Translations under genes and position numbers: made by a program | The notes under the pieces: model-generated | Told to the model about the DNA's origin: nothing | Databases searched by the model: none | Seen by the model: only the letters and a program-made list of their open reading frames with translations | Part shown: positions 1 to 64,000 of the stretch, one piece after another | Position numbering within the stretch: the stretch's first letter is position 1 | Layout of the letters: every line of letters begins with the position of its first letter | Assembly (NCBI RefSeq): GCF_004168035.1 | Contig: NZ_SDPU01000032.1 | Location: 186,001-250,000, forward strand | Origin: Nocardioides iriomotensis | Lineage (GTDB): Bacteria > Actinomycetota > Actinomycetes > Propionibacteriales > Nocardioidaceae | Reading direction: 5' to 3' | Length of the DNA: 64,000 bases

Positions 1-627
1 GAGCAGCGGCTTGTTCTCCGCCGCCAGCAGCCGCTCCCGGTTCTCCTGCACCTTGCTGAAGTCGTGCGACGACAGCGCCTCGGGGTTGTAGGTGGGGTTG
101 GAGACCATCGCGAGGATCTTGCCGGTCGTCGGCTCGAGCGCGACGACCGCGCCCTCGGCCTGCTTGCCGAGCGCGCGCAGCCCGGCGAACGCGGCGTCCT
201 GCGCGGCCGGGTCGACGGTCAGCTTCACCGAGCCGCCCTTGGGCTGGGTGTTGCCGATCAGGTCGACCACCCGGTTGACGAACAGGCGCGGGTCGGAGCC
301 CGACAGGATCTCGTTCTGCGTGCTCTCCACCGCGTCGCGGCCGTAGGTGTAGGAGTAGTAGCCCGTCAGGTGGGCGTACTTGAACGGTTGCGGGTAGGTG
401 CGGAGGTACTTGTAGGCGTCGTCGACCGGCACGCTCTCGGCGACGGCCTGGCCGCCGGCGATGATCGCGCCGCGCTTGCGGGAGTACTCCGCGTCGCGGA
501 CGCGCTTGTTGTCGTCGCGGGAGTTGAGGTCGCCGGCCTGGACGTACTGCAGCAGCGTGGAGTTCAGCAGCAGGCCGACGAAGAGCAGCATGCAGACGAT
601 GGACATCGTGCGGATGGGTTTGTTCAT
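1..627 (-). CDS. pbpA: Penicillin-binding protein PbpA, N-terminal part (runs off the window)
   Basis: Class B penicillin-binding protein, a peptidoglycan transpeptidase that works with the RodA glycosyltransferase encoded just upstream. Only the first 209 residues are visible. A membrane anchor lies at about residues 7-27 (SIVCMLLFVGLLLNSTLL), followed by the dimerisation/pedestal region and the beginning of the transpeptidase domain (EGAVVALEPTTGKILAMVSN near residues 160-180). The catalytic SxxK serine lies beyond the window edge. The ATG at 625-627 is chosen because the anchor follows at once and because it overlaps the stop codon of a short upstream frame as ATGA. In mycobacteria the order pstP-rodA-pbpA-pknA-pknB is standard, so kinase genes are expected past position 1. 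Confidence 0.93.
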   Translation of the reverse strand, partial: MNKPIRTMSIVCMLLFVGLLLNSTLLQYVQAGDLNSRDDNKRVRDAEYSRKRGAIIAGGQAVAESVPVDDAYKYLRTYPQPFKYAHLTGYYSYTYGRDAVESTQNEILSGSDPRLFVNRVVDLIGNTQPKGGSVKLTVDPAAQDAAFAGLRALGKQAEGAVVALEPTTGKILAMVSNPTYNPEALSSHDFSKVQENRERLLAAENKPLL

Positions 628-850
628 AGGTACGTCTCCTGGCCCCCGGCCGTCGCGAGCGTCGGCATGTCGAGTGCCTCGGAAGGCGGAGGAGCGAAGG
701 CGGCGCGAAGCGCCGTCGAGTCGAGTCTTTGTCGGGGTCCCCGCGAGAGCGCGAGCTTGCGAGCGTCTCTCGTGGGGTGGCACTGAACGCCGCGAGGCGC
801 CGACAGGTCGGCGCGCAGCAGGCCATGGGGCTGGGAGTCGTGCCTCATAG
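624..850. repeat. Hairpin-rich block between rodA and pbpA, flanked by a 6-bp direct repeat
   Basis: RodA and PbpA genes usually abut or overlap; here 217 nt separate them. The hexamer TCATAG (CTATGA on the coding strand) occurs at 624-629 and again at 845-850, exactly where an ATGA stop/start overlap would be expected. Between them are three hairpins: an 8-bp stem with GAA loop around 700-718, an 11-bp stem with one G-U pair spanning about 739-777, and an 8-bp stem with AG loop around 796-814. This looks like a small palindromic element inserted into the junction with target duplication (inference). A 74-codon frame at 624-848 (minus) fits exactly, overlapping both neighbours as ATGA, but its product resembles no protein I know. 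Confidence 0.6.
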
Positions 851-2257
851 CTTGACCACTTGGGTGGAGTCGTCCATCCCGTCGTCGGCGCCGTCGCCGT
901 CGCCGGCGAGGTCGGGGAGCGGCCGTCGGGCCTGGTCGGAGATCCGGAGCAGCAGGCCGACGATGAACCAGTTGGCGACCAGCGACGACCCGCCGTAGGA
1001 GAGGAAGGGGGTGGTGAGTCCGGTGAGCGGGATCAGCTTGGTGACGCCGCCGATGACCACGAACACCTGGAGCGCGAACACCACGCCGAGGCCGGTCGCG
1101 ATGAGCTTGCCGAACGCGTCACGCGCGACGAGCGCGGTGCGGAGGGCGCGCTCGACGATCAGGCCGTAGAGCACGATCACCGCCATCACGCCGGTGAGGC
1201 CGAGCTCCTCGCCGATGGAGGCGACGATGAAGTCGGAGTAGGAGAACGGGATCAGGGTCGGGTCGCCCTGGCCGAGGCCGCGGCCGATGAGGCCGCCCCA
1301 GGCCATGCCGTACATGCCCTGCACGATCTGGTAGCTGTTCACGTCGGGGTCGAACGGGTTGAGCCACGCGTCGACACGGGCCTGGACGTGCGAGAAGAGC
1401 AGGAAGCCGGCGTAGGCGCCGCCCGCGAACAGGGTGGTGCCCACGACGAGCCAGCCGGGCCGCTCGGTGGCGACGTAGAGCATCACCAGGAAGAGGCCGA
1501 AGAACAGCAGCGACGAGCCCAGGTCGCGCTGGAAGACGAGCACGCCGAGGCTGATCAGCCACATCACCAGGATCGGGCCGAGGTCCCGCCCGCGGGGCAG
1601 GTCGATGCCGACGACGCGGCGGCCGGCGAGGGCGAGGGCGTCGCGGTGCAGGACGAGGTAGCCGGCGAAGAAGATCACCAGCATCACCTTGGCGACCTCG
1701 CCCGGTTGGAAGCTGAACCCCAGGAGGTTGATCCAGATGCGGGCGCCGTTGCGGGTCACGCCGATCACGGGCAGCAGCGGCATGATCAGCAGCACGATCG
1801 CGGCGAAGCCGGACGTGTAGGTGAACGCCTGGAGGCGGCGGTGGTCGCGGACCACGAGCAGCACCCCGATGAACAGCGCGACACCGAGCGTCATCCAGAT
1901 CAGCTGGTCGGAGGAGAACGTGTTGGCGTCGTCGTCGGCGGCCAGGTTGGCCAGGTCGATCCGGTAGATGATCGCGAGGCCGAGGCCGTTGAGGGCGGCG
2001 ACGATCGGCAGCAGCACGGGATCGGCGTACGGCGCGAGGTAGCGGACCGCGACGTGGCTCACGAGGCACAGCGCCGTCAGCCACACGCCGTACCCGATGA
2101 TGTTCACGGGGATCTCGCCCTCGACACCCAGGCCGACGGCGGCGTAGCCGCCGACACCCACGACGAGGCTGAGCAGGAGCAGGAACAGCTCCGCGCCCCG
2201 GCGACGGCGGTGGGTGAAGCCCTGGGGCAGCGCGTTGAGCGGGTTGAGGGAGCTCAT
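845..2257 (-). CDS. rodA: FtsW/RodA/SpoVE-family peptidoglycan glycosyltransferase
   Basis: SEDS-family membrane enzyme that polymerises lipid II into glycan strands with a class B PBP; by neighbourhood this is the RodA of the actinobacterial growth cluster rather than FtsW. The 470-residue protein has about ten to twelve hydrophobic segments starting at residue 25 and carries the SEDS signature near the C-terminus (LTTPFLSYGGSSLVANW). The C-terminal tail is short and acidic. The ATG at 2257 is chosen because it overlaps the pstP stop as ATGA; the longer open frame upstream only reads the shadow of pstP. Phosphatase, FHA proteins, SEDS protein and PBP in one operon suggest Ser/Thr phosphorylation control of wall growth, as in mycobacteria. 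Confidence 0.93.
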   Translation of the reverse strand: MSSLNPLNALPQGFTHRRRRGAELFLLLLSLVVGVGGYAAVGLGVEGEIPVNIIGYGVWLTALCLVSHVAVRYLAPYADPVLLPIVAALNGLGLAIIYRIDLANLAADDDANTFSSDQLIWMTLGVALFIGVLLVVRDHRRLQAFTYTSGFAAIVLLIMPLLPVIGVTRNGARIWINLLGFSFQPGEVAKVMLVIFFAGYLVLHRDALALAGRRVVGIDLPRGRDLGPILVMWLISLGVLVFQRDLGSSLLFFGLFLVMLYVATERPGWLVVGTTLFAGGAYAGFLLFSHVQARVDAWLNPFDPDVNSYQIVQGMYGMAWGGLIGRGLGQGDPTLIPFSYSDFIVASIGEELGLTGVMAVIVLYGLIVERALRTALVARDAFGKLIATGLGVVFALQVFVVIGGVTKLIPLTGLTTPFLSYGGSSLVANWFIVGLLLRISDQARRPLPDLAGDGDGADDGMDDSTQVVKL

Positions 2258-3756
2258 GGCGTCGGCTCCGCTCCGGGGGAGGCCTCGGGCGAGGCGTCGG
2301 CGGACGCGGAGGCGTCCTGGAGGCAGGCGGGCGGCTCGATCGTGGGGGTCGGGCTCGGCGAGGGCGTCGGCGAGCTGTCGCGCTTCTTGCCGTCGCGCTT
2401 CTTGTTCGTGGGGTCCTCCGACGGCGTGGGCTCGGGGACCGGGCACTTCCGCGCCAGGTTGGTGAGCTCGCTGACGATGTCACGCGCGTGGTTGAGGCTC
2501 TCGGCCGGAATGCCGGACCGGACCTGGTCGAGGTTGAACTCCGGGAGCGCCTGGACGGTGACGTCGGTGTGCTCGGCGACGGAGTGCAACGTGACGCCGG
2601 GCAGGTCGGACTGGATGCCGCGGAAGATCGTGACCCGGCCCGCGTCGACGGCCACGTAGTACTGGTCCTGGCTCCAGGAGTAGGCGAGCCGGCCGGCCAG
2701 CGCCAGCAGCCCGACCAGCACCGCCAGCGCGAGCAGCCGCCGGACCCACCCGAAGCGGCGCGGTGCCCGTGGGGCGTAGCGGAGGGCCTCGGGGTCGACC
2801 GGGCGGGACGCGTCGTGGCTGCCGCCGCCGTCGGCGACGGGCTCGAGCTCGCCGGTGTCGCCGCTGCGGTGGCCGCGGAAGAAGCTGCGGGGCCCTCCGG
2901 TTCCGGTGCGGCGCGGTTGCTCCGCCGCGGCACCCACCAGCATCGGCCCGGTGGTCGCGGCGGCCGAGGTCTCGGGGTCGTCGTCGCTCGCGGCGGCCGA
3001 CGCGTCGACGACGTCGGCGACGACCGCCGTGATGTTGTCGGTGCTGCCGGCGTCGAGGGCGGACCGGATCAGCTCGACCGCGGCGTAGTCGACCGACCCG
3101 GTGCCGAGGATGTCCGCGAGCCGCGGGCCGTCGAGGACGCCGGACACGCCGTCGCTGCACAGCAGGAGGCGGTCGCCGGTGGCGAGCTCGACGTCGAAGA
3201 GGTCGGGGTCGGTCTCGTGCACGCCGTCGACCGCCCGCAGGATCAGGTTGCGGTGCGGGTGGGTGCGCGACTCCTCCTCCGTGATCCGGCCCTCGTCGAT
3301 GAGGGACTGCACGAAGGTGTGGTCCTTGGTGAGCTGGGAGATCGTGCCGTCCCGGAGCAGGTAGCCGCGGCTGTCGCCGACGTGGCCCACGGTGATCCGG
3401 GTGCCGTCGAAGACCGCCGCCGTGACGGTGGTGCTGGTGCCGTCCAGCTCGGGGTCGTGCTCGACGAGCTCGGCGAGCCGGTCGTGCGTGCGGTGGATCG
3501 CGCCGGCCAGCGCCTCGTGGGTGTCGGTGCCGTCGGCCAGCTCGGTGGTGTCGAGCCGCCGGATGATCTGGACGGCCGTGCTGCTGGCGACGTCGCCGCG
3601 GGCCGCCCCGCCGACACCGTCGGCGATCAGCAGGAGGTTCGGTCCGGCGTACCCCGAGTCCTGGTTGTCCTTGCGGACCCGGCCGACGTCGGACAGGGCG
3701 GCGTACCTGAGCCGGAATCGGCCCAGGGCGTTGTGCTGCGTGGTGTCGTCGGTCAT
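2254..3756 (-). CDS. pstP: Membrane-anchored PP2C-family Ser/Thr protein phosphatase
   Basis: Dephosphorylates Ser/Thr kinase substrates; in actinobacteria the single PstP of this cluster antagonises PknA/PknB. The N-terminal catalytic domain (about residues 15-250) shows the metal-binding motifs DNQDS at 30-34, ADGVGG at 45-50, SDGVSG at 201-206 and STDNITAV at 238-245. A low-complexity linker leads to one membrane helix at about 338-356, then an external domain and a Pro/Ser/Glu-rich tail. At 500 residues it is of normal length for the family. It lies 9 nt after fhaB and overlaps rodA by 4 bp, so it is almost certainly cotranscribed with both. Confidence 0.94.
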   Translation of the reverse strand: MTDDTTQHNALGRFRLRYAALSDVGRVRKDNQDSGYAGPNLLLIADGVGGAARGDVASSTAVQIIRRLDTTELADGTDTHEALAGAIHRTHDRLAELVEHDPELDGTSTTVTAAVFDGTRITVGHVGDSRGYLLRDGTISQLTKDHTFVQSLIDEGRITEEESRTHPHRNLILRAVDGVHETDPDLFDVELATGDRLLLCSDGVSGVLDGPRLADILGTGSVDYAAVELIRSALDAGSTDNITAVVADVVDASAAASDDDPETSAAATTGPMLVGAAAEQPRRTGTGGPRSFFRGHRSGDTGELEPVADGGGSHDASRPVDPEALRYAPRAPRRFGWVRRLLALAVLVGLLALAGRLAYSWSQDQYYVAVDAGRVTIFRGIQSDLPGVTLHSVAEHTDVTVQALPEFNLDQVRSGIPAESLNHARDIVSELTNLARKCPVPEPTPSEDPTNKKRDGKKRDSSPTPSPSPTPTIEPPACLQDASASADASPEASPGAEPTP

Positions 3757-3765
3757 CAGCGGCGG

Positions 3766-4254
3766 CTACTTGCGGAGCTCGAGCGTCGTCTTGCCGATGC
3801 GGACCTGGGTTCCGAGCTGGAGCGTGGTGGGCTGGGTGAGGCGCGTGGAGCCGATGTAGGTGCCGTTGGTGGAGCCGAGGTCCTCCACGAACCACTGGTC
3901 ACCCGAGCTCGCGATGCGCGCGTGGCGGGTCGAGACGTAGTCGTCGTCCAGGCGGATCGCCGCGTCGCTCCCGCGCCCGATGAGCAACGGGGCCAGGTCG
4001 AGCGAGATGTTCTCGCCGGCGTTGGCCCCCTCGGTGATCGCGACGTGCGTCGGTGCGCCGCGAGGTCGTCGCGAGGGCTTGGCCTTGGCGGCCTGCTTGC
4101 GGGCCTGCTTCTCCGCGCGTCGGTCGGCGCGCGGGGTCGACTCGACGCGGGCGCCGAACATGTCGGAGCGCACCACCGAGATCGCGGACAGCACGAAGAT
4201 CCACAGGATCGCCAGGTAGGCGAAGCGGATCAGCATGAGGGTCAGCTCAGACAC
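3766..4254 (-). CDS. fhaB: FHA-domain membrane protein FhaB (FipA-like)
   Basis: Small phosphothreonine-reading adaptor of the growth cluster. The 162-residue protein has one N-terminal membrane helix (about 6-27), a basic Lys/Arg/Ala linker, and a C-terminal FHA domain (about 85-160) with the canonical GRGSD, S-x-RH and GSTNG motifs. Family knowledge: FhaB/FipA proteins dock on phosphorylated kinases and septal or wall proteins. Its start codon lies 8 bp inside the end of fhaA and its stop 9 nt before pstP, so the genes are coupled. Nothing unusual in composition or length. Confidence 0.93.
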   Translation of the reverse strand: MSELTLMLIRFAYLAILWIFVLSAISVVRSDMFGARVESTPRADRRAEKQARKQAAKAKPSRRPRGAPTHVAITEGANAGENISLDLAPLLIGRGSDAAIRLDDDYVSTRHARIASSGDQWFVEDLGSTNGTYIGSTRLTQPTTLQLGTQVRIGKTTLELRK

Positions 4255-4990
4255 CGCCGCCCTCCCCCCGCGAGACGAACCGGATCGACATCGTGGTGTT
4301 CCCGATCTTGATCTGGGCGCCGTCGTCGAGCGTGGCCTGGGAGACCTTGTGCCCGTTGACGAGGACGCCGTTGGTGGAGCCGAGGTCGACGACGCTGACC
4401 TGGGGTGCGCCGCCGGCGATCGGGTCGCCGGGGTAGATCCGGACCTCGGCGTGCCGGCGCGAGACGCCCGGGTCGTTGATGCGGAGGTCGGCCTCGTTGC
4501 CGCGGCCGATGACGATCCCCGGCGGGTCGAGCGGGTGCTTCATCCCGTTGACCTCGAGGATCACGTCGGCCCGGCGTACGGCGGTGTCGGTGACCGCCGA
4601 GTCCGACGCCGGCGTCACGCTGGCCAGCGCGGAGCTGCGGACGTGGAAGCGGCCGGTGGACAGGTCGTCCTTCTCGTCGAACGAGATGGAGACCGGGCCG
4701 GTGAAGACGTAGGACTGCTCGTGGGCGTGGTCGCGCAGCATCTCGACCAGCTCGTCGGAGAGGGTGGAGGAGTACGGCGCCAGGCGCTGGTAGTCCTGCG
4801 GGGACAGCTCGACGTGGAACTGGTTGGGCACCAGCCGCCGGTTGCGGGACAGGATCTGCGCGGAGTTGTCGACCTCGCGCTGGAGCGCGGCCGCGACCTC
4901 GACGGGCTGGACGGCCGACCGGAAGGCCTTGGCGAACGCACCGGACACCATCTGCTCCAGGCGGTTCTCGAACCGCTGCAGGATGCCCAT
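4247..4990 (-). CDS. fhaA: FHA-domain protein FhaA with DUF3662 N-terminus
   Basis: First gene of the wall-growth operon. The N-terminal FhaA domain (DUF3662, about residues 1-125, beginning MGILQRFENRLEQMV) is followed by a linker and a C-terminal FHA domain (about 165-245; GRGNEADLRI, SRRHAEV, GSTNGVLV) that binds phosphothreonine. In mycobacteria FhaA contacts the lipid II flippase MviN once that is phosphorylated; the same role is likely here but is inference. The ATG at 4990 is preferred over a start 17 codons upstream because GGGAGG stands just before it and family members begin MGxLQRFE. The 247-residue length is normal. Confidence 0.92.
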   Translation of the reverse strand: MGILQRFENRLEQMVSGAFAKAFRSAVQPVEVAAALQREVDNSAQILSRNRRLVPNQFHVELSPQDYQRLAPYSSTLSDELVEMLRDHAHEQSYVFTGPVSISFDEKDDLSTGRFHVRSSALASVTPASDSAVTDTAVRRADVILEVNGMKHPLDPPGIVIGRGNEADLRINDPGVSRRHAEVRIYPGDPIAGGAPQVSVVDLGSTNGVLVNGHKVSQATLDDGAQIKIGNTTMSIRFVSRGEGGGV

Positions 4991-5212
4991 GCCACCTCCC
5001 TGGGTCTCGCTCTCGGCTGGTCTCGGACTCGTGCGCGTCACCTATGTACCCACGCGCCCGACCGCGAACCGAGCGCCGGGGCTCGTCGGGCATGACGCAG
5101 GTCACCATCAGCCCGCACCGTTTCAGCACGTCCGGGGAGACGGCTTCTCGGCATCGTATCGGGGTCGTGGCTGACCGCTGCGTTCCGCCGTCCGTGCGCG
5201 GCGGTGCCGGTT

Positions 5213-5241
5213 TTGTCGGTGCCGAGACGGTCGGCTACCCT
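5213..5241 (+). promoter_or_regulatory. Promoter of tRNA-Leu
   Basis: A -35 hexamer TTGTCG (5213-5218) and a -10 hexamer TACCCT (5236-5241) are separated by exactly 17 bp. The mature tRNA starts 14 nt after the -10 box, so transcription would begin a few bases before it. Confidence 0.7.
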
Positions 5242-5254
5242 GAGCAGGCTTCAC

Positions 5255-5341
5255 GCGCGAGTGGCGGAATAGGCAGACGCGCACGGTTCAGGTCCGTGTG
5301 CCCGAAAGGGCGTGGGGGTTCAACTCCCCCCTCGCGCACCA
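5255..5341 (+). tRNA. tRNA-Leu (anticodon CAG)
   Basis: Class II tRNA with a long variable arm. The acceptor stem pairs GCGCGAG (5255-5261) with CTCGCGC (5331-5337). The anticodon stem CACGG/CCGTG encloses the loop TTCAGGT, giving anticodon CAG, which reads CUG, the dominant leucine codon in this genome. The T arm is GGGGGTTCAACTCCCCC, and CCA is encoded at 5339-5341. A promoter and terminator bracket it, so it is a single-gene unit. Confidence 0.97.
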
Positions 5342-5345
5342 CCAC

Positions 5346-5374
5346 CAAAGCCCCAGGTCTGACCTGGGGCTTTG
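5346..5374 (+). terminator. Rho-independent-like terminator after tRNA-Leu
   Basis: Perfect 13-bp stem with a 3-nt CTG loop (left arm 5346-5358, right arm 5362-5374) starting 5 nt after the tRNA CCA. No long U-run follows, as is common in GC-rich actinobacteria. The next 240 bases, up to 5615, hold nothing I can assign. Confidence 0.75.
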
Positions 5375-5615
5375 TCCGTTCCAGGGGTCCCGTGCGCTTG
5401 AAGGAGCCGGAGACCTTCAGCGCAGGCACGGATGCCGTGAACGTGCAGCGCGCCCGCGGCTCCAAGCCGATGGTCGACGCGGCGGGTCGGCACTGGCCCG
5501 AGGGCTGGGTCCGCGGTGAGGGTTCGTCCGACCGTCGGGTGGCGATCCGGTGCGTCCGCCGACTTGCTTCCATGAGCTGGGAGAGGAGTACGTCCGCCAA
5601 CTCGGCGGGGGGTGC

Positions 5616-6908
5616 TCAGGATTGGAATCGGGGGTCGAGGGAGAGGTCGATCAGGGCCTGGTCCAGCTCCGTGCCGATCGTGCGTTCGCCGTCGGGGATC
5701 AGGCGACTCTGGAAGACGACGACTGTGTGGCGCGGTCCGACGTAGACGAAGGTGCGGCTGACCGCGCGGGTGTTGCGCGGGCAGCAGTCGGCCCACTCGT
5801 CATCGTCCCGGGCGTGGACATAGACGATCGTGGGGTCGTCGGCGCCGTAGACGCGACGTTCGGTGCAGCTCCGCGTCCAGGGGTCCTCCCCGCAGGTGGG
5901 AGCACCGCCCGCCGGGCGAACCACCACCCCGACGGTGAAGGGCGCGAGCTTCCCCGAGGCGGACGCGTACCCCAGTTCTGGTAGCGGAATGACCTGTTGG
6001 TCGCCTTCTGCCCGCCAGGTCGGGAAGTGGGCGGCGACGACGGACGCGACGGTCTGGTTCGACGGCACGTCGTACGCCGCGTCGGGCAGGGCGAGCCTCG
6101 GGTCGGCGGCCGCGGCGACCAGATCCGCGAGTGCGAACGGCATCGCCTCGACGTAGTCGCGGCCCTGGACGTCGATGTAACCGATCCGGCCGTCGTTGCG
6201 CTCGACGACCACCGTGACGTTGTAGTCGCCGCAGTTCTTGTAGTAGACGCCCGGCGCGGCGCTGTCGGCGTCCCAGGTCGTGCACAGGCTTTGGAACGAG
6301 GTGACGTGGACGGGTTCGCCGTTCGGCCCGCGGGTCTGCTTGGTGTGGCACGACTCGTCGCGGTCCAGGTTGGGAATGGGGTGGAGGTATGCGCAGCCGT
6401 TGGCGAGCAGTCCTGCGGCACTGTTGGCCTCCATCACGCCGATCCCCCCGCCGGCGGGGTAGAGCGAGCCTTCGCCGGGAAGCTCGAAAGCACCCTGGCC
6501 CCACTCGGCAGGCCGCAGAGAGGGATGGAGGTGGTCGGCCACGATCTGGAACCACCCGTCGCGGACTGCGTCCAACGGATTGGGGACTACCCAGCCGTTT
6601 CCATTGGTCGGAGTCATCGCCGTGTCCACCCAGGTCTGGGGTGACTGGGTTTTCGGTGACGGGGTCTTCGGAGGCGTCGGCGTGGGGGTGATCGGTGTGG
6701 GCGAGATCGGGGGAGACGTGTCGGTGTCGCGGGTGACCGCGAGCATGCCGACGATGACTGCGACGACGGCTGCGGTCGCGGCGAGTCCGGACACGACCCC
6801 GTAGCGGCGACGCCGCTCCCGCTCGGCCTGGGCGATGGCTCGGTCGAGGTCGCCGTACGCCGGGACGGTGGCGACGATCTCGTCGAGCGCCTCGCGCAGC
6901 CCGCTCAT
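5616..6908 (-). CDS. Membrane protein coupled to a SigE-family sigma factor (putative anti-sigma)
   Basis: The 430-residue protein has a cytoplasmic N-terminus of about 36 residues, one membrane helix (about 38-59), a Pro/Thr/Ser-rich linker (about 64-95), and a large external domain with several Cys (CGEDPWTRSC and ADCCP near the C-terminus) that could form disulfides. It overlaps the sigma gene 6905-7411 as ATGA, the arrangement typical of sigma/anti-sigma pairs. No zinc-finger anti-sigma motif (HxxxCxxC) is visible in the N-terminus, so the anti-sigma role rests on context alone. No known enzyme fold was recognised in the external domain. Confidence 0.75.
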   Translation of the reverse strand: MSGLREALDEIVATVPAYGDLDRAIAQAERERRRRYGVVSGLAATAAVVAVIVGMLAVTRDTDTSPPISPTPITPTPTPPKTPSPKTQSPQTWVDTAMTPTNGNGWVVPNPLDAVRDGWFQIVADHLHPSLRPAEWGQGAFELPGEGSLYPAGGGIGVMEANSAAGLLANGCAYLHPIPNLDRDESCHTKQTRGPNGEPVHVTSFQSLCTTWDADSAAPGVYYKNCGDYNVTVVVERNDGRIGYIDVQGRDYVEAMPFALADLVAAAADPRLALPDAAYDVPSNQTVASVVAAHFPTWRAEGDQQVIPLPELGYASASGKLAPFTVGVVVRPAGGAPTCGEDPWTRSCTERRVYGADDPTIVYVHARDDDEWADCCPRNTRAVSRTFVYVGPRHTVVVFQSRLIPDGERTIGTELDQALIDLSLDPRFQS

Positions 6909-7411
6909 GTCTCTACTCCTTCGAACGAGGTCACCACGTCGGGGGCCAGCTCCCGGAGCCGCTGGAGGGCGACCCGGGTCTGGGACTTCACCGTGCTCGT
7001 GCTGATGCCCAACGCGGCCGCGGCCTGCGACTCGGTGAGGTCCTCGTAGAACCGCGCCACCAGGACGGCGCGCTGCCGCGGCGTCAGCCGGGCCAGCGCG
7101 CTCGCGAGCGTGAGCCGATCGCCGGCCGTCCCCGCCTCGTCACCGGCCGGGGTGTCAGGGGGTGAGGCCCAGGGCACCTCCACGAGCCGCCGGCGTCGCC
7201 AGCCGTCGACGAAGCGGGTGTACAGGATCCTGCGGACATAGGCCTCCGGGTCCACCGTGCCTGACTTCCGCCAGCGCCGGACCAGGACCACGTAGGTCTC
7301 CTGCACCAGGTCCTCGGCTGCCTGGTGGTCGCCCGTCAGCAGGTACGCCGCCCGGGACAGCGCGGCTCCGCGCGCCGAGACGAACTCCCTGAGCTCGCCC
7401 TCCCGGTCCAT
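6905..7411 (-). CDS. RNA polymerase sigma-70 factor, SigE/ECF family
   Basis: ECF-type sigma factor of 168 residues. Region 2 (AAEDLVQETYVVLVRRW, about 30-46, with RRILYTRFVDGWRRRR following) recognises the -10 element. Region 4 (LTPRQRAVLVARFYEDLTESQ and the helix-turn-helix ALGISTSTVKSQTRVALQRL, about 110-152) recognises the -35. The ATG at 7411 (MDREGELREFV) is chosen over an upstream start because SigE-family proteins begin this way. It is cotranscribed with, and overlaps, the membrane protein downstream, its probable regulator. No second subunit or target promoter can be identified from this window. Confidence 0.92.
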   Translation of the reverse strand: MDREGELREFVSARGAALSRAAYLLTGDHQAAEDLVQETYVVLVRRWRKSGTVDPEAYVRRILYTRFVDGWRRRRLVEVPWASPPDTPAGDEAGTAGDRLTLASALARLTPRQRAVLVARFYEDLTESQAAAALGISTSTVKSQTRVALQRLRELAPDVVTSFEGVET

Positions 7412-7507
7412 GGCGCCACTCTCCTCGGTCGGAACCCTGTCATCTGCTTGAACGCAGAATCCGGCCACCGCGGGTGGGGGGCGACCAGCAACGGATCCAC
7501 CGTCGAC

Positions 7508-7539
7508 GAAGGCCCCGGACGGTCACGTCCGGGGCCTTC
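7508..7539 (-). terminator. Strong hairpin terminator after the pectate-lyase-like gene
   Basis: Perfect 13-bp stem (7508-7520 with 7527-7539) and a 6-nt loop, lying 33 nt past the stop codon of the gene at 7573-9336 and about 100 nt upstream of the sigma gene, so it separates two same-strand units. Confidence 0.7.
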
Positions 7540-7572
7540 GCCGTTTTCGGTGGGGGTGAGGTTGCTCTCGAC

Positions 7573-9336
7573 TCAGCGGGTGGTGAACGACCACCGGAGG
7601 GCTTGCGACCCGGGCTTGACCCTCGCGTCGAACGCGTTGCCGGCCTTGTCGGTGATGGTGCTCTTGACGACGACGCGGTAGGTCGCTCGCTTCCGAAGGT
7701 CGCGCTCCGGGTCGAGCCGGACCCGGTTCTTGGAAGGGATGTAGGTGAGGGTCGCGTCGATCTTCCTCGACGAGCCCTTCCTCGTCAGCACGACGGAGTC
7801 CTTCTTGACGGACGCCCGCCGCAGCTTCTCGGTCCACGTGACCTTGACGTTGGCGTCACGCGCGACGCGCTTGGCGCCCCGCGTCGGCCGGATCTTCGCC
7901 ACGGTCGGCGCCGCCGTGTCGGCGGAGGTGCTGGCGGCCGGTGCCGTGCCCGATCCCGCCGCCGGGTCGAAGGCCGTCACCCGGCCCACGGCCAGGGAGT
8001 TGAACCAGTCCTCGATGTTGTCGTAGCCGTTGCCGTTGGCGTCCCCGACCGCGTCCGCTGCGCCGGGGTTGGTGCCGTGGGACGACTCGTAGGAGTCGGG
8101 CATGCCGTCGCCGTCGGTGTCCACCGGGGCACTGCCGGCGGCGAGGGTCGGGTAGGCGTCCGGGGCGTCCTTGAACGAACCCACGCCGGTCTGCACCTCC
8201 CGGACCAGCCGCTCGTCGACCGCGTCGCGCACGAGCGAGGCGCCCGCGTTGGCGAGCACGTCGGTGTACGCCTGCGCCGCCGAGGTGGTCGTCACCGGTG
8301 CCGCGGCGAACGGCGTCGACACCTGGCCGACGGCCTGGCCGATCCGGGCGTCGGCGTCACCGGCGGAGGTCCAGCGCTTGTTGCCCTCGCCGTACCACTG
8401 GTGGCTGGCGCCGGTGTCACCGTTGTAGGTCGCGAACTCCGCACGGTTCGGGTCGCTGTTCGGGCCGGGCTTGTAGTAGTTGCCGACCCAGTTCACCCGC
8501 GGCTGGCCCTTGCTCGACGAGATCAGCGTGACGCCGTCGCCGGAACCGTCGCCGTAGTTGTAGATCACGTTGTTGCGGATGTCGGCCACCGAGACGCCGC
8601 TGACCTGCGGGTTGCGGTCGACGTTGGACACGAAGAGGTTGTGGTGGATCGAGACGTTGTGCGCGTCGACACCGCCCGAGAGCAGGCCCTTGGAGTGCTC
8701 GCCCAGCGGGTGTCCGGCGTTGTTCAGCCCCTCGGCGATGATCGAGTTGCTGATCGTGATGTCCGTGGAGCCGTCGTAGGTGTTCACGTTCTCGTCCACC
8801 GCCCAGCTGAACGAGGCGTGATCCACAACGACGTTGGCGACGCCGGGCTTGTAGATGGTGATCGCGTCGTGGCTGTCGTCGGCCGCGCCACCGTTGCCGG
8901 GGCGGAAGCGCACGTAGCGCACCACGACGTCGTGCGTCGCGATCTGCATGGTCCCCTGGTCGGTGCCCGAAGTGGGGTCCATCCGCAGCGTGATGCCGCC
9001 ACCGGGGGCGGTCTGCCCGGCGATGGTGAGGAAGGGGTTCGAGACCGTGATGCGGTTCTTGAGGGAGATGGTGCCGCCTACCCCGAAGACGACGTACCGG
9101 GGCCCCGACGCCTCCACGCAGGAGCGGAGCGACCCGGGTCCGGAGTCGTTGAGGTTGACCACCTTGCAGACGGTGCCGCCCCGACCGCCCGGGGTGTCCG
9201 TGCCGAACCCCTCGGCCCCCGGGAACGCCTTGGTCGCGGCGTGAGCGGGTGCCAGGAGAAGGCCGGGGGCGAGCGCGGTCGTCGTGACCGCGGCGGTGGC
9301 CGCGGCGAGTAGACGTACGGATCTAGGGGGATTCAT
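7573..9336 (-). CDS. Secreted pectate-lyase-like beta-helix protein with a C-terminal Ig-like domain
   Basis: 587 residues. A signal peptide ends near residue 33 (LLLAPAHA before ATKAFPGAEGFG). The mature N-terminus carries the PGAEGFG motif of polysaccharide lyase family 1-like proteins, then a right-handed beta-helix (SIIAEGLNNAG, IHHNLFVSNVDRNPQVSG, IRNNVIYNYG) with a DHASFSWAVDEN strand. Around 400-440 is a calcium-type DTDGDGMPDSYES repeat, then a Thr/Ala-rich linker and a SbsA-type Ig-like domain (about 485-587, starting TAAPTVAKIRPTRGAKRVA). Likely cleaves or binds plant-type pectin outside the cell; the substrate is not proven. No companion pectin transport genes are adjacent. Confidence 0.85.
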   Translation of the reverse strand: MNPPRSVRLLAAATAAVTTTALAPGLLLAPAHAATKAFPGAEGFGTDTPGGRGGTVCKVVNLNDSGPGSLRSCVEASGPRYVVFGVGGTISLKNRITVSNPFLTIAGQTAPGGGITLRMDPTSGTDQGTMQIATHDVVVRYVRFRPGNGGAADDSHDAITIYKPGVANVVVDHASFSWAVDENVNTYDGSTDITISNSIIAEGLNNAGHPLGEHSKGLLSGGVDAHNVSIHHNLFVSNVDRNPQVSGVSVADIRNNVIYNYGDGSGDGVTLISSSKGQPRVNWVGNYYKPGPNSDPNRAEFATYNGDTGASHQWYGEGNKRWTSAGDADARIGQAVGQVSTPFAAAPVTTTSAAQAYTDVLANAGASLVRDAVDERLVREVQTGVGSFKDAPDAYPTLAAGSAPVDTDGDGMPDSYESSHGTNPGAADAVGDANGNGYDNIEDWFNSLAVGRVTAFDPAAGSGTAPAASTSADTAAPTVAKIRPTRGAKRVARDANVKVTWTEKLRRASVKKDSVVLTRKGSSRKIDATLTYIPSKNRVRLDPERDLRKRATYRVVVKSTITDKAGNAFDARVKPGSQALRWSFTTR

Positions 9337-9519
9337 GCGAAGGGTTGTTGACCGTCGGAAACCGGTCGGAACCCGTTGCCGCGGACTTCTCGAAGTGGCC
9401 TAGGCAGATCGGGCCGAAGGTCCCGGGACGGTCGGGACCGCGGACTCATGCGTCCGGTGAACGGCGGGCAGCACGCTGGGTGCCGTCGGTCCACCCGCCC
9501 ACCTCGGAGTCACGCAGCC

Positions 9520-10506
9520 ATGTCCTTCACGCCGCTCGTCCTGCCCGCCGTCCCCCTGCACGAGCGCTGGTTCGTGCCGTCGCACACCGGTGGCGACTGG
9601 TCCTTCTACCTCTCCTGGCTGCCGCTGACGCTGACCGCCGCGATGCTGGCGGTCACGGTCGCCTGGCGCTTGGTCGGTCGCCGCACGGAGCGGCCGGAGC
9701 TCGGCGCGCTGTCGCCGCTCGGACGGCTGGTGCCGTGGGTCCCGCGGCTCCTCGGCATCCACCTGGGCGTCACGCTGCTGGCGCTGGGCGCGACCGGTGC
9801 GTTCCTGACCCCGGCGGTCGAGCTGCACGGAACGGTCGGGACCGCGCTGCTGCTGCTCGAGAGCGGCGTCGGCATCTGGCTGGTGACCGGTGTCGCGCTG
9901 CGGCCGGCCGCCTGGCTCGTCCTGGCCCTCGGCCCGGTGCTGGCCGCCGCGACCGGCCCGATGGCGCTGCTCGAGTGCGCCAACCTGGCGGCCGTGGCGG
10001 CGTTCCTCGTGGTCCTGCCGCCGTCGGCCGAGCGGCACGGCGCGGTCGAGTACGACGCCCGCCGTACCCGGACCGCACTGCTGGTGCTCCGCCTCGGTGT
10101 CGGCACCGCGCTCATCGCGCTCGCGTTCACCGAGAAGTTCACCAACCCGGTGATGGCCGTGCACACGCTCGAGGAGTTCCCGGCCCTCGACGTCTTCTCC
10201 CTCGTCGGGATCCACCTCTCCCCCGAGACCTTCGTCGCGGTCGCCGGGTCGGTGGAGCTGCTGTTCGGCCTGCTCGTCATCTCCGGCGCGCTGCCCCAGG
10301 TGGCGGTGCTGGTCGCGATGGTGCCGTTCAACGCGACGCTGCTGCTGTTCGGGCAGACCGAGCTGGTCGGGCACCTGCCGGTCTACGGCGTCTTCCTCGC
10401 GCTGCTGGCCTACGGCTCGCACCCGCGGGCGTTCCGCGAGGTGCGGTACCTACCGGTGCCGCGGCTCCGCGGGCGTCGGGTCGCCGCGATCACCGAGGCG
10501 TCCTGA
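9520..10506 (+). CDS. DoxX-like integral membrane protein
   Basis: 328 residues with about eight hydrophobic segments. The C-terminal half (VLRLGVGTALIALAFTEKFTNP, VELLFGLLVISG, LPVYGVFLALLAYG) resembles DoxX/SURF4-like membrane proteins, whose function is mostly unknown (thiosulfate/quinone or redox roles in some). ATG at 9520 is chosen because the hydrophobic, conserved part begins there; the frame upstream is Arg-rich and noncoding in character. The next gene, a symporter, has its own promoter candidate 4 nt past this stop, so the two need not be cotranscribed. Confidence 0.72.
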   Translation: MSFTPLVLPAVPLHERWFVPSHTGGDWSFYLSWLPLTLTAAMLAVTVAWRLVGRRTERPELGALSPLGRLVPWVPRLLGIHLGVTLLALGATGAFLTPAVELHGTVGTALLLLESGVGIWLVTGVALRPAAWLVLALGPVLAAATGPMALLECANLAAVAAFLVVLPPSAERHGAVEYDARRTRTALLVLRLGVGTALIALAFTEKFTNPVMAVHTLEEFPALDVFSLVGIHLSPETFVAVAGSVELLFGLLVISGALPQVAVLVAMVPFNATLLLFGQTELVGHLPVYGVFLALLAYGSHPRAFREVRYLPVPRLRGRRVAAITEAS

Positions 10507-10509
10507 CAC

Positions 10510-10538
10510 TTGACAGCGCCGCACGGCGGGTAGACCAT
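10510..10538 (+). promoter_or_regulatory. Promoter candidate and leader of the symporter gene
   Basis: Perfect -35 TTGACA (10510-10515), 17-bp spacer and -10-like GACCAT (10533-10538). The resulting leader contains a hairpin CCGGAGG-TCTATC-CCTCCGG (10558-10577) upstream of the AGGAGA ribosome site. Confidence 0.5.
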
Positions 10539-10612
10539 CGGTTCTCGTTCGACTGGACCGGAGGTCTATCCCTCCGGGCTGACCATTCTCGGAAGTCACC
10601 AGGAGACGCCCC

Positions 10613-12118
10613 GTGCAGCTGCTCGACCTCGCCGTCATCGTCGTCTACCTCGCCGCGTCGGCCTGGCTGGGCCTGCGCCTCTCGGGCCGCCAGGACAACC
10701 TGCGCGGCTACTTCCTGGGGGACCGCGACCTGCCCTGGTGGGCGGTGTGCTTGTCGGTGGTCGCCACCGAGACGAGCGCGCTCACCGTGATCAGCGTGCC
10801 GACGGTGGCCTACCTCGGCACGCTGACCTTCCTCCAGGTCGCGCTCGGCTACCTGCTCGGTCGCATCGTGGTCGCGTTCGTGCTGCTGCCGCGCTACTAC
10901 CGCGGCGAGATGACCACCGCTTATGCCTACCTCGGCCTTCGTTTCGGCCGCGGGATGCAGGGGCTCGCGTCGGTCGCGTTCCTGTTCACCCGGCTGCTGG
11001 CCGACGGTGTCCGGCTCTTCGCGGCCGCGATCCCGATGAAGGTGATCCTCGCCGGCATCGGCGTGGACCTCTCCTACTTCGTGATCATCGCTGTCCTGGG
11101 GCTCGTGACCGTCGCCTACACCTTCGTCGGCGGCATCCGCGCCGTCGTGTGGGTCGACGTCATGCAGATGTTCCTGTACGTCGTCGGCGGCGTCGTCGCT
11201 CTCGGGTACGTCGTGGCCGGGACCGACGGCAGCTTCCTGGCCGCCGCTGCCGACGCGGGCAAGACGCAGGTGCTCGACTTCACGTCCGACCCGGTGTCGG
11301 CGCCGTACGCATTCGTCACCGCGGTCATCGGCGGCGCGCTGCTCTCGACGGCCTCGCACGGCGCCGACCAGATCATCGTGCAGCGGCTGCTCACCTGCCG
11401 TTCCCTGCGCGACGCGCAGAAAGCCGTCGTGGCCAGCGCGCTCGTCGTCGCGGTGCAGTTCGCGCTCTTCCTCGTCGTCGGCCTCGGGCTCTGGGCCTAC
11501 TACGACGGCCGCACCCCCGAGCAGCTCGGGCTGGCCACCGGCGACGAGATCTTCCCGACCTTCATCGTCGACGTGCTGCCGCCGGGGCTCTCCGGCCTGC
11601 TGCTCGCCGGGATCATGGCCGCCGCGATGAGCACGCTGTCGTCGTCCCTCTCGGCGCTGTCGTCGTCCACGATGTCCGACCTCTACGAGCGCTTCACCGA
11701 CCGCCGGCTCAGCGACGAGGAGGGCCTGCGCCTCGGGCGCGTCTTCACCCTCGGCTGGGGCGTGGTGTTCATCGGTGCCGCCGCGCTGTTCCGCGGCACC
11801 GACAACCCGGTCGTCGAGCTGGGACTCAGCGTCGCCGGCCTGACCTACGGCGGCCTGCTCGGCTCGTTCTTCCTCGGACTGTGGGTCCGCAAGGCCCGCC
11901 AGCTCGACGCGATGGTCGGCTTCGGGGTGGCGGTCGCCACGATGGCCTACCTCTTCCTGTTCGAGCGCGAGGTCGTCGGGTTCACCTGGTACACCGCCAT
12001 CGGTGTGGCGATCACCCTCGTGGTCGGCGGCCTGCTGTCGCTGCGGCACCGCGAGGACTCCCCGCTCGCCGACGAGGCCGCCGACGAGGAGACCCGGCTC
12101 GACCTGGGCCGCCGCTAG
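10613..12118 (+). CDS. Sodium:solute symporter (SSS) family transporter
   Basis: Transporter of 501 residues with about 13 membrane helices. It shows SSS-family hallmarks: the YFLGDRDLPWWAV segment near residue 33, the SVVATETSALTVISVP helix, GGIRAVVWVDVMQM near 180, and DQIIVQRLLTCRSLRDAQKA near 255. The substrate (sugar, proline, pantothenate or other) cannot be told from sequence. GTG start at 10613 is supported by AGGAGA eight nt upstream. Preceded by a consensus TTGACA promoter and a leader hairpin. It ends 16 nt before the converging YiaA/B-like gene. Confidence 0.88.
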   Translation: MQLLDLAVIVVYLAASAWLGLRLSGRQDNLRGYFLGDRDLPWWAVCLSVVATETSALTVISVPTVAYLGTLTFLQVALGYLLGRIVVAFVLLPRYYRGEMTTAYAYLGLRFGRGMQGLASVAFLFTRLLADGVRLFAAAIPMKVILAGIGVDLSYFVIIAVLGLVTVAYTFVGGIRAVVWVDVMQMFLYVVGGVVALGYVVAGTDGSFLAAAADAGKTQVLDFTSDPVSAPYAFVTAVIGGALLSTASHGADQIIVQRLLTCRSLRDAQKAVVASALVVAVQFALFLVVGLGLWAYYDGRTPEQLGLATGDEIFPTFIVDVLPPGLSGLLLAGIMAAAMSTLSSSLSALSSSTMSDLYERFTDRRLSDEEGLRLGRVFTLGWGVVFIGAAALFRGTDNPVVELGLSVAGLTYGGLLGSFFLGLWVRKARQLDAMVGFGVAVATMAYLFLFEREVVGFTWYTAIGVAITLVVGGLLSLRHREDSPLADEAADEETRLDLGRR

Positions 12119-12133
12119 TCGGGTCCCGGCCGG

Positions 12134-12418
12134 CTACGGCGTCGCGAACGGGTCGTGCTCCGCCAGCATCTTGTCGACCCGGGCCTGGTCGATCCGCGCC
12201 GTGACCTCGCTGCGCTCCTGGGCGTCCCGCACGACCTTGGCCAGCGTGAACGCCGACGACACCAGGAACATCGTCGACACGATCAGGAACGCGCGGATCC
12301 AGGCGTCGACCGGGAGGTTCCAGATGCCCAGCGTGATCGCGGTCATCGCCAGGCCGAACGCGATCGCGGCCTGCGCGTAGAAGGCAGTGGTGTTGGCGGG
12401 ACTCGGAGTCTTCGACAT
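12134..12418 (-). CDS. YiaA/YiaB-type two-helix inner membrane protein
   Basis: 94 residues with two membrane helices (about 12-32 and 39-62) and a charged cytoplasmic tail (KVVRDAQERSEVTARIDQARVDKML). The layout and the AFYAQAAIAFGLAMTAITLG helix match the YiaA/B two-helix domain family, of unknown function. ATG at 12418 (MSKTPSPANT) is preferred to an upstream in-frame start. It is divergent from the secreted-protein gene at 12619, the 200 bases between them carrying a TAACCT -10-like element at 12495 for the plus strand and two direct TACTCA repeats of unknown meaning. Confidence 0.75.
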   Translation of the reverse strand: MSKTPSPANTTAFYAQAAIAFGLAMTAITLGIWNLPVDAWIRAFLIVSTMFLVSSAFTLAKVVRDAQERSEVTARIDQARVDKMLAEHDPFATP

Positions 12419-12618
12419 GCCCCGAGCATCGGCCCGGCCGGGCGCCCCGGACATCCGTCGCGCTACTCAGGCAGAAGGCGTCACTACTCATCCATAACCT
12501 CCGCCGCCCGACGTCGTTGACCAGGTCAGGAGGCCCACGAGGCCGGGCGGACGGTCCCGGCGGGACGGACGGGGTCGCGGCCTCCGGCTCGACAGAGGGA
12601 CCCAGCAGGAGACTCGCC

Positions 12619-13854
12619 GTGGCACGGACGGCACGTTGGACCAGCGCTCTCGGAGCGCTCGCCGTACTCACGCTTCTGAGCGCGGCCCCCGCGTCCGCCG
12701 ATACGCTCTCGAACGCCGAGGCCACCGCGGTCCGCGGCTCGGTGGGCGGGCAGCCCGCCGACTCGGGCACGGTCCGGGCGGTCGACGAGGGCAACGGGGT
12801 CCAGGTCACCGGCACGTCCAACCCGCCCGCCGCCGTGCTCGGCAACCAGCGGCTGCTCAACGTCGGCGTCCTCGCCCAGGAGGCCACCGCCGGCGTCGTC
12901 GACGGCGCGGGTACGTCGGCCGCCTGCGCGGGCGTCGCGGGCAACGGCGGCTCGGTCGCCCAGGTCGGCGCGTCGCGCTGCCTCACGCCCGGCCAGCCGC
13001 TCGGCCTCTCGATCGCCAACCTGGACCTGACCGGCGCGGTCGTGGCCGACCCGGCCTCGTCGCTCGCGCCGCTCAACGGGCTCCAGCCGGTGCTCGACCA
13101 GGTGGTCGGACCGGTCACGCAGGCGGTCAGCCAGGGCCTCGCGCCGCTGGGCGAGACCGGTCTCGCCGGCACCGTCGGCGCGATCGAGGCTCGCTGCGTC
13201 GCCGGGGACGCCGGGGTCGACGGCAGCAGCCACATCGCCGACGGCCGGCTCACCCTGTCGCTCGGCGGCACCGCGGTCGACGTGGTCGACCTCCCGGTCG
13301 ACCCGGCCCCCAACACCGAGCTGTTCGTCAACCTCGACAAGGTCGGCACCGCCGTCCTCGACGGGCTGCGCACGCAGCTCACCCAGACCCTCGACGGCCA
13401 GGCCGCCCCGCTCGCCGCGGCGATCGACCCGGTCCAGCAGCAGATCGTCGACGGCGTGCTCGCGCAGGTCGGCCCGCAGCTGAAGCCGCTGAGTGACAAC
13501 GTCCTCAAGGTCGTGCTGAACAAGCAGGTCCGCACCGCCGACAGCATCCAGGTCACCGCGCTGAGCCTGGAGGTGCTGCCGGCCGCCGCCCAGGTCGCCG
13601 ACGCGCCGCTAGCCACCGTCGACGTCGGCCACGTCGCCTGCGGTCCGAACGGCCGCGTCGCGCAGGTGGCGCAGGCCGCGCCCGCGCCGCCGGAGAAGCC
13701 CGCCAAGAAGCTGCCGCGCGTGCCGACCGTGATCGCGTCCGGCGTCGCCGACGAGCCCGAGCCCTGGTACCACGGGCCCCTCGGCCCGGCCGCCGTCGCC
13801 CTGGTGGCCGCCGCTGTCGGTGCGCTGGGCGGCTTCCGCGGCAGCCACCGGTGA
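12619..13854 (+). CDS. Secreted surface protein, probable sortase partner
   Basis: 411 residues. A signal peptide (about 1-26, ending PASA) is followed by an Ala/Gly/Val-rich domain containing four paired-looking Cys (AACAGVAG, ASRCLTPG, EARCVAGD, VACGPNG). The C-terminus has a Pro/Lys stretch, one hydrophobic segment (GPAAVALVAAAVGALGGF) and a short basic tail (RGSHR), the shape of a cell-wall sorting signal, but no LPxTG is seen; the closest text is LPRVPT. GTG at 12619 has GGAG upstream and begins the signal peptide. The class F sortase gene starts 13 nt after its stop, so the pair is probably an operon. Resembles choice-of-anchor-type actinobacterial proteins; function unknown. Confidence 0.75.
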   Translation: MARTARWTSALGALAVLTLLSAAPASADTLSNAEATAVRGSVGGQPADSGTVRAVDEGNGVQVTGTSNPPAAVLGNQRLLNVGVLAQEATAGVVDGAGTSAACAGVAGNGGSVAQVGASRCLTPGQPLGLSIANLDLTGAVVADPASSLAPLNGLQPVLDQVVGPVTQAVSQGLAPLGETGLAGTVGAIEARCVAGDAGVDGSSHIADGRLTLSLGGTAVDVVDLPVDPAPNTELFVNLDKVGTAVLDGLRTQLTQTLDGQAAPLAAAIDPVQQQIVDGVLAQVGPQLKPLSDNVLKVVLNKQVRTADSIQVTALSLEVLPAAAQVADAPLATVDVGHVACGPNGRVAQVAQAAPAPPEKPAKKLPRVPTVIASGVADEPEPWYHGPLGPAAVALVAAAVGALGGFRGSHR

Positions 13855-13867
13855 GCCGGGTGCGCCG

Positions 13868-14422
13868 ATGAGCCGCGACGGCGACCGGTTCAGCCCGCTC
13901 CTGGCGCTCGTCGCACTTGTGGGCGTGGCCGCCGCGCTGGCCTTCCTGCGGCCCGGCGCGGCGGTCCCCGCCCGCGCGAGCATCGCCCCGGCCGCGCCGG
14001 TGCGCCTCGTCGTACCCTCCCTCGACCTGCGCGCGGCCGTCGTCCCGATCGAGGTCGAGACCTCCGGCGTGCTGCACCCGCCCGCCGACGTCCACGACGT
14101 GGGTTGGTGGCGGCGCAGCGCCGAGCCCGGCGCGGCCCACGGCCCGACCCTGCTCACCGGCCACACCGTCTCCAGCGGCGGTGGGGTGATGGACCGGCTC
14201 GGCGACCTGAGGCGCGGCGACCGCGTCGTCGTGCGCACCCGCGAGGGCCGGGTCAACTACGAGGCCACGAAGGTCGAGGTGCTCTCGCGGGCCGAGCTGG
14301 CCGCGCAGCGGCGCGCGCTCTTCGGCCGCGGCGGGCCCGCACGGCTCGTGCTGGTCACCTGCACCGACTGGGACGGCCACGTGTACGAGAGCAACGTGGT
14401 CGTCACCGCCCGGCCCGTCTAG
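13868..14422 (+). CDS. Class F sortase
   Basis: Membrane-anchored transpeptidase that cleaves sorting signals and joins surface proteins to the wall. 184 residues: N-terminal membrane helix (about 9-27), then the sortase barrel with the catalytic His in LLTGHTV (about residue 100), the catalytic Cys in LVTCTDWDG (about 163) and an Arg in VVVTARPV at the extreme C-terminus, the His-Cys-Arg triad of class F. Short size and the lack of a long N-terminal extension also fit class F. It follows the secreted protein by 13 nt, the obvious substrate candidate. It converges on and overlaps the ltrA-like gene by 4 bp. Confidence 0.88.
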   Translation: MSRDGDRFSPLLALVALVGVAAALAFLRPGAAVPARASIAPAAPVRLVVPSLDLRAAVVPIEVETSGVLHPPADVHDVGWWRRSAEPGAAHGPTLLTGHTVSSGGGVMDRLGDLRRGDRVVVRTREGRVNYEATKVEVLSRAELAAQRRALFGRGGPARLVLVTCTDWDGHVYESNVVVTARPV

Positions 14423-15696
14423 CTGTCGGCCCGCTCGGCCCGCTCGGCCTTCATGGCCGCGATCAGGGCCTCCTGGTGCCGGTGCCCGACCGTCTCGTAG
14501 CCGACCACGGTCACGACGGGAGCCAGGGCCAGCACGACCAGGCACCAGGCCATGTCCAGCCCGGCCTGGGCGAGCGCGACGGCGAGGACGAGGACGGCGC
14601 CCGTACCGAGCAGCAGACCGGTGTGGAACGGGTCCCACGTGCGCATCATCGCGGTCCAGATCGCGTAGAGCGCGACCACGAACACCGCCAGCGGCACCGC
14701 GACGCTGAGCACCGTGCCGACGGGTCCGATCTCGGTGTGGCGCTCGAGGTAGTAGGCGGCGACGTGCAGCCCCGCGCCGACCGCGGCGAGAGCGCCGAAG
14801 ACCAGCATGTGCAGGTAGCCCCAGAAGAACGAGCGCTCCCGGTGCAGCGCGAGGAGCTCGCCCCAGGGCGCGGTGAAGTACGACCACCAGAGGCCGAACG
14901 TGAGGCCGACGCCGGCGACGGTGACGAGGATGGCGTCGACGCTCCAGCCCGCGGGACCGTGCACGACCGCCGACAGCGACGCGACGGTGCCGATGATCCC
15001 CTCGCCGAGGGTGATGATGACCAACAGGGAGTACCGCTCGGCGATGTGGTGCGGGTGCCAGGGGGTGCCGCCCTTGCGGCGCTCGGCGATCGCCGGACCG
15101 GCCAGCTCGATGGCGTAGAGGATCAGGCACAGGGCGAACGTCGTGCCGATCGGGAGCGACAGGAAGACCAGCGCGGTCCAGCCGACCTGGGCGACGAGGA
15201 TCGTCCAGACGTACGTCAGGTGCGCCGGCCGGCGCGCCGGGTCGTGCCGCGACGCGCGCAGCCACTGGAACGCCATCGGCACGCGCATCACGATGTAGCC
15301 GGCGACGACCACCCCGTTGTCGAGCACCTCGCCGTGGTCGATCGACGCGAAGACCTCCGGCAGGCCCAGCGCCAGGATCACGACGCCGACCATCTGCACC
15401 ATGGTCGCGAGCCGGCAGACCCAGTCGTCCTCGTCGTACGCCGACGCGAACCAGCTGTAGCTGATCCACGCCCATGAGATCGCGAACACCGCGAACGCGA
15501 AGCCCAGCACGCCCGTGCGCACGTGGTCCTCGGCGACGTAGTGGGCGAGCTCGTTCGCGGCCTGGCCGAATGCCACGACGAAGACCAGGTCGTAGAGCAG
15601 CTCGAGCGGGGTGGCGGTGCGGTGCGGCTCGTCGGGGTCGCGGCCGGACAGCCGGCGCCGGCGGTGACCCAGGTCCGGGACGAGGGGGTGGCTCAC
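14419..15696 (-). CDS. Low-temperature-requirement protein A (LtrA) family membrane protein
   Basis: 425 residues with about ten to twelve helices. The N-terminal TPLELLYDLVFVVAFGQAANELA segment and the LGEGIIGTVAS and GLWWSYFTAPW motifs are diagnostic of the LtrA family, named from a cold-sensitive Listeria mutant; the molecular activity is unknown. The GTG start at 15696 overlaps the GNAT stop codon as GTGA, and no better in-frame ATG exists, so translation is probably coupled. Last gene of the YczE-like/lepB/GNAT/LtrA operon. Confidence 0.88.
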   Translation of the reverse strand: MSHPLVPDLGHRRRRLSGRDPDEPHRTATPLELLYDLVFVVAFGQAANELAHYVAEDHVRTGVLGFAFAVFAISWAWISYSWFASAYDEDDWVCRLATMVQMVGVVILALGLPEVFASIDHGEVLDNGVVVAGYIVMRVPMAFQWLRASRHDPARRPAHLTYVWTILVAQVGWTALVFLSLPIGTTFALCLILYAIELAGPAIAERRKGGTPWHPHHIAERYSLLVIITLGEGIIGTVASLSAVVHGPAGWSVDAILVTVAGVGLTFGLWWSYFTAPWGELLALHRERSFFWGYLHMLVFGALAAVGAGLHVAAYYLERHTEIGPVGTVLSVAVPLAVFVVALYAIWTAMMRTWDPFHTGLLLGTGAVLVLAVALAQAGLDMAWCLVVLALAPVVTVVGYETVGHRHQEALIAAMKAERAERADS

Positions 15697-16211
15697 CCGC
15701 CTGATGATGCCAGCGCGACCGGCCTCTCGTAGAGCAGCTCGAGACCGTCCTCGTCGTCCCACTGCTCGCCGACGTGGGTGAACCCGAACGGCCGGATCGT
15801 CGCCATCGACGCCACGTTCGTCGGGCTGATGCTGGCGCGCACCGTCCGCACGCGCGCGTCCGACGCCGCCCACGCGAGCGCACTGGCGAGCAGCCGACGC
15901 GCATGCCCCCGGCGCCGGCGCAACGGGTCGACGGAGTAGGCCACCTCGACCATGCCGGCGTCGTCGGGCGGTCCGTGGAAGCCGACGTGCCCGACGACCT
16001 CGCCGTCGACCAGCGCCGCCCGTGCCACCCAGTCCGCGGCCTCGGGATCGGCGAGCACCTGGTCGTGCCGGATCCGCCACAGCCACGCCTCGTCGACGAG
16101 GAAGCGGGTCAGCGGCACGCCCGCCTGCGCGGACGCCCGGTCGAGGTCGCCGTCGACCAGCGCGGCCATCGTCGCCAGGTCCAGCCGGACCAGCGTGACG
16201 TCGGAGGTCAC
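15693..16211 (-). CDS. GNAT-family N-acetyltransferase
   Basis: 172-residue acyltransferase of the RimJ/RimL-like type. The acetyl-CoA-binding motif A is RRRRGHARRLLASALAWA (about 103-120), preceded by MVEVAYSVDPL, and the C-terminus has the typical NVASMATIRPFGFTHVGEQWD. The acceptor is unknown; a small molecule or protein N-terminus is possible. It starts with GTG at 16211 inside the lepB stop codon (GTGA) and its own stop overlaps the ltrA-like start the same way. This places it in a tight operon with signal peptidase, though no functional link is evident. Confidence 0.85.
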   Translation of the reverse strand: MTSDVTLVRLDLATMAALVDGDLDRASAQAGVPLTRFLVDEAWLWRIRHDQVLADPEAADWVARAALVDGEVVGHVGFHGPPDDAGMVEVAYSVDPLRRRRGHARRLLASALAWAASDARVRTVRASISPTNVASMATIRPFGFTHVGEQWDDEDGLELLYERPVALASSGG

Positions 16212-16912
16212 CGGATCGCGCCGGTGATCTGGAGCGCGGGGTTCGTGAACGTGTCGGGGGTCTCGAGCCGGTGGAACCGGTCGAACGGCCACACGACCGC
16301 CCACACCTTGCCGACCACGAGCGACTCGGGCACGCTGCCGCCGCCGGGGAGGTCCTGGTGGAACCGCGAGTCCTCGCTGTCGCCACGGTTGTCGCCCATC
16401 ACCCACAGGCGGCCCTCGGGGACCTCGACGTCGAACCTCCGGTCGGACGGCGACGCGCCCTCCGCGATGTAGTCCTTCTCCTTGAGCGGCACGTCGTTGA
16501 CCCGGATGCGGCCCTTGTCGTCGCAGCAGACCACGTGGTCGCCGCCGACGCCGATCACCCGCTTCACGAGGTGGCCCCCGGTCGGGTACAGGCCGAGGCT
16601 GCCGAGCACCTTCTGGAACGGCGTCGGCTCCTGGACCAGCGGGCCGAGCCACTGCCCCTGCGGGTCGGCGAAGACCACGACGTCGCCGCGCTCGACGTGC
16701 GCACTGCCCCAGTACGACGCCTTCTCGACGAGGATCCGGTCGTCCTCCTGCAGCAGCGGGCGCATCGAGCCGGACGGGACGAAGAACATCTGCACGAAGA
16801 ACGTCTTGACCACGGCCGAGACGGCCAGGGCGAGCAGGAGCAGCAGGATGGTCTCGGCCCAGACGGGAACGGACCGCCGCTTCCTCGGCTCAGCGGCCGC
16901 CCGTGCACTCAT
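16208..16912 (-). CDS. lepB: Signal peptidase I
   Basis: Removes signal peptides from exported proteins at the outer face of the membrane. 234 residues: basic N-terminus, one membrane helix (about 20-40), then box B with the catalytic serine in VPSGSMRPLL (about residue 47), the box D lysine in GHLVKRVIGVGG (about 118) and box E GDNRGDSEDSR near 178. ATG at 16912 gives the normal compact N-terminus; the upstream in-frame extension is Pro/Arg-rich and improbable, although no strong ribosome site stands before either. It lies 10 nt after the YczE-like gene and overlaps the GNAT gene. Confidence 0.94.
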   Translation of the reverse strand: MSARAAAEPRKRRSVPVWAETILLLLLALAVSAVVKTFFVQMFFVPSGSMRPLLQEDDRILVEKASYWGSAHVERGDVVVFADPQGQWLGPLVQEPTPFQKVLGSLGLYPTGGHLVKRVIGVGGDHVVCCDDKGRIRVNDVPLKEKDYIAEGASPSDRRFDVEVPEGRLWVMGDNRGDSEDSRFHQDLPGGGSVPESLVVGKVWAVVWPFDRFHRLETPDTFTNPALQITGAIR

Positions 16913-16922
16913 GGGGAGGAGC

Positions 16923-17579
16923 CTAGGCGGTCTCGGCAACGCCCGAGGCATCTCCCCGGGCATCGCCCCGGCCGGTCCCACGGACGGTGAGGACCGGCAG
17001 CAGCGCGTGCGCGACCGGCCCGATCGCGACGGCGTACAGCACCGTGCCGACGCCGACCGTGCCGCCGAGCAGCCAGCCGACGACGAGCACGCTCACCTCG
17101 AGGACGGTGCGCACCAGGCGGACCGAGCGCCCGGTCCGGCGGACCAGCCCGGTCATCAGCCCGTCGCGCGGGCCGGAGCCGAGGGAGGCGCCGATGTAGA
17201 GCGCGGTCGCGGCGCCGTTGAGCAGCACGCCGAGCAGCAGCAGGCCGACCCGCCAGGCCATCGCCTGCGCGTCGTCGAGCCACAGCAGGGTGAGGTCGAC
17301 GAAGACGCCGACGAGCAGCGCGTTGGCGATGGTCCCCACGCCTGGTCGCTCGCGCAGCGGGATCCAGAGCAGCAGCACCACGAAGCTGACCGCGATCAAC
17401 ATCTGCCCGATCGTCGTGCCCAGCTGCTCGGCGAGGCCCTGGTGCAGCACGTCCCACGGCGCGAGGCCGAGCCCGGCGCGCAGCAGCATCGCCAGGCTCA
17501 CGCCGTACAGCGCGAGGCCGACGAACAGCTGGACCAGGCGACGGGGCAGGCGGGCGCGGGCGGTCGGCGGGGTGGGCAC
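16923..17579 (-). CDS. YczE/YyaS/YitT-type integral membrane protein
   Basis: 218 residues with five to six membrane segments. LFVGLALYGVSLAMLLRAGLGLAPWDVLHQGLA and LYIGASLGSGPRDGLMTGL match the YczE/BCR family, which includes membrane proteins of uncertain, possibly transport or regulatory, function. It is the first gene of the operon with lepB (10-nt gap). The intergenic region to alkB (17580-17685) is shared with the divergent alkane-oxidation promoter, so both may respond to neighbouring operator DNA. Confidence 0.78.
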   Translation of the reverse strand: MPTPPTARARLPRRLVQLFVGLALYGVSLAMLLRAGLGLAPWDVLHQGLAEQLGTTIGQMLIAVSFVVLLLWIPLRERPGVGTIANALLVGVFVDLTLLWLDDAQAMAWRVGLLLLGVLLNGAATALYIGASLGSGPRDGLMTGLVRRTGRSVRLVRTVLEVSVLVVGWLLGGTVGVGTVLYAVAIGPVAHALLPVLTVRGTGRGDARGDASGVAETA

Positions 17580-17627
17580 GTGGAGGCAAGGGCCTCCGAC
17601 GCGGTTCTATTCCGACCGGTCCGACCC

Positions 17628-17656
17628 TTGACGAGGCACTTTACAGATTCTATGGT
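17628..17656 (+). promoter_or_regulatory. alkB promoter
   Basis: -35 TTGACG (17628-17633), 17-bp spacer, -10 TATGGT (17651-17656); followed by a GGGAGG ribosome site before the ATG at 17686. The clearest sigma-70-type promoter of the window. Confidence 0.75.
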
Positions 17657-17666
17657 TTTGTAAACC
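17640..17666. promoter_or_regulatory. Candidate TetR operator over the alkB -10 box
   Basis: Inverted repeat TTTACA (17640-17645) and TGTAAA (17659-17664) with 13 bp between, overlapping a second dyad GGTTT-TGT-AAACC (17654-17666). It covers the -10 element, so binding would repress alkB. AT-rich in otherwise GC-rich DNA. The TetR gene that follows alkB and the rubredoxin is the natural candidate protein. Confidence 0.6.
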
Positions 17667-17685
17667 TGATCCCGGGAGGTGCGGC

Positions 17686-18900
17686 ATGACCCAGGCCCCG
17701 CAGAACCAGACCGTCCCCGCCGGCTCGACGGCGCAGTGGAAGGACAAGAAGCGCTACCTGTGGCTGCTCGGCCTGGTGGTGCCGTCGCTGGCCTTCCTCG
17801 CCTGGGGTCTGGTGACCTGGACCGGGTGGAGCGTCTTCTGGTTCCTCGGCCCGATCGTGGTCTTCGTCGTGGTGCCGGCCATCGACCTGCTCGCCGGGCT
17901 CGACCGCAGCAACCCGCCCGACGACGTGATCGAGGCGCTGGAGAACGACAGGTACTACCGCTGGATCACCTACCTCTTCCTGCCGATCCAGTACGCCGCG
18001 CTGGTGTGGGCGTGCTGGATGTTCACCCAGCCGACCCTGAGCACGGTCGACAAGATCGGCCTCGCGATGACGATCGGCACCATCGCCGGCATCGGCATCA
18101 ACACCGCCCACGAGCTCGGTCACAAGAAGGAGTCGCACGAGCGCTGGCTGGCCAAGATCGCGCTGGCGCAGAGCTTCTACGGCCACTTCTACATCGAGCA
18201 CAACCGCGGCCACCACGTCCGCGTGGCGACCCCCGAGGACCCGGCGAGCAGCCGCGTCGGCGAGACGTTCTACGCGTTCTGGCCGCGCACCGTCGTCGGG
18301 TCGGTGCGCTCGGCGTGGAACCTGGAGAAGCGCCGGATCACCCGCCGGCGCAAGCACGCCTGGACGATCGGCAACGACGTGCTCAACGCCTGGCTGATGT
18401 CGCTCGTGCTGTGGGGGGCCCTGGTCGCGGTCTTCGGCCTCGGCATCCTGCCGTTCCTGCTGATCCAGGCGGTGATCGGCTTCTCGCTGCTGGAGGTCGT
18501 GAACTACCTCGAGCACTACGGGATGCTGCGGCAGCGCACCGGCCCCGACAGGACCGGCCGCTACGAGCGCGTCGACCCGAGCCACTCGTGGAACAGCAAC
18601 AACATCGCGACCAACGTGCTGCTGTACCACCTGCAACGGCACAGCGACCACCACGCGAACCCGACCCGGCGCTACCAGACCCTGCGCGACTTCGAGGAGT
18701 CGCCGGTGCTGCCCACCGGGTACGCCGGGCTGATCATCCTGGCCCTGGTCCCGCCGCTGTGGTTCGCGGTGATGGACGCCCGGGTGCTGCGGCACTTCGG
18801 CGGCGACATCACGCGCGCGAACATCCAGCCGTCGCGGCGTGACCGCGTCCTCCGCAAGTACGGCGCCGCGGCGGTGGTCGCGGACGGGGCCGCGGCGTGA
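17686..18900 (+). CDS. alkB: Alkane 1-monooxygenase (integral membrane di-iron hydroxylase)
   Basis: Hydroxylates the terminal carbon of medium- to long-chain n-alkanes using O2 and electrons from rubredoxin. 404 residues with about six membrane helices. The histidine boxes that bind the two irons are all present: HELGHK at about 142, HNRGHH at about 172 and LQRHSDHH at about 317, together with the NYLEHYG signature between them. Length matches actinobacterial AlkB. Its stop overlaps the rubredoxin start as GTGA, so electron donor and hydroxylase are made together. No rubredoxin reductase gene is near; one must lie elsewhere. Confidence 0.96.
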   Translation: MTQAPQNQTVPAGSTAQWKDKKRYLWLLGLVVPSLAFLAWGLVTWTGWSVFWFLGPIVVFVVVPAIDLLAGLDRSNPPDDVIEALENDRYYRWITYLFLPIQYAALVWACWMFTQPTLSTVDKIGLAMTIGTIAGIGINTAHELGHKKESHERWLAKIALAQSFYGHFYIEHNRGHHVRVATPEDPASSRVGETFYAFWPRTVVGSVRSAWNLEKRRITRRRKHAWTIGNDVLNAWLMSLVLWGALVAVFGLGILPFLLIQAVIGFSLLEVVNYLEHYGMLRQRTGPDRTGRYERVDPSHSWNSNNIATNVLLYHLQRHSDHHANPTRRYQTLRDFEESPVLPTGYAGLIILALVPPLWFAVMDARVLRHFGGDITRANIQPSRRDRVLRKYGAAAVVADGAAA

Positions 18901-19058
18901 GCGGGTGGGTCTGCCCGGGCTGCGACTACGTCTTCGACGAGGCGACCGGCGACGAGCGCGAGGGCTTCCCGGCCGGGACCGCCTGGTCCGACGTACCCGA
19001 CGACTGGTGCTGCCCCGACTGCGGCGTGCGGGAGAAGGTCGACTTCGAGCCTGCCTAG
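18897..19058 (+). CDS. Rubredoxin
   Basis: 53-residue electron carrier, beginning MSGWVCPGCDYVFDEATGD. Iron is held by two Cys-x2-Cys knuckles, CPGC (6-9) and CPDC (39-42), and the GTAWSDVPDDWCCPDCG stretch is characteristic of alkane-oxidation rubredoxins. An extra Cys precedes the second knuckle. GTG start at 18897 overlaps the alkB stop. It passes electrons to AlkB; many actinobacteria carry two rubredoxin genes here (rubA and rubB), whereas only one is present. Confidence 0.93.
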   Translation: MSGWVCPGCDYVFDEATGDEREGFPAGTAWSDVPDDWCCPDCGVREKVDFEPA

Positions 19059-19061
19059 GGT
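19056..19061 (+). promoter_or_regulatory. Leaderless -10 element of the tetR gene
   Basis: TAGGGT, 6 nt before the GTG at 19068 and overlapping the rubredoxin stop codon. Suggests a separate leaderless transcript for the regulator in addition to read-through from alkB. Confidence 0.5.
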
Positions 19062-19067
19062 GGATGC

Positions 19068-19667
19068 GTGACCACCACGACCGAGGCGAGCGTGCGGGAG
19101 CGGCTGCTCGCCAGCGCCGCCGACATCACCGCCGAGTCGGGCTGGGCGGCGGTCACGATGAGCAAGGTCGCGACCCGGGCGGGGGTGTCGCGGCAGACCG
19201 TCTACAACGAGCTCGGCACCAAGCCGGCGCTCGGCCAGGCGATGGTGCTGCGCGAGCTCGAGCGGTTCCTCGCGATCGTGGAGCGCGAGCTCGACGCCGC
19301 CGACGACCTGGTGACCGCGATCCGGTCGGCCACCGAGCACATCCTGGTGATGGCCGAGGGCAACCCGCTGCTGCACGCCCTGCTCGCCTCGGCGCACAGC
19401 GTCTCGCGCGGCAACGAGCCGGCGTCGAACAACGAGCTGCTGCCCTTCCTCACCACCGACGCGCAGCCGCTCATCGCCGCCGCGACGGCGGTGATCGACG
19501 AACGGCTGGACCGGTTCCCCGACGTCGACCTCGGCCCGCACCAGCGCGCGGTCGCGATCGACGCGATCGTCCGGCTCGTGCTCAGCCACGTCATGCAGCC
19601 GGGCTCGTCCCCCGCCGCCACCGCCGACGACCTGGCCTGGATCGTCGCGCGCGTGCTGCGCGGCTGA
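19068..19667 (+). CDS. TetR-family regulator of the alkane hydroxylase genes (AlkX-like)
   Basis: 199 residues. The N-terminal helix-turn-helix (AAVTMSKVATRAGVSRQTVYNELGTK, about 25-52) is typical TetR, followed by an all-helical ligand domain. Actinobacterial alkB-rubredoxin operons commonly end with a TetR repressor that responds to alkane-derived fatty acids; gene order and the operator-like dyad over the alkB promoter support the same role here, but ligand and target are inference. GTG start 9 nt after the rubredoxin stop, with a leaderless-type -10. Confidence 0.85.
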   Translation: MTTTTEASVRERLLASAADITAESGWAAVTMSKVATRAGVSRQTVYNELGTKPALGQAMVLRELERFLAIVERELDAADDLVTAIRSATEHILVMAEGNPLLHALLASAHSVSRGNEPASNNELLPFLTTDAQPLIAAATAVIDERLDRFPDVDLGPHQRAVAIDAIVRLVLSHVMQPGSSPAATADDLAWIVARVLRG

Positions 19668-19685
19668 CGAGGCGAATCGGGGGCT

Positions 19686-19952
19686 TCAGCCCGGTTCGCC
19701 CATGTCGGGCATGCCCTCGACCTTCTGCCCCCCGGACGGGCCGGGACCGGAGTCGGAGGAGTCGCCCTCCTGGCTGTCGTCGGTCTCGGAAGGGTCCTTC
19801 GCCAGCGGGTTGTCGTCGGTCGGCTGCAGGTCCTCGGGCAGGTCCTCGTCGGCGATCAGCCCGACCTCGGGCGTCTCGCGCTCGCCGCGCTCGTCCTGCG
19901 GGGTCCCGTCGCTGCTCTTCCCGGCGCTGTCTTCGGTGCTGTTCTCGCTCAT
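19686..19952 (-). CDS. Small acidic low-complexity protein, unknown function
   Basis: 88 residues rich in Asp, Glu, Ser, Pro and Gly (for example PSETDDSQEGDSSDSGPGPS), with no hydrophobic segment or Cys, so probably cytoplasmic and disordered. ATG at 19952. It faces the divergent M15 peptidase gene and converges on the TetR gene. I do not recognise a family. Similar short acidic proteins are common in actinobacterial genomes, so a true gene is likely but not certain. Confidence 0.55.
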   Translation of the reverse strand: MSENSTEDSAGKSSDGTPQDERGERETPEVGLIADEDLPEDLQPTDDNPLAKDPSETDDSQEGDSSDSGPGPSGGQKVEGMPDMGEPG

Positions 19953-20082
19953 GTCCCCGGCGTACCCCGACGTGTCCACCGGATTCGTCCGGGAGTCGCC
20001 CGCCTGGATCACCGCGTCAACCGCGGACGAATCGTCTGGGCCGCGTCGGGCAGACTGAGAGGACGACCGGGAGGGGGTCCGC

Positions 20083-21294
20083 ATGGGGCGGGAGAACCGT
20101 GGACGATGGCGCACGCTCGCCGCGGCCGCGCTGCTGTGTGCCCTCTCCGCCGGCACCCTGACCGCCTGCACCGAGGGCCCCGACACCGGTGAGACCGCCG
20201 AGCCGGCGGACGCCGACACCACCCCCGCGAGCAGCGCCTCGGCCACCGCGGCGTACGCCGTCGACGCGCCGGGCGACCTGCGCACCCCGCTGCTGCGCCC
20301 CGACGTGCTGATCAGCAGCACGAAGCCGATCCCGGAGAAGGTGCAGCGTCGGATCCGCGCGCTCGACGGCGTGAAGGCCGCGATGCCGCTGTCGCTCGCC
20401 TCGCTGTCGCTGGAGGGCCGGACCCTGACGATCGGCTCGGTGGACGTCGACGCCTACCGGCGGTGGACGCCGCAGACGACCGCCGTCGCCACCGACGTGT
20501 GGAAGCGTCTCGCCGGCGGCGAGGTCATGGTCGACCCGTCGGTCGGCCGCAGGCTCGAGGGCCCGAGGGGCTACCTCAAGCTCGGCACCACGTCGGACGC
20601 ACCGCACGTGCACATCGGTGCCTACGCGCCGATGGCCAAGCAGGTCAGTGCCGTCGTCACCCGGCCGCTCGGCGAGCGCCTCGGCATGCCCGCCGACAAC
20701 GCGATGCTGGTGTCCACCGGACGCTTCACCCCGTCCGTGCTGACCGACAAGATGCAGAAGATCCTCGGGAGGACCGCGTCGCTCCAGGTGCTCGCGCTCG
20801 AGCTCGACACCGACGTCGCCAAGACCGCGGTGCTCACCGGCACGTCGGCCGCCGAGGCGGTCGGGTCGTTCCGCTACACCGCCCACCCGAGCGGGCGGAT
20901 CACGCCCGACCCGGCCTGGGTGGCGGCCAACATCCGCACCGAGCAGGTGCCGCTGCTCGGCAACGTGACCTGCCACCGCGTGATGATCCCGCAGCTGCGC
21001 GCGGCGCTGGAGGAGGTGGTGAGCCGTGGCCTCGGGCCGGCGATCCACCCCGACGAGTACGCCGGCTGCTACTACCCGCGGTTCATCGGCTACGACCCCG
21101 CCAAGGGCCTGAGCCTGCACTCGTGGGGCATCGCGGTCGACCTCAACACACCCGGCAACCAGCGCGGCACGGTCGGCGAGATGGACCGCGACGTCGTGGC
21201 GATCTTCAAGAAGTGGGGCTTCGCCTGGGGCGGTGACTGGAACTACACCGACCCCATGCACTTCGAGCTCGCGAGCGTCGTCCGACCGGGCTGA
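20083..21294 (+). CDS. M15-family D-Ala-D-Ala carboxypeptidase-like lipoprotein
   Basis: 403 residues. A basic N-terminus and hydrophobic stretch end in the lipobox LTAC (Cys about 29), so the protein is probably lipid-anchored outside the membrane. The C-terminal quarter is an M15/VanY-type zinc peptidase: SLHSWGIAVDLN (His and Asp ligands), WGFAWGGDW and DPMHFEL (third ligand). The middle part (about 60-280) is unassigned. Expected to trim peptidoglycan stem peptides. Preceded by GGGAGGGGG before the ATG. The gene itself is ordinary in codon use. Confidence 0.85.
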   Translation: MGRENRGRWRTLAAAALLCALSAGTLTACTEGPDTGETAEPADADTTPASSASATAAYAVDAPGDLRTPLLRPDVLISSTKPIPEKVQRRIRALDGVKAAMPLSLASLSLEGRTLTIGSVDVDAYRRWTPQTTAVATDVWKRLAGGEVMVDPSVGRRLEGPRGYLKLGTTSDAPHVHIGAYAPMAKQVSAVVTRPLGERLGMPADNAMLVSTGRFTPSVLTDKMQKILGRTASLQVLALELDTDVAKTAVLTGTSAAEAVGSFRYTAHPSGRITPDPAWVAANIRTEQVPLLGNVTCHRVMIPQLRAALEEVVSRGLGPAIHPDEYAGCYYPRFIGYDPAKGLSLHSWGIAVDLNTPGNQRGTVGEMDRDVVAIFKKWGFAWGGDWNYTDPMHFELASVVRPG

Positions 21295-21334
21295 CCCGGC
21301 GTACGCTTCCCTCACGGAGCAGGAGGAGGTCGCC

Positions 21335-21514
21335 ATGGCCCAGCTGCACGAGGTGCCCGACGAGCGACCGGGCAAGAGCAAGTACTCCCGGCTGCCCGAC
21401 CCCATCCCGCCCGAGAAGATGGTGGCGACCTCCGAGGCCTCCGCGCTGCCGGAGGAGAAGGACGACTACTGGCGCGAGGTCGAGTGGATGCTCCGCGTCA
21501 CCGGCGGAGGCTGA
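21335..21514 (+). CDS. Small conserved-looking actinobacterial protein, unknown function
   Basis: 59 residues starting MAQLHEVPDERPGKSKYSR, charged, Pro-rich in the middle (LPDPIPPEKM), ending EVEWMLRVTGGG. No membrane segment or Cys. The AGGAGGAGG ribosome site directly upstream of the ATG is one of the best in the window, which strongly supports translation despite the small size. It lies 40 nt after the M15 peptidase and could be cotranscribed. Function not recognised. Confidence 0.72.
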   Translation: MAQLHEVPDERPGKSKYSRLPDPIPPEKMVATSEASALPEEKDDYWREVEWMLRVTGGG

Positions 21515-21530
21515 GCCCCGCCCGACCCGC

Positions 21531-21536
21531 TAGCCT
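21531..21536 (+). promoter_or_regulatory. Leaderless -10 element of the quinone reductase gene
   Basis: TAGCCT with a 6-nt gap to the ATG at 21543; no ribosome site precedes the gene. Decides the ATG at 21543 over the GTG at 21540. Confidence 0.5.
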
Positions 21537-21542
21537 CCCGTG

Positions 21543-22508
21543 ATGCGCGCGATCCAGGTCACCCGTCTCGACGGCCCGGACGGCGTCGCCGTCGTGGACG
21601 TCCCCGAGCCCACCCCGCGCGAGAGTGACGTGGTGGTCGACGTGAAGGCGGTCGGGGTCAGCTTCCCCGACCTGCTGCTCTCCCGCGGCGAGTACCAGCT
21701 GCGGCCCGACGTCCCGTTCACCCTCGGCGTCGACTTCGCCGGCGTGGTCCGCTCCGCGCCGGACGGCTCCGGGTACGCCGCCGGTGACCGGGTGGCGTGC
21801 GTGCTGCCGTACGGCGGCGGCGCCGAGGTCGTCGCCCTCCCGGCCGACAGCGTCTTCCCGTTGCCCGACGCGGTGTCTTTCGAGGCCGGCGCCGCGCTGC
21901 CGATGAACTACCTCACCGCCCAGTTCGCGCTCGCCACGCGGGCCGGCCTGCGCGCCGGCGAGACCGTCCTCGTGCACGGCGCCGCGGGTGGGGTCGGCAC
22001 CGCGACCCTCCAGGTCGCCAAGGGGTACGGCGCCCGCACGATCGCGGTGGTCTCGACCGACGCCAAGGCGGAGGTGGCGCGCGCCGCCGGCGCCGACGAC
22101 GTCGTGCTGGTCGACGGCTTCCTCGCCGCGACGAAGGAGCTGACCGACGGCGACGGGGTCGACGTCGTGCTGGACGTGGTGGGCGGCGACCTGATGACCG
22201 ACTCGCTCCGGTCGCTCGCGCCCGGAGGTCGGCTGCTCGTCGTCGGCTTCACCGGCGGCGCGATCCCCGAGGTGAAGGTCAACCGCCTGCTGCTCAACAA
22301 CATCGACGTCCGCGGCGTCGGGTGGGGCGCCTACGCCATGGCCCGCCCCGGCTTCATGCGGTCGCAGTGGGACGAGCTGCTGCCGATGCTGGAGCGCGGC
22401 GTCGTCGCCCCGCCGATCGGCCACACCTACGCCTTCGACGAGATGGGCTCCGCCCTCGCCGACCTGGCCGACCGCCGTACCGTCGGCAAGTCCGTCGTCC
22501 GGCTGTGA
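21543..22508 (+). CDS. NADPH:quinone oxidoreductase-type zinc-independent MDR protein
   Basis: 321-residue medium-chain dehydrogenase/reductase. GroES-like N-terminal half (GVSFPDLLLSRGEYQLRPDVPFTLGVDFAGVV) and a Rossmann fold with VLVHGAAGGVGTATLQVAKGYGA (about 142-163) that binds NADPH. The Cys zinc ligands of alcohol dehydrogenases are absent, as in the quinone oxidoreductase subfamily. Substrate unknown: quinones or acrylyl-type enones. ATG 21543 is chosen from the leaderless -10 spacing. Stands alone; the next gene starts 39 nt later. Confidence 0.88.
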   Translation: MRAIQVTRLDGPDGVAVVDVPEPTPRESDVVVDVKAVGVSFPDLLLSRGEYQLRPDVPFTLGVDFAGVVRSAPDGSGYAAGDRVACVLPYGGGAEVVALPADSVFPLPDAVSFEAGAALPMNYLTAQFALATRAGLRAGETVLVHGAAGGVGTATLQVAKGYGARTIAVVSTDAKAEVARAAGADDVVLVDGFLAATKELTDGDGVDVVLDVVGGDLMTDSLRSLAPGGRLLVVGFTGGAIPEVKVNRLLLNNIDVRGVGWGAYAMARPGFMRSQWDELLPMLERGVVAPPIGHTYAFDEMGSALADLADRRTVGKSVVRL

Positions 22509-22547
22509 CTCCTCATCCCATCGACCTCGCCGGCCGATAACCAGAAC

Positions 22548-23468
22548 ATGACCATGCCGCAGGTGTTCGACGGGCTCGTCCGCGAGCACGTGGCACCCGC
22601 GCTCAAGCAGCGCGGCCTGCGTAAGAAGGGTCGCGCCACCTGGTGGGAGCGGCGTTCGTCGGGCGGGTGGGTGCTCCTCGCGCTGCGCAACGACAAGTGG
22701 AACAGCGCCGACGAGGTGCAGTTCTGGGCCGAGGCGGTGGGCTGGCCGCCGGGCACCTGGGAGCTGGTGGGCGAGATCCTCGGCGTCGACCCGGCCAGGC
22801 AGCCGTACGTCGCCGCCAACGCCCCCATCGCGCTCGACCTCCGGATTCCGGACGCGGGAGCCGGCCCGGCGCGGCCCGAGGACGCCTGGCTGCTGACCGC
22901 CGGCGTCGACCCCGCGGCCGTCGCGGTCGAGGTGACCGCGTGGTTCGACGAGGCGCTGCGCCGGCTGCGCGCCGATGTGGACGACCCGGACGAGGCCGTC
23001 CGGAGGCTGGTGGACACGGACCGCGCACGGGTCTGGGAGCACGTCCACGCCCTCGCCACCATGCAGGCCGCCGGGCCCGGCCACCCCCGGTTCGTCGAGG
23101 TGGTCGAGCGGCTCACGGAACGCTGGGCCGCCGACCCGCGGCCGATCACGCTGCGGCCGTTCGTCGAGCGCTGGCGCGCCGAGGCCGGCCTGCCGCCGGT
23201 CGACCTGCCGACCTTCTGGACGCCGAGCATGCTGCCGCACACGCGCGAGCGGTTCGCCACCCCGCAGGACGCCTACCGCGCCGGGATCGGCCGCGACTTC
23301 CACTACGCCGACGGCACCAGCAGCACCGAACCGCCGCCCGGCTGGCTGGGCGCGGCACCGCCCGCGGCGCCCGCCCGGCGTCGCCGGTGGCTGCTCGCCC
23401 GCTGGTCCAGACGGGGTGGTGCGGAGGAAAGCGGGCAATCCCGACACGGAACCGGCGCGGAGCCGTAA
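22548..23468 (+). CDS. DUF4304-like protein
   Basis: 306 residues, soluble. The first 80 or so residues (VFDGLVREHVAPALKQRGLRKKG, then RSSGGWVLLALRNDKWNSADEVQF) match the pattern of DUF4304 proteins, a family of unknown function often found near polymorphic-toxin or contact systems. The C-terminal tail is Pro/Arg-rich and probably disordered. No toxin or secretion gene is adjacent. The following 120 bases to cvnA include an unusually AT-rich stretch near 23505-23530 that may hold the conservon promoter. Confidence 0.65.
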   Translation: MTMPQVFDGLVREHVAPALKQRGLRKKGRATWWERRSSGGWVLLALRNDKWNSADEVQFWAEAVGWPPGTWELVGEILGVDPARQPYVAANAPIALDLRIPDAGAGPARPEDAWLLTAGVDPAAVAVEVTAWFDEALRRLRADVDDPDEAVRRLVDTDRARVWEHVHALATMQAAGPGHPRFVEVVERLTERWAADPRPITLRPFVERWRAEAGLPPVDLPTFWTPSMLPHTRERFATPQDAYRAGIGRDFHYADGTSSTEPPPGWLGAAPPAAPARRRRWLLARWSRRGGAEESGQSRHGTGAEP

Positions 23469-23589
23469 CCTTCGAGACTGACGAAGTCAAGCGGCGCCAC
23501 GCCATCCATGCCAAGATTTTCTCTCTTTGGTCTCACCTGCCTCGCGAACCCCCGCGGTGGGAACACTCGATGGAACCCCAGGAGCACCC

Positions 23590-26202
23590 TTGAGCGACGA
23601 GAGCGATCAGACCCCGGCCGGTCGCGGCCGCGCGTCGGTCTTCGCGCTGTCCTCGTGGCCACTGCGCCGCAAGGTCGCGCTCGCCCTGGCGATCCCCCTG
23701 GTGCTCGCCGCCACCCTGGGCGGGCTGCGGGTCGCCACGGACCTCAACGAGGCCGAGAACTCCTCGGCCAGCGCCCGCCAGGTCACGATCCTGGATCCCG
23801 CGATCGCCTACCTCACCGCGTCGTCGCGGGCGATGGTCGCCGCGCAGAGCGGCACCGGCGCCGGCGAGCAGGAGGTCCAGGCCGCCGTCCAGGACCTCGA
23901 GGCCGCCGCGAACGACCTCGAGCGCACCCGCGAGTCGGCGGACCTCACGCCCGAGCAGTCCCACCAGGTCGACGTCGTCCTCGACCTGAGCCGCGTGCTG
24001 CGCGAGGAGAGCGACACCCTCAGCCCCGGCACCTGGGTCGCCCAGCTGCGCCAGCTCCAGACCGGCGTCAACCGGCTGGTCTCCACGATCGCCGACGCGC
24101 AGCTCGAGCCGCAGCCGAACCTGCAGCTGCTCAACGAGGCGCTGGCCGGCCGCTTCTCGCTCGCGATGCAGCAGACCCTGGTCGCCACCGACCGCACCGG
24201 CGACACCGGCTCACTCGAGCTGTTCGCCGAGCTCGGCGCCGAGGGCGCGGCCATCGACCGGCTCGCCTCCAACCTCGGCGAGGCGGAGCCCGCCGTGCTC
24301 GACCTGCTCACCGACAACGCACGCCGTACCCGCGCGGTGCGCACCGGCGGCACCGACCTCGGCGGCGCCGAGGCGTACGCCGGCTACGACACGCTCGTCG
24401 GCTCGCTGCTCGACGCGGTCGACGAGGAGCTGGCGGCGTCTGCCGACGCCGCCCGCACGCGCGCGCTGTTCAACGCCGCGCTCACCGCCGGCGCCCTGCT
24501 CGCCGCGATCCTGCTGGCGCTGCTGGTCTCCCGCCTGCTGCTCACCCCGATCCGCAAGGTGCGCGAGGGCGCGCTCTCGGTCGCCCACGAGGACCTGCCC
24601 GACGCGGTCGCCCGGATCCGGGCCGGCGGCGAGCCCGGGCCGATCACGCCGATCGACGTCACCACCCAGGAGGAGGTCGGACAGCTCGCCCGGGCCGTCG
24701 ACGACCTCCACCGGCAGGCCGTCGTGCTCGCGGCCGGCGAGGCCGAGCTCCGTGCCCAGGTCTCCGACATGTTCGTGACGCTCTCGCGCCGCAACACCTC
24801 GCTGGTCAACCAGCAGCTCGGCCTGATCGACTCGCTGGAGAAGGACGAGGAGGACCCGGCCCGCCTCGAGAGCCTGTTCCGGCTCGACCACCTCGCCTCC
24901 CGCATGCGCCGTACGGCGGACTCGCTGCTCGTGCTGGCCGACGCGCCGTCGCAGCCGTCCGGCCAGCAGGGCCTCACGGTCGGCGAGGCGATGCAGGCCG
25001 CGACCGCGGGCGTGCAGGACTACCAGCGCGTCCACGTCGGCTCGAGCACGCTGACCACCCGGATCTCCGACGAGGCGGCCTCCGACGTCGTGCACCTGCT
25101 CACCGAGCTGGTCGACAACGCCCTCGCCTACTCCCCGCCGTCCTCGACCGTCGCGATCGGCTCGTCGCTGCGGGCCGACGGCGTGGTCCTCGACATCATC
25201 GACGGCGGCCTCGGGATCCCCGACGACGCACTGGCCGCCCTCAACCAGCGGCTGCGCGCGGGTGCCACGATCAGCGCCGACTCGACCCGCCGGATGGGCC
25301 TGTTCGTGGTCGCCCGCCTCGCGCAGCGGCACGGCATCGTGGTCGAGCTGAACCGCAACGGCCAGGGCGGCACCACCGCGACCGTCCACCTGCCGACCGC
25401 GATCCTGCCCGACCTGCGCGAACCCGCCCCGGCCCCCGCCTCCCCTGCCGCCGAGCAGGACGAGGCTCCGGTGGCCGCCCCGACCGCTCCCGCGCCGCTC
25501 GCCCCGGTGGGTCGCGCCGACGACGAGGCCGCTGCCGACCAGGCCGCTCGCTCCCGTCTCGACGCCATCCTCGGCGGTGCCCTCGGCAGCGGGCTCAGCG
25601 GCGGTCCCGGCGGCGGACTGCCGACCCGCCGTCCCGGCGCGAGCCTGGCCGACTCGCCGGCCGCGCCGCTGATGCCGATCGGCACGCCCCGTCCGGGTGC
25701 CGACCAGCAGCCGGCCGCACCGGCCGCAGCCGTCGCCCCGGTCGCCAAGGAGGAGCCGGTCCCGCCGGCGCCGGAGCCGGTGCAGCCCGACGTACCCGCG
25801 CTCGCCCGCAACGCCGACCCGCTCGGCGGCGACTACGTCCCGTCCCCCGCCGACGCGGACGACTTCGACACCCCGATCTTCCGCGCGATGCGCTCGGCCT
25901 GGCTGAGCTCCGGCGGCGAGGGACAGCCCTGGCGGACGAGCGAGGTCGAGGAGGGCTGGCAGCTCGCCGAGCGCGCGGTCGACGCCCCGCCGGCCGAGCT
26001 CGCCGAGTCCGGCCTGCCGCAGCGCCGGCCCGGCGCGGCGCTGGTCCCCGGCGGCGTCACCAAGCAGACCGGCAGCATCGCCCGCGACCCGGAGGCCATC
26101 CGCGCGCGGCTCGCCGCCCACGCCGCCGGTGTGTCCCGCGGTCGCCGCGCCGCCACGACCCCGCCCACCGACCACCCGCACACGGAAGCTGATCGAGCAT
26201 GA
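23590..26202 (+). CDS. cvnA: Conservon sensor CvnA, nitrate-sensor-type histidine-kinase-like ATPase
   Basis: 870 residues. Two membrane helices (about 27-48 and 303-325) flank an external sensor domain rich in helices; a HAMP-like segment follows, then a HATPase domain (about 470-610) with N-box [14 protein letters not shown]1 [11 protein letters not shown] and [13 protein letters not shown]. No conventional phospho-accepting H-box is evident, as in other CvnA proteins. A 200-residue Pro/Ala-rich tail follows. TTG at 23590 is chosen because CAGGAG stands 6 nt upstream; the longer frame to 23527 has no ribosome site. Family knowledge: CvnA signals through the roadblock protein and small GTPase encoded next. 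Confidence 0.88.
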
Positions 26203-26630
26203 GCGAGAACCACCTCCACGCCGTTCCGTCCGCCCAGGACGAGCGCAACCTGGACTGGCTGGTCACCCGGTTCGTCGACGAGGTACCCGACGCGGCACAC
26301 GCGATCCTGCTGTCCGCCGACGGCCTGCTGATGGCTGCCAGCTCCAGCATCCCCGCCGACCGCGCCGAGCAGGTCGCGGCCGTGTCGTCCGGCCTGGCGA
26401 GCCTGGCCGTCGGCGCCTCCCGGCTGTTCGAGGGTGGTGCGGTGCTGCAGACGATCGTCGAGATGGAGCACGGCTACCTGATGCTGATGAGCGTCGGCGA
26501 CGGCTCCAACCTCGCCGTGCTCACCCAGGAGGCCGCCGACATCGGCCAGGTCGGCTACGAGATGGCCCTGCTCGTCGACCGCGTCGGTCGCGCCGTGCAG
26601 GCCCAGGCCCGGCTCGGCGCCGGCGGGTGA
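26199..26630 (+). CDS. cvnB: Roadblock/LC7-domain protein CvnB
   Basis: 143-residue roadblock/LC7 protein. Such proteins act as GTPase-activating or scaffolding partners of Ras-like GTPases, here the CvnD gene two positions downstream. Visible features: [31 protein letters not shown] and the repeat-typical [18 protein letters not shown] strand pair. It overlaps cvnA as ATGA and cvnC as GTGA. Related proteins include MglB of Myxococcus. Confidence 0.93.
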
Positions 26631-27022
26631 GCGGGACGACCGCCATGGTGCCTCCGGACGAGAACGCCGAGACGGGCGAGCCGACGACGTCGGCCCGCCT
26701 GGTCCGCTCGTACACCATCACCTCGGGCCGTACCAAGGCCAACGTCGACCTCCCGATGGAGGCGACCCTGCGCATGCACCCGCGCGACGCGGACGCGCCG
26801 CTGAGCCCGGCGATGCGGCAGATCCTCGACGTCTGCGACCAGCGGTCGGTGGCGGAGGTGTCGGCCCTGGTGTCGATGCCGATCGGCGTCGTCCGGGTCC
26901 TGCTCAGCGACCTGGTCGAGCAGGGCCTCGTCCGGGTCCAGGCGACCATCACCGAGAGCTCGTCGAAGGACGAGCGCATCGAGCTCATCGAAAGGACGCT
27001 CCGTGGCCTCCGCAGCTACTAG
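26627..27022 (+). CDS. cvnC: DUF742 winged-helix protein CvnC
   Basis: 131 residues of the DUF742 family. The N-terminus contains [19 protein letters not shown], and the C-terminal half ([40 protein letters not shown]) looks like a winged helix. GTG at 26627 overlaps the cvnB stop; an in-frame ATG at 26645 is the alternative. It overlaps cvnD by 20 bp. Role in the conservon complex is not established. Confidence 0.9.
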
Positions 27023-27602
27023 CACCGCAGCGCGCCGGGCCGCGTCGACCAAGATCGTCGTCGCCGGCGGCTTCGGCGTGGGCAAGACGACCCTCGTCGG
27101 CGCCGTGTCCGAGATCGTGCCGCTGCGCACCGAGGCGCTCGTGACCAACGTGTCGCAGGGCGTCGACGACCTGTCGCAGACGCCCGACAAGACCACGACG
27201 ACCGTGGCGATGGACTTCGGCCGGCTCACGCTCGCCGAGGACCTCGTGCTGTACCTCTTCGGTACGCCGGGGCAGAAGCGCTTCTGGTTCATGTGGGACG
27301 ACCTGTGCCTCGGCGCGATCGGCGCGATCGTGCTGGTCGACACCGAGCGGCTCGACGACTCGTTCTCGCCGCTCGACTACTTCGAGTCCAAGGGCCTGCC
27401 GTTCATCGTCGCGGTCAACCAGTTCGACGGCGCCCGCCGCTACCCGCTGCACGAGGTCGCGGCCGCTCTGGCGCTGCCCGAGCACGTGCCGATCATGAAC
27501 GTCGACGCCCGCGAGCGGGAGTCGGTCAAGCAGTCGCTGATCCGGGTCACCGAGTACTCCCTCCAGCGGCTCACCGAGTCCCTCCCCGCGAAGGCCTACT
27601 GA
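27003..27602 (+). CDS. cvnD: Ras-like small GTPase CvnD
   Basis: 199 residues. Walker A GGFGVGKTTLV (about 22-32), switch-region Thr cluster TPDKTTTTVAMDFG, Walker B/G3 FGTPGQKRFWFMW and G4-like NQFDG (about 139-143). These are the marks of the prokaryotic Ras-like GTPases of conservons. GTG start inside cvnC. In Streptomyces the four Cvn proteins form a membrane-associated complex likened to a eukaryotic G-protein system. Confidence 0.94.
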   Translation: MASAATSTAARRAASTKIVVAGGFGVGKTTLVGAVSEIVPLRTEALVTNVSQGVDDLSQTPDKTTTTVAMDFGRLTLAEDLVLYLFGTPGQKRFWFMWDDLCLGAIGAIVLVDTERLDDSFSPLDYFESKGLPFIVAVNQFDGARRYPLHEVAAALALPEHVPIMNVDARERESVKQSLIRVTEYSLQRLTESLPAKAY

Positions 27603-27603
27603 C

Positions 27604-28425
27604 ATGACGCGTGCCCGCACCCGGCTCGCCACCCTCGCCGCGACCGCCGTACTCCTGGGACTGGGGTCCGGCTGCGGCGTGGTGAACGGCGACGAGACGG
27701 ACAGCGCCACCGCCGCGGCGCCGGAGCCGACGCTGATCAAGGACGGCGAGCTGTCGGTGTGCACCGACATGCCCTACGAGCCGTTCGAGTTCGAGCGCAA
27801 GAACGGCGAGGCCGCCGGCTTCGACGTCGACCTCGTCCGCAAGGTCGCCGACCGGCTCGGTGTCCAGCTGCGCATGGTCGACACCGCGTTCGACGACATC
27901 GCCTCGGGCGACTCGCTCAACAAGGGCGAGTGCGACCTGGCCATCTCGGCGATGACGATCACCGGCGAGCGCGCCCGGGTGCTGAACTTCTCCAGCCCCT
28001 ACTTCGACGCCGCGCAGGCGATGGTGGTCGCGCAGGGCTCGGGCATCACCTCGCTCGACGACCTGGCCGGCCAGAAGATCGGCGTGCAGGGCGGCACCAC
28101 CGGAGAGCTCTACGTCACCGACAACGCCCCCGACGACGCCGAGGTGGTGCCCTTCGAGGACGCCGCTGCGATGGAGGCGGCGATGGAGAAGGGCGACGTC
28201 GTCGCCACCGTCTACGACAACACCGTCGTCGGCGACGTCGTCGAGGCCGACCCCGACCTCGAGGTCGCGGCGGAGTTCGACACCGGCGAGCAGTACGGCA
28301 TGGCGGTGCGGCGCAACGGCAACGTCGAGCTGCTCCAGGTCGTCAACGACGTGCTCGCCGAGCTCAAGAAGGACGGCGGGTACGACGAGATCTACGCGAC
28401 CTGGTTCGGCCAGACCGGAGCCTGA
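27604..28425 (+). CDS. Extracellular solute-binding lipoprotein, family 3 (amino-acid type)
   Basis: 273 residues. Signal peptide with lipobox GSGC near residue 24, then a family-3 periplasmic-type fold: ELSVCTDMPYEPFEFE, GFDVDLVRKVADRLGVQL, INF-like LNFSSPYFDAAQAMVV, IGVQGGTTGELY. Likely binds a polar amino acid outside the cell. No permease or ATPase gene follows; instead the gene starts 1 nt after cvnD, so it is very probably part of the conservon operon and may serve as an external ligand receptor rather than a transport component (inference). Confidence 0.88.
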   Translation: MTRARTRLATLAATAVLLGLGSGCGVVNGDETDSATAAAPEPTLIKDGELSVCTDMPYEPFEFERKNGEAAGFDVDLVRKVADRLGVQLRMVDTAFDDIASGDSLNKGECDLAISAMTITGERARVLNFSSPYFDAAQAMVVAQGSGITSLDDLAGQKIGVQGGTTGELYVTDNAPDDAEVVPFEDAAAMEAAMEKGDVVATVYDNTVVGDVVEADPDLEVAAEFDTGEQYGMAVRRNGNVELLQVVNDVLAELKKDGGYDEIYATWFGQTGA

Positions 28426-28437
28426 CCGGGGTGTGCG

Positions 28438-28725
28438 TCAGCCGAGCGTGACCTTGTCGGCGTACTCCGGGTGCCGCCCGATCCACGATGTCAGGAACGG
28501 GCAGGTCACCCGGACGTCCAGCCCGGCCGCGAGCGCCTGGTCCAGCACCTGGCGCGCCAGCGCGCCGCCCACGCCCTGCCCCTCGTAGGCGTCGTCGACC
28601 TCGGTGTGGAAGAGCAGCCGGGTGCCGCGGTGGTCGACGAACTCGACGAAGCCGGCCACGGCTCCCGTCTCGTCGACCGCCTCGTAGCGGTGCGCGGCGG
28701 CGTTCTCCTGCACGGTCACGTCCAT
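28438..28725 (-). CDS. Short GNAT acetyltransferase (YjdJ-like)
   Basis: 95 residues, the minimal GNAT-like family with the acetyl-CoA site EGQGVGGALARQVLDQAL (about 49-66) and conserved ending VTCPFLTSWIGRHPEY. Function unknown; probably a small-molecule or protein acetyltransferase. Converges on the binding-protein gene with a 12-nt gap and is divergent from the M13 peptidase. A GAGACT hexamer 6 nt before the ATG may be a weak leaderless -10. Confidence 0.85.
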   Translation of the reverse strand: MDVTVQENAAAHRYEAVDETGAVAGFVEFVDHRGTRLLFHTEVDDAYEGQGVGGALARQVLDQALAAGLDVRVTCPFLTSWIGRHPEYADKVTLG

Positions 28726-28786
28726 CCCGCGAGTCTCGCAGGTGGGTCCCGGGGCGCCGACAGACCCTGACCACCCGGTAGGTGGT

Positions 28787-28792
28787 TACATT
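28787..28792 (+). promoter_or_regulatory. Leaderless -10 element of the M13 peptidase gene
   Basis: TACATT, 6 nt before the GTG at 28799. No ribosome site exists upstream; this favours GTG 28799 over the ATG two codons later. Confidence 0.5.
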
Positions 28793-28798
28793 GGCCGC

Positions 28799-30754
28799 GT
28801 GACGATGCTTGACGACGCCCGCCCGGGCATGAACCCCGACATCCGCCCGCAGGACGACCTGTTCGGCCACGTGAACGGCCGCTGGCTCGACGAGACGGAG
28901 ATCCCGTCCGACCGGTCCGCCTGGGGCTCCTTCACCGTGCTGGCCGACGCCGCCGAGGAGCACGTCCACCGGATCATCGAGGAGCTCGCGCAAGGCGAGC
29001 ACGAGGCAGGGTCGAACGCCCAGAAGATCGGCGACCTGTTCGCCAGCTTCATGGACGAGGAGCGCGTCGAGCAGCTCGGCGCCGACCCGATCCGTGGCGA
29101 GCTCGAGGAGCTCGGCGCCGTCGCCGACAAGACCGCGCTGGCGGCGTACGTCGGCCGGCTGGAGCGGCAGGGTGGCGGCGGCTTCTTCGGGGCGTACGTC
29201 GACACCGACGACCGCAACTCCGAGCGCTACGTCGTCAACGTGCTGCAGGGCGGCCTCGGGCTGCCCGACGAGTCCTACTACCGCGAGGCGAAGTTCGCGG
29301 AGGTGCGCGAGAAGTACCTCGCCCACCTCGAGCGGATGTTCACCCTCGCCGGCCTCGCCGACGCCGCCACCGCCGCGCAGCGGGTGCTCGCGGTCGAGAC
29401 CCGGCTCGCCGAGGGGCACTGGGCGCGCGCCGAGACGCGCGACGTCATCAAGACCTACAACCTGCGCAGCCTCGCCGACCTCAAGGACGCCGCGCCGGCG
29501 TTCGCCTGGGACGCCTGGGCCACCGCGCTCGGCGCCGACGACCAGACCCTCGCCGAGGTGGTCGTCCGGCAGCCGTCGTTCTTCGAGCACTTCTCCAACG
29601 TCCTCGCCGAGATCGACCTCGAGGACTGGAAGGCGTGGACGGCGATCCGGGTGATCCGCTCCGCCGCGGCGTACCTCTCCTCCGACTTCGTCGAGGAGAG
29701 CTTCGAGTTCTACGGCCGCACCCTCAACGGCACCCCCGAGCTGCGCGCCCGCTGGAAGCGCGGCGTCGCGTTCGTGGAGGGCTCGATCGGTGAGGCCGTC
29801 GGCGAGGAGTACGTCGCCCGGCACTTCCCGCCGCGGGCCAAGGAGATGATGGACGACCTGGTCGCCAACCTCATCGCGGCGTACCGCACCAGCATCGAGT
29901 CGCTGGACTGGATGACCGACGACACCAAGCAGCGGGCCTACCGCAAGCTCGAGACGTTCCGGCCCAAGATCGGCTACCCCGAGAAGTTCCGCGACTACTC
30001 CGAGCTCGAGGTCAGCCCGACCGACCTGCTCGGCAACGCGCGCGCCGCGTCGGCCTTCGAGACCGACCGCCAGCTGCGCAAGATCGGCTCACCCGTCGAC
30101 AAGGACGAGTGGCTGATGCTGCCGCAGACGGTCAACGCCTACTACAACCCGGGCACCAACGAGATCTGCTTCCCCGCCGGCATCCTGCAGAAGCCGTTCT
30201 TCGACGCCGACGCCGAGCCGGCCGAGAACTACGGCGGCATCGGCGCGGTGATCGGTCACGAGGTCGGCCACGGCTTCGACGACCAGGGTTCGCAGTACGA
30301 CGAGCTCGGCAACCTCAACGAGTGGTGGACCGAGGCCGACCGGGCGGCGTTCAAGGAGCGCTCGGACAAGCTGATCGCGCAGTACGACGGCTACGAGCCG
30401 CGCGACCTGCCCGGCGAGAAGGTCAACGGCGCGCTCACCGTCGGCGAGAACATCGGCGACCTCGGCGGCGTCACCATCGGGCTCAAGGCCTACGAGATCT
30501 CCCTCGACGGCGAGGAGGCACCGGTCGTCAACGGCCTCACCGGCCGGCAGCGGGTGTTCATGAGCTACGCGCACGTCTGGCGCACCAAGCGGCGCAAGGA
30601 GCAGATGCTCCAGCTGATCACGACCGACCCGCACTCCCCGGCGGAGTTCCGCGCGAACATCGTCCGCAACCTCGCGGAGTTCCACGAGGCGTTCGGCGTG
30701 GAGCCCGGCGACGGCCTCTGGCTCGACCCCGAGGACCGCGTCCGCATCTGGTGA
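28799..30754 (+). CDS. M13-family zinc metallopeptidase (neprilysin/PepO type)
   Basis: 651 residues. Zinc-binding GHEVGHGFDDQG (HExxH, about residue 487) and the downstream GENIGDLGG motif (about 550; Glu ligand and Asp) define gluzincin family M13. No signal peptide, so it probably acts on oligopeptides in the cytoplasm. The conserved NAYYNP and CFPAGILQ segments just before the zinc site and the C-terminal substrate-binding SPAEFRANIVRNLAEFHEAFG are present. Its stop overlaps the glucosidase start as GTGA. Length fits the family. Confidence 0.94.
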   Translation: MTMLDDARPGMNPDIRPQDDLFGHVNGRWLDETEIPSDRSAWGSFTVLADAAEEHVHRIIEELAQGEHEAGSNAQKIGDLFASFMDEERVEQLGADPIRGELEELGAVADKTALAAYVGRLERQGGGGFFGAYVDTDDRNSERYVVNVLQGGLGLPDESYYREAKFAEVREKYLAHLERMFTLAGLADAATAAQRVLAVETRLAEGHWARAETRDVIKTYNLRSLADLKDAAPAFAWDAWATALGADDQTLAEVVVRQPSFFEHFSNVLAEIDLEDWKAWTAIRVIRSAAAYLSSDFVEESFEFYGRTLNGTPELRARWKRGVAFVEGSIGEAVGEEYVARHFPPRAKEMMDDLVANLIAAYRTSIESLDWMTDDTKQRAYRKLETFRPKIGYPEKFRDYSELEVSPTDLLGNARAASAFETDRQLRKIGSPVDKDEWLMLPQTVNAYYNPGTNEICFPAGILQKPFFDADAEPAENYGGIGAVIGHEVGHGFDDQGSQYDELGNLNEWWTEADRAAFKERSDKLIAQYDGYEPRDLPGEKVNGALTVGENIGDLGGVTIGLKAYEISLDGEEAPVVNGLTGRQRVFMSYAHVWRTKRRKEQMLQLITTDPHSPAEFRANIVRNLAEFHEAFGVEPGDGLWLDPEDRVRIW

Positions 30755-32322
30755 CCGCGGTGACCGCCCCCTGGTGGCGCGAGGGAGTCGTCCACGAGGT
30801 CTACGTCCGGTCGTTCAGCGACGGGACGGGCGACGGCGTGGGCGACCTCCCCGGGCTGCGCGCCCGGCTCCCCTACCTGCGCGACCTCGGCGTCGACGCG
30901 ATCTGGGTGACCCCGTTCTACCCCTCGGCCGACCACGACGCCGGCTACGACGTCATCGACCACCGCGCCGTCGACCCGCGGCTCGGCACGCTCGACGACC
31001 TCGACGCCGTGGTCGCCGACGCGCACGCGCTCGGCCTGCGCGTGATGGTCGACCTGGTGCTCAACCACGTGTCCAGCGAGCACCCCTGGTTCCGGGCGGC
31101 CGCCGAGGCCGGCCCCGGCTCGGCGGAGCGGGCCCGGTTCCACGTCCGCCCCGGGCGGGACGGCGGCGCCCTGCCGCCGACCGGCTGGCCGTCGATCTTC
31201 GGCGGGTCCGCGTGGGAGCCGTTCGGCGACGGCGAGTGGTACCTCCACCTCTTCGACGTCCACCAGCCCGACCTCAACCACGACCACCCCGACGTGCGCG
31301 CGGACGCCGAGCGCACGCTGCGGTTCTGGCTCGACCGCGGCGTCGACGGCGTCCGGTTCGACGCCGCCGGCGGCCTGACCAAGGACCCGGCCTACCCGGA
31401 GCTGCCGGACGGGTGGCAGCCCGGCCACGCCAGCCCCTACAGCGACCTCGACGGCGTGCACGACCACTATCGGCGGTTCGCGAAGGTCCTCTCCGAGTAC
31501 GACGGCGACCGCGTCGGCGTCGCCGAGGTCTGGGGCGAGCCGCACGTGATCGGCCCCTACGTCCGGCCCGACGAGCTCCAGCAGGCGTTCGCGATCGACC
31601 CGCTCTTCCGGCCGCTCGACGCGACCCTGTGGCGCCGGCTCCTCGCCGAGCAGCTCGACGCCGTGGTCCGGCACGGCCGGCTGCCGGCGTGGGCGCACGG
31701 CAACCACGACGTGAAGCGGGCCGCGACCCGCTGGGGCGAGGACGGCGCGCGGGCGGTGCTGCTGCTGATGCTGGCTCTGCCGGGTTGTGTCTACCTGTAC
31801 GCCGGCGACGAGCTCGCCCTCCCCGAGGTCGACCTCCCGGACGAGGCGATCACCGACCCGACGTACCGGCGCAGCGGCGGGACCGACCGCGGCCGCGACG
31901 GCGCGCGGGTGCCGCTGCCCTGGACGACCGGCCCGGCGCCCTACGGCTTCGCCCCCGACGGCACCCCGACCTGGCTCCCCCAGCCCGACGGGTGGGGCAC
32001 GCACGCGGTGGAGCGTCAGGAGGCCGACCCGGACTCGATGCTCGCGCTCACCCGGCGGGCGATCCGGCTGCGGGACGAGCTGTGGCGCGGCGCCGGCGAC
32101 GAGGTCACCTGGCTGGAGAGCCTGCCCGCGGGTTGGCTGGGCTTCCGGCGCGGCGCCGCGACCTGCGTGACGAGGTTCGGTGCGGGACCGGACCCGGACC
32201 TGGGCGGCCTCGGCGAGGTGCTGCTCACCGGCGGGGCGAGCGACGGAAGCGCGACCTGGTGGCTGCGCGGCGATCGGCCCGGCACGACGACGGACGAGGA
32301 GGCCGGATGGGACCGACGATGA
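30751..32322 (+). CDS. GH13-family alpha-glucosidase
   Basis: 523-residue alpha-amylase-superfamily enzyme. The TIM-barrel motifs are visible: DAIWVTPFYPS, VDLVLNHVS (region I), DGVRFDAAGG with the nucleophile Asp near 204 (II), VGVAEVWGEP with the acid/base Glu near 259 (III), and AHGNHD near 317 (IV). The sequence layout fits oligo-1,6-glucosidase/alpha-glucosidase subfamilies acting on malto-oligosaccharides or sucrose-like substrates. GTG start is coupled to the M13 gene. It may complement the debranching enzyme and sugar importer 10 kb away, but they are not in one operon. Confidence 0.92.
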   Translation: MTAVTAPWWREGVVHEVYVRSFSDGTGDGVGDLPGLRARLPYLRDLGVDAIWVTPFYPSADHDAGYDVIDHRAVDPRLGTLDDLDAVVADAHALGLRVMVDLVLNHVSSEHPWFRAAAEAGPGSAERARFHVRPGRDGGALPPTGWPSIFGGSAWEPFGDGEWYLHLFDVHQPDLNHDHPDVRADAERTLRFWLDRGVDGVRFDAAGGLTKDPAYPELPDGWQPGHASPYSDLDGVHDHYRRFAKVLSEYDGDRVGVAEVWGEPHVIGPYVRPDELQQAFAIDPLFRPLDATLWRRLLAEQLDAVVRHGRLPAWAHGNHDVKRAATRWGEDGARAVLLLMLALPGCVYLYAGDELALPEVDLPDEAITDPTYRRSGGTDRGRDGARVPLPWTTGPAPYGFAPDGTPTWLPQPDGWGTHAVERQEADPDSMLALTRRAIRLRDELWRGAGDEVTWLESLPAGWLGFRRGAATCVTRFGAGPDPDLGGLGEVLLTGGASDGSATWWLRGDRPGTTTDEEAGWDRR

Positions 32323-32804
32323 CCGGGCGGCGCGACGAGCGCGAGCCGGGGTGGGTGGTGCTGCGCCGGACGTTCCGCGCGCCGCGCGAGGACGTGTGGC
32401 GGGCCGTCACCGAGTCGGCTCGGCTGGAGCGCTGGATCGGGACGTGGAGCGGCGATCCCGACGACGGCCGGGTGTCGTTCCGCATGACGGCCGAGGGCGA
32501 CGACGTGGACGCGCACGACTACGTGATCACCGCCTGCCGTCCGACCGAGCATCTCGGGCTCGAGGCCGACGCCGCCGGGATGCACTGGGAGCTCCGGCTC
32601 GACCTGGCCGAGGCGGACGGCGTGACCACGCTGCTGTTCGCGCAGCGGATGGACGACCCCGAGCTCGCCTCGTCGGTGGGGCCGGGATGGGAGTACTACC
32701 TCGACCGGCTCGTCGCGGCCGAGACCACCGGTGACGTGGCGGGTGTGGTGTGGGACGACTACTACCCGGCCCTCGCCGGCGACTACCGCGCGCTGCTGGC
32801 CTGA
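32307..32804 (+). CDS. SRPBCC-family (AHSA1-like) protein
   Basis: 165 residues with the helix-grip START-like fold pattern: VVLRRTFRAPREDVWRAVTESARLERWIG at the start and WEYYLDRLVA near the end. Such proteins bind hydrophobic ligands or assist chaperones; nothing specific can be said. ATG 32307 is chosen since GAGGAGG stands just before it, although an ATG at 32319 overlaps the glucosidase stop as ATGA. Last gene of the M13-GH13 group. Confidence 0.82.
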   Translation: MGPTMTGRRDEREPGWVVLRRTFRAPREDVWRAVTESARLERWIGTWSGDPDDGRVSFRMTAEGDDVDAHDYVITACRPTEHLGLEADAAGMHWELRLDLAEADGVTTLLFAQRMDDPELASSVGPGWEYYLDRLVAAETTGDVAGVVWDDYYPALAGDYRALLA

Positions 32805-32815
32805 CCCTCCGAACG

Positions 32816-32878
32816 CCGTGAGGGGTCAGTTCTTCAGGCATCTCACCGGAGTGTCGCCGAAGAACTGACCCCTCACGG
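32816..32878. terminator. 20-bp perfect inverted repeat between convergent genes
   Basis: Arms 32816-32835 and 32859-32878 pair without mismatch around a 23-nt loop. It begins 12 nt after the SRPBCC stop and ends 12 nt before the end of the MFS gene on the other strand, so it can terminate both transcripts. The arm is longer and less GC-biased than ordinary terminators here and may be a palindromic repeat unit. Confidence 0.65.
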
Positions 32879-32889
32879 GTCGGCTGCGA

Positions 32890-34473
32890 TCAGTGCATCA
32901 TCGCCGCGGGCTGGCTCATCTCACTCGTCTCGGCCGGACGCTTGCGCGGCAGGAACAGCGCGGGCACGAGGCAGACCGCGACCAGCACCGTGGCGACGAC
33001 GAAGACCTCGCCGAACGCGGCGGACAGGTCCGCGAACGCCTGCGGGATGATCGCCGGGTCGGGCTGCTGACCCGTCTCCGCCGCCCCGCGCAGCGCGCCG
33101 ATGGCCTCGCTGTCGTTGAACCCGTTGGTGAGCAGCACCGAGAACAGCGCGGTGCCGATGGACGCGGCGACCTGCTGGGTGATGTTCATGAGCGTGGAGC
33201 CGCGCGCGATCTCGGCGTCCTTCAGCGTCTGCAGCGCCGAGGTCATGATCGGCATCATCGTGCCGCCCATGCCGAGGCCCATGATGAACAGCGCGCCGAG
33301 CAGGTAGAGGTACGACGGCTCGCTGATGTCGACGCCGCTGGCGGTCAGTGCGACCTGCGACGGGTCGATCGCGACCTGGGTGAACATCGCCATGCCGATC
33401 ACGATCGTGGTGATGCCCGCGAGCACGATCTTGCCGGGGCCGATCTTGTCGGTGAGGACGCCGGCGACCGGCATCGTGAGCATGGCTCCGAGGCCTTGCG
33501 GTGCGAGGAGCAGACCGGCCTGGAGGGTGGTCTCGCCGCGCACCTGGAGGAAGTACGACGGGAACAGCAGGCTCGCGCCGAAGAACGCGATCGCGAACAG
33601 CGACATCGCGATCACCGCGACGGTGAGGGCGCGGTGCCGGAACAGGTGCAGGTCGATCAGCGGGTGCTCCGGAGCGCGGAAGAGGTTGCGCAGCACGAAC
33701 ACGACGACGAGCGCGAGGCCGATGACGGCCGTGGTCAGCACCTTGGTGTCCCAGACGGTGCCGGCCTCGGGGATCGAGGAGACGCCGTACAGGAAGAGCG
33801 CGAGACCCGGGGACAGCAGCACCATGCCGACGAAGTCGAAGGTCTCCGACGGGGTGGGGCTGTCCTTCTCGAGCACCAGCGCGGCGTAGACCAGCGCGAC
33901 GATGCCGATGGGCAGGTTGATCAGGAAGATCCAGTGCCAGCTGGCGATGTCGATCAGCCAGCCGCCGAGGATGGGGCCGAAGATCGGGCCGAGCAGCATC
34001 GGGACGCCGAGGACGGCCATGACCCGGCCGATGCGCTCGGGGCCCGCGGCGCGGGTCATGATCGTCATGCCGAGCGGCATCAGCATGCCGCCGCCGAGGC
34101 CCTGGAGCACCCGGAACAGCGTGAGCATCTCGATGCTCGACGCCGCGGCGCACAGCACGGAGCCGGCGGTGAACAGCGCGACGGCGAGCATGTAGAGCCG
34201 CTTGGTGCCGAAGCGGTCGGCCGCCCAGCCGGTCAGCGGGATCACCGCGGCCAGCGCGAGGGTGTAGCCGGTCATCGTCCAGGCGACCTGCGCCGGCGAG
34301 GCGGCGAACTCGGTCTGGAACGTCGGCTGCGCGACGCTCACGACGGTGATGTCGAGGATCGACATGATGGCGCCGAGGACGACGACGCCCGCGACGAGCA
34401 GGACGTTCTTGTCGAGCTTGTCGGAGGCGGGTTCGGGCACGCCTGTGCCCGTCGAGGGGGTCTGGGAAGTCAC
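32890..34473 (-). CDS. MFS drug exporter, DHA2 (EmrB/QacA) family
   Basis: 527 residues with 14 predicted helices. Motif A in the first inner loop, GWAADRFGTKRLYMLAVALFTAGS, and motif C in helix 5, GRVMAVLGVPMLLGPIFGPILGG, identify a proton-driven drug/H+ antiporter of the 14-helix group; LDITVVSVAQP in helix 1 is the DHA2 signature. Substrate unknown. GTG start at 34473 follows a TACCCT hexamer by 6 nt with no ribosome site. No regulator is adjacent. Confidence 0.92.
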   Translation of the reverse strand: MTSQTPSTGTGVPEPASDKLDKNVLLVAGVVVLGAIMSILDITVVSVAQPTFQTEFAASPAQVAWTMTGYTLALAAVIPLTGWAADRFGTKRLYMLAVALFTAGSVLCAAASSIEMLTLFRVLQGLGGGMLMPLGMTIMTRAAGPERIGRVMAVLGVPMLLGPIFGPILGGWLIDIASWHWIFLINLPIGIVALVYAALVLEKDSPTPSETFDFVGMVLLSPGLALFLYGVSSIPEAGTVWDTKVLTTAVIGLALVVVFVLRNLFRAPEHPLIDLHLFRHRALTVAVIAMSLFAIAFFGASLLFPSYFLQVRGETTLQAGLLLAPQGLGAMLTMPVAGVLTDKIGPGKIVLAGITTIVIGMAMFTQVAIDPSQVALTASGVDISEPSYLYLLGALFIMGLGMGGTMMPIMTSALQTLKDAEIARGSTLMNITQQVAASIGTALFSVLLTNGFNDSEAIGALRGAAETGQQPDPAIIPQAFADLSAAFGEVFVVATVLVAVCLVPALFLPRKRPAETSEMSQPAAMMH

Positions 34474-34479
34474 CCGGAA

Positions 34480-34485
34480 AGGGTA
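34480..34485 (-). promoter_or_regulatory. Leaderless -10 element of the MFS exporter gene
   Basis: On the minus strand TACCCT, 6 nt before the GTG at 34473. Confidence 0.5.
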
Positions 34486-34546
34486 CGGACGGCCACCGAC
34501 GGGGCGCACCCGAATTAGCGGAACGCAGGCGTGCCGCTCGTCACGT

Positions 34547-34572
34547 GTTTCGCCTGTCCAGACAGGCGAAAC
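34547..34572 (-). terminator. Terminator hairpin after glutathione peroxidase
   Basis: Perfect 12-bp stem (34547-34558 with 34561-34572) around a 2-nt turn, 3 nt past the gene's stop. Confidence 0.7.
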
Positions 34573-34575
34573 GGG

Positions 34576-35064
34576 TCAGGCCAGGACGGACTGGACGGCC
34601 TTGACCAGCTCGGGGTCCTCGGGCACGACCGACGGGTTGAACCGCGCGACGACCGTGCCGTTGGCATCGAGGAGGAACTTCTCGAAGTTCCACGCGATGT
34701 CGCCGGTGCGGCCCTGCTCGTCGGCCGTCTCGGTGAGCACGTCGTACAGCGGGTGCCGGCCGCCGCCGTTGACCTCGACCTTCTCGGTCATGGGGAACGT
34801 GACGCCGTACGTCGCGGAGCAGAAGTCGGCGATCTCCTCCGACGTGCCGGGCTCCTGGCCGCCGAACTGGTTGCACGGCACGCCGACGACGGTGAAGCCC
34901 TGGTCGGCGTACTGCTCGTGCAGCGCCTCGAGACCGGTGTACTGCGGGGTGAGGCCGCAGCGCGAGGCCACGTTGACGAGCAGGGCGGGCCGGCCGCCGG
35001 TGATCTCGCCGAGGGTCGCGGGCGTGCCGTCGAGGCGGGCGATCGGGGTGTCGAGCAGGGACAT
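34576..35064 (-). CDS. Glutathione peroxidase family thiol peroxidase
   Basis: 162 residues, thioredoxin fold. Peroxidatic Cys in NVASRCGLTPQY (about residue 36), the GVPCNQFGGQEPG segment with the resolving-type Cys and catalytic Gln, and WNFEKFLLD (Trp/Asn of the catalytic tetrad). Cysteine rather than selenocysteine form. Actinobacteria of this kind lack glutathione, so it more likely uses thioredoxin (family knowledge). Leaderless-type start: TAGGCT 6 nt before the ATG. Single-gene unit with its own terminator. Confidence 0.94.
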   Translation of the reverse strand: MSLLDTPIARLDGTPATLGEITGGRPALLVNVASRCGLTPQYTGLEALHEQYADQGFTVVGVPCNQFGGQEPGTSEEIADFCSATYGVTFPMTEKVEVNGGGRHPLYDVLTETADEQGRTGDIAWNFEKFLLDANGTVVARFNPSVVPEDPELVKAVQSVLA

Positions 35065-35070
35065 GCTGCG

Positions 35071-35076
35071 AGCCTA
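35071..35076 (-). promoter_or_regulatory. Leaderless -10 element of the glutathione peroxidase gene
   Basis: On the minus strand TAGGCT, 6 nt before the ATG at 35064. Confidence 0.5.
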
Positions 35077-35077
35077 T

Positions 35078-35476
35078 TCAGGCCAGCAAGGCGAGCAGCA
35101 CCCGGGCGTAGGCCCGCTCGGCGTCGACGTCGAGCTCGCGGATCGGGCTGCCGTCGCCTGCCACCGCCTCGACGGCGTATCCGGAGCCGGCCGGCTCGAG
35201 CTTGCGGAACGCCGGCCCGATCAGGCCGCGCAGCTGTGCCTCGTGCGGCAGCCACACCACCTCCTCCTGCGCGATCGAGTCGAGCGCCCACTCGGTGGTG
35301 CCGTTGAACTTCATCACCGCGCCGGTCGGCAGCTCCTGGGTGTCGATGGTCATCTCGCTGACCACGAACACCTGCCCGTCGAGGTCGCGGTCCGGGATTG
35401 CGAACCGGTCGCCGGACGCGGGCGTCCAGGTCAACCCCGCGTCGCGCAGCCGGGTGGCGAGCTCGAGCGTGATCAC
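35078..35476 (-). CDS. Conserved-looking small soluble protein, unknown function
   Basis: 132 residues, no signal, no membrane segment, no Cys. Begins ITLELATRLRDAGLTWTPA and has FNGTTEWALDSIAQEEVVWLPHEAQLRGL in the middle. Similar short actinobacterial proteins are sometimes labelled CpaE-like, but no P-loop or receiver domain is present, so I do not adopt that name. GTG start at 35476 with a GAGACT hexamer 6 nt upstream. It sits 13 nt before gpx and next to the large intergenic repeat. Confidence 0.75.
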   Translation of the reverse strand: MITLELATRLRDAGLTWTPASGDRFAIPDRDLDGQVFVVSEMTIDTQELPTGAVMKFNGTTEWALDSIAQEEVVWLPHEAQLRGLIGPAFRKLEPAGSGYAVEAVAGDGSPIRELDVDAERAYARVLLALLA

Positions 35477-35495
35477 GTCCCGAGTCTCGCACCCC

Positions 35496-35725
35496 CCGCC
35501 GACCCGGCTCGAACCTCCCGCGCTGACCCGCCGACCCGGCTCGAACCTCCCGCCGGGAGGGCGCGAGTCGGCGCGTCTTGCCCTCGCAGACCCGTCGAGT
35601 CGGCGCGTCTTGCCCCTCGTCGCCCGTGCCGCCGACCGCCGTACGGGCGGCTCTTCCCTAGGCTCGTGGACGCTTCCCTAGGCGCAGGCGCCTTGTGAAG
35701 CGTCGATAACCCCGCGTTACAGCTG
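35496..35725 (+). repeat. Dispersed structured intergenic repeat, copy 1 (about 230 bp)
   Basis: Closely matches 63243-63473 in the same orientation. Parts in order: two tandem units beginning CCGCCGACCCGGCTCGAAC; a CTCCCG-C-CGGGAG hairpin; two units of CGAGTCGGCGCGTCTTG, which can pair back with the first pair; CGTCGCC and GCCGTACGGG blocks; a GACGCTTC...GAAGCGTC stem with a 20-nt loop (about 35669-35704); and the terminal CCCCGCGTTACAGCTG. It ends exactly 30 nt before the GTG at 35756. No plausible protein is encoded on either strand. Confidence 0.85.
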
Positions 35726-35755
35726 GAGTCGGGCCCCGTGTGGGAGGCTCCGGGC

Positions 35756-36343
35756 GTGCGCCTCCTGGTCGTCTTCGGTCCGCCGTCCGTCGGCAAGATG
35801 ACGGTCGGGCGGGCCGTGGCGGAACGCAGCGACTTCCGGCTGTTCCACAACCACGCCGTGATCGAGCCGCTGCTCGAGGTCTTCGAGTACGGCACGCCAC
35901 CGTTCATGCGGCTGCTCGGCGAGTGGCGCCGGCGGGTGATCGAGGAGGCGGCCGCGTCGGGCACCGACCTCCTGCTCACCTTCGTGTGGGGGCTGCAGCT
36001 CGAGTCCGACGTCCGTGAGATCACCGACTACCTCGCGCCGTACGTCGACCGTGGGGCGGAGGTCGCGTTCGTCGAGCTGTACGCCGACCTCCCGACGCGG
36101 CTGGAGCGCAACCGCACCGAGCACCGGCTCGTCGAGAAGCGGTCGAAGCGTGACGTGGCCTGGTCGGACGGCAACGTGCAGGAGATGGAGAGCCACACGA
36201 TGAGCACCGTGCCGGGAGGCGCGACGCCCGGCGAGCGGATGCTCGCCGGCTACCGACACCTCCGGCTCGACAACACGCTCCTGTCCGCCGAGGCCGCCGC
36301 CCAGCGGCTCCTGGCCTGGCTGGACGGCCACTTCCAGGCCTAG
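35756..36343 (+). CDS. P-loop NTPase, small-molecule kinase-like
   Basis: 195 residues. The P-loop FGPPSVGKMTVGR opens the protein, followed by FRLFHNHAVIEPLLEVF and a lid-like segment rich in Arg (DLPTRLERNRTEHRLVEKRSKRD). This pattern is shared by AAA/shikimate-kinase-like proteins of unknown substrate found widely in actinobacteria. GTG 35756 is preferred to a GTG six codons upstream because the P-loop strand starts at once. The last codons and stop lie in a 12-bp sequence repeated in the downstream palindrome, so the C-terminus may have been altered by that element. Confidence 0.8.
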   Translation: MRLLVVFGPPSVGKMTVGRAVAERSDFRLFHNHAVIEPLLEVFEYGTPPFMRLLGEWRRRVIEEAAASGTDLLLTFVWGLQLESDVREITDYLAPYVDRGAEVAFVELYADLPTRLERNRTEHRLVEKRSKRDVAWSDGNVQEMESHTMSTVPGGATPGERMLAGYRHLRLDNTLLSAEAAAQRLLAWLDGHFQA

Positions 36344-36408
36344 TCCTGCACTTCCAGGCCGTCGTAACAGCCTGGAAGTGCAGGGGTCCCTGGTGGACCA
36401 GGGACTCC
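36344..36408. repeat. Two-hairpin palindromic repeat, copy 1
   Basis: A perfect 15-bp stem (36345-36359 with 36370-36384, 10-nt loop) followed directly by a 9-bp stem (36386-36394 with 36397-36405). The reverse complement recurs at 50072-50133. It lies between converging genes, touching one stop codon and 9 nt from the other, so it can act as a bidirectional terminator. Confidence 0.8.
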
Positions 36409-36416
36409 GGCGGGCC

Positions 36417-37283
36417 TCAGCCCTTCTCCGCGCCGGCGTTCGCGCCGGTCACGAAGTAGCGCTGGAAGATCACGAACACCAGCGCCACCGGGATGGTCAT
36501 GACCAGGGCCGCGGCCATCGTCAGCGGGAACTGGTTGCCCGACCCGAGCTGACCGGACGTCAGGGTGGCGACGCCCTTGGTCAACGTGTACAGCGCCGGG
36601 TCCTGCGAGGCGACGATGAAGTGCGGCAGCTCGTTCCACGAGCCCTGGAACGACAGGATCGTCAGGGTGATCACGGCCGGCCGCGCCATCGGCAGCACCA
36701 CCGACCAGAAGATCCGGAACGTGCCGGCGCCGTCGATGCGGGCGGCCTCCTCGACCGACACCGGGATGTTCTCGAAGAACTGCTTCATGATGAACACGCC
36801 GGCCGCGTCGACGAGCAGCGGCACGATCAGCGCCGGGTAGGTGTCGTAGATCTGGAGCTGCTTGAGCACCAGGAACTTCGGGATCAGCAGGATCACGCCC
36901 GGCACCGCCATCACCGCGAGCACGGCGGTGAAGATCGCCTGCCGCCCCCGGAACTTGATCCGCGCCAGCGCGTAGCCGGCCAGCGAGTCGAGGAACACCC
37001 GGCCGACCGTCACGCACACCGTCACCACGACGGAGTTGAGGAACCACAGCGGGAAGTCGGAGGTGGCGAGCCGCTGGAACGACCGACCGGTGAACGGGTC
37101 GGGGCTCAGCGACAGCGGGTTGCGGACGGCGTCGGGGTCGGTCTTGAACGACGTCGCGACCTGGATGAAGAACGGGTACAGGTAGATCAGCGCGAACGCG
37201 ACGAGCACGACGTACCCGAGGAAGAGCAGCAGCGCGCGCCGGTTGTCGATCGGGGTACGGCGGGCCGGGGAGAGCGTGCTCAT
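36417..37283 (-). CDS. Carbohydrate ABC transporter permease, MalG type
   Basis: 288 residues with six membrane helices. The EAA loop that docks the ATPase is EEAARIDGAGTFRIFWSVVLPMARP (about 190-214). The TM1 region starts LLLFLGYVVLVAFALIYLYPFF. Partner of the MalF-type permease whose stop it overlaps as ATGA. Last gene of the LacI-controlled operon; no ATPase gene is present, so a shared ATPase such as MsiK encoded elsewhere is likely. Confidence 0.94.
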   Translation of the reverse strand: MSTLSPARRTPIDNRRALLLFLGYVVLVAFALIYLYPFFIQVATSFKTDPDAVRNPLSLSPDPFTGRSFQRLATSDFPLWFLNSVVVTVCVTVGRVFLDSLAGYALARIKFRGRQAIFTAVLAVMAVPGVILLIPKFLVLKQLQIYDTYPALIVPLLVDAAGVFIMKQFFENIPVSVEEAARIDGAGTFRIFWSVVLPMARPAVITLTILSFQGSWNELPHFIVASQDPALYTLTKGVATLTSGQLGSGNQFPLTMAAALVMTIPVALVFVIFQRYFVTGANAGAEKG

Positions 37284-38491
37284 CGGACCTCACCACCCTC
37301 GGCGGCGAGCGCCTTCCTGCGGCGCCGGTTGCGGGCCCGGACCGCGCGCTTCTCGGCGATCGCGTCCTTGTCGCGGAAGAGGAACCGCTGCAGCCCGGTC
37401 AGCACGAAGATGATCAGGAAGAGCACGAACGCCATCGCCGCGGCGACGCCCCACTCTTGACCCTCGAAGGCGTAGAAGTACTGCAGGTAGGCCGGTGTCG
37501 ACGTGGTCTTGCTCGGCCCGCCGGTCGTCATCACGAAGACCTGGTCGAAGACCTGCCAGGTGCCGATCAGGCCGAGGGTGATCACCAGCAGCATCGTCGG
37601 CCGCAGGTGCGGCAGCGTGACGGCGCGGAAGGTGTTCCAGCGGTTGGCGCCGTCGATCCTCGACGCCTCGACGACGTCCTGCGGCACGTCCTGCAGCGCG
37701 GCGAGGAACATCAGCATGAACGTGCCGGTGGTCGTCCAGACGACGAGCATGATGATCACGCACAGCGCGACGCTCGGCCCGGACAGCCAGTCCCACCACG
37801 ACAGGCTCAGCACGCCGCTGTCGGTAAGGGCTGCGGGCGGGCTGTCGATGCTCCACACGCCGAGCTTGTCGCCGACGATGTGGATCAGGCCGCGGGCGTC
37901 GCTGAACCAGTTGGGCCCGTCGATCCCGACGAAGCCGAGCAGCGAGTTGACCGCGCCCGAGCCGGTGAACAGGAACAGGAAGGTCAGGCTGATCGCCACC
38001 GAGCTGGTGACCGACGGGAAGTAGAACGCGCTGCGGAAGAACCCGCGGGCCTTCAGCAGGGACTGGTTGAGGACCACCGCGAGGAACAGCGCGAGCACGG
38101 TCTGCGCCGGCACGACGAGCAGCACGAAGTAGAAGTTGTTGCGCAGCGACGTCATGAAGTCCTGGCGGGTGAGCGCGTCCTCGGTGAACAGCACCTTGTA
38201 GTTGTCGAGACCGACGAACCCGGTGTCGCCCGAGAACGGGTTGCCCTTGCCGGTCCAGTCGGACACCGACACCCACAGCGCCATCAGGATCGGCACCAGC
38301 AGGAACAGCCCGAGCACCACCAGCGTCGGCGCGACGAACAGCCAGCCGGAGAGGTTGGTGCTCTCGCCGAGCCGTCGCCGCCCGGTGCCGGTCCGGCGGG
38401 GCCCCGGGCCGCCCCGGCCCGTCGTCGGTGCGGAGGACACCGACGACGTGGCCAGGACGGAGCCGGTCGCCGTGCGGCCGTCGGGGGTCAC
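37280..38491 (-). CDS. Carbohydrate ABC transporter permease, MalF type
   Basis: 403 residues, longer than average because of a Ser/Gly/Arg-rich N-terminal extension of about 50 residues and an external loop containing WFSDARGLIHIVGDKLGVW. EAA motif: DVVEASRIDGANRWNTFRAVTLPHLRP (about 310-336). GTG start at 38491 overlaps the binding-protein stop as GTGA. Forms the channel with the MalG-type permease. Confidence 0.93.
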   Translation of the reverse strand: MTPDGRTATGSVLATSSVSSAPTTGRGGPGPRRTGTGRRRLGESTNLSGWLFVAPTLVVLGLFLLVPILMALWVSVSDWTGKGNPFSGDTGFVGLDNYKVLFTEDALTRQDFMTSLRNNFYFVLLVVPAQTVLALFLAVVLNQSLLKARGFFRSAFYFPSVTSSVAISLTFLFLFTGSGAVNSLLGFVGIDGPNWFSDARGLIHIVGDKLGVWSIDSPPAALTDSGVLSLSWWDWLSGPSVALCVIIMLVVWTTTGTFMLMFLAALQDVPQDVVEASRIDGANRWNTFRAVTLPHLRPTMLLVITLGLIGTWQVFDQVFVMTTGGPSKTTSTPAYLQYFYAFEGQEWGVAAAMAFVLFLIIFVLTGLQRFLFRDKDAIAEKRAVRARNRRRRKALAAEGGEVR

Positions 38492-39768
38492 TCGACCGCG
38501 GCTTCGGCGTTCTTCTGGAAGGACCCGAGGACGTCCTCGACGTTCGCGCTCTTCAGGCTCTCCAGCTGGGAGTCGAGGTCGGCGAGGGCGGGACCCACGC
38601 CCGGCAGGTTGACCGGGCCCTGGCCGTACTCGCCGCCGGCGATGAACGCGGCGTCCTCGGGGTAGCTGTCGACGTAGTCCTGCTGCGCCGCCTGGCGGCT
38701 CGGCATCACGCCGAACGCGTCGGCGAACTCGAGCTGCTGCTCGGGCGTGGTCAGGAAGTTGACCAGGTCGACCGCCGCGGACTGGTTCTTCGACTCGGCG
38801 GAGATGCCCCAGCACTGGGTGAACTGCAACGTGCCCTTGCCGGCCGGACCCTCGGGCAGCTCGGCGACGGTGTAGTCGACGTCGGGGTAGTCGTTCTCCA
38901 TCGCGCCCTTGATCCAGTTGCCCTCGATCGTCATCGCGGCGCGCTCGGTGCCGAACGCCTCGCCGCCCCAGCCGGAGTCGAGGTCGGCCGAGAACGCGGC
39001 GTCACCGCTCTTGAGCAGGTCCTGGGCGTACTGCAGCGCCTCGGCGTTCTCGGGGGTGTCGGCCGTGATCTCGCCGCTCTCGCTGTCGGCCCAGAAGCCG
39101 CCGTTCTCGACCAGGAAGGCGCCGACGCGGTCGCGGCCCGGTCCGAGGGCGAGTCCGACCTGGTCGCCGGTGGTGAGCTTGCCCGCGACGTCGGCCAGCT
39201 CGTCCCAGGTGGTCGGCAGGTCGTCCTCGGTGAGGCCCGCGGCCTCCCAGGACTTGGTGTTGATCTGCAGCGCCAGCGTCGAGAAGTCCTTCGGCACGCA
39301 GTACTCCGTGCCGTCGAGCGTGAAGGTGTCGCGCAGCGGCTGGTAGAAGTCGTCGACGTCGTCGACCTGGTCGGCGTACGCGTAGAGGTTCTCGTTGACG
39401 GCGTAGTCGGGGAACAGGCTGGCGTCGAGGTAGAAGATGTCCGGCGGGTTGCCGCCGGCGAAGCCCTGCGAGAGCTGCTGGGCCATGTCCTGGGCGACGA
39501 CGACCTTCACCTCGTTGCCGCTCTCCTCGGCCCAGGCCGCCGCGGCGTCCTCGACGGCCTTGGTCTCGGCGTCGCCGCTGGAGGCGATCAGCATCTGCAG
39601 CGAGGCCTTGCCCTCGCCGCCGGTGGGGCCGTCGGCCGTGTCGGTGCTGTCCTCCTCGAAGCCGCCCCCGCCGCAGGCGGCGAGGACGGTGGCCGAGGCC
39701 AGTGCGAGCGCGGCGAGTCCCGCGCGCCGGCGGGCCGTCCGTGCAGGGGTACGGCGGGGACTGGTCAT
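38488..39768 (-). CDS. Sugar-binding lipoprotein of an ABC importer
   Basis: 426 residues. Signal peptide with lipobox LAAC (about residue 32) followed by Gly; the mature protein has the family-1 solute-binding fold (LQMLIASSGDAETKAVEDAAAAW near the start, GNPPDIFYLDASLFPDYA, TTWDELADVAGKL, GERAAMTIEGNW-type segment). Binds an unknown sugar or oligosaccharide, possibly malto-oligosaccharide given the divergent debranching-type enzyme. ATG 39768 has AAGGAG eight nt upstream; a GTG at 39777 lies too close to that site. Lies 48 nt after lacI in the same operon. Confidence 0.93.
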   Translation of the reverse strand: MTSPRRTPARTARRRAGLAALALASATVLAACGGGGFEEDSTDTADGPTGGEGKASLQMLIASSGDAETKAVEDAAAAWAEESGNEVKVVVAQDMAQQLSQGFAGGNPPDIFYLDASLFPDYAVNENLYAYADQVDDVDDFYQPLRDTFTLDGTEYCVPKDFSTLALQINTKSWEAAGLTEDDLPTTWDELADVAGKLTTGDQVGLALGPGRDRVGAFLVENGGFWADSESGEITADTPENAEALQYAQDLLKSGDAAFSADLDSGWGGEAFGTERAAMTIEGNWIKGAMENDYPDVDYTVAELPEGPAGKGTLQFTQCWGISAESKNQSAAVDLVNFLTTPEQQLEFADAFGVMPSRQAAQQDYVDSYPEDAAFIAGGEYGQGPVNLPGVGPALADLDSQLESLKSANVEDVLGSFQKNAEAAVE

Positions 39769-39816
39769 GTCATGCACTCCTTGTTGTTTCCGAGGTTCAA
39801 CGAGGTCCCGACGGGG

Positions 39817-40830
39817 TCAGTGGGACGGCAGGGCCAGGGACGGGGCGAGCAGCACCCCCCGCGCGGGCGGGTCCTCCCCGGCCAGTCGCGGGACGAGCAG
39901 GTCGAGGCACGCGTGGGCGGCCTCGCGGATCGGCTGGGCGACGCTCGGCAGGCCGAGCGCGCGGGCGACGGGGGTGGCGTCGAAGCCGATCACGAGCGGG
40001 GGGTCGCCGGCAGCCGGCGACGTGGCGGCGGCGCGGTGCGCGCCGAAGGCGAGGGTGTCGCTGACGCAGACGATCGCGTCGGGTCGCTCGCCGGCCGGGA
40101 GGTCGAGCAGCCGCCGGGCGGCGGCCTCGGCGCCCTCGGCGAAGTTGACCGCTGCGTCCTCGCGCCGCGGCCCGGGCACGCCGGCCGCGTCGAGGGCCTC
40201 CGCCCAGCCGCGCCGGCGGTCGGCGCCGGTCGCGCCGTCGTCGGGCCAGCCCAGGAAGGCGATCCGGCGGCAGCCGCGCTCCAGCGCGTGGTTCACGGCG
40301 AGCGTCGTCCCGGCGGCGCCGTCGACGTCGACCCAGTCGTGCGGCGCGTCCGCGTGCCCCCACGGGCGCCCGAAGGCGCAGAAGGTCTGACCGGTGGCGG
40401 CGAGGTACGTCGGACGCTCGTCGGTCGCGCTGGTCGCGGTGAGCACCACCGCGTCGGCGGCCCGGCTGTGCAGCAGGTCGTCGACGAGCGCGACCTCCTC
40501 CTCCTGCGTCGCCTGGGCGGGGTAGAGCACGACGCGCAGGCCGTTGTCGTGACCGGCCTCGGCCAGCCCGTGGAAGAACGTGTCGAGCACCAGGCCGGAG
40601 ATGCCGTCCTGCTGCGGGTCGGCGCGGACCGCGATGGCGTGCGCGCGGCGGGTGGCGAGCTGGCGGGCCGGCAGCGACGGGCGGTAGCCGGAGCGGCGCA
40701 CCGCGTCGAGCACGCGGTCCCGGGTCGCCGCCTTGAGCCGGTCGGGGTGGTGCAGCGCGTTGGACACGGTCTGCCGCGACACCCCGGCGAGCGCGGCGAC
40801 GGTGTCGAGCGTGGCCGACGTGGCCGCCAT
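39817..40830 (-). CDS. LacI-family transcriptional regulator
   Basis: 337 residues. Helix-turn-helix TLDTVAALAGVSRQTVSNALHHPDRL (about 8-33), hinge, then a sugar-binding core ending in a typical IGFDATPVARALGLPSVAQP. First gene of the ABC operon and divergent from the glycogen-debranching-type gene. Two palindromes of the GAGCGCTC type in the shared intergenic DNA are the expected operators, so it probably represses its own operon and the divergent gene until sugar binds. Confidence 0.93.
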   Translation of the reverse strand: MAATSATLDTVAALAGVSRQTVSNALHHPDRLKAATRDRVLDAVRRSGYRPSLPARQLATRRAHAIAVRADPQQDGISGLVLDTFFHGLAEAGHDNGLRVVLYPAQATQEEEVALVDDLLHSRAADAVVLTATSATDERPTYLAATGQTFCAFGRPWGHADAPHDWVDVDGAAGTTLAVNHALERGCRRIAFLGWPDDGATGADRRRGWAEALDAAGVPGPRREDAAVNFAEGAEAAARRLLDLPAGERPDAIVCVSDTLAFGAHRAAATSPAAGDPPLVIGFDATPVARALGLPSVAQPIREAAHACLDLLVPRLAGEDPPARGVLLAPSLALPSH

Positions 40831-40891
40831 GGGTGCCTCCTCCCGGGGTCCCGAGGACCGGTTGTCGGGTGCCGCTCGCGACCACTAGGGT

Positions 40892-40919
40892 TTTGAGCGC
40901 TCAAATTCGAGCGCTCAAA
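40892..40919. promoter_or_regulatory. Tandem LacI-type operators
   Basis: Perfect palindrome TTTGAGCGCTCAAA at 40892-40905 and a near-copy TTCGAGCGCTCAAA at 40906-40919, head to tail, centres 14 bp apart. The CG-centred GAGCGCTC core is typical of LacI-family sites. They lie between lacI (start 40830) and the debranching-type gene (start 40960). Confidence 0.85.
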
Positions 40920-40959
40920 ATGTAGCGTCCGTCACTCGATCTTGGGAAGAGTGGGTTCC

Positions 40960-43011
40960 ATGACGTCCGAGCCGGATCCCGGGCAGCAGCCCTGGCTGCA
41001 CGACCTCACCCTCGTCCTGGCCGCGCCGACGCAGGTCTGGTCCGGCGCGGACGGGCAGGTCCGGCCCGGTGGCGCGCAGGGCGTGCTGCACGGCGACCGG
41101 CGGCTGCTCGACCGGCTCGAGCTCACCGTCGACGGTGAGGAGCCGAGCCCGGTCGCGGCGCACCCCGGCGGCGCGGGCGGTGCGGGCGGTCACGTGTTCG
41201 TCGCCGTGCCCCGCCGCCTCGGCGACGCCGGCCCCGACCCGACCGTGCGGGTCACCCGCACCCGTGCGGTGCGCCCGGGCGAGCTGCGCGAGTCGGTCGC
41301 GCTGACCTCGACCGCCGGGACGCCGACCGCCTGCACCGTGCAGATGCGGCTGGCCGCCGACCTGGCCTCGATGGACGAGATCAAGGCCGGTGGCCGGCCC
41401 GCCCCGGTGGGGCCGACCCGGCTCGACGCCGACGGCGCCACCTGGGAGGCGGACGGGTTCCGCGGCGAGGTCCGCGCACCGGGCGCGACGCTGGAGCGAG
41501 ACGACGAGGCGCTCGTGGTCACCTGGACGCTCGACGTGCCCCCGGGCGGCCGGGTCGACCGCGAGCTCGTCGTGACGCTCACCGACGCCGACGCGGTCGT
41601 CACCGCCCCGGCGGGGCCGGCGGACTGGGCCGCGCCGACCGTGGTCAGCGCCGACCGCCGGCTCGGCCCGGCGCTCGACCAGGCGCTGGCCGACCTGCGG
41701 CTGCTCCGGCTGGCGACGACGGATGCGCCGGGCGAGGAGTTCGTCGGTGCGGGGGCGCCGTGGTTCCTCACCCTGTTCGGCCGCGACAGCCTCTGGGCGG
41801 CGCGGATGCTGCTGCCCGTGTCCACGGGCCTCGCCGGCTCGACGCTGCGGGTGCTGGCCGCACGGCAGGGCACCACGCGCGACGCGGCCACCGCCGAGCA
41901 GCCCGGGAAGATCCTGCACGAGGTGCGGGCCACGGCGATCGACGTCCGCGACGAGAGCCGCACCTTCACGCTGCCGCCGGTCTACTACGGCACCATCGAC
42001 GCCACCCCGCTGTGGGCCGTGACCCTGCACGACGCCTGGCGCTGGGGGCTGCCCGCCGACGAGGTCGAGCCGCTGCTCCCCGCGCTCGAGCGGGCGCTGG
42101 CCTGGCAGGTCGAGGAGGGCGACCCCGACGGCGACTTCTTCCTGGAGTACGTCGACGAGACCGGCACCGGCCTGGCCAACCAGGGCTGGAAGGACTCCGG
42201 CGACTCGATCCGGCGGGCCGACGGCTCGCTGGCCGGCGCGCCGGTGGCGCTGTGCGAGGTGCAGGCCTACGCGTACGCCGCCGCGACCCGGGGAGCCGAC
42301 CTGCTGGAGGCGTTCGGCCGCTCTGGCACCGACCGGTGGCGGGCCTGGGCCGAGGAGCTGCGCACCCGGTTCCGCCGGCAGTTCTGGGTCGAGGACGCCC
42401 GCGGCGCCTTCCCGGCGATCGCGCTCGACGGTGCCAAGCAGCCGGTCGCGTCGGTGACCAGCAACATCGGGCACCTGCTCGGCACCGGGCTGCTCGACAC
42501 CGACGAGGTCGACCTCGTCGCGCGCCGGCTGGTCGGCGAGGACATGCTGTCCGGGTTCGGCATCCGCACGCTGTCGAGCGACGCGCGGGGGTATTCCCCG
42601 ACCGGCTACCACGTCGGCTCGGTCTGGCCGCACGACACCGCGATCTGCCTGGCCGGGCTCGCCGCCGAGGGCCGCCCCGAGGTCGCCCCGGTGGCCGAGG
42701 CGCTGCTCGCCGCGATGGACGCGTTCGACGGCCGGCCGCCCGAGCTGTTCGCCGGGGACGCCCGGGCCGCGCACCCGGTCCCGCTGCCCTACCCGGCCGC
42801 CTGCCGGCCGCAGGCCTGGTCGGCCGCCGGCACCGTCTCGCTCACCGCGTCGCTGCTCGGCCTGGCGGCCGACGTACCCGCCGGCGCCGTGACCGCCTCG
42901 CCCGCCGCTCCCTGGCCGCTCGGCGTGACCACGGTCAGCGGGCTGCGGGCCGGCGACCGCGCGCTCGCGGTCGCCGTCGACGAGAGCGGGGCGGCGACCG
43001 TCAGCTGGTGA
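40960..43011 (+). CDS. Glycogen-debranching-type amylo-alpha-1,6-glucosidase
   Basis: 683 residues. The N-terminal domain (about 1-220; HGDRRLLDRLELTVDG, IKAGGRPAP) matches the glycogen debranching N-terminal domain, followed by a linker and an (alpha/alpha)6 catalytic domain with PWFLTLFGRDSLWAARM, GLANQGWKDSGDSIRRADG and GYHVGSVWPHDTAICLAGL. Probably hydrolyses 1,6-branches or related alpha-glucosides; exact specificity unknown. Regulated from the tandem LacI operators upstream. ATG 40960 is chosen; GTG and TTG codons at 40951 and 40942 are in frame. Its 3' end overlaps the converging aldo/keto reductase by 11 bp. Confidence 0.9.
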   Translation: MTSEPDPGQQPWLHDLTLVLAAPTQVWSGADGQVRPGGAQGVLHGDRRLLDRLELTVDGEEPSPVAAHPGGAGGAGGHVFVAVPRRLGDAGPDPTVRVTRTRAVRPGELRESVALTSTAGTPTACTVQMRLAADLASMDEIKAGGRPAPVGPTRLDADGATWEADGFRGEVRAPGATLERDDEALVVTWTLDVPPGGRVDRELVVTLTDADAVVTAPAGPADWAAPTVVSADRRLGPALDQALADLRLLRLATTDAPGEEFVGAGAPWFLTLFGRDSLWAARMLLPVSTGLAGSTLRVLAARQGTTRDAATAEQPGKILHEVRATAIDVRDESRTFTLPPVYYGTIDATPLWAVTLHDAWRWGLPADEVEPLLPALERALAWQVEEGDPDGDFFLEYVDETGTGLANQGWKDSGDSIRRADGSLAGAPVALCEVQAYAYAAATRGADLLEAFGRSGTDRWRAWAEELRTRFRRQFWVEDARGAFPAIALDGAKQPVASVTSNIGHLLGTGLLDTDEVDLVARRLVGEDMLSGFGIRTLSSDARGYSPTGYHVGSVWPHDTAICLAGLAAEGRPEVAPVAEALLAAMDAFDGRPPELFAGDARAAHPVPLPYPAACRPQAWSAAGTVSLTASLLGLAADVPAGAVTASPAAPWPLGVTTVSGLRAGDRALAVAVDESGAATVSW

Positions 43012-43855
43012 GCAGCGCCCGGTCCTCGTCGTCGAGCTCGACGTGGACCGCCGCGGCGGAGTCGGCGACCGACTCGGGCCGGCTCGCGCCCGGGATCGGG
43101 ATCATCGCCTCCGACAGGGAGAGCTCCCAGGCCAGGCACGCCTGCTGCGGGCTGATCCCGTGCTTGGTCGCGACCTTGCCGAACGCCTCCCACTCGCTGC
43201 CGAGGTCACCCGCCCGGCTCATCCCGCCGAGCGGGCTCCAGGCCAGGAACGCGAGGCCGAGCTCGGCACAGAGGTCGATCTCGTCGCGCGACGAGAGGAA
43301 CGCCGGGCTGAACTGGTTCTGCACCGCGACCAGCCCGTCGCCGAGCTCGCGGTGCGCGAGCCGGATCTGCTCCGGGTTGGCGTTGGACAGCCCGGCGGCG
43401 GCGATCAGACCCTCGTCGAGCAGCGCCTTCAGCCCGCCGACCGTCTCGGCGTAGTCGACCTGCGGGTCGGGCCGGTGGTGCTGGTACAGCGCGATCTGCT
43501 CCACGCCGAGCCGCTGCATGGAGGCGAGGCAGGCCCGGCGCAGGTACGCCGGCGTCCCGTCGAGCTCCCAGTCGGTGCCGCGCCGGGTGTGGCCGCCCTT
43601 GGTCGCGACGAGCACGTCGTCCGGGCCGGCGCCGTACTCCTCGAGCGCCTTGGCGACGAGCACCTCGTTGTGGCCGAACGTCGCCTCGTCGGGCGAGTAG
43701 GCGTCGGCGGTGTCGATGAGGGTCACGCCCTCGTCGAGCGCCCGCTTGATGGTGCGGAGCCCGCGCTCCTCGTCGTTGTGCTCCCGGACCGACATCGGCA
43801 TGGCGCCGAGGCCGATCGCGCTGACCGTGCGCGTCCCGATCCGTCGCTGCTTCAT
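43001..43855 (-). CDS. Aldo/keto reductase
   Basis: 284-residue NADPH-dependent reductase. TIM barrel with the catalytic tetrad visible: Asp and Tyr in LIDTADAYSPD (about 47-57), Lys in VLVATKGGH (about 86) and His in ALYQHHRPDP (about 125). Substrate unknown. Starts 10 nt after the LysR stop and may be read from its own TAGGCT leaderless promoter, which overlaps that stop codon, or by read-through from lysR. Confidence 0.92.
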   Translation of the reverse strand: MKQRRIGTRTVSAIGLGAMPMSVREHNDEERGLRTIKRALDEGVTLIDTADAYSPDEATFGHNEVLVAKALEEYGAGPDDVLVATKGGHTRRGTDWELDGTPAYLRRACLASMQRLGVEQIALYQHHRPDPQVDYAETVGGLKALLDEGLIAAAGLSNANPEQIRLAHRELGDGLVAVQNQFSPAFLSSRDEIDLCAELGLAFLAWSPLGGMSRAGDLGSEWEAFGKVATKHGISPQQACLAWELSLSEAMIPIPGASRPESVADSAAAVHVELDDEDRALLTS

Positions 43856-43862
43856 GCCGGCC

Positions 43863-43868
43863 AGCCTA
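43863..43868 (-). promoter_or_regulatory. Leaderless -10 element of the aldo/keto reductase gene
   Basis: On the minus strand TAGGCT, 7 nt before the ATG at 43855, made partly from the LysR stop codon. Confidence 0.45.
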
Positions 43869-44783
43869 GGCAGGGCGGTTCGTGTGCGCCTCCAGCCGGT
43901 CCAGCACCAGCCGCAACGGCGGCCACGACGCCCGCCCCCGCCGGGTGACCGTGTAGGACCGGAGCAGCACCTCGGGGTCCCGCAGCCGGACGATCGCCAC
44001 GCCGCCGCGCGCCCCCATGGCCTCGGGCAGCAGGGCCACGCCCAGCCCGGCGGCGACCAGCTCCTGGACCAGGTCGAGGCTGTCGACCTGGTGCACCACC
44101 CGCGGCTCGAAGCCTGCCATCGAGGCCACCATGCGGACGACGTCCTCGTCGGCGGTGTTGCGCGAGTTGACGATCCAGTCGTGCCCGGCGAACCGCCGGA
44201 ACACCTCCGTCGCCCGCCCGCGCAGGGTGGCCTCCGCCGCCGGCACGCCCAGGTGCCAGGGCGCCTGCCAGAGCGGCCGGGCCTCGAACAACGGGTCGAA
44301 CCGCGCCGGCGCGAGGTCGTAGTCGTAGGCCAGCGCCAGGTCGATGTCGTCGCGCCGGAGGAGGTCGTAGGCCTCGTAGGGCTCGTGCTCCCGGATCTGC
44401 AGCCGTACGGCGGGATGGGTGCCGGCGAGGGCGTGCAGCACCGGCATCAGCGACCGCCGGATCGCCGTCCCGAACCCCGCGACGCGCACCGTCCCGACCG
44501 GGTCGGCGCGCGGGTCGAGGTCGAGCCGCGCGGCGTCGACCGCGGCCAGGATCGTCACCGCGTGGTCGGCCAGTCGCTGCCCCGCCGGGGTGAGCCGGAC
44601 CCGGCGGCCGTCGGGCTCCACCAAAGGCGTGCCGACCTCGCGGGCCAGGGTCGCGATCTGCTGGCTCACCGTGGAGGTGGTGGTGTGCAGCTCCTCGGCG
44701 ACCTCGCGCATGGAGCCGCGCCGGGACAGCTCGAGCAGCATCTCCAGGCGGCGCAGGTCCACCCGACGATTGTCCATGATCAT
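43866..44783 (-). CDS. LysR-family transcriptional regulator
   Basis: 305 residues. Winged HTH at about 8-65 ([34 protein letters not shown]), then a substrate-binding domain of the usual two-lobe type ([33 protein letters not shown]). Divergent from the EamA exporter gene, the classic arrangement in which the LysR protein controls its neighbour. A dyad between the two genes is the probable site. Starts at ATG 44783 or 44777. Confidence 0.93.
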
Positions 44784-44784
44784 C

Positions 44785-44804
44785 GAACGAACCGTCCATC
44801 GTTC
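44785..44804. promoter_or_regulatory. Candidate LysR-type operator
   Basis: GAACGA (44785-44790) and TCGTTC (44799-44804), an inverted repeat with 8 bp between, containing the T-N11-A pattern of LysR sites, directly upstream of the lysR start and 41 bp before the exporter gene. Confidence 0.6.
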
Positions 44805-44845
44805 ACACGTGGACGCGAACGGTGCCGGTGTGGCGTCATGGAGTC

Positions 44846-45751
44846 ATGACCACGACCGCACCCGTCACGACGCCGACCGGGGGACGTTCCCCGGCGACGG
44901 TCGGCACCTCCTTCGCGGTCGCGTCGATGCTGACGGTGCAGGTCGGCGTCGCGGTCGCCGTCGGGCTGTTCGACGACATCGGACCGGCGGGCGCCGCCTT
45001 CCTGCGCCTGGCCTGGGCCGGTCTGATCCTGCTGGCGCTGGTGCGGCCGCGGCGGGAGCAGTTCACCCGCTCGTCGTTCCTCGCCTGCGTCGCGCTCGGC
45101 ACGGTGACCGCCGGGGTCACGATGCTCTTCATGGGCGCGGTCGCGCGGCTGCCGATGGGCACGGCGAGCGCCCTGGAGTTCCTCGGCCCGCTCGCCGTCG
45201 CGGTGGTCCGCAGCCACGGCCGCGGACGGGCGTACGCGCTGCTCGCCGCCGTCGGCGTGCTGCTGCTGACCGAGCCGTGGCACGGCGGCACCGACCTCGT
45301 CGGCGTCGCGTTCGCGCTCGGTGCCGCGCTGTGCTGGGCGTCGTACATCCTGCTGACGCAGAAGGTCGGCGACCAGGTCACCGGCATCACCGGGCTGGCC
45401 GTGTCGATGCCGGTCGCCGGCCTCGTGGCCACCGTGGTCGCCGGCCCGTCGACCTTCGGTGACCTGACCTGGCAGATCCTGCTCTACGGGCTCGGCCTGG
45501 CGATCCTGCTGCCTGTCATCCCGTTCACGCTCGAGCTGCTGGCGCTGCGGCGGCTGACCACCGGCGCCTTCGGCACGCTGATGGCGCTGGAGCCCGCGTT
45601 CGCGCTGCTCGTCGGCCTGGTCCTGCTGCACCAGGTGCCGGGCGTCCTGCCGGTCGTCGGGATCGGGTGCGTCATCGCGGCCGGCATCGGCGCGCAGCGC
45701 ACCGGCGCCAGGGTTACACCACCGGAGACCGGGGCACCGTCGGTGGCATGA
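44846..45751 (+). CDS. EamA-family (RhtA-like) exporter
   Basis: 301 residues with ten membrane helices in two EamA repeats ([34 protein letters not shown] and, in the second half, [25 protein letters not shown]). Such proteins export amino acids, homoserine or other metabolites. Divergent from lysR with a dyad between. Its stop codon overlaps the photolyase start as ATGA, so the two are translationally coupled. Confidence 0.9.
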
Positions 45752-47209
45752 CGTCGGCGCAGCTGGTCCTCCCGCACCAGCTGTTCGTCGAGCACCTCGA
45801 CGCCGACCAGGACACGCTGATGGTGCTGGTCGAACCCGACCTCTTCTTCCGCCAGTTCCCCTTCCACCTGCACAAGCTCGTGCTGCACCGGGCCTCGATG
45901 ACCTCGTTCGAGGACCGGCTCCGCGAGGCCGGGTTCGCCACCGTGTACGTCGCGACCAGCGCCGGCACCAGCAGCAACGACGCGCTCGCCGACGTGCTGC
46001 GCGCCAACCGGGTCACCGAGGTCACGGTCTACGACGTCGTCGACGACTGGCTCGACCGCGACCTGCGCCGGGTCTGCCGGTCGGTCGGCGCCGTCCTCAC
46101 CGAGGCGGTGACGCCGAACTTCCTCACCACACCGGAGCAGATCGAGGCGACGTTCGCGGCACCGACAGCCGCGCATGCAGCACTTCTACGAGGCGCAGCG
46201 CCGCCGGCTCGACCTGCTGATGGAGGGGGGCAAGCCGGTCGGCGGGCGGTGGAGCTACGACACCGACAACCGCGAGCGGTTGCCGAAGGACGTGGCGCTC
46301 CCGGACCCGCCGCGCGCGACCCGCACCGACCACGTGCGCGACGCGCTCGCCTGGGTGGCCGAGGAGTTCCCCGACAACCCCGGTGACGCGTCGACCTTCC
46401 ACTGGCCGACGACGCACCGGCAGGCGGAGAACTGGCTGCAGCGCTTCCTCGACGAGCGCTTCCACGACTTCGGTCCCTACGAGGACGCGATCGCCGCCGA
46501 CCAGCCGTGGCTGTTCCACTCGGTGATCTCGCCCGCGCTCAACATCGGCCTGCTCGACCCCGAGCACGTGGTCCGGGCAGCCGTCGAGCACGCCACCGCG
46601 CACGACGTACCGCTGCCGAGCCTGGAGGGATTCGTCCGTCAGGTCATCGGCTGGCGGGAGTACATGCGGGCGACGTACGTCGTCCACGGCCCCCGGCTGC
46701 GCACCCGCAACCTGCTGCGGCTGGCCCGCAACCTCGGGCCGGGCTGGTGGGACGGCAGCACCGGGCTCGACCCCGTGGACGTCGTCGTACGGCGGGTCCT
46801 GCGGCACGGCTACGCGCACCACATCGAGCGGCTCATGGTGCTCGGCAACGCCATGCTGCTGCTGCGCACCGACCCCGACGAGGTCTACGCGTGGTTCATG
46901 AGCCTGTTCGTCGACGCCTACGACTGGGTGATGGTGCCGAACGTCTACGCGATGAGCCAGTTCAGCGGCGGCGAGCTGGTCACCACGAAGCCGTACGTGT
47001 CGGGCAGCAACTACCTGCGCACGATGGGCGACTTCGCCACCGGCGACTGGACGACCGCGTGGGACGCGCTCTACTGGCAGTTCGTCGACGACCACCGTGA
47101 CGGCTTCGCCGCCAACCCGCGCGCGTCGATGGCGGTGCGCACTCTCGACAGGATGAAGCCGGAGCGGCGTCGTGAGCTCGCGGCCGTCGCCGCCGACTGG
47201 CTGGGCTGA
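45748..47209 (+). pseudogene. Cryptochrome/photolyase family gene with a frameshift
   Basis: Two frames carry the two halves of one bacterial photolyase-like protein (PhrB/deoxyribodipyrimidine photolyase-related). The first, from ATG 45748 to about 46160, holds the N-terminal DUF523-like Rossmann region (LVLPHQLFVEHLDADQDTLMVLVE). The second, ending at 47209, starts in register with RMQHFYEAQRRRLDLL and includes FVRQVIGWREYMR, HHIERLMVLGNAMLL and SQFSGGELVTTKPYVSGSNY of the FAD domain. They join if one base is removed or two added near 46157-46165. Joined length of about 487 is normal. The second part has no Cys at all, so the Fe-S cluster of PhrB-type enzymes is not expected. Sequencing error is possible. 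Confidence 0.8.
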
Positions 47210-47222
47210 CGGTTCGGCGCAG

Positions 47223-48080
47223 TCAGCGCAGGCCCGCGCCCGAGCCGTACTTCTGCCGGGCGAAGTCGAGCATCGTGTCCAGGGTCGGCCCGCCCTGCTG
47301 CGGGGAGATCCGGAAGTACTCCGGCGGCCCGCCGTCCGCGTACCGCCGGGCCAGCACGTAGTAGCGCTGCCCGTCCACGCGGAGCGCCGCGGCGACCGAG
47401 GCGTCGGTACCGTCGACGAAGCCCGGGATGTCGGGGCGCTGGAACGCCTCGACCACGGTGACGCCGCCGCGCACGGCAGCGAGCTGTCCGTTGGGGAGGA
47501 GCTCGACCCAGTCGCGGACGTCGGCCGGGTCGGCGGCCTGGGTCGGGTCGTCGTCGACGCCGAGCTGGAAACCGATCCACTCCCCCAGGTTGCGCGCGCC
47601 GTAGGTGCCGTAGGGCTGCCACACGGCGGACGAGCCGCCGTTCCTCGCGAGAGTGAGGAGGTACCAGCGCCGCTCGCCGTCGAGGGTGAGGTCGAAGCCG
47701 ACGGAGTCGACCGTGCGTCCCTCGGTCGCCGGGTCCTCGTACCGCTCGACGATCCGGGTGTCCGCCCGCAGCAGGACCTCGCCCTGGCTGTCGTAGCCCG
47801 CCCACTCGTCGCCCGGGAGCCGTTCGGGTGACGGCGTCGGCTCGGCCGTCGGGGTCTCGTCGGCGGGTTGGACGGTGCGGGGCTCGCCGCCTCCGCCCGT
47901 CATCGCCGCGGCCACGCCGACGACGGCCACCGCGACGAGGGTGGTGGCGGCCGAGGTGATGATCCGCTGCCGGCGCAGCGCGCGGTGACCCGCGGTGAGC
48001 CGGTCGCCGGCCGGCGGCAGCGGCGGCCCGTCGGACCAGGCGGTGCCGAGCCGCTCCTCGAGCTGAGTGGTGTCGCTCAT
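47223..48080 (-). CDS. Membrane protein coupled to a second SigE-family sigma factor
   Basis: 285 residues: cytoplasmic N-terminus of about 40, one helix (about 42-61), a Pro/Thr/Glu linker, and an external domain without recognised fold (WYLLTLARNGGSSAVWQPYG). No anti-sigma zinc motif. It follows the sigma gene by 1 nt, so the two are co-expressed; the same architecture as 5616-6908, with little sequence likeness seen by eye. Likely an anti-sigma or sensor partner (inference). Confidence 0.75.
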   Translation of the reverse strand: MSDTTQLEERLGTAWSDGPPLPPAGDRLTAGHRALRRQRIITSAATTLVAVAVVGVAAAMTGGGGEPRTVQPADETPTAEPTPSPERLPGDEWAGYDSQGEVLLRADTRIVERYEDPATEGRTVDSVGFDLTLDGERRWYLLTLARNGGSSAVWQPYGTYGARNLGEWIGFQLGVDDDPTQAADPADVRDWVELLPNGQLAAVRGGVTVVEAFQRPDIPGFVDGTDASVAAALRVDGQRYYVLARRYADGGPPEYFRISPQQGGPTLDTMLDFARQKYGSGAGLR

Positions 48081-48081
48081 G

Positions 48082-48594
48082 TCAGTCCTCCTGGCGGCGG
48101 TTCTGCGCGGGGGTGGCGAGCAGCTCCTGCAGCCGGGCCAGGCCGCGGGAGGTGTGGCTCTTGACGGTGCCGACCGAGATGCCGAGCTCGTGGGCGACCT
48201 GCTCGACGCTCAGGTCGGCGACGTGCCGGAGCACGACGGTCCGGCGTTGCATGGGCGGCAGCTGCTGCAGCGCCTGCACCAGCTCGTCGCGCACCTCGAC
48301 GCCCGGTCCCGGGGGGGCGGCCGGGTCCCGGTCGGGCAGGCCGGGCAGCTCGCGCGACGAGGGCCGGCGCCGCTCGTCGAGCAGCGCGTTGAGGATGATC
48401 CGGCGGACGTAGGCGTCCTCGACCCCGGCGCGCGACAGCCGCGGCCACGCGACGTACAGCTTGGTGAAGGCGGTCTGCAGCAGGTCCTCGGCCTGGTGCC
48501 AGCTCCCGCACATCGCGTAGGCGACCCGGCGCAGCCGCTCCTGTCGCGACGCGACGTACTCGCTGAACGCGGCGTCCCGCTCCGCCTGGCGCAT
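48082..48594 (-). CDS. RNA polymerase sigma-70 factor, SigE family
   Basis: 170 residues. Region 2 (HQAEDLLQTAFTKLYVAW) and region 4 (LQQLPPMQRRTVVLRHVADLS, HTH ELGISVGTVKSHTSRGLARL) are clear. ATG 48594 (MRQAERDAAFSEYV) is preferred over the GTG 12 codons upstream because SigE-family proteins begin in this way and a GGGGGA purine run precedes it. Paired with the membrane protein downstream. Confidence 0.92.
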   Translation of the reverse strand: MRQAERDAAFSEYVASRQERLRRVAYAMCGSWHQAEDLLQTAFTKLYVAWPRLSRAGVEDAYVRRIILNALLDERRRPSSRELPGLPDRDPAAPPGPGVEVRDELVQALQQLPPMQRRTVVLRHVADLSVEQVAHELGISVGTVKSHTSRGLARLQELLATPAQNRRQED

Positions 48595-48683
48595 CCGTCC
48601 CCCGGTTGGTCGATCGTGGTCGGTCCTCACCCTGGTAACGCACGAAGCCGCGGCGAGGTTGTCACGCGTGGTCGAATGGCGTC

Positions 48684-50060
48684 ATGGACCAGCCCGATCC
48701 TGCCGCCCTGGCTGACCTCGCGGCCTCGTTGCCCGACGGCGTCGTGGTCACGGACCCCGACCTCACGCAGAAGTACCGTCTCGACCGCTCCCAGGACGAC
48801 GCCGCCGGCACGCCCGCGGTGGTGGTACGGGCCGAGGACGCCGCGCAGGTGCAGGCGGCCGTGCGCTGGGCGGCACGGCACGCGGTCCCGGTCGTCCCGC
48901 GCGGCGCCGGCAGCGGGCTCAGTGGCGGGTCCTCCGCGGTCGACGGCGGACTGGTGCTGTCGCTGGAACGGATGCGGGCGATCGAGATCGACACCGAGTC
49001 GCAGGTCGCGGTCGTCGAGGCGGGCGCGTTCAACGCCGAGGTCAAGCAGGCGGCCGCCGAGCACGGGCTCTGGTACCCGCCGGACCCGTCGTCCTACGAG
49101 ATCTGCTCGATCGGCGGCAACATCGCGACCAACGCCGGCGGGCTGTGCTGCGTGAAGTACGGCGTCACCACCGACTACGTGCTCGGCCTCGACGTCGTGC
49201 TCGCCGACGGCACGCTCGTCACGCTCGGCGGGAAGCGGATCAAGGACGTCGCCGGGCTGCCGCTGCTCAAGCTCTTCGTCGGCAGCGAGGGCACGCTCGG
49301 GATCGTCACCCGGGCGGTCCTGCGGCTCGTGCCCGCCCAGGCCCCGCGCGCGACGATGGTCGCGACCTTCCCGAACGTCGACGCCGCCGCGCGAGCCGTC
49401 GTGGCCGTCCGCCGTACCCTCCGGCCGTCGATGCTGGAGCTGATGGACCGGGCGTCGATCAACGCCGTCGAGGACTACCGTCCGATGGGCCTCGACCGGA
49501 CGGCCGGCGCGCTGCTGCTCGCCCAGTCGGACGCGCCCGGCGTCTCGTGCGGCGCCGAGGTCGAGCTCATGCGCGCCGCCTGCGAGGCCGCCGGCGCGAC
49601 CGAGCTGTTCGTGACCGACGACCCCGACGAGGGCGAGATGTTCGTCGAGGCGCGGCGGATCGCGATCCCGGCGATCGAGACCACCGGTGCGCTGATGCTC
49701 GAGGACGTCGGCGCCCCGGTCCCGCTGCTGCCCGACCTGCTCGCCGCGATCGAGGAGGTCGCGGCGGCGTACGACGTCCGGATCCCCGTCATCGCGCACG
49801 CGGGCGACGGCAACACCCACCCGATCGTCGTGTACGACGCGGGCGACGCCGACTCCGAGAAGCGCGCCCGCGAGGCGTTCCGCGAGGTCATGCAGCGGGC
49901 CATCGACCTCGGTGGGACCATCACCGGCGAGCACGGCGTCGGTCGCACCAAGAAGGAGCTGCTGCCGACCCAGCTCGGCCCCGACGTGATGGCGCTGAGC
50001 CGGCGGGTCAAGGACGCCCTGGACCCCCAGGGCATCCTGAACCCGGGGGCGGTGCTGTAG
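48684..50060 (+). CDS. FAD-linked oxidase, glycolate oxidase GlcD type
   Basis: 458 residues. FAD-binding PCMH domain with VVPRGAGSGLSGGSSAVDGGLVLS (about 74-97) and SIGGNIATNAGG, and the C-terminal FAD-linked oxidase domain ending with GTITGEHGVGRTKKELL. Oxidises a 2-hydroxyacid such as glycolate or D-lactate; the glcE/glcF partners are not adjacent. The possible leaderless hexamer TCGAAT lies 6 nt before the ATG. Single gene, followed by a palindromic repeat. Confidence 0.93.
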   Translation: MDQPDPAALADLAASLPDGVVVTDPDLTQKYRLDRSQDDAAGTPAVVVRAEDAAQVQAAVRWAARHAVPVVPRGAGSGLSGGSSAVDGGLVLSLERMRAIEIDTESQVAVVEAGAFNAEVKQAAAEHGLWYPPDPSSYEICSIGGNIATNAGGLCCVKYGVTTDYVLGLDVVLADGTLVTLGGKRIKDVAGLPLLKLFVGSEGTLGIVTRAVLRLVPAQAPRATMVATFPNVDAAARAVVAVRRTLRPSMLELMDRASINAVEDYRPMGLDRTAGALLLAQSDAPGVSCGAEVELMRAACEAAGATELFVTDDPDEGEMFVEARRIAIPAIETTGALMLEDVGAPVPLLPDLLAAIEEVAAAYDVRIPVIAHAGDGNTHPIVVYDAGDADSEKRAREAFREVMQRAIDLGGTITGEHGVGRTKKELLPTQLGPDVMALSRRVKDALDPQGILNPGAVL

Positions 50061-50071
50061 GGGGCGTCGGA

Positions 50072-50133
50072 GTCCCTGGTGCACCAGGGACCCCTGCACT
50101 TCCAGGCCGACACAACACCCGGGAAGTGCAGGA
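50072..50133. repeat. Two-hairpin palindromic repeat, copy 2
   Basis: Reverse-oriented copy of 36344-36408. The short hairpin comes first as a perfect 20-nt palindrome (50072-50091), followed by the long one (50093-50106 with 50119-50132, one mismatch). Again between two converging genes, 11 nt after one stop and 18 nt before the other. Confidence 0.8.
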
Positions 50134-50150
50134 CTCGGCCTGGAAGCTCC

Positions 50151-50996
50151 TCAGTCGCGGTCCAGGAAGTCGACCGCGCTCGCGGCGAACAGCGGCGACA
50201 GGAACACGTCGTAGTGCGTCGCGCCGGGGATGACCGCCAGCGCGTGCCCGCCCTTCGGCCGGCCCTCGCCCGTCCAGCCGCCGTCGCGCAGGCCGCCGTC
50301 GAGCAGCCCGAACACCTCGACGTAGTGGCTCGGCGGGGCCATGTCGGCGTCGCCGCACATGACGAGGGTCGGGACCTGGAGGCCGCGGACCTCGTCGGTG
50401 AGGTCGAACGGCACCGCCATCAGCGCGCCGATCTTGTCGAGCAGGCGCGGGAAGTCCTCGGGACGCGGGGCGACGCGCTGGTACAGCTCGTACATCGGGG
50501 TGCCCTTCATCATCTCCGCCGCGGCCCCGGTGACCTGGCCCTGCTGCGCGCGCATCTCGGCGTAGATGGCGTCGGTGCGGACGTGGGCCGAGCAGGTGAC
50601 GAGGCGGCGCACCTTGTCGGGGTGCCGGAGGGCGAGGTGGAAGGCCACCCCGCCGCCGAGGGAGTAGCCGACGACGTCGGCCTCGTCGTGGCCGAGGTGC
50701 GTGATCAGCGCGGCGATGTCGTCGGCCATCGCCTCGAGGGTGAGCGGACGGTCGACGTCGGCGGTGCGGCCGTGCGCCTGGAGGTCGGGGAGGATCACCT
50801 GGTGGCCGGCCGCGAAGACCGGGAGGACCGGGCCGAACATCTCGCCGGAGCCGAGCCCGCCGTGCAGCAGCACGAGCGGGCGGCCCTCGCCGTGCAGCTC
50901 GTAGTAGAGGCGGACGCCGTTGACGTCGGCGTACTCCCCGTTGCCGCTGGTGCTGCTGCTCCAGTCGCTGCCCTGCTCGCTCCGCTGCTCGCTCAT
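50151..50996 (-). CDS. Alpha/beta-fold hydrolase
   Basis: 281 residues. Oxyanion loop HGGLGSG (about 45-51), nucleophile elbow GYSLGGG (Ser about 112), acid near CGDADMAPP and His in PGATHYDVFL (about 262). Cytoplasmic; substrate unknown. The first 18 residues are Ser/Gln/Glu-rich low complexity. ATG 50996 has GGAG nine nt upstream. Confidence 0.9.
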   Translation of the reverse strand: MSEQRSEQGSDWSSSTSGNGEYADVNGVRLYYELHGEGRPLVLLHGGLGSGEMFGPVLPVFAAGHQVILPDLQAHGRTADVDRPLTLEAMADDIAALITHLGHDEADVVGYSLGGGVAFHLALRHPDKVRRLVTCSAHVRTDAIYAEMRAQQGQVTGAAAEMMKGTPMYELYQRVAPRPEDFPRLLDKIGALMAVPFDLTDEVRGLQVPTLVMCGDADMAPPSHYVEVFGLLDGGLRDGGWTGEGRPKGGHALAVIPGATHYDVFLSPLFAASAVDFLDRD

Positions 50997-51078
50997 CGCC
51001 CTGCTCCTCGCTCCGGTACGTCGGTGGCTTCACCCACTTCGACCGGGGGCGGCGCGAGAACTCATCGCGCCGCCGGGA

Positions 51079-52143
51079 TCAGCCGAGGCCGAGCGTGGCG
51101 CGGACCATGTTGTGGTCGGAGGGGATGGTGCCGTTGACCTGCCACGTGCTGGGGTCCCACTGGGTGACGACCTTGTACTCGCGCACCGGCAGCCGGTTGT
51201 CCGCCCAGATCCAGTCGATGTTGTTGCCGACGCGGAACTGCTCGTTCCAGTAGCCGAACGAGCGCACGTCACGCTGGAACTTGTTGGCGGTGTTCATCCA
51301 GGCGTTCACGGTGGTCGCGGCGCGGGGGTGGGCGATCCTGGTGACGCGGTACTGCTGGTTGAGCACGTCGCCGTAGCCGGCCTGCTTCATCCGCGGCAGG
51401 AAGCGCTTCGCCATCGGCGAGAACTTGTGGGTGTTGAAATCACCGGTGGCGACGACCGGCCGGCCCTTCTTCAGGTCGTTGATCTTCCTGATCATCTCGC
51501 GCCACTGCTTGGAGCGGACCTTGCCGTGCTTGGGGTCGAGGTGCGTGGTGGTGAAGAGGAACTCGGCGCCGTTGACGTTGGACCGCAGCACCGCCCAGGC
51601 CATGTGGGCGGGGCTGTCCTTGCCCACCTGCGCGGCGTACTTCAGCTTTCCCTGCTTGACGAGCGTGATCGTCTGCGTGTTGTAGAGGATCCGGTCGCTC
51701 TGCGAGGCGCCCCGGTTCTTCTTCTTGCAGTGGTGCTGCGTGCTCGGCCTCTTGCAGTTGAACGCGTAGCGGTTGGTCAGCGCGAACGTCCCGCCCGCCT
51801 TGTTCAGGCCGTTGCGCAGGTCGAGGAACTGGTTGCGCCCGTCGACCAGGCGCGAGGCGAACGCCTTGCTCGGGTTGACCTCCTGGACGCCGATGACGTC
51901 GACGCTCTCGCTGAGGATGTTCGCGATCACCATCCCCCGTCGCTCGCGCCAGGGGCGGATCTCACCGGCGGTCTGGTCCAGGCTGACGCTGCGGACGTTG
52001 TACGACGCCACCCGGAGGTCGACGGAGGCCTGACGAGCCTCGGCGGCGGCCGGCTCCCCCGCGGCCGGCGACGCCAGCAGGGCGGTGGGGACGAGAAGGG
52101 ACAGAGCGGTCAAGGACGTGACGATCAACCCGACGGTGCGCAT
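51079..52143 (-). CDS. Secreted endonuclease/exonuclease/phosphatase-family protein, copy A
   Basis: 354 residues. Signal peptide (about 1-27, ending in Ala-rich ASPAAGEPAAA), then an EEP fold: VASYNVRSVS, GVQEVNP (metal Glu), TTTHLDP, VVATGDFNTHK and SDHNMVRATLGL (final Asp-His). Acts outside the cell on nucleic acid, phospholipid or phosphate esters; substrate not known. About half to two thirds identical to the next gene, from which it is separated by 163 nt. A 7-bp inverted repeat (52173-52187) lies just upstream of the start. Confidence 0.88.
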   Translation of the reverse strand: MRTVGLIVTSLTALSLLVPTALLASPAAGEPAAAEARQASVDLRVASYNVRSVSLDQTAGEIRPWRERRGMVIANILSESVDVIGVQEVNPSKAFASRLVDGRNQFLDLRNGLNKAGGTFALTNRYAFNCKRPSTQHHCKKKNRGASQSDRILYNTQTITLVKQGKLKYAAQVGKDSPAHMAWAVLRSNVNGAEFLFTTTHLDPKHGKVRSKQWREMIRKINDLKKGRPVVATGDFNTHKFSPMAKRFLPRMKQAGYGDVLNQQYRVTRIAHPRAATTVNAWMNTANKFQRDVRSFGYWNEQFRVGNNIDWIWADNRLPVREYKVVTQWDPSTWQVNGTIPSDHNMVRATLGLG

Positions 52144-52172
52144 CGTGGCTCTTTCAGGACTAGAGGGCAATA

Positions 52173-52187
52173 GCGGGTAGTACCCGC
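52173..52187. promoter_or_regulatory. Short perfect dyad upstream of EEP copy A
   Basis: GCGGGTA-G-TACCCGC, 30 nt before the start at 52143 in an otherwise AT-rich leader. Too tight for a stable hairpin loop, so a protein-binding site is more likely. Confidence 0.35.
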
Positions 52188-52227
52188 CTTTTTACGTTAT
52201 GAACCACTCCATCCCGCGCAAACACGC

Positions 52228-52263
52228 GCGTCCCGCCCACCGGGAAATCGGTGGACGGGACGC
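52228..52263 (-). terminator. Terminator after EEP copy B
   Basis: 15-bp stem with one mismatch (52228-52242 with 52249-52263) and a 6-nt loop, 43 nt past the stop of the gene at 52307-53377. Confidence 0.65.
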
Positions 52264-52306
52264 ATGAGGTGGGTGCGTGGGCCGCTCGGCGGCGGCCGGC
52301 GCAGGC

Positions 52307-53377
52307 TCAGGGGAGCGTGAGCGTGGCGCGGACCATGTTGTGGTTGGAGGGGATGACGCCCGTGAGCTTCCAGGAGCTCGGGTCGTAGTTGACGACCGTC
52401 TTGTACTCCACGACCGGCAGCTCGTTGCTGGCGAAGATCCAGTCGATGCTGTTGCCGGCCCGGAACTGCTCGTTCCAGTAGCTGAAGTCGCGGACGTCGC
52501 GCTGCAGCTTGTTCACCGAGCTGATCCAGCCGTTGACCACGTTCCGCGCCCGCGGCTGGTCGATCTTGGTGACGTAGGGCTGCTGGTTGAGCACGTCTCC
52601 GTACCCGTTGGCCTTCATCGCGGGGATGAACCGGGCGCCCAGCGACGACATCTTGTGGGTGTTGAAGTCACCGGTGACGACCACGGGCAGCGTGCCCCTC
52701 AGGCTGTTCACCTTGGCGATCAGCTCGTCCCACTGCGCCGCCCGGACGCTCTCGTCCTTGGGCTCGAGGTGGGTGGTCACGAAGAGGAACTGGCTGCCGG
52801 TGGCGAGGCTGCTCAGCACCGCCCAGCCGAGGTGGGCGGGGCTGGTGCCGGACCGCTGCGCGCGGTACTGGTAGGCGCCCTGCGACACCATCGAGAGGGT
52901 GCGCTTGTTGTAGTAGATCCGGTCGCTGTGCGAGGAGCCGCGGTCCACCTTCACGCACTTGTACTGGGTGCGCGCCTTCTTGCAGTTGTAGGACTTGCTG
53001 TTGGTGAGGGCGTACCAGCCACCGTGGCTGTTGAGGCCCTTGAGCAGGTCCTGGAACTGCGTCTTGCCGGCCACCAGGCGCGACTTGTAGACCCGGCTCG
53101 GGTTGAGCTCCTGCACGCCGACCACGTCGACGCCCTCGCCGAGGATGTTCGCGACGACGGCGTCGCGCCGCTCCCGCCACGGCCGGAACTCGCCCTGGGC
53201 CTTGTCCAGGCTCACGTTGGTGACGTTGTACGACGCCACCCGGACGTCGACCGGCATCTTGGCCGCGGCGGCGGCCCGGTCGGCCGGCCCGACGGTCACG
53301 GTGAGCCCGGCGGCCACGGCGAGTGCCGCGACGGCGGCGACCCCGCGGGCAAGACGGTTCGTTCGACCCTTGAGCAT
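52307..53377 (-). CDS. Secreted endonuclease/exonuclease/phosphatase-family protein, copy B
   Basis: 356 residues, tandem paralogue of the downstream gene. Signal peptide about 1-38, then VASYNVTNVS, GVQELNPSRVY, TTHLEPK, VVVTGDFNTHK and SNHNMVRATLTLP. The final SDHNM of copy A is SNHNM here: the usual catalytic Asp is replaced by Asn, which may weaken or change activity. Two paired Cys (YNCKKARTQYKC) are shared with copy A. GGAGG nine nt before ATG 53377. Ends with its own terminator, so each copy can be separately regulated. Confidence 0.87.
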   Translation of the reverse strand: MLKGRTNRLARGVAAVAALAVAAGLTVTVGPADRAAAAAKMPVDVRVASYNVTNVSLDKAQGEFRPWRERRDAVVANILGEGVDVVGVQELNPSRVYKSRLVAGKTQFQDLLKGLNSHGGWYALTNSKSYNCKKARTQYKCVKVDRGSSHSDRIYYNKRTLSMVSQGAYQYRAQRSGTSPAHLGWAVLSSLATGSQFLFVTTHLEPKDESVRAAQWDELIAKVNSLRGTLPVVVTGDFNTHKMSSLGARFIPAMKANGYGDVLNQQPYVTKIDQPRARNVVNGWISSVNKLQRDVRDFSYWNEQFRAGNSIDWIFASNELPVVEYKTVVNYDPSSWKLTGVIPSNHNMVRATLTLP

Positions 53378-53506
53378 GCGTGCGTCCTCCCAGACGTTCG
53401 TCCGGGGCGTGCTTACGGCACAGCCCCGGCATTCCTCCCAAAAGGAGTTATCGGCAGGAAGCACGCAGAACTAAACGTGACGTTCGGCTCAAACGAGGCG
53501 TTCGGC

Positions 53507-53512
53507 TAGCGT
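53507..53512 (+). promoter_or_regulatory. Leaderless -10 element of the aminotransferase gene
   Basis: TAGCGT, 7 nt before the ATG at 53520. Two direct CGTTCGGCT repeats (53481-53489 and 53499-53507) lie just upstream and may bind a regulator. Confidence 0.45.
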
Positions 53513-53519
53513 CGGAGCC

Positions 53520-54629
53520 ATGCCTGCGATCCTCGAGCGCCACCTGTTCGGGCCCGGCCCGTCGAATCCCTATCCCGAGGCCACCTCGGCCCTCGCTCTG
53601 CCGCTGCTCGGCCACCTCGACCCGGAGTTCCTCCGGGTGATGGACGAGACCTGCGACCGGCTCCGCACGGTCTGGGGGACGGCGAACGCGCGCACGCTGC
53701 CGCTCAGCGCCACCGGCTCCGCCGGCATGGAGGCGGCCTTCGTCAACACCGTGACCGAGGGCGACGTCGTCGTGGTCGCGGTCAACGGGCTGTTCGGCCA
53801 GCGGATGTGCGACGTGGCGGGCCGCTGCGGCGCCGAGGTGATCGCCGTCGAGCACACCTGGGGCCAGCCCGTCGACGTCGACCGCGTGCTGTCCGCGCAC
53901 TCCTCGCCCAAGGTGATCGCCGCCGTCCACGCCGAGACCTCCACCGGCGCCCGGTCCGACATCGCCGCGCTGGGGGCGGGGAAGGGCGACGCCCTCCTGC
54001 TGACCGACGCGGTCACCTCGATCGGCGGCATCGAGCTCCGCGCGGACGACTGGGGCGTCGACGTCGGCTACGCCGGGACGCAGAAGTGCCTGGGCGTCGC
54101 CCCCGGCCTGGCGCCGTTCACGATCAACGACCGCGCCTTCGAGCGCCGGGTCGTCAAGCCGCGGTCCTGGTACCTCGACCTCGGCCTGCTCGGCGGGTAC
54201 GTCGGGGAGGCGAGCGGCTCGGGCGGCCGCACCTACCACCACACCGCGCCGACCGCGATGGTCGCGAGCCTGCACGCCGGGCTGGGCCGGATCCTCGACG
54301 AGGGGCTGGAGAACGTCTGGGCCCGCCACGAGGAGGCCGGCCGGCTGCTCCAGGACGGGCTCGTGGAGCGCGGACTCGAGCTGTTCGCCGCCGAGGGCGC
54401 GCGGCTGCCCGAGCTCACCACGGTGAAGGTGCCCGAGGGTGTCGACTCCGCCGAGGTGCGCAAGATCCTGCTGGAGCGGCACGGCGTCGAGATCGGCGCC
54501 GGCGCCGGGTCCTACGCCGCGACGGTCTGGCGGATCGGGCTCATGGGCCACAACGCCCGCCCGGACGCGGTGCTGCTGGTGCTGGCGGCTCTCGACGACG
54601 CGCTGGCCACGGTCGGCTGGAAGGCCTGA
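53520..54629 (+). CDS. Class V aminotransferase (alanine-glyoxylate type)
   Basis: 369-residue PLP enzyme. PLP lysine in YAGTQKCLG (about 189), DAVTSIGGIE for the cofactor Asp (about 162), N-terminal FGPGPSNPYPE typical of alanine-glyoxylate/serine-pyruvate aminotransferases. Likely moves an amino group from alanine or serine to glyoxylate or pyruvate. Followed 5 nt later by an S33 peptidase gene, suggesting an operon for peptide or amino-acid use. Confidence 0.9.
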   Translation: MPAILERHLFGPGPSNPYPEATSALALPLLGHLDPEFLRVMDETCDRLRTVWGTANARTLPLSATGSAGMEAAFVNTVTEGDVVVVAVNGLFGQRMCDVAGRCGAEVIAVEHTWGQPVDVDRVLSAHSSPKVIAAVHAETSTGARSDIAALGAGKGDALLLTDAVTSIGGIELRADDWGVDVGYAGTQKCLGVAPGLAPFTINDRAFERRVVKPRSWYLDLGLLGGYVGEASGSGGRTYHHTAPTAMVASLHAGLGRILDEGLENVWARHEEAGRLLQDGLVERGLELFAAEGARLPELTTVKVPEGVDSAEVRKILLERHGVEIGAGAGSYAATVWRIGLMGHNARPDAVLLVLAALDDALATVGWKA

Positions 54630-54634
54630 CGCCG

Positions 54635-55888
54635 GTGTCGCTGCGCTCGGAGACGCTGCACGCCGCGGGACTGCTGCTCGTCGAGCACGAGCTCGACGTC
54701 CCGCTCGACCACGCCGACCCCGACGGGCCGACGATCACGGTCTTCGCCCGCGAGGTCGCCGACCCCGGTCCCGGCGGCCGCGACCGGCCGTTCCTGGTCT
54801 ACCTCCAGGGCGGCCCGGGGTCGGAGGCACCGCGGCCGACCCGGCTGCCCACGAGCCCGGCCTGGCTCGACCGGGCGCTGCGCGACTACCGGGTGCTGAT
54901 GCTCGACCAGCGCGGCACCGGACGCTCGTCCCCCATCGGTTCGCTGCCCGGGCTCACGCCCGCCGAGCAGGCGGGGTACCTCGTGCACTTCCGTGCCGAC
55001 TCGATCGTCCGCGACTGCGAGGCGGTCCGCGAGGCCCTCGGGGTCGACACCTGGAGCGTGCTCGGCCAGTCGTTCGGCGGCTTCTGCACGCTGACCTACC
55101 TGTCGCTCGCGCCGGGGTCGCTGCGCGAGGCGTTCTTCACCGGCGGCGTGCCGCCGGTCGGGCGGCCGGTCGACGAGGTCTACGCGACGACGTACGCCAC
55201 CATGCGCGAGCGCAACCGCCGCTACCACGCGACCTACCCCGGCGACCGGCGGCGGCTCCGCGCGGTCCTCGACCGCGCCGCGGCCGGGGACCTGGTGCTT
55301 CCCACCGGCGACGTCATCACGCCGCGGTGGTTCCGCCAGGTGGGCAACATGCTCGGGATGAGCGACGGCGCCGCCCGGCTGCACTACCTGCTGGAGCTCG
55401 ACCCCGACAGCCCGGCGTTCCTGCACGACCTGACCGGCGCGCTGCCCTTCCACGGCCGCAACCCGTTGTACGTCGTGATCCACGAGGCCTGCTACGCCGA
55501 CGGGCAGGCGACCCGCTGGTCGGCGCAGCGGACGATGCCCGACGACTTCCACGAGGACGACACGCTGCTCACCGGCGAGCACGTCTTCCCCTGGTGCTTC
55601 GAGGACGTCGGCGAGCTCCGCCCGCTGCGCGAGGCGGCCGACCTGCTCGCCGAGCACGAGTGGCCGCGGCTCTACGACCCCGAGGTGCTGGCCTCCGTCG
55701 ACGTGCCGGCCGCCGCCGCGGTCTACGCCGAGGACCCCTACGTCCACCTCGACTACTCGCTCGAGACCGCCGAGCTGGTGCCGACGCTGCGACCGTGGGT
55801 CACCAACGAGTACGAGCACAACGGCCTGCGCGTCGACGGGGAGCGGGTGCTCGACCGGCTGATCGGGATGGCCCGCGGGCAGGTGTGA
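54635..55888 (+). CDS. S33-family prolyl aminopeptidase-like alpha/beta hydrolase
   Basis: 417 residues. GGPGSEAPRP oxyanion-loop motif (family S33 form), DQRGTGRSSP, nucleophile GQSFGGFCTL (Ser about 148) and a large lid (RERNRRYHATYPGDRRRL). Expected to remove N-terminal proline or similar residues from peptides. GTG start at 54635 gives a short N-terminus leading into the conserved VEHELDVPLDH. Near the C-terminus, HNGLRVDGERVLDRL carries the His. Confidence 0.88.
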   Translation: MSLRSETLHAAGLLLVEHELDVPLDHADPDGPTITVFAREVADPGPGGRDRPFLVYLQGGPGSEAPRPTRLPTSPAWLDRALRDYRVLMLDQRGTGRSSPIGSLPGLTPAEQAGYLVHFRADSIVRDCEAVREALGVDTWSVLGQSFGGFCTLTYLSLAPGSLREAFFTGGVPPVGRPVDEVYATTYATMRERNRRYHATYPGDRRRLRAVLDRAAAGDLVLPTGDVITPRWFRQVGNMLGMSDGAARLHYLLELDPDSPAFLHDLTGALPFHGRNPLYVVIHEACYADGQATRWSAQRTMPDDFHEDDTLLTGEHVFPWCFEDVGELRPLREAADLLAEHEWPRLYDPEVLASVDVPAAAAVYAEDPYVHLDYSLETAELVPTLRPWVTNEYEHNGLRVDGERVLDRLIGMARGQV

Positions 55889-55908
55889 ACCGCCGCGGGG
55901 GCGCCGGC

Positions 55909-56829
55909 TCAGTCGATGTCGAAAACGAACAGGGCGTGGTCGAGCGGGTCACCCGGCGCGCGGAGGTCGTAGCCGTCGGACACCCACAGCCGGCCCTTCA
56001 CCAGCTCGACGGCCCGGGCATCGAGCACGCCCCAGGGCGACAGGTCGAACGACCAGCCCGGGACGATGCTGCGGCTCGCCCAGTCGATCAGGCTCACCGT
56101 CGCCGGGTAGCGGGCGACCAGGAGACCGGCCCCGTCGCGGGTGAACGTCATGCCCATCGCCCCGGTCAGGCCCGGGACGGCGACCGGTGAGCCCACCTTG
56201 TTGTGCTTGTACCGGTAGGACCAGATCGTCCGGTCGAGCCCGACGTACAGCTCCTTGTCGGCCGGGTTCCACGCCGCGGCGGTGAAGTCGCTGCCGACCG
56301 GGAGGGACTGGTAGGAGTCGAGCCGGAGCTTGCCGCGCTTCCGGTCCAGCCGGAACACCGCCGGCTTCGCGTTCGGTGAGGAGCTGCCGGAGAACACGAA
56401 GAGCTGGTCCTTCTTGCGGTCGTAGGCGACGGCCTCCAGGTCGCCCACCCGGCTCTGGCCGGCGTGGTGGCGGCCGCCCTTCTTCCGCACGCCGGCCAGG
56501 TCGTCGTGGTTGAGGGTGCGCCGCAGGTGCCCGGTGCGGGTGTCGACCGCGAAGAGCTTCTTGCCGTCGTCGTCGACGATCCACAGCGTCCGGTCCCGGG
56601 GGACGTAGCCGGACCCCTCGTTGTCCAGCATGGACCGGTGACTGCCGGCGAACGGAGACGTCCGCACGACCTTCGCCAGCTCCAGCACGGGGGACGACGT
56701 GGCGGGAATCGCCCGGACCGGGGCGCTCGGTGCCAGCAGGGCGGTGACCAGGATCGCGACGGCGGCCGCACCGGCCCGGAGGGCGCGGCCCCGGCGGCGG
56801 CGCTCAGCCGTCCTGCTCGACAGCCACAT
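55909..56829 (-). CDS. Secreted beta-propeller-like protein, unknown function
   Basis: 306 residues. Signal peptide or N-terminal anchor at about 18-40 (ALRAGAAAVAILVTALLAPS). The mature protein has strand-rich repeats like WIVDDDGKKLFAVDTRTGHLRRT, LFVFSGSSS and LWVSDGYDLRAPGDPLDH, suggesting an esterase-like or SdiA-regulated-type propeller. No catalytic motif is recognised. It shares 26 bp with a short gene upstream. Confidence 0.75.
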   Translation of the reverse strand: MWLSSRTAERRRRGRALRAGAAAVAILVTALLAPSAPVRAIPATSSPVLELAKVVRTSPFAGSHRSMLDNEGSGYVPRDRTLWIVDDDGKKLFAVDTRTGHLRRTLNHDDLAGVRKKGGRHHAGQSRVGDLEAVAYDRKKDQLFVFSGSSSPNAKPAVFRLDRKRGKLRLDSYQSLPVGSDFTAAAWNPADKELYVGLDRTIWSYRYKHNKVGSPVAVPGLTGAMGMTFTRDGAGLLVARYPATVSLIDWASRSIVPGWSFDLSPWGVLDARAVELVKGRLWVSDGYDLRAPGDPLDHALFVFDID

Positions 56830-56956
56830 CGCGGATGTCCCGATCCATCAGCGGGTGCGGGCCCACCACCCGCGTCGGTCGGACGTGCAGGGAGACCCCG
56901 CGTGGCGCGTGGTTCGGTCCGGCGGCCAGGCCGGCGGACAGGGCGTGGGGAAGCAT
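56804..56956 (-). CDS. Possible 50-residue small protein with a strong ribosome site
   Basis: Starts MLPHALSAGLAAGPNHAPRG and ends MDRDIRDVAVEQDG. GAGGAGACT stands 5 nt before the ATG, better than most large genes here, and about 86 percent of its codons end in G or C, as expected for coding sequence. Its stop lies 26 bp inside the secreted-protein gene, so it could couple translation of that gene. No family or motif recognised; a leader peptide role is possible. Confidence 0.5.
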   Translation of the reverse strand: MLPHALSAGLAAGPNHAPRGVSLHVRPTRVVGPHPLMDRDIRDVAVEQDG

Positions 56957-57041
56957 CGCAGTCTCCTCGGGTGGGGGCTCCCGGACCTCCACCGTCTCCC
57001 GAGGTCGCCGCGGTGCCCATGACCCCACGGGGCCATTTCGG

Positions 57042-57599
57042 CTACCGCCCGTCCGGTACTCCCAGCCCGCGGAGCGCCATCGTCGCCAGCAGCGCGTGCA
57101 TCCGCCGCTCGGGGAGCACGGCGCTGTGCGGGGTCGAGTTGATCAGGCCGAACGTCGCGTGCGCCCGCGCCCGCGCCTCCGCGCGACCGAGGCCCGGCTC
57201 GGCCTCCCGCATGCGGCTCACCCAGAGGTCGACGTACCGCCGCTGGAGCGAGCGCACCCGCTCTCGCGCCGCCTCGGGCAGCGAGTCCCAGTCGCGGTCC
57301 TGCACGACGATCAGCGGCTTGTTGTGCAGGGCGAACTCGACGTGCCAGTCCACCAGCGCGGCCAGCGCACGCTGCGGGTCGTCCTCGTCCCGGGAGCGCG
57401 CGCGTCCGACGCGCAGCAGCTCCTCGCTGATGCTGACCAGCATCTCGGCGAGCATCGCGTCCTTGGACGGGAAGTGCTTGTACAGCGCCGGGCCGGAGAT
57501 CCCGCACGCCGCGCCCAGGTCGGCGACGGAGACGCCGTGGAAGCCGCGGCGGGCGAACAGCTCGGCCGCGGTCGCCAGGATCTCGTCGCGACGGCCCAC
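57042..57599 (-). CDS. TetR-family regulator, likely of leucine catabolism
   Basis: 185 residues. HTH HGVSVADLGAACGISGPALYKHFPSK (about 21-46), then a helical ligand domain. GTG start at 57599. It is divergent from the methyltransferase and the mccBA-hmgL operon. Its upstream dyad shares the 11-mer GAGGTTAACGG with the mccB promoter, so it probably represses both itself and the operon, with an acyl-CoA as ligand (inference). Confidence 0.88.
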   Translation of the reverse strand: MGRRDEILATAAELFARRGFHGVSVADLGAACGISGPALYKHFPSKDAMLAEMLVSISEELLRVGRARSRDEDDPQRALAALVDWHVEFALHNKPLIVVQDRDWDSLPEAARERVRSLQRRYVDLWVSRMREAEPGLGRAEARARAHATFGLINSTPHSAVLPERRMHALLATMALRGLGVPDGR

Positions 57600-57607
57600 G
57601 CCGCTGA

Positions 57608-57625
57608 GGTTAACGGACGTTCACC
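57608..57625. promoter_or_regulatory. Candidate TetR operator at its own gene
   Basis: GGTTAACG-GA-CGTTCACC, an 8-2-8 dyad with one mismatch, 8 nt before the tetR start. Confidence 0.6.
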
Positions 57626-57705
57626 CGCCGGCCGTGCCATTGACCGCCGGTCGAACCCGCTCGGACGATCGAGGCACCACCAGACACCAAGGACAGGGAG
57701 CACCG

Positions 57706-58770
57706 ATGCAGGCAGAGGAGCTGGCCGAGCGCGTCTTCGCGTCGGTCCTCGGCGCGTTCGAGACCGTGAGCATCCACCTCGGCGACCAGCTCGGGGTCTA
57801 CCGGTACCTGCACGACCACGGCGCGGCCGGCGAGGCCGAGGTCGCGGAGGCGTGCGGGATGGCGCCGCGCTACGCCCGGGAGTGGCTGGAGCAGCAGACC
57901 GTGGCCGGGATCCTCGAGGTGGACGACCCGGCCCTGCCGGCGGAGGAGCGGCGCTACACCCTGCCGGCCGACCACGCCCCGGTGCTCGTCGACCGTGACC
58001 ACCTGCTGCACAGCGCGCCCTTCGCCCGCCTCTTCACCGCCTGCGCCGTGCAGGTCCCGGCGCTGACCGAGGCCTACCGCACCGGCGGCGGGGTCGGCTG
58101 GAGCACGTACGGCGAGCTCATGCGGACCGCCCAGGCGGACGCCAACCGTCCGCTCTTCCTGGGGCCGCTCGGCAGCGAGCTGCTACCGGCGCTGCCCGAC
58201 GTGCATGCCCGGCTCAGCGACGGCGGCTCGGTCGCCGACCTCGGCTGCGGCGAGGGCTGGTCGTCCATCGGGATCGCCCGCGCCTACCCCGACGCCCGCG
58301 TCGACGGCTACGACATCGACCCGGACTCGGTCGAGGCGGCCCGGCGCAACGCCGGCGGGGCCGGTGTGGACGGCCGGGTCACGTTCACGCTCGTGGACGG
58401 CGCGGCGGTCGAGCCCGAGACCCCCTATGACCTGGTCACCCTCTTCGAGTGCGTGCACGACATGCCCGACCCGGTCAGCGTGCTCGCGGGCGCCCGGCGG
58501 CTCGTCGCCGCCGACGGCACGGTGCTGGTGATGGACGAGAAGGTCGCCGAGGAGTTCCCCGGCGCCGGCGACGAGATCGAGCGGATCATGTACGGCTACT
58601 CGCTGCTCGTCTGCCTGCCCGACGGCCTCTCCCACCCCGGCTCGGTCGGCACCGGCACCGTGATGCGGCCGTCCACCCTGGCGTCGTACGCCGTCGACGC
58701 CGGCTTCAGCGGGATCGAGGTGCTCCCGCTCGAGCACGACGTCTTCCGGTTCTACCGCCTGCGGCTCTGA
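57706..58770 (+). CDS. Class I SAM-dependent methyltransferase with an N-terminal winged helix
   Basis: 354 residues. N-terminal dimerisation/winged-helix domain (about 1-90; QLGVYRYLHDHGAAGEAEVAEACGM), then a Rossmann fold with VADLGCGEGWSSIGIARAYP (SAM motif I, about 175) and VDGYDIDPDSV. Similar to mycobacterial Rv2258c-type enzymes with unknown small-molecule substrate. ATG 57706 has GGGAG 5 nt upstream. It separates tetR from its probable operon. Confidence 0.88.
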   Translation: MQAEELAERVFASVLGAFETVSIHLGDQLGVYRYLHDHGAAGEAEVAEACGMAPRYAREWLEQQTVAGILEVDDPALPAEERRYTLPADHAPVLVDRDHLLHSAPFARLFTACAVQVPALTEAYRTGGGVGWSTYGELMRTAQADANRPLFLGPLGSELLPALPDVHARLSDGGSVADLGCGEGWSSIGIARAYPDARVDGYDIDPDSVEAARRNAGGAGVDGRVTFTLVDGAAVEPETPYDLVTLFECVHDMPDPVSVLAGARRLVAADGTVLVMDEKVAEEFPGAGDEIERIMYGYSLLVCLPDGLSHPGSVGTGTVMRPSTLASYAVDAGFSGIEVLPLEHDVFRFYRLRL

Positions 58771-58795
58771 CACCCGAGCCGTGCCGGTGGACGAC

Positions 58796-58819
58796 CGAGG
58801 TTAACGGTTGCTAACCTCG
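58796..58819. promoter_or_regulatory. TetR operator over the mccB promoter
   Basis: CGAGGTTA (58796-58803) and TAACCTCG (58812-58819) with 8 bp between; perfect arms. The right arm contains the leaderless -10 TAACCT. Confidence 0.7.
58812..58817 (+). promoter_or_regulatory. Leaderless -10 element of mccB
   Basis: TAACCT, 6 nt before the ATG at 58824, inside the operator dyad. Confidence 0.55.
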
Positions 58820-58823
58820 GCGC

Positions 58824-60401
58824 ATGTCCACGGAGATGCGCGCGCTCGTCGACGACCTGCGCGACCGCCTCGCGACCGCGCGGCTCGGCGGCAGCGAGTC
58901 CGCCCGCACGAAGCACCTCGACCGCGGCAAGCTGCTGGTCCGCGACCGCGTCGACCGGCTGCTCGACCCCGGCAGCCCGTTCCTGGAGCTGAGCCCGCTC
59001 GCCGCGACCGGGATGTACGACGACGCGGTCCCCGCGGCCGGAGTGGTCACCGGGATCGGCCGGGTGAGCGGCCGCGAGGTCGTGGTCGTCGCCAACGACG
59101 CGACGGTCAAGGGCGGCACCTACTACCCGGTCACGGTCAAGAAGCACCTGCGCGCCCAGGAGGTCGCCCGCGCCAACCGGCTGCCGTGCGTCTACCTCGT
59201 CGACAGCGGCGGCGCGTTCCTGCCGATGCAGGACGACGTGTTCCCCGACAAGGAGCACTTCGGCCGGATCTTCTTCAACCAGGCCAACCTCTCCGCCCAG
59301 GGCATCCCGCAGGTCGCCGCGGTGATGGGCTCGTGCACCGCGGGCGGGGCGTACGTCCCGGCGATGTCCGACGAGACCGTGATCGTCAAGGAGCAGGGCA
59401 CGATCTTCCTCGGCGGCCCGCCGCTGGTGAAGGCCGCGACGGGCGAGGTCGTCACCGCCGAGGAGCTCGGCGGCGGCGACGTGCACGCCCGCAAGTCCGG
59501 GGTGGTCGACCACCTCGCGGACGACGACGCCCACGCGCTGCGGATCGTGCGCAGCATCGTCGGGACGTTCGGCCGGGACATGGTCTCGACAAGCTCGACC
59601 ACCCGAGGCGACGGCTCGACCATCCGGGTGGAGGAGCCGCTCGAGGACCCCGAGGGCCTGTACGACGTGGTGCCGACCGACTCCCGCACGCCGTACGACG
59701 TGCGCGAGGTGATCCGCCGGGTCGTCGACGCCAGCCGCTTCCACGAGTTCAAGGCGTTGTACGGCGAGACGCTGGTCTGCGGCTTCGCGAAGATCTGGGG
59801 TCACGACGTCGGCATCGTGGCCAACAACGGCATCCTGTTCAGCGAGTCGTCGCTGAAGGGCGCTCACTTCATCGAGCTGTGCAACCAGCGCGGCATCCCG
59901 CTGGTGTTCCTGCAGAACATCACCGGCTTCATGGTCGGTCGGGAGTACGAGAACGGCGGCATCGCCCGCGACGGCGCCAAGCTCGTGACCGCCGTGGCGT
60001 GCTCGGTGGTCCCGAAGTTCACCGTCGTCATCGGCGGCTCGTTCGGTGCCGGCAACTACGGCATGTGCGGCCGCGCCTACGACCCGCGCTTCCTCTGGAT
60101 GTGGCCCAACGCCCGCATCTCCGTCATGGGTGGCGAGCAGGCCGCCTCGGTGCTCGCCACCGTCCGCCGCGACGGCCTCGAGGCGCGCGGCGAGCAGTGG
60201 TCGGCCGAGGACGAGGAGGCGTTCAAGGCGCCGATCCGCGACCAGTACGAGAGCCAGGGCTCGCCGTACTACTCCACCGCCCGGCTCTGGGACGACGGTG
60301 TGATCGACCCCGTCGACACCCGCCGCGTGCTCGGCATGGGTCTCGCGGTCGCCGCGCACGCGCCGGTGCCGGAGCCCTCGTACGGCGTCTTCCGGATGTA
60401 A
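58824..60401 (+). CDS. mccB: 3-Methylcrotonyl-CoA carboxylase, carboxyltransferase (beta) subunit
   Basis: 525 residues. Transfers the carboxyl group from biotin to 3-methylcrotonyl-CoA in leucine breakdown. The sequence follows known MCC beta subunits closely: [67 protein letters not shown], and the ending GVFRM. At residues 253-268 it has an extra [16 protein letters not shown] segment where relatives have a shorter linker; this is read from a REP-type palindrome (59582-59600). Operon with mccA and hmgL. Confidence 0.94.
59581..59602. repeat. REP-type palindrome inside mccB
   Basis: Contains GGTCTCGACAAGCTCGACC (59582-59600) and is flanked by TGGTC/GACCA half-sites; the same word is common between genes in many actinobacteria (general knowledge). 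Here it is in frame and adds Ser/Thr-rich residues. Confidence 0.65.
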
Positions 60402-60410
60402 GGGGATCCC

Positions 60411-62306
60411 TTGTTCGACTCAGTGCTCGTCGCCAATCGCGGCGAGATCGCCCTCCGGGTCATCCGCACCTGCCGCCGCCTCGGCGTGCGCAGCGTCGCG
60501 CTGTTCACCGACCTCGACGCGTCCGCGCCGCACGTCCGGGAGGCCGACGACGCGGTCCGGGTGCCGTCGTACCTCGACGTCGACGCGGTCGTGCAGGCCG
60601 CCGTCGACACCGGCGCCCAGGCCGTGCACCCCGGCTACGGTTTCCTCTCCGAGCGTGCGCCGTTCGCCCGCGCGCTCGACAAGGCGGGCATCGCGCTCGT
60701 CGGCCCGACCGCCGACGTGATGGACGCGATGGGCCGCAAGGACGCGGCCCGCGAGGTCGCCGTCGCCGCCGGTGTCCCCGTGGTGCCCCAGGGGGACCAG
60801 GCGTCGTTCCCGATCCTGGTCAAGGCCGCCGCCGGCGGCGGCGGCAAGGGCATGCGGATCGTGCGGTCCGCCGAGGAGTACGACGAGGCGGTCGCCGCGG
60901 CCAAGCGCGAGGCGGCGTCGGCATTCGGTGACGACAAGATGCTCGTCGAGAAGTACGTCGAGCGCGGCCGGCACATCGAGGTGCAGGTGCTCGCGGACAC
61001 GCACGGCACGGTCCTGCACCTGTTCGAGCGCGACTGCTCCACGCAGCGCCGGCACCAGAAGGTGCTGGAGGAGGCGCCCGCCCCGACCATCGACGCCGCC
61101 CAGCGCGCGGCGATCACCTCGGCGGCCGTCTCCCTCGCGCGCGAGGTCGGCTACACCAACGCCGGCACCGTCGAGTTCCTCCTGGACGAGGCCACCGGCG
61201 AGTTCTACTTCCTGGAGATGAACACCCGCCTCCAGGTCGAGCACCCCGTCACCGAGCTCGTGTCCCTGGTCGGCGGCCGCAGCCTCGACCTCGTCGAGCA
61301 CCAGCTGCGGGTCGCGGCCGGCGAGCCGCTGTCGTTCGCCCAGAACGACGTGGTGCTCACCGGGCACGCGATCGAGGCCCGGGTCTACGCCGAGGACTCC
61401 TTCGGCGGCTTCCTCCCGCAGGCCGGCCGCGCCGAGATCGTGCGCTGGCCGGACCGCCATGGCCACGCCCGCGTCGACCACGCCCTCGAGGACGGCCAGG
61501 TCGTGTCGACGGCGTACGACCCGATGCTCGGCAAGGTGATCGTGCACGGCGAGACCCGCGAGGCGGCGCGGCAGGCGCTGGTCCGGGCGCTCGACGAGAC
61601 CGCGGTGCTCGGCCTCACCACCAACACCGGCTTCCTGCGCGCGCTGGTCGCGAGCGACGAGTTCCGCGACGCCACGATCCACACCGCCTGGCTGGACACC
61701 GCCACGGTCGAGCCGCCGACCGACGACGTCGCCCGCACGATCGCCGCGTGGGTCGACGGCGCCGTGCTCACCGGCGGCGACCCGCACCCGTTCCAGCTCG
61801 ACGGCTGGCGGCACGGCGGCACCCCCGCCCCGGTCGTGATCGACCTGGACCGTCCCGTCGAGGTCGTCCGCGAGGGCGGCGGCCGCGGCACGGTCGACGG
61901 CGTCCGGGTCGCCCAGGTCTCGGCCGAGCAGCACGAGGTCGTCGCCTTCGTCGACGGCACCCGGCAGACCGCCGTCGTGAACAGCGGCGTCCACGGCGTC
62001 GAGGTCGTGCACCGGGGGCAGCGCTTCGTGTTCACCCGGCCCGACCCGTTCGCCGACCCCGTCGACACCGCCGGCGACGGCACCCTGGTCGCGCCGATGC
62101 CCGGCACCGTGCTCGACGTCCGGGTCGCCGAGGGCCAGCAGGTCGCCGAGGGCGACGTGCTCGGCGTGATGGAGGCGATGAAGATGGAGCTGTCGCTCAA
62201 GGCACCGCTCGCCGGCACCGTGACGACCGTCGGCGCCGCCGCGGGCGAGCAGGTCGCCCTGGGTGCGGTCCTGTTCGTCGTGGAGGGAGACACCGTCGAT
62301 GCGTAG
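60411..62306 (+). CDS. mccA: 3-Methylcrotonyl-CoA carboxylase, biotin carboxylase/carrier (alpha) subunit
   Basis: 631 residues. Biotin carboxylase domain (FDSVLVANRGEIALRVIRTC; ATP-grasp KAAAGGGGKGMRIV; EMNTRLQVEHPVTE), a middle linker domain, and a biotinyl-lipoyl carrier at the C-terminus with VMEAMKMELS, whose Lys is biotinylated. TTG start at 60411 with AAGGGGA upstream, overlapping the mccB stop region. Pairs with MccB. Start of 62299 hmgL overlaps its end by 8 bp. Confidence 0.93.
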   Translation: MFDSVLVANRGEIALRVIRTCRRLGVRSVALFTDLDASAPHVREADDAVRVPSYLDVDAVVQAAVDTGAQAVHPGYGFLSERAPFARALDKAGIALVGPTADVMDAMGRKDAAREVAVAAGVPVVPQGDQASFPILVKAAAGGGGKGMRIVRSAEEYDEAVAAAKREAASAFGDDKMLVEKYVERGRHIEVQVLADTHGTVLHLFERDCSTQRRHQKVLEEAPAPTIDAAQRAAITSAAVSLAREVGYTNAGTVEFLLDEATGEFYFLEMNTRLQVEHPVTELVSLVGGRSLDLVEHQLRVAAGEPLSFAQNDVVLTGHAIEARVYAEDSFGGFLPQAGRAEIVRWPDRHGHARVDHALEDGQVVSTAYDPMLGKVIVHGETREAARQALVRALDETAVLGLTTNTGFLRALVASDEFRDATIHTAWLDTATVEPPTDDVARTIAAWVDGAVLTGGDPHPFQLDGWRHGGTPAPVVIDLDRPVEVVREGGGRGTVDGVRVAQVSAEQHEVVAFVDGTRQTAVVNSGVHGVEVVHRGQRFVFTRPDPFADPVDTAGDGTLVAPMPGTVLDVRVAEGQQVAEGDVLGVMEAMKMELSLKAPLAGTVTTVGAAAGEQVALGAVLFVVEGDTVDA

Positions 62307-63237
62307 CCCGCAGCTGGTCCGCGACCCGTCGCTGCCCGAGCGGGTCACGATCTACGAGGTCGGCCCCCGCGACGGCCTGCAGAACGAGTCGACCGTCGTG
62401 CCCGTGGAGACCAAAGCGGCGTTCGTGAAGCGGCTCGTCGCCGCCGGGCTCCCGGTCGTGGAGGCCACGTCGTTCGTGCACCCGAAGTGGGTGCCGCAGC
62501 TGGCCGACGCCGCCGAGCTCCTGGACCTGCTCGTCGCCGACCTCGGCGACACCGCCCGCGAGATGCCGGTGCTCGTGCCCAACGAGCGCGGCTTGGACCG
62601 GGCGCTGGAGAAGGGCTCGCGGCACGTCGCGATCTTCGGCAGCGCCACCGAGACGTTCGCGCAGCGCAACCTCAACCGTTCGCTCGACGACCAGTTCACG
62701 ATGTTCGAGCCGACCGTCGCCCGGGCGCGCGAGGCCGGGCTCGACGTCCGGGCGTACGTGTCGATGTGCTTCGGCGACCCCTGGGAGGGCGACGTACCCG
62801 TCGAGCAGGTGGTCGCCGTCGGCAAGCGGCTCTTCGACCTCGGCGCCTCGCAGCTCTCGCTCGGCGACACCATCGGGGTCGGCACGCCCGGCCACGTGGT
62901 CGCGCTGCTCGACGCGCTCAACACCGCCGGCCTCGGCGACGACGTGCTCGCCATGCACTTCCACGACACCTACGGCCAGGCGCTCTCCAACGCCGCCGCC
63001 GCGCTGCGCCACGGCGTCACGACGTTCGACGCCTCGGCCGGTGGCCTGGGCGGCTGCCCGTACGCCGAGAGCGCGACCGGCAACCTGGCCACCGAGGACC
63101 TGGTCTGGATGCTGCACGGCCTGGGGATCGAGACCGGCGTGGACCTGGACGGCCTGGTCGCGACGAGCGTCTGGATGGCCGGCGAGCTGGGCCGGCCCAG
63201 CCCGTCCCGGGTGGTCCAGGCGCTGGCCGGCTCCTAG
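62299..63237 (+). CDS. Hydroxymethylglutaryl-CoA lyase
   Basis: 312 residues. Cleaves HMG-CoA to acetyl-CoA and acetoacetate, the last step of leucine catabolism. TIM barrel with VGPRDGLQNE (metal Asp), EATSFVHPKWVPQLAD, the metal-binding HFHDTYG, and GGLGGCPYAESATGN with the catalytic Cys. ATG 62299 lies inside the end of mccA. The intervening methylglutaconyl-CoA hydratase and isovaleryl-CoA dehydrogenase are not in the window. Confidence 0.95.
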   Translation: MRSPQLVRDPSLPERVTIYEVGPRDGLQNESTVVPVETKAAFVKRLVAAGLPVVEATSFVHPKWVPQLADAAELLDLLVADLGDTAREMPVLVPNERGLDRALEKGSRHVAIFGSATETFAQRNLNRSLDDQFTMFEPTVARAREAGLDVRAYVSMCFGDPWEGDVPVEQVVAVGKRLFDLGASQLSLGDTIGVGTPGHVVALLDALNTAGLGDDVLAMHFHDTYGQALSNAAAALRHGVTTFDASAGGLGGCPYAESATGNLATEDLVWMLHGLGIETGVDLDGLVATSVWMAGELGRPSPSRVVQALAGS

Positions 63238-63242
63238 CGGTC

Positions 63243-63473
63243 CCGCCGACCCGGCTCGAACCTCCCGCCCTGATCCGCCGACCCGGCTCGAACCTCCCGC
63301 CGGGAGTGCGCGAGTCGGCGCGTCCTGCCCTCGCGGAGGTGCCGAGTCGGCGCGTCCTGCCCCTCGTCGCCCGGCCGCGCCGGTCGCCGTACGGGAGGCT
63401 CTTCCCCAGGCGTCTGGACGCTTCCCACGCGGAATGCGCCTTGTGGAGCGTCCCTAACCCCGCGTTACAGCTG
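63243..63473 (+). repeat. Dispersed structured intergenic repeat, copy 2 (about 231 bp)
   Basis: Same parts in the same order as 35496-35725: two CCGCCGACCCGGCTCGAAC units, the CTCCCG-C-CGGGAG hairpin, two CGAGTCGGCGCGTCCTG units, GTCGCCGTACGG, GGACGCTTC...GGAGCGTCC stem and CCCCGCGTTACAGCTG. Ends exactly 30 nt before the ATG at 63504. Begins 5 nt after the hmgL stop. Confidence 0.85.
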
Positions 63474-63490
63474 CCTGGGGTCACGACTGG

Positions 63491-63496
63491 CAGAAT
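63491..63496 (+). promoter_or_regulatory. Leaderless -10 element of the last gene
   Basis: CAGAAT, 7 nt before the ATG at 63504. Confidence 0.4.
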
Positions 63497-63503
63497 CGCC
63501 CGC

Positions 63504-64000
63504 ATGACTCGTCGCGTGTACCTGCATGTCGGGGCGCCGAAGACGGGCACGACGTACCTCCAGGACCGGCTCGCGGCCAACCGCACCGAGCTCGCCCGCC
63601 ACGACGTGCACTACCCGCTCGGCCTCCAGGCCAGCCACTTCAAGGCGGCCCTGGACCTCCTCGACGACGTCTCCTGGGGCGGCCAGCGGGAGGACGCGCG
63701 GGGCGAGTGGGACAAGCTCGTCGACCGGGTACGGCGCCACGACGGCACGGTGATCGTCTCCCACGAGATCCTCGCGGGCGCGAAGCCGGAGCAGGTCCGC
63801 AAGGCGATGGCCGACCTCGCCGGCGACGAGGTGCACCTGGTCTACTCCGCCCGCGACCTGGCCCGGCAGATCCCGGCCGAGTGGCAGGAGGGCATCAAGC
63901 ACCGGCGGCGCCGGTCGTTCGCCCGGTTCCTCACCCAGGTGCAGTCGGCCCGGCGGCGCAACCCGTCGATGTGGTTCTGGAAGGCGCAGGGCCTCCCCGA
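63504..64000 (+). CDS. Sulfotransferase-like protein, N-terminal part (runs off the window)
   Basis: 165 residues visible. The N-terminal VYLHVGAPKTGTTYLQDRL is the 5'-phosphosulfate (PAPS) loop of sulfotransferases, and the 3'-phosphate-binding region may be VHLVYSARDLARQIPAEWQE (about 110-129). Acceptor unknown. Codon use is like the neighbours. Downstream of the second large repeat; no ribosome site, leaderless-type start. Confidence 0.8.
   Translation, partial: MTRRVYLHVGAPKTGTTYLQDRLAANRTELARHDVHYPLGLQASHFKAALDLLDDVSWGGQREDARGEWDKLVDRVRRHDGTVIVSHEILAGAKPEQVRKAMADLAGDEVHLVYSARDLARQIPAEWQEGIKHRRRRSFARFLTQVQSARRRNPSMWFWKAQGLP

Follow-up and report, generated by a model that had tools for sequence, protein, structure and literature searches.

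A composite dispersed repeat of Nocardioides iriomotensis and a predicted AbiEi-like partner gene in a possible REPIN-RAYT-like arrangement

The 230-bp element described here is a composite, gene-less repeat that is dispersed over the genome of its host, Nocardioides iriomotensis. Judged from sequence, the family of its terminal arm (module C) also stands as inverted copies on both sides of a chromosomal gene whose predicted protein is AbiEi-like at its N-terminus and restriction-endonuclease-like (DUF559/MTES_1575) at its C-terminus, and its A units bracket the gene of a second predicted paralog. In the host, each flanked paralog has one repeat family. We consider it probable that the gene-less composite repeat and the AbiEi-like, nuclease-like protein are partners in an arrangement like that of REPINs and RAYTs, in which the protein would mobilise the repeats.

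Results

The analysed window of 64,000 nucleotides holds two copies of the element (Table 1). They lie on the same strand and are 87% identical over their full length, and, as an earlier note on this DNA had seen, they contain duplicated sub-units, two A and two B units per copy with a period of 32 bp. The likeness is more than chance: with the element as query, the host genome gave at least 60 matches at E ≤ 0.01 (40 of 174 initial candidates scored). The structure that the note had ascribed to the element is less well supported: the DNA of the entire element folds a little more stably than shuffled versions of it (z -1.39; 17 of 200 did as well), although a GGACGCTTC...GAAGCGTC-type stem is present in module C. 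Comparison with Rfam gave 0 family matches at the gathering score in the window. The names kinase-like and sulfotransferase-like for the two proteins encoded downstream were not borne out, neither having a Pfam match at E ≤ 0.01 (the second is cut by the window end).

Table 1. Positions of the two window copies and their modules, and host paralogs with flanking repeats
Feature	Position	Strand	Remarks
Composite repeat, copy 1 (A2-B2-C)	35496..35725	+	between minus-strand gene start 35476 and plus-strand gene start 35756
Module A of copy 1, two units CCGACCCGGCTCGAACCTCCCGC, 32-bp period	35499..35553 (35499-35521, 35531-35553)	+	43 units genome-wide, ≤3 mismatches
Module B of copy 1, two units CGAGTCGGCGCGTCTTGCCC	35564..35615 (35564-35583, 35596-35615)	+	74 units genome-wide, ≤3 mismatches; reversed control 2
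Module C of copy 1, hairpin and conserved terminal arm TAACCCCGCGTTACAGC	35644..35725	+	arm as in the inverted repeats around the predicted AbiEi-like nuclease gene
Most conserved end of module C, GCGTCNNNAACCCCGCGTTACAGC	35700..35723	+	perfect match at 29 of the 34 sites in the genome
Composite repeat, copy 2 (A2-B2-C)	63243..63473	+	an HMGL-like gene (62299-63237) stops before it, and the next plus-strand gene starts after it
Module A units of copy 2	63246..63300 (63246-63268, 63278-63300)	+	unit pattern scan
Module B units of copy 2	63311..63362 (63311-63330, 63343-63362)	+	unit pattern scan
Module C of copy 2	63392..63473	+	conserved end 63448-63471
Host paralog with module C repeats	C13		34 C ends dispersed
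Host paralog with A arrays	C21:114332		43 A units dispersed
Host paralog with L192-type repeat	C16:83105		4 further loci
Host paralog with L193-type repeat	C2:172239		9 further loci

Across the host genome (4.71 Mb in 47 contigs), a unit scan that tolerated up to three mismatches counted 43 units of A, 74 of B and 34 C ends, against 0, 2 and 0 for the reversed patterns. When neighbours on the same strand and less than 160 bp apart are joined, 54 clusters result: 18 of C, 14 of B, 10 of A-B-C, five of B-C, four of A, two of A-B and one of A-C. The order A-B-C is kept in all 18 multi-module clusters. The A and B units are related to each other (12 of 20 core positions alike, by our count), chimeric A/B units (CGACCCGGCGCGTCTTGCCC) occur at C18:5327 and C21:142839, and the unit arrays are one to five units long. 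The element DNA had no match in phage and plasmid DNA.

For the placement relative to genes, the note had argued for a fixed spacing. At the two window copies it is there: the last base of CAGCTG (35725 and 63473) is separated by 30 nt from a GTG at 35756 and an ATG at 63504, respectively. A codon-usage gene caller agrees on 35756, and at copy 2 it prefers the in-frame GTG at 63516, which gives a spacing of 42 nt. Run on 30 of the 34 C ends, the same caller put none of the 30 inside a called gene, although at four of them the last bases of the element overlap a convergent gene's stop. Downstream of 29 copies a gene was called: in 17 cases it is convergent, with its 3' end toward the copy, and in 12 its start codon lies 14-609 nt away. 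Distances and orientations vary over these 29 copies, which is the first of the two findings that the note itself had named as refuting it, and the claim of a fixed 30-nt spacing does not hold.

With the element left out, the joined flanks of copy 2 match several relatives straight through, and the element is absent from all four relatives that were aligned (G004, G001, G005 and G223). The gene after this site starts behind a short leader in all four; in G001 and G223 this leader resembles that of the host, in G004 the likeness is loose, and in G005 it is shorter. Since a short leader precedes the gene even where copy 2 is lacking, the 30-nt spacing is most likely a property of the downstream genes and not of the element. 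For copy 1, none of the matches listed spans the junction of the joined flanks. Among the roles that the note had offered, a promoter-carrying element or leader RNA is not borne out by these results (17 of 29 copies facing convergent 3' ends, starts at 14-609 nt, copy 2 absent from the four aligned relatives), and a mobile cassette is supported, with 34 dispersed C ends, 30 of 30 examined intergenic, and the same site empty in relatives.

Six outward-facing pairs of C ends within 1.3 kb occur in the host, against an expectation of about 0.3 pairs, whatever their orientation, for random placement. Among the six are two near-perfect palindromes of 74 bp (L124, L125) and one pair with a span of 231 bp; the other three enclose genes, namely that of a matrixin-like peptidase on C20, that of a small protein on C18 and that of a 329-aa protein at C13:128415-129401. 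The last gene, between inverted C ends, encodes the protein predicted to be AbiEi-like and restriction-endonuclease-like. ORF reading and Pfam found no transposase between the ends of two host pairs and of a pair in N. pocheonensis. The host has seven AbiEi-like paralogs, and inverted repeats flank four of them, with a different repeat family at each (54.5-103 bits); flanking repeats are absent at the other three (C2:5708, C5:44945, C13:541288).

The C arm belongs to the palindromic repeat family TGTAACGC...GCGTTACA, whose typical form elsewhere in the host's bacterial family is a 76-bp palindrome. A scan of genome contigs found the C arm in five stretches of three Nocardioides genomes as well, and in N. 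pocheonensis a homolog with 51% identity lies between two palindromes that stand 1.3 kb from each other. Over 32 palindromes, 65.4% of the inner-stem positions form Watson-Crick pairs vs. 57.8% in shuffles (sd 2.1; of 500 shuffles the best reached the observed figure and none exceeded it); pairing in the outer arms, which the search expression dictated, is given no weight.

We surveyed 294 genomes drawn evenly from a larger group, which we infer to be the Nocardioidaceae. The arm is present in 47 of them and in 3 of 26 genera (reversed-pattern control 0), as counted with one arm sequence, and genomes with other arm types score negative: G028 has no arm match, yet a related arm stands around its homolog. 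Nine palindrome pairs 1.19-1.30 kb apart were picked by spacing, among the places listed, before the intervening gene was seen. A homolog lies between the palindromes at all nine loci (the L190 protein equals the L144 protein).

By a profile built from ten such proteins, with seven candidates scored per genome, 206 of the 294 genomes have a homolog at E ≤ 1e-40. Among the best 30, which include the ten seeds, a flanking inverted repeat scored above all controls in 28, and in 18 of the 20 non-seeds; the exceptions are L221 and, close to the end of a contig, L227, and the weakest accepted repeat is that of L232 (38.3 bits). For lower-ranked homologs, picked before their flanks were seen, 14 of 20 were flanked above control, and at L290 and L299 of this set the flank motif is visible below the threshold. 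Combined, 32 of 40 non-seed homologs lie between inverted repeats above the best control and eight do not, the control being 205 positions of the host window only (best 34.6 bits) and some test flanks being slightly wider than the control geometry.

In 37 of the 42 flanked genes, 66-150 nt separate the end of the upstream repeat from the predicted start; in the other five the repeat comes nearer to the start or overlaps it. The first base of the downstream repeat falls between 54 nt ahead of the stop and 118 nt past it. The flank motif is mostly (T)GTAAC(G) with a clade-specific core, such as CCGGGTT, CGGGGTT, GCTGTT or GGTGTTA, among others.

At the level of genomes, 11 of the 13 non-seed genomes whose homolog reaches E ≤ 1e-130 have the palindrome vs. 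26 of the 271 other genomes, at a cut-off picked after inspection of the table. Six of the 47 repeat-bearing genomes (G121, G180, G240, G260, G274 and G275) have no homolog at E ≤ 1e-40 among the seven candidates scored per genome. G239 has 22 arm matches and a best homolog that is not flanked, G193 has 13 and a best homolog at only 5.6e-63, and G180 has seven; in these three the partner may have been lost, or another mover may be at work.

For the protein, 13 of 14 members have an AbiEi_4 (PF13338) N-terminus at E ≤ 1 (three of the six shown singly pass the cut-off), and 14 of 14 match the PADLOC AbiEi model at E ≤ 1. The C-terminus matches MTES_1575 in three and DUF559 in one of the 14, all below the cut-off. 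E211, E251, D253 and R281 are fully conserved and D242 is almost so, and the resulting E...D...ExDG pattern is presumably akin to that of the PD-(D/E)XK fold. An AlphaFold2 model from one sequence reached a pLDDT of 32.6, too poor for use of the fold, and a profile search of solved structures gave no meaningful match (best E 0.12). At the two loci examined there is no AbiEii toxin neighbour, the neighbours being FtsK_SpoIIIE and WXG100 at L122, and MFS and F_bP_aldolase at L144. Among the papers listed by searches of the open-licence PMC literature, none ties AbiEi or DUF559 proteins to palindromic repeats.

Regarding mobility, the joined flanks of seven G268 palindromes and four host copies were searched in 18 genomes, 12 with G268-type repeats and six of the host's genus. 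At the L243 site, the spacing of split matches places the palindrome in G220, G171, G068, G177 and G122, and no full palindrome is present in G245, G140, G142, G237 and G153. Half a palindrome is left in G245, G237 and G153, a state also compatible with deletion. At five further G268 sites some relative matches with no space left for the palindrome; four of these sites were aligned, with junctions too diverged to read. No target-site duplication was readable, the junctions being diverged or occupied by half a palindrome. At least 27 of the 30 top genes have flanks in common with others, at one or the other of two loci. For the most part the gene is passed on in place, and the repeats are polymorphic between relatives. 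The homolog has no match in phages or viral contigs and one weak match in plasmids.

A RAYT was also considered as the mover of the repeats and rejected: none of the 16 repeat-bearing genomes tested, out of 47, has the RAYT-type Y1 transposase (PF01797), and 5 of 14 control genomes do.

Discussion

In the arrangement that we propose, the AbiEi-like winged-helix domain would recognise the protein's own palindromic arm, and the PD-(D/E)XK-type domain would nick or cut this arm or its extruded hairpin. Repeats would be excised or copied into new intergenic sites, and gene-less copies would spread. An AbiEi-like nuclease would then occupy the place that the HUH transposase has in REPIN-RAYT systems. 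The related 32-bp A and B units may expand and shrink as tandem arrays; A, B and C may have fused into a compound element, and the host copies may be non-autonomous derivatives ending in the C arm.

We advance more tentatively a wider idea, for which the case is rather evenly balanced and leans slightly against: that fusions of AbiEi-like and restriction-endonuclease-like domains are a new actinobacterial class of dedicated repeat mobilisers, unrelated to HUH and DDE transposases. Each might read its own palindrome family through a TGTAACG-type arm, and many solitary 'AbiEi antitoxins' might be such movers.

To our knowledge, REPIN-RAYT is the best-described case of a chromosomal gene that lives with a population of short palindromes. 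The likeness lies in the short palindromic intergenic repeats that are polymorphic between relatives, in a dedicated gene of the chromosome that stands between copies of its own repeat (32 of 40 non-seed homologs), in paralogous genes of one genome with different repeats, and in a partner gene at conserved loci (at least 27 of 30 at two loci) with repeats present or absent at orthologous sites. The present case differs in the partner, which here is AbiEi-like with a restriction-endonuclease-like half, no Y1 (HUH) PF01797 being found in the 16 tested genomes, and in the arms, which begin GCTGTAACG and not GTAG. The 32 palindromes begin GCTGTAACGC, a start set by the search expression; flank repeats found independently of that expression mostly begin (T)GTAAC(G), and no GTAG-type tag appears. 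REPINs with a single-copy RAYT are the precedent (PMC3116915).

Other known systems share single traits. The CGTC-tagged REPs are palindromic repeats that lack a RAYT partner as well, but they have another tag and occur in other phyla; the main text of PMC3733652 does not contain the words Actinobacteria or Nocardioides, and its authors found no dedicated gene, whereas there is a candidate gene here. The AbiE type IV toxin-antitoxin system has the AbiEi_4-type N-terminal domain, and known AbiEi proteins bind inverted repeats (PMC7319586). Unlike that system, the genes studied here have no adjacent AbiEii (DUF1814) at the two loci examined, a restriction-endonuclease-like C-terminus and repeats on both sides. 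MITEs of insertion sequences have terminal inverted repeats and dispersed gene-less copies as here, but no transposase was recognised between the paired ends that we read.

If the proposal is right, a second, unrelated gene family in actinobacteria would have come to live with palindromes, and the gene-plus-palindrome arrangement would evolve repeatedly. It would also give solitary AbiEi-like proteins a function, and a new DNA-processing enzyme would become available whose recognition sites are specific to each paralog and easy to read. Both protein and substrate are predictable from sequence, so the idea is directly testable.

The strongest competitor, though in our view an unlikely one, sees the palindromes as binding sites of an AbiEi-like regulator: the upstream copy would be autoregulatory, and the dispersed copies, spread by ordinary duplication, would form a regulon or chromosome-organising sites. 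AbiEi and Rv2827c both repress their own promoters through inverted repeats, those of Rv2827c within -1 to -131 of the start (PMC7319586), and the 66-150 nt between upstream repeat and predicted start in 37 of 42 flanked genes would suit such a role. However, a matching copy also accompanies the stop codon (-54 to +118 nt), many of the host copies (17 of 29) point at the 3' end of a convergent gene, a regulator would need neither a 76-bp palindrome nor a nuclease-like domain, and such strong polymorphism of sites between species is not expected of it.

Improbable to a further degree is that these are ordinary MITE-like repeats moved by an unrelated transposase, with the AbiEi-like gene as a passenger caught between two copies. 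Inverted terminal repeats are indeed present, and host C pairs also flank the genes of the matrixin-like peptidase and the small protein. Yet the same gene family is bracketed by four repeat families in the host and by many clade-specific palindromes elsewhere, and a passenger would not be expected to recur, which disfavours this reading; the transposase search, of the Y1 type only, was negative in all 16 genomes tested. As for a leader RNA, a promoter-carrying element or a terminator at a fixed distance from start codons, the equal 30-nt spacing at both window copies is what it would predict, but the varied distances and orientations over 29 copies, the four relatives that lack copy 2 and start the gene after a short leader, the unexceptional folding and the lack of an Rfam match in the window leave it hardly credible. 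Against these alternatives, we favour mobilisation of the repeats by their AbiEi-like partner.

Further observations

Some observations concern other repeats and genes. C-type inverted ends lie around the peptidase gene at L123, ca. 1900-2941 (G000:C20:105901-106940), and around the small-protein gene at L028 (G000:C18:54818-55461); both genes are possibly carried cargo. At L124, operator-like CTTTGCAAA repeats stand between the palindrome and the following gene start (ca. 1229-1275).

In two Nocardioides genomes, a repeat stands just 3' of an apparent class-II fructose-bisphosphate aldolase gene (L144 5893-7208 and L146 7200-7330; Pfam-tested in L144 only). This is a shared, perhaps old, insertion site.

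For module B, no partner gene was found in the host. B units form inverted pairs close together at C16:26827-26940 and C21:142748-142858, and a further pair at C15:255215-256864 encloses a 500-aa ORF that is not AbiEi-like in appearance.

Within the window, positions 51079-52143 and 52307-53317 (both on the minus strand) are adjacent genes that look like tandem paralogs, with 300-nt direct repeats, 72-76% identical, at a spacing of 1228. A further palindromic repeat family of 82 nt is seen at 36331-36412 (+) and 50065-50146 (-), with 88% identity and 12 loci in the genome.
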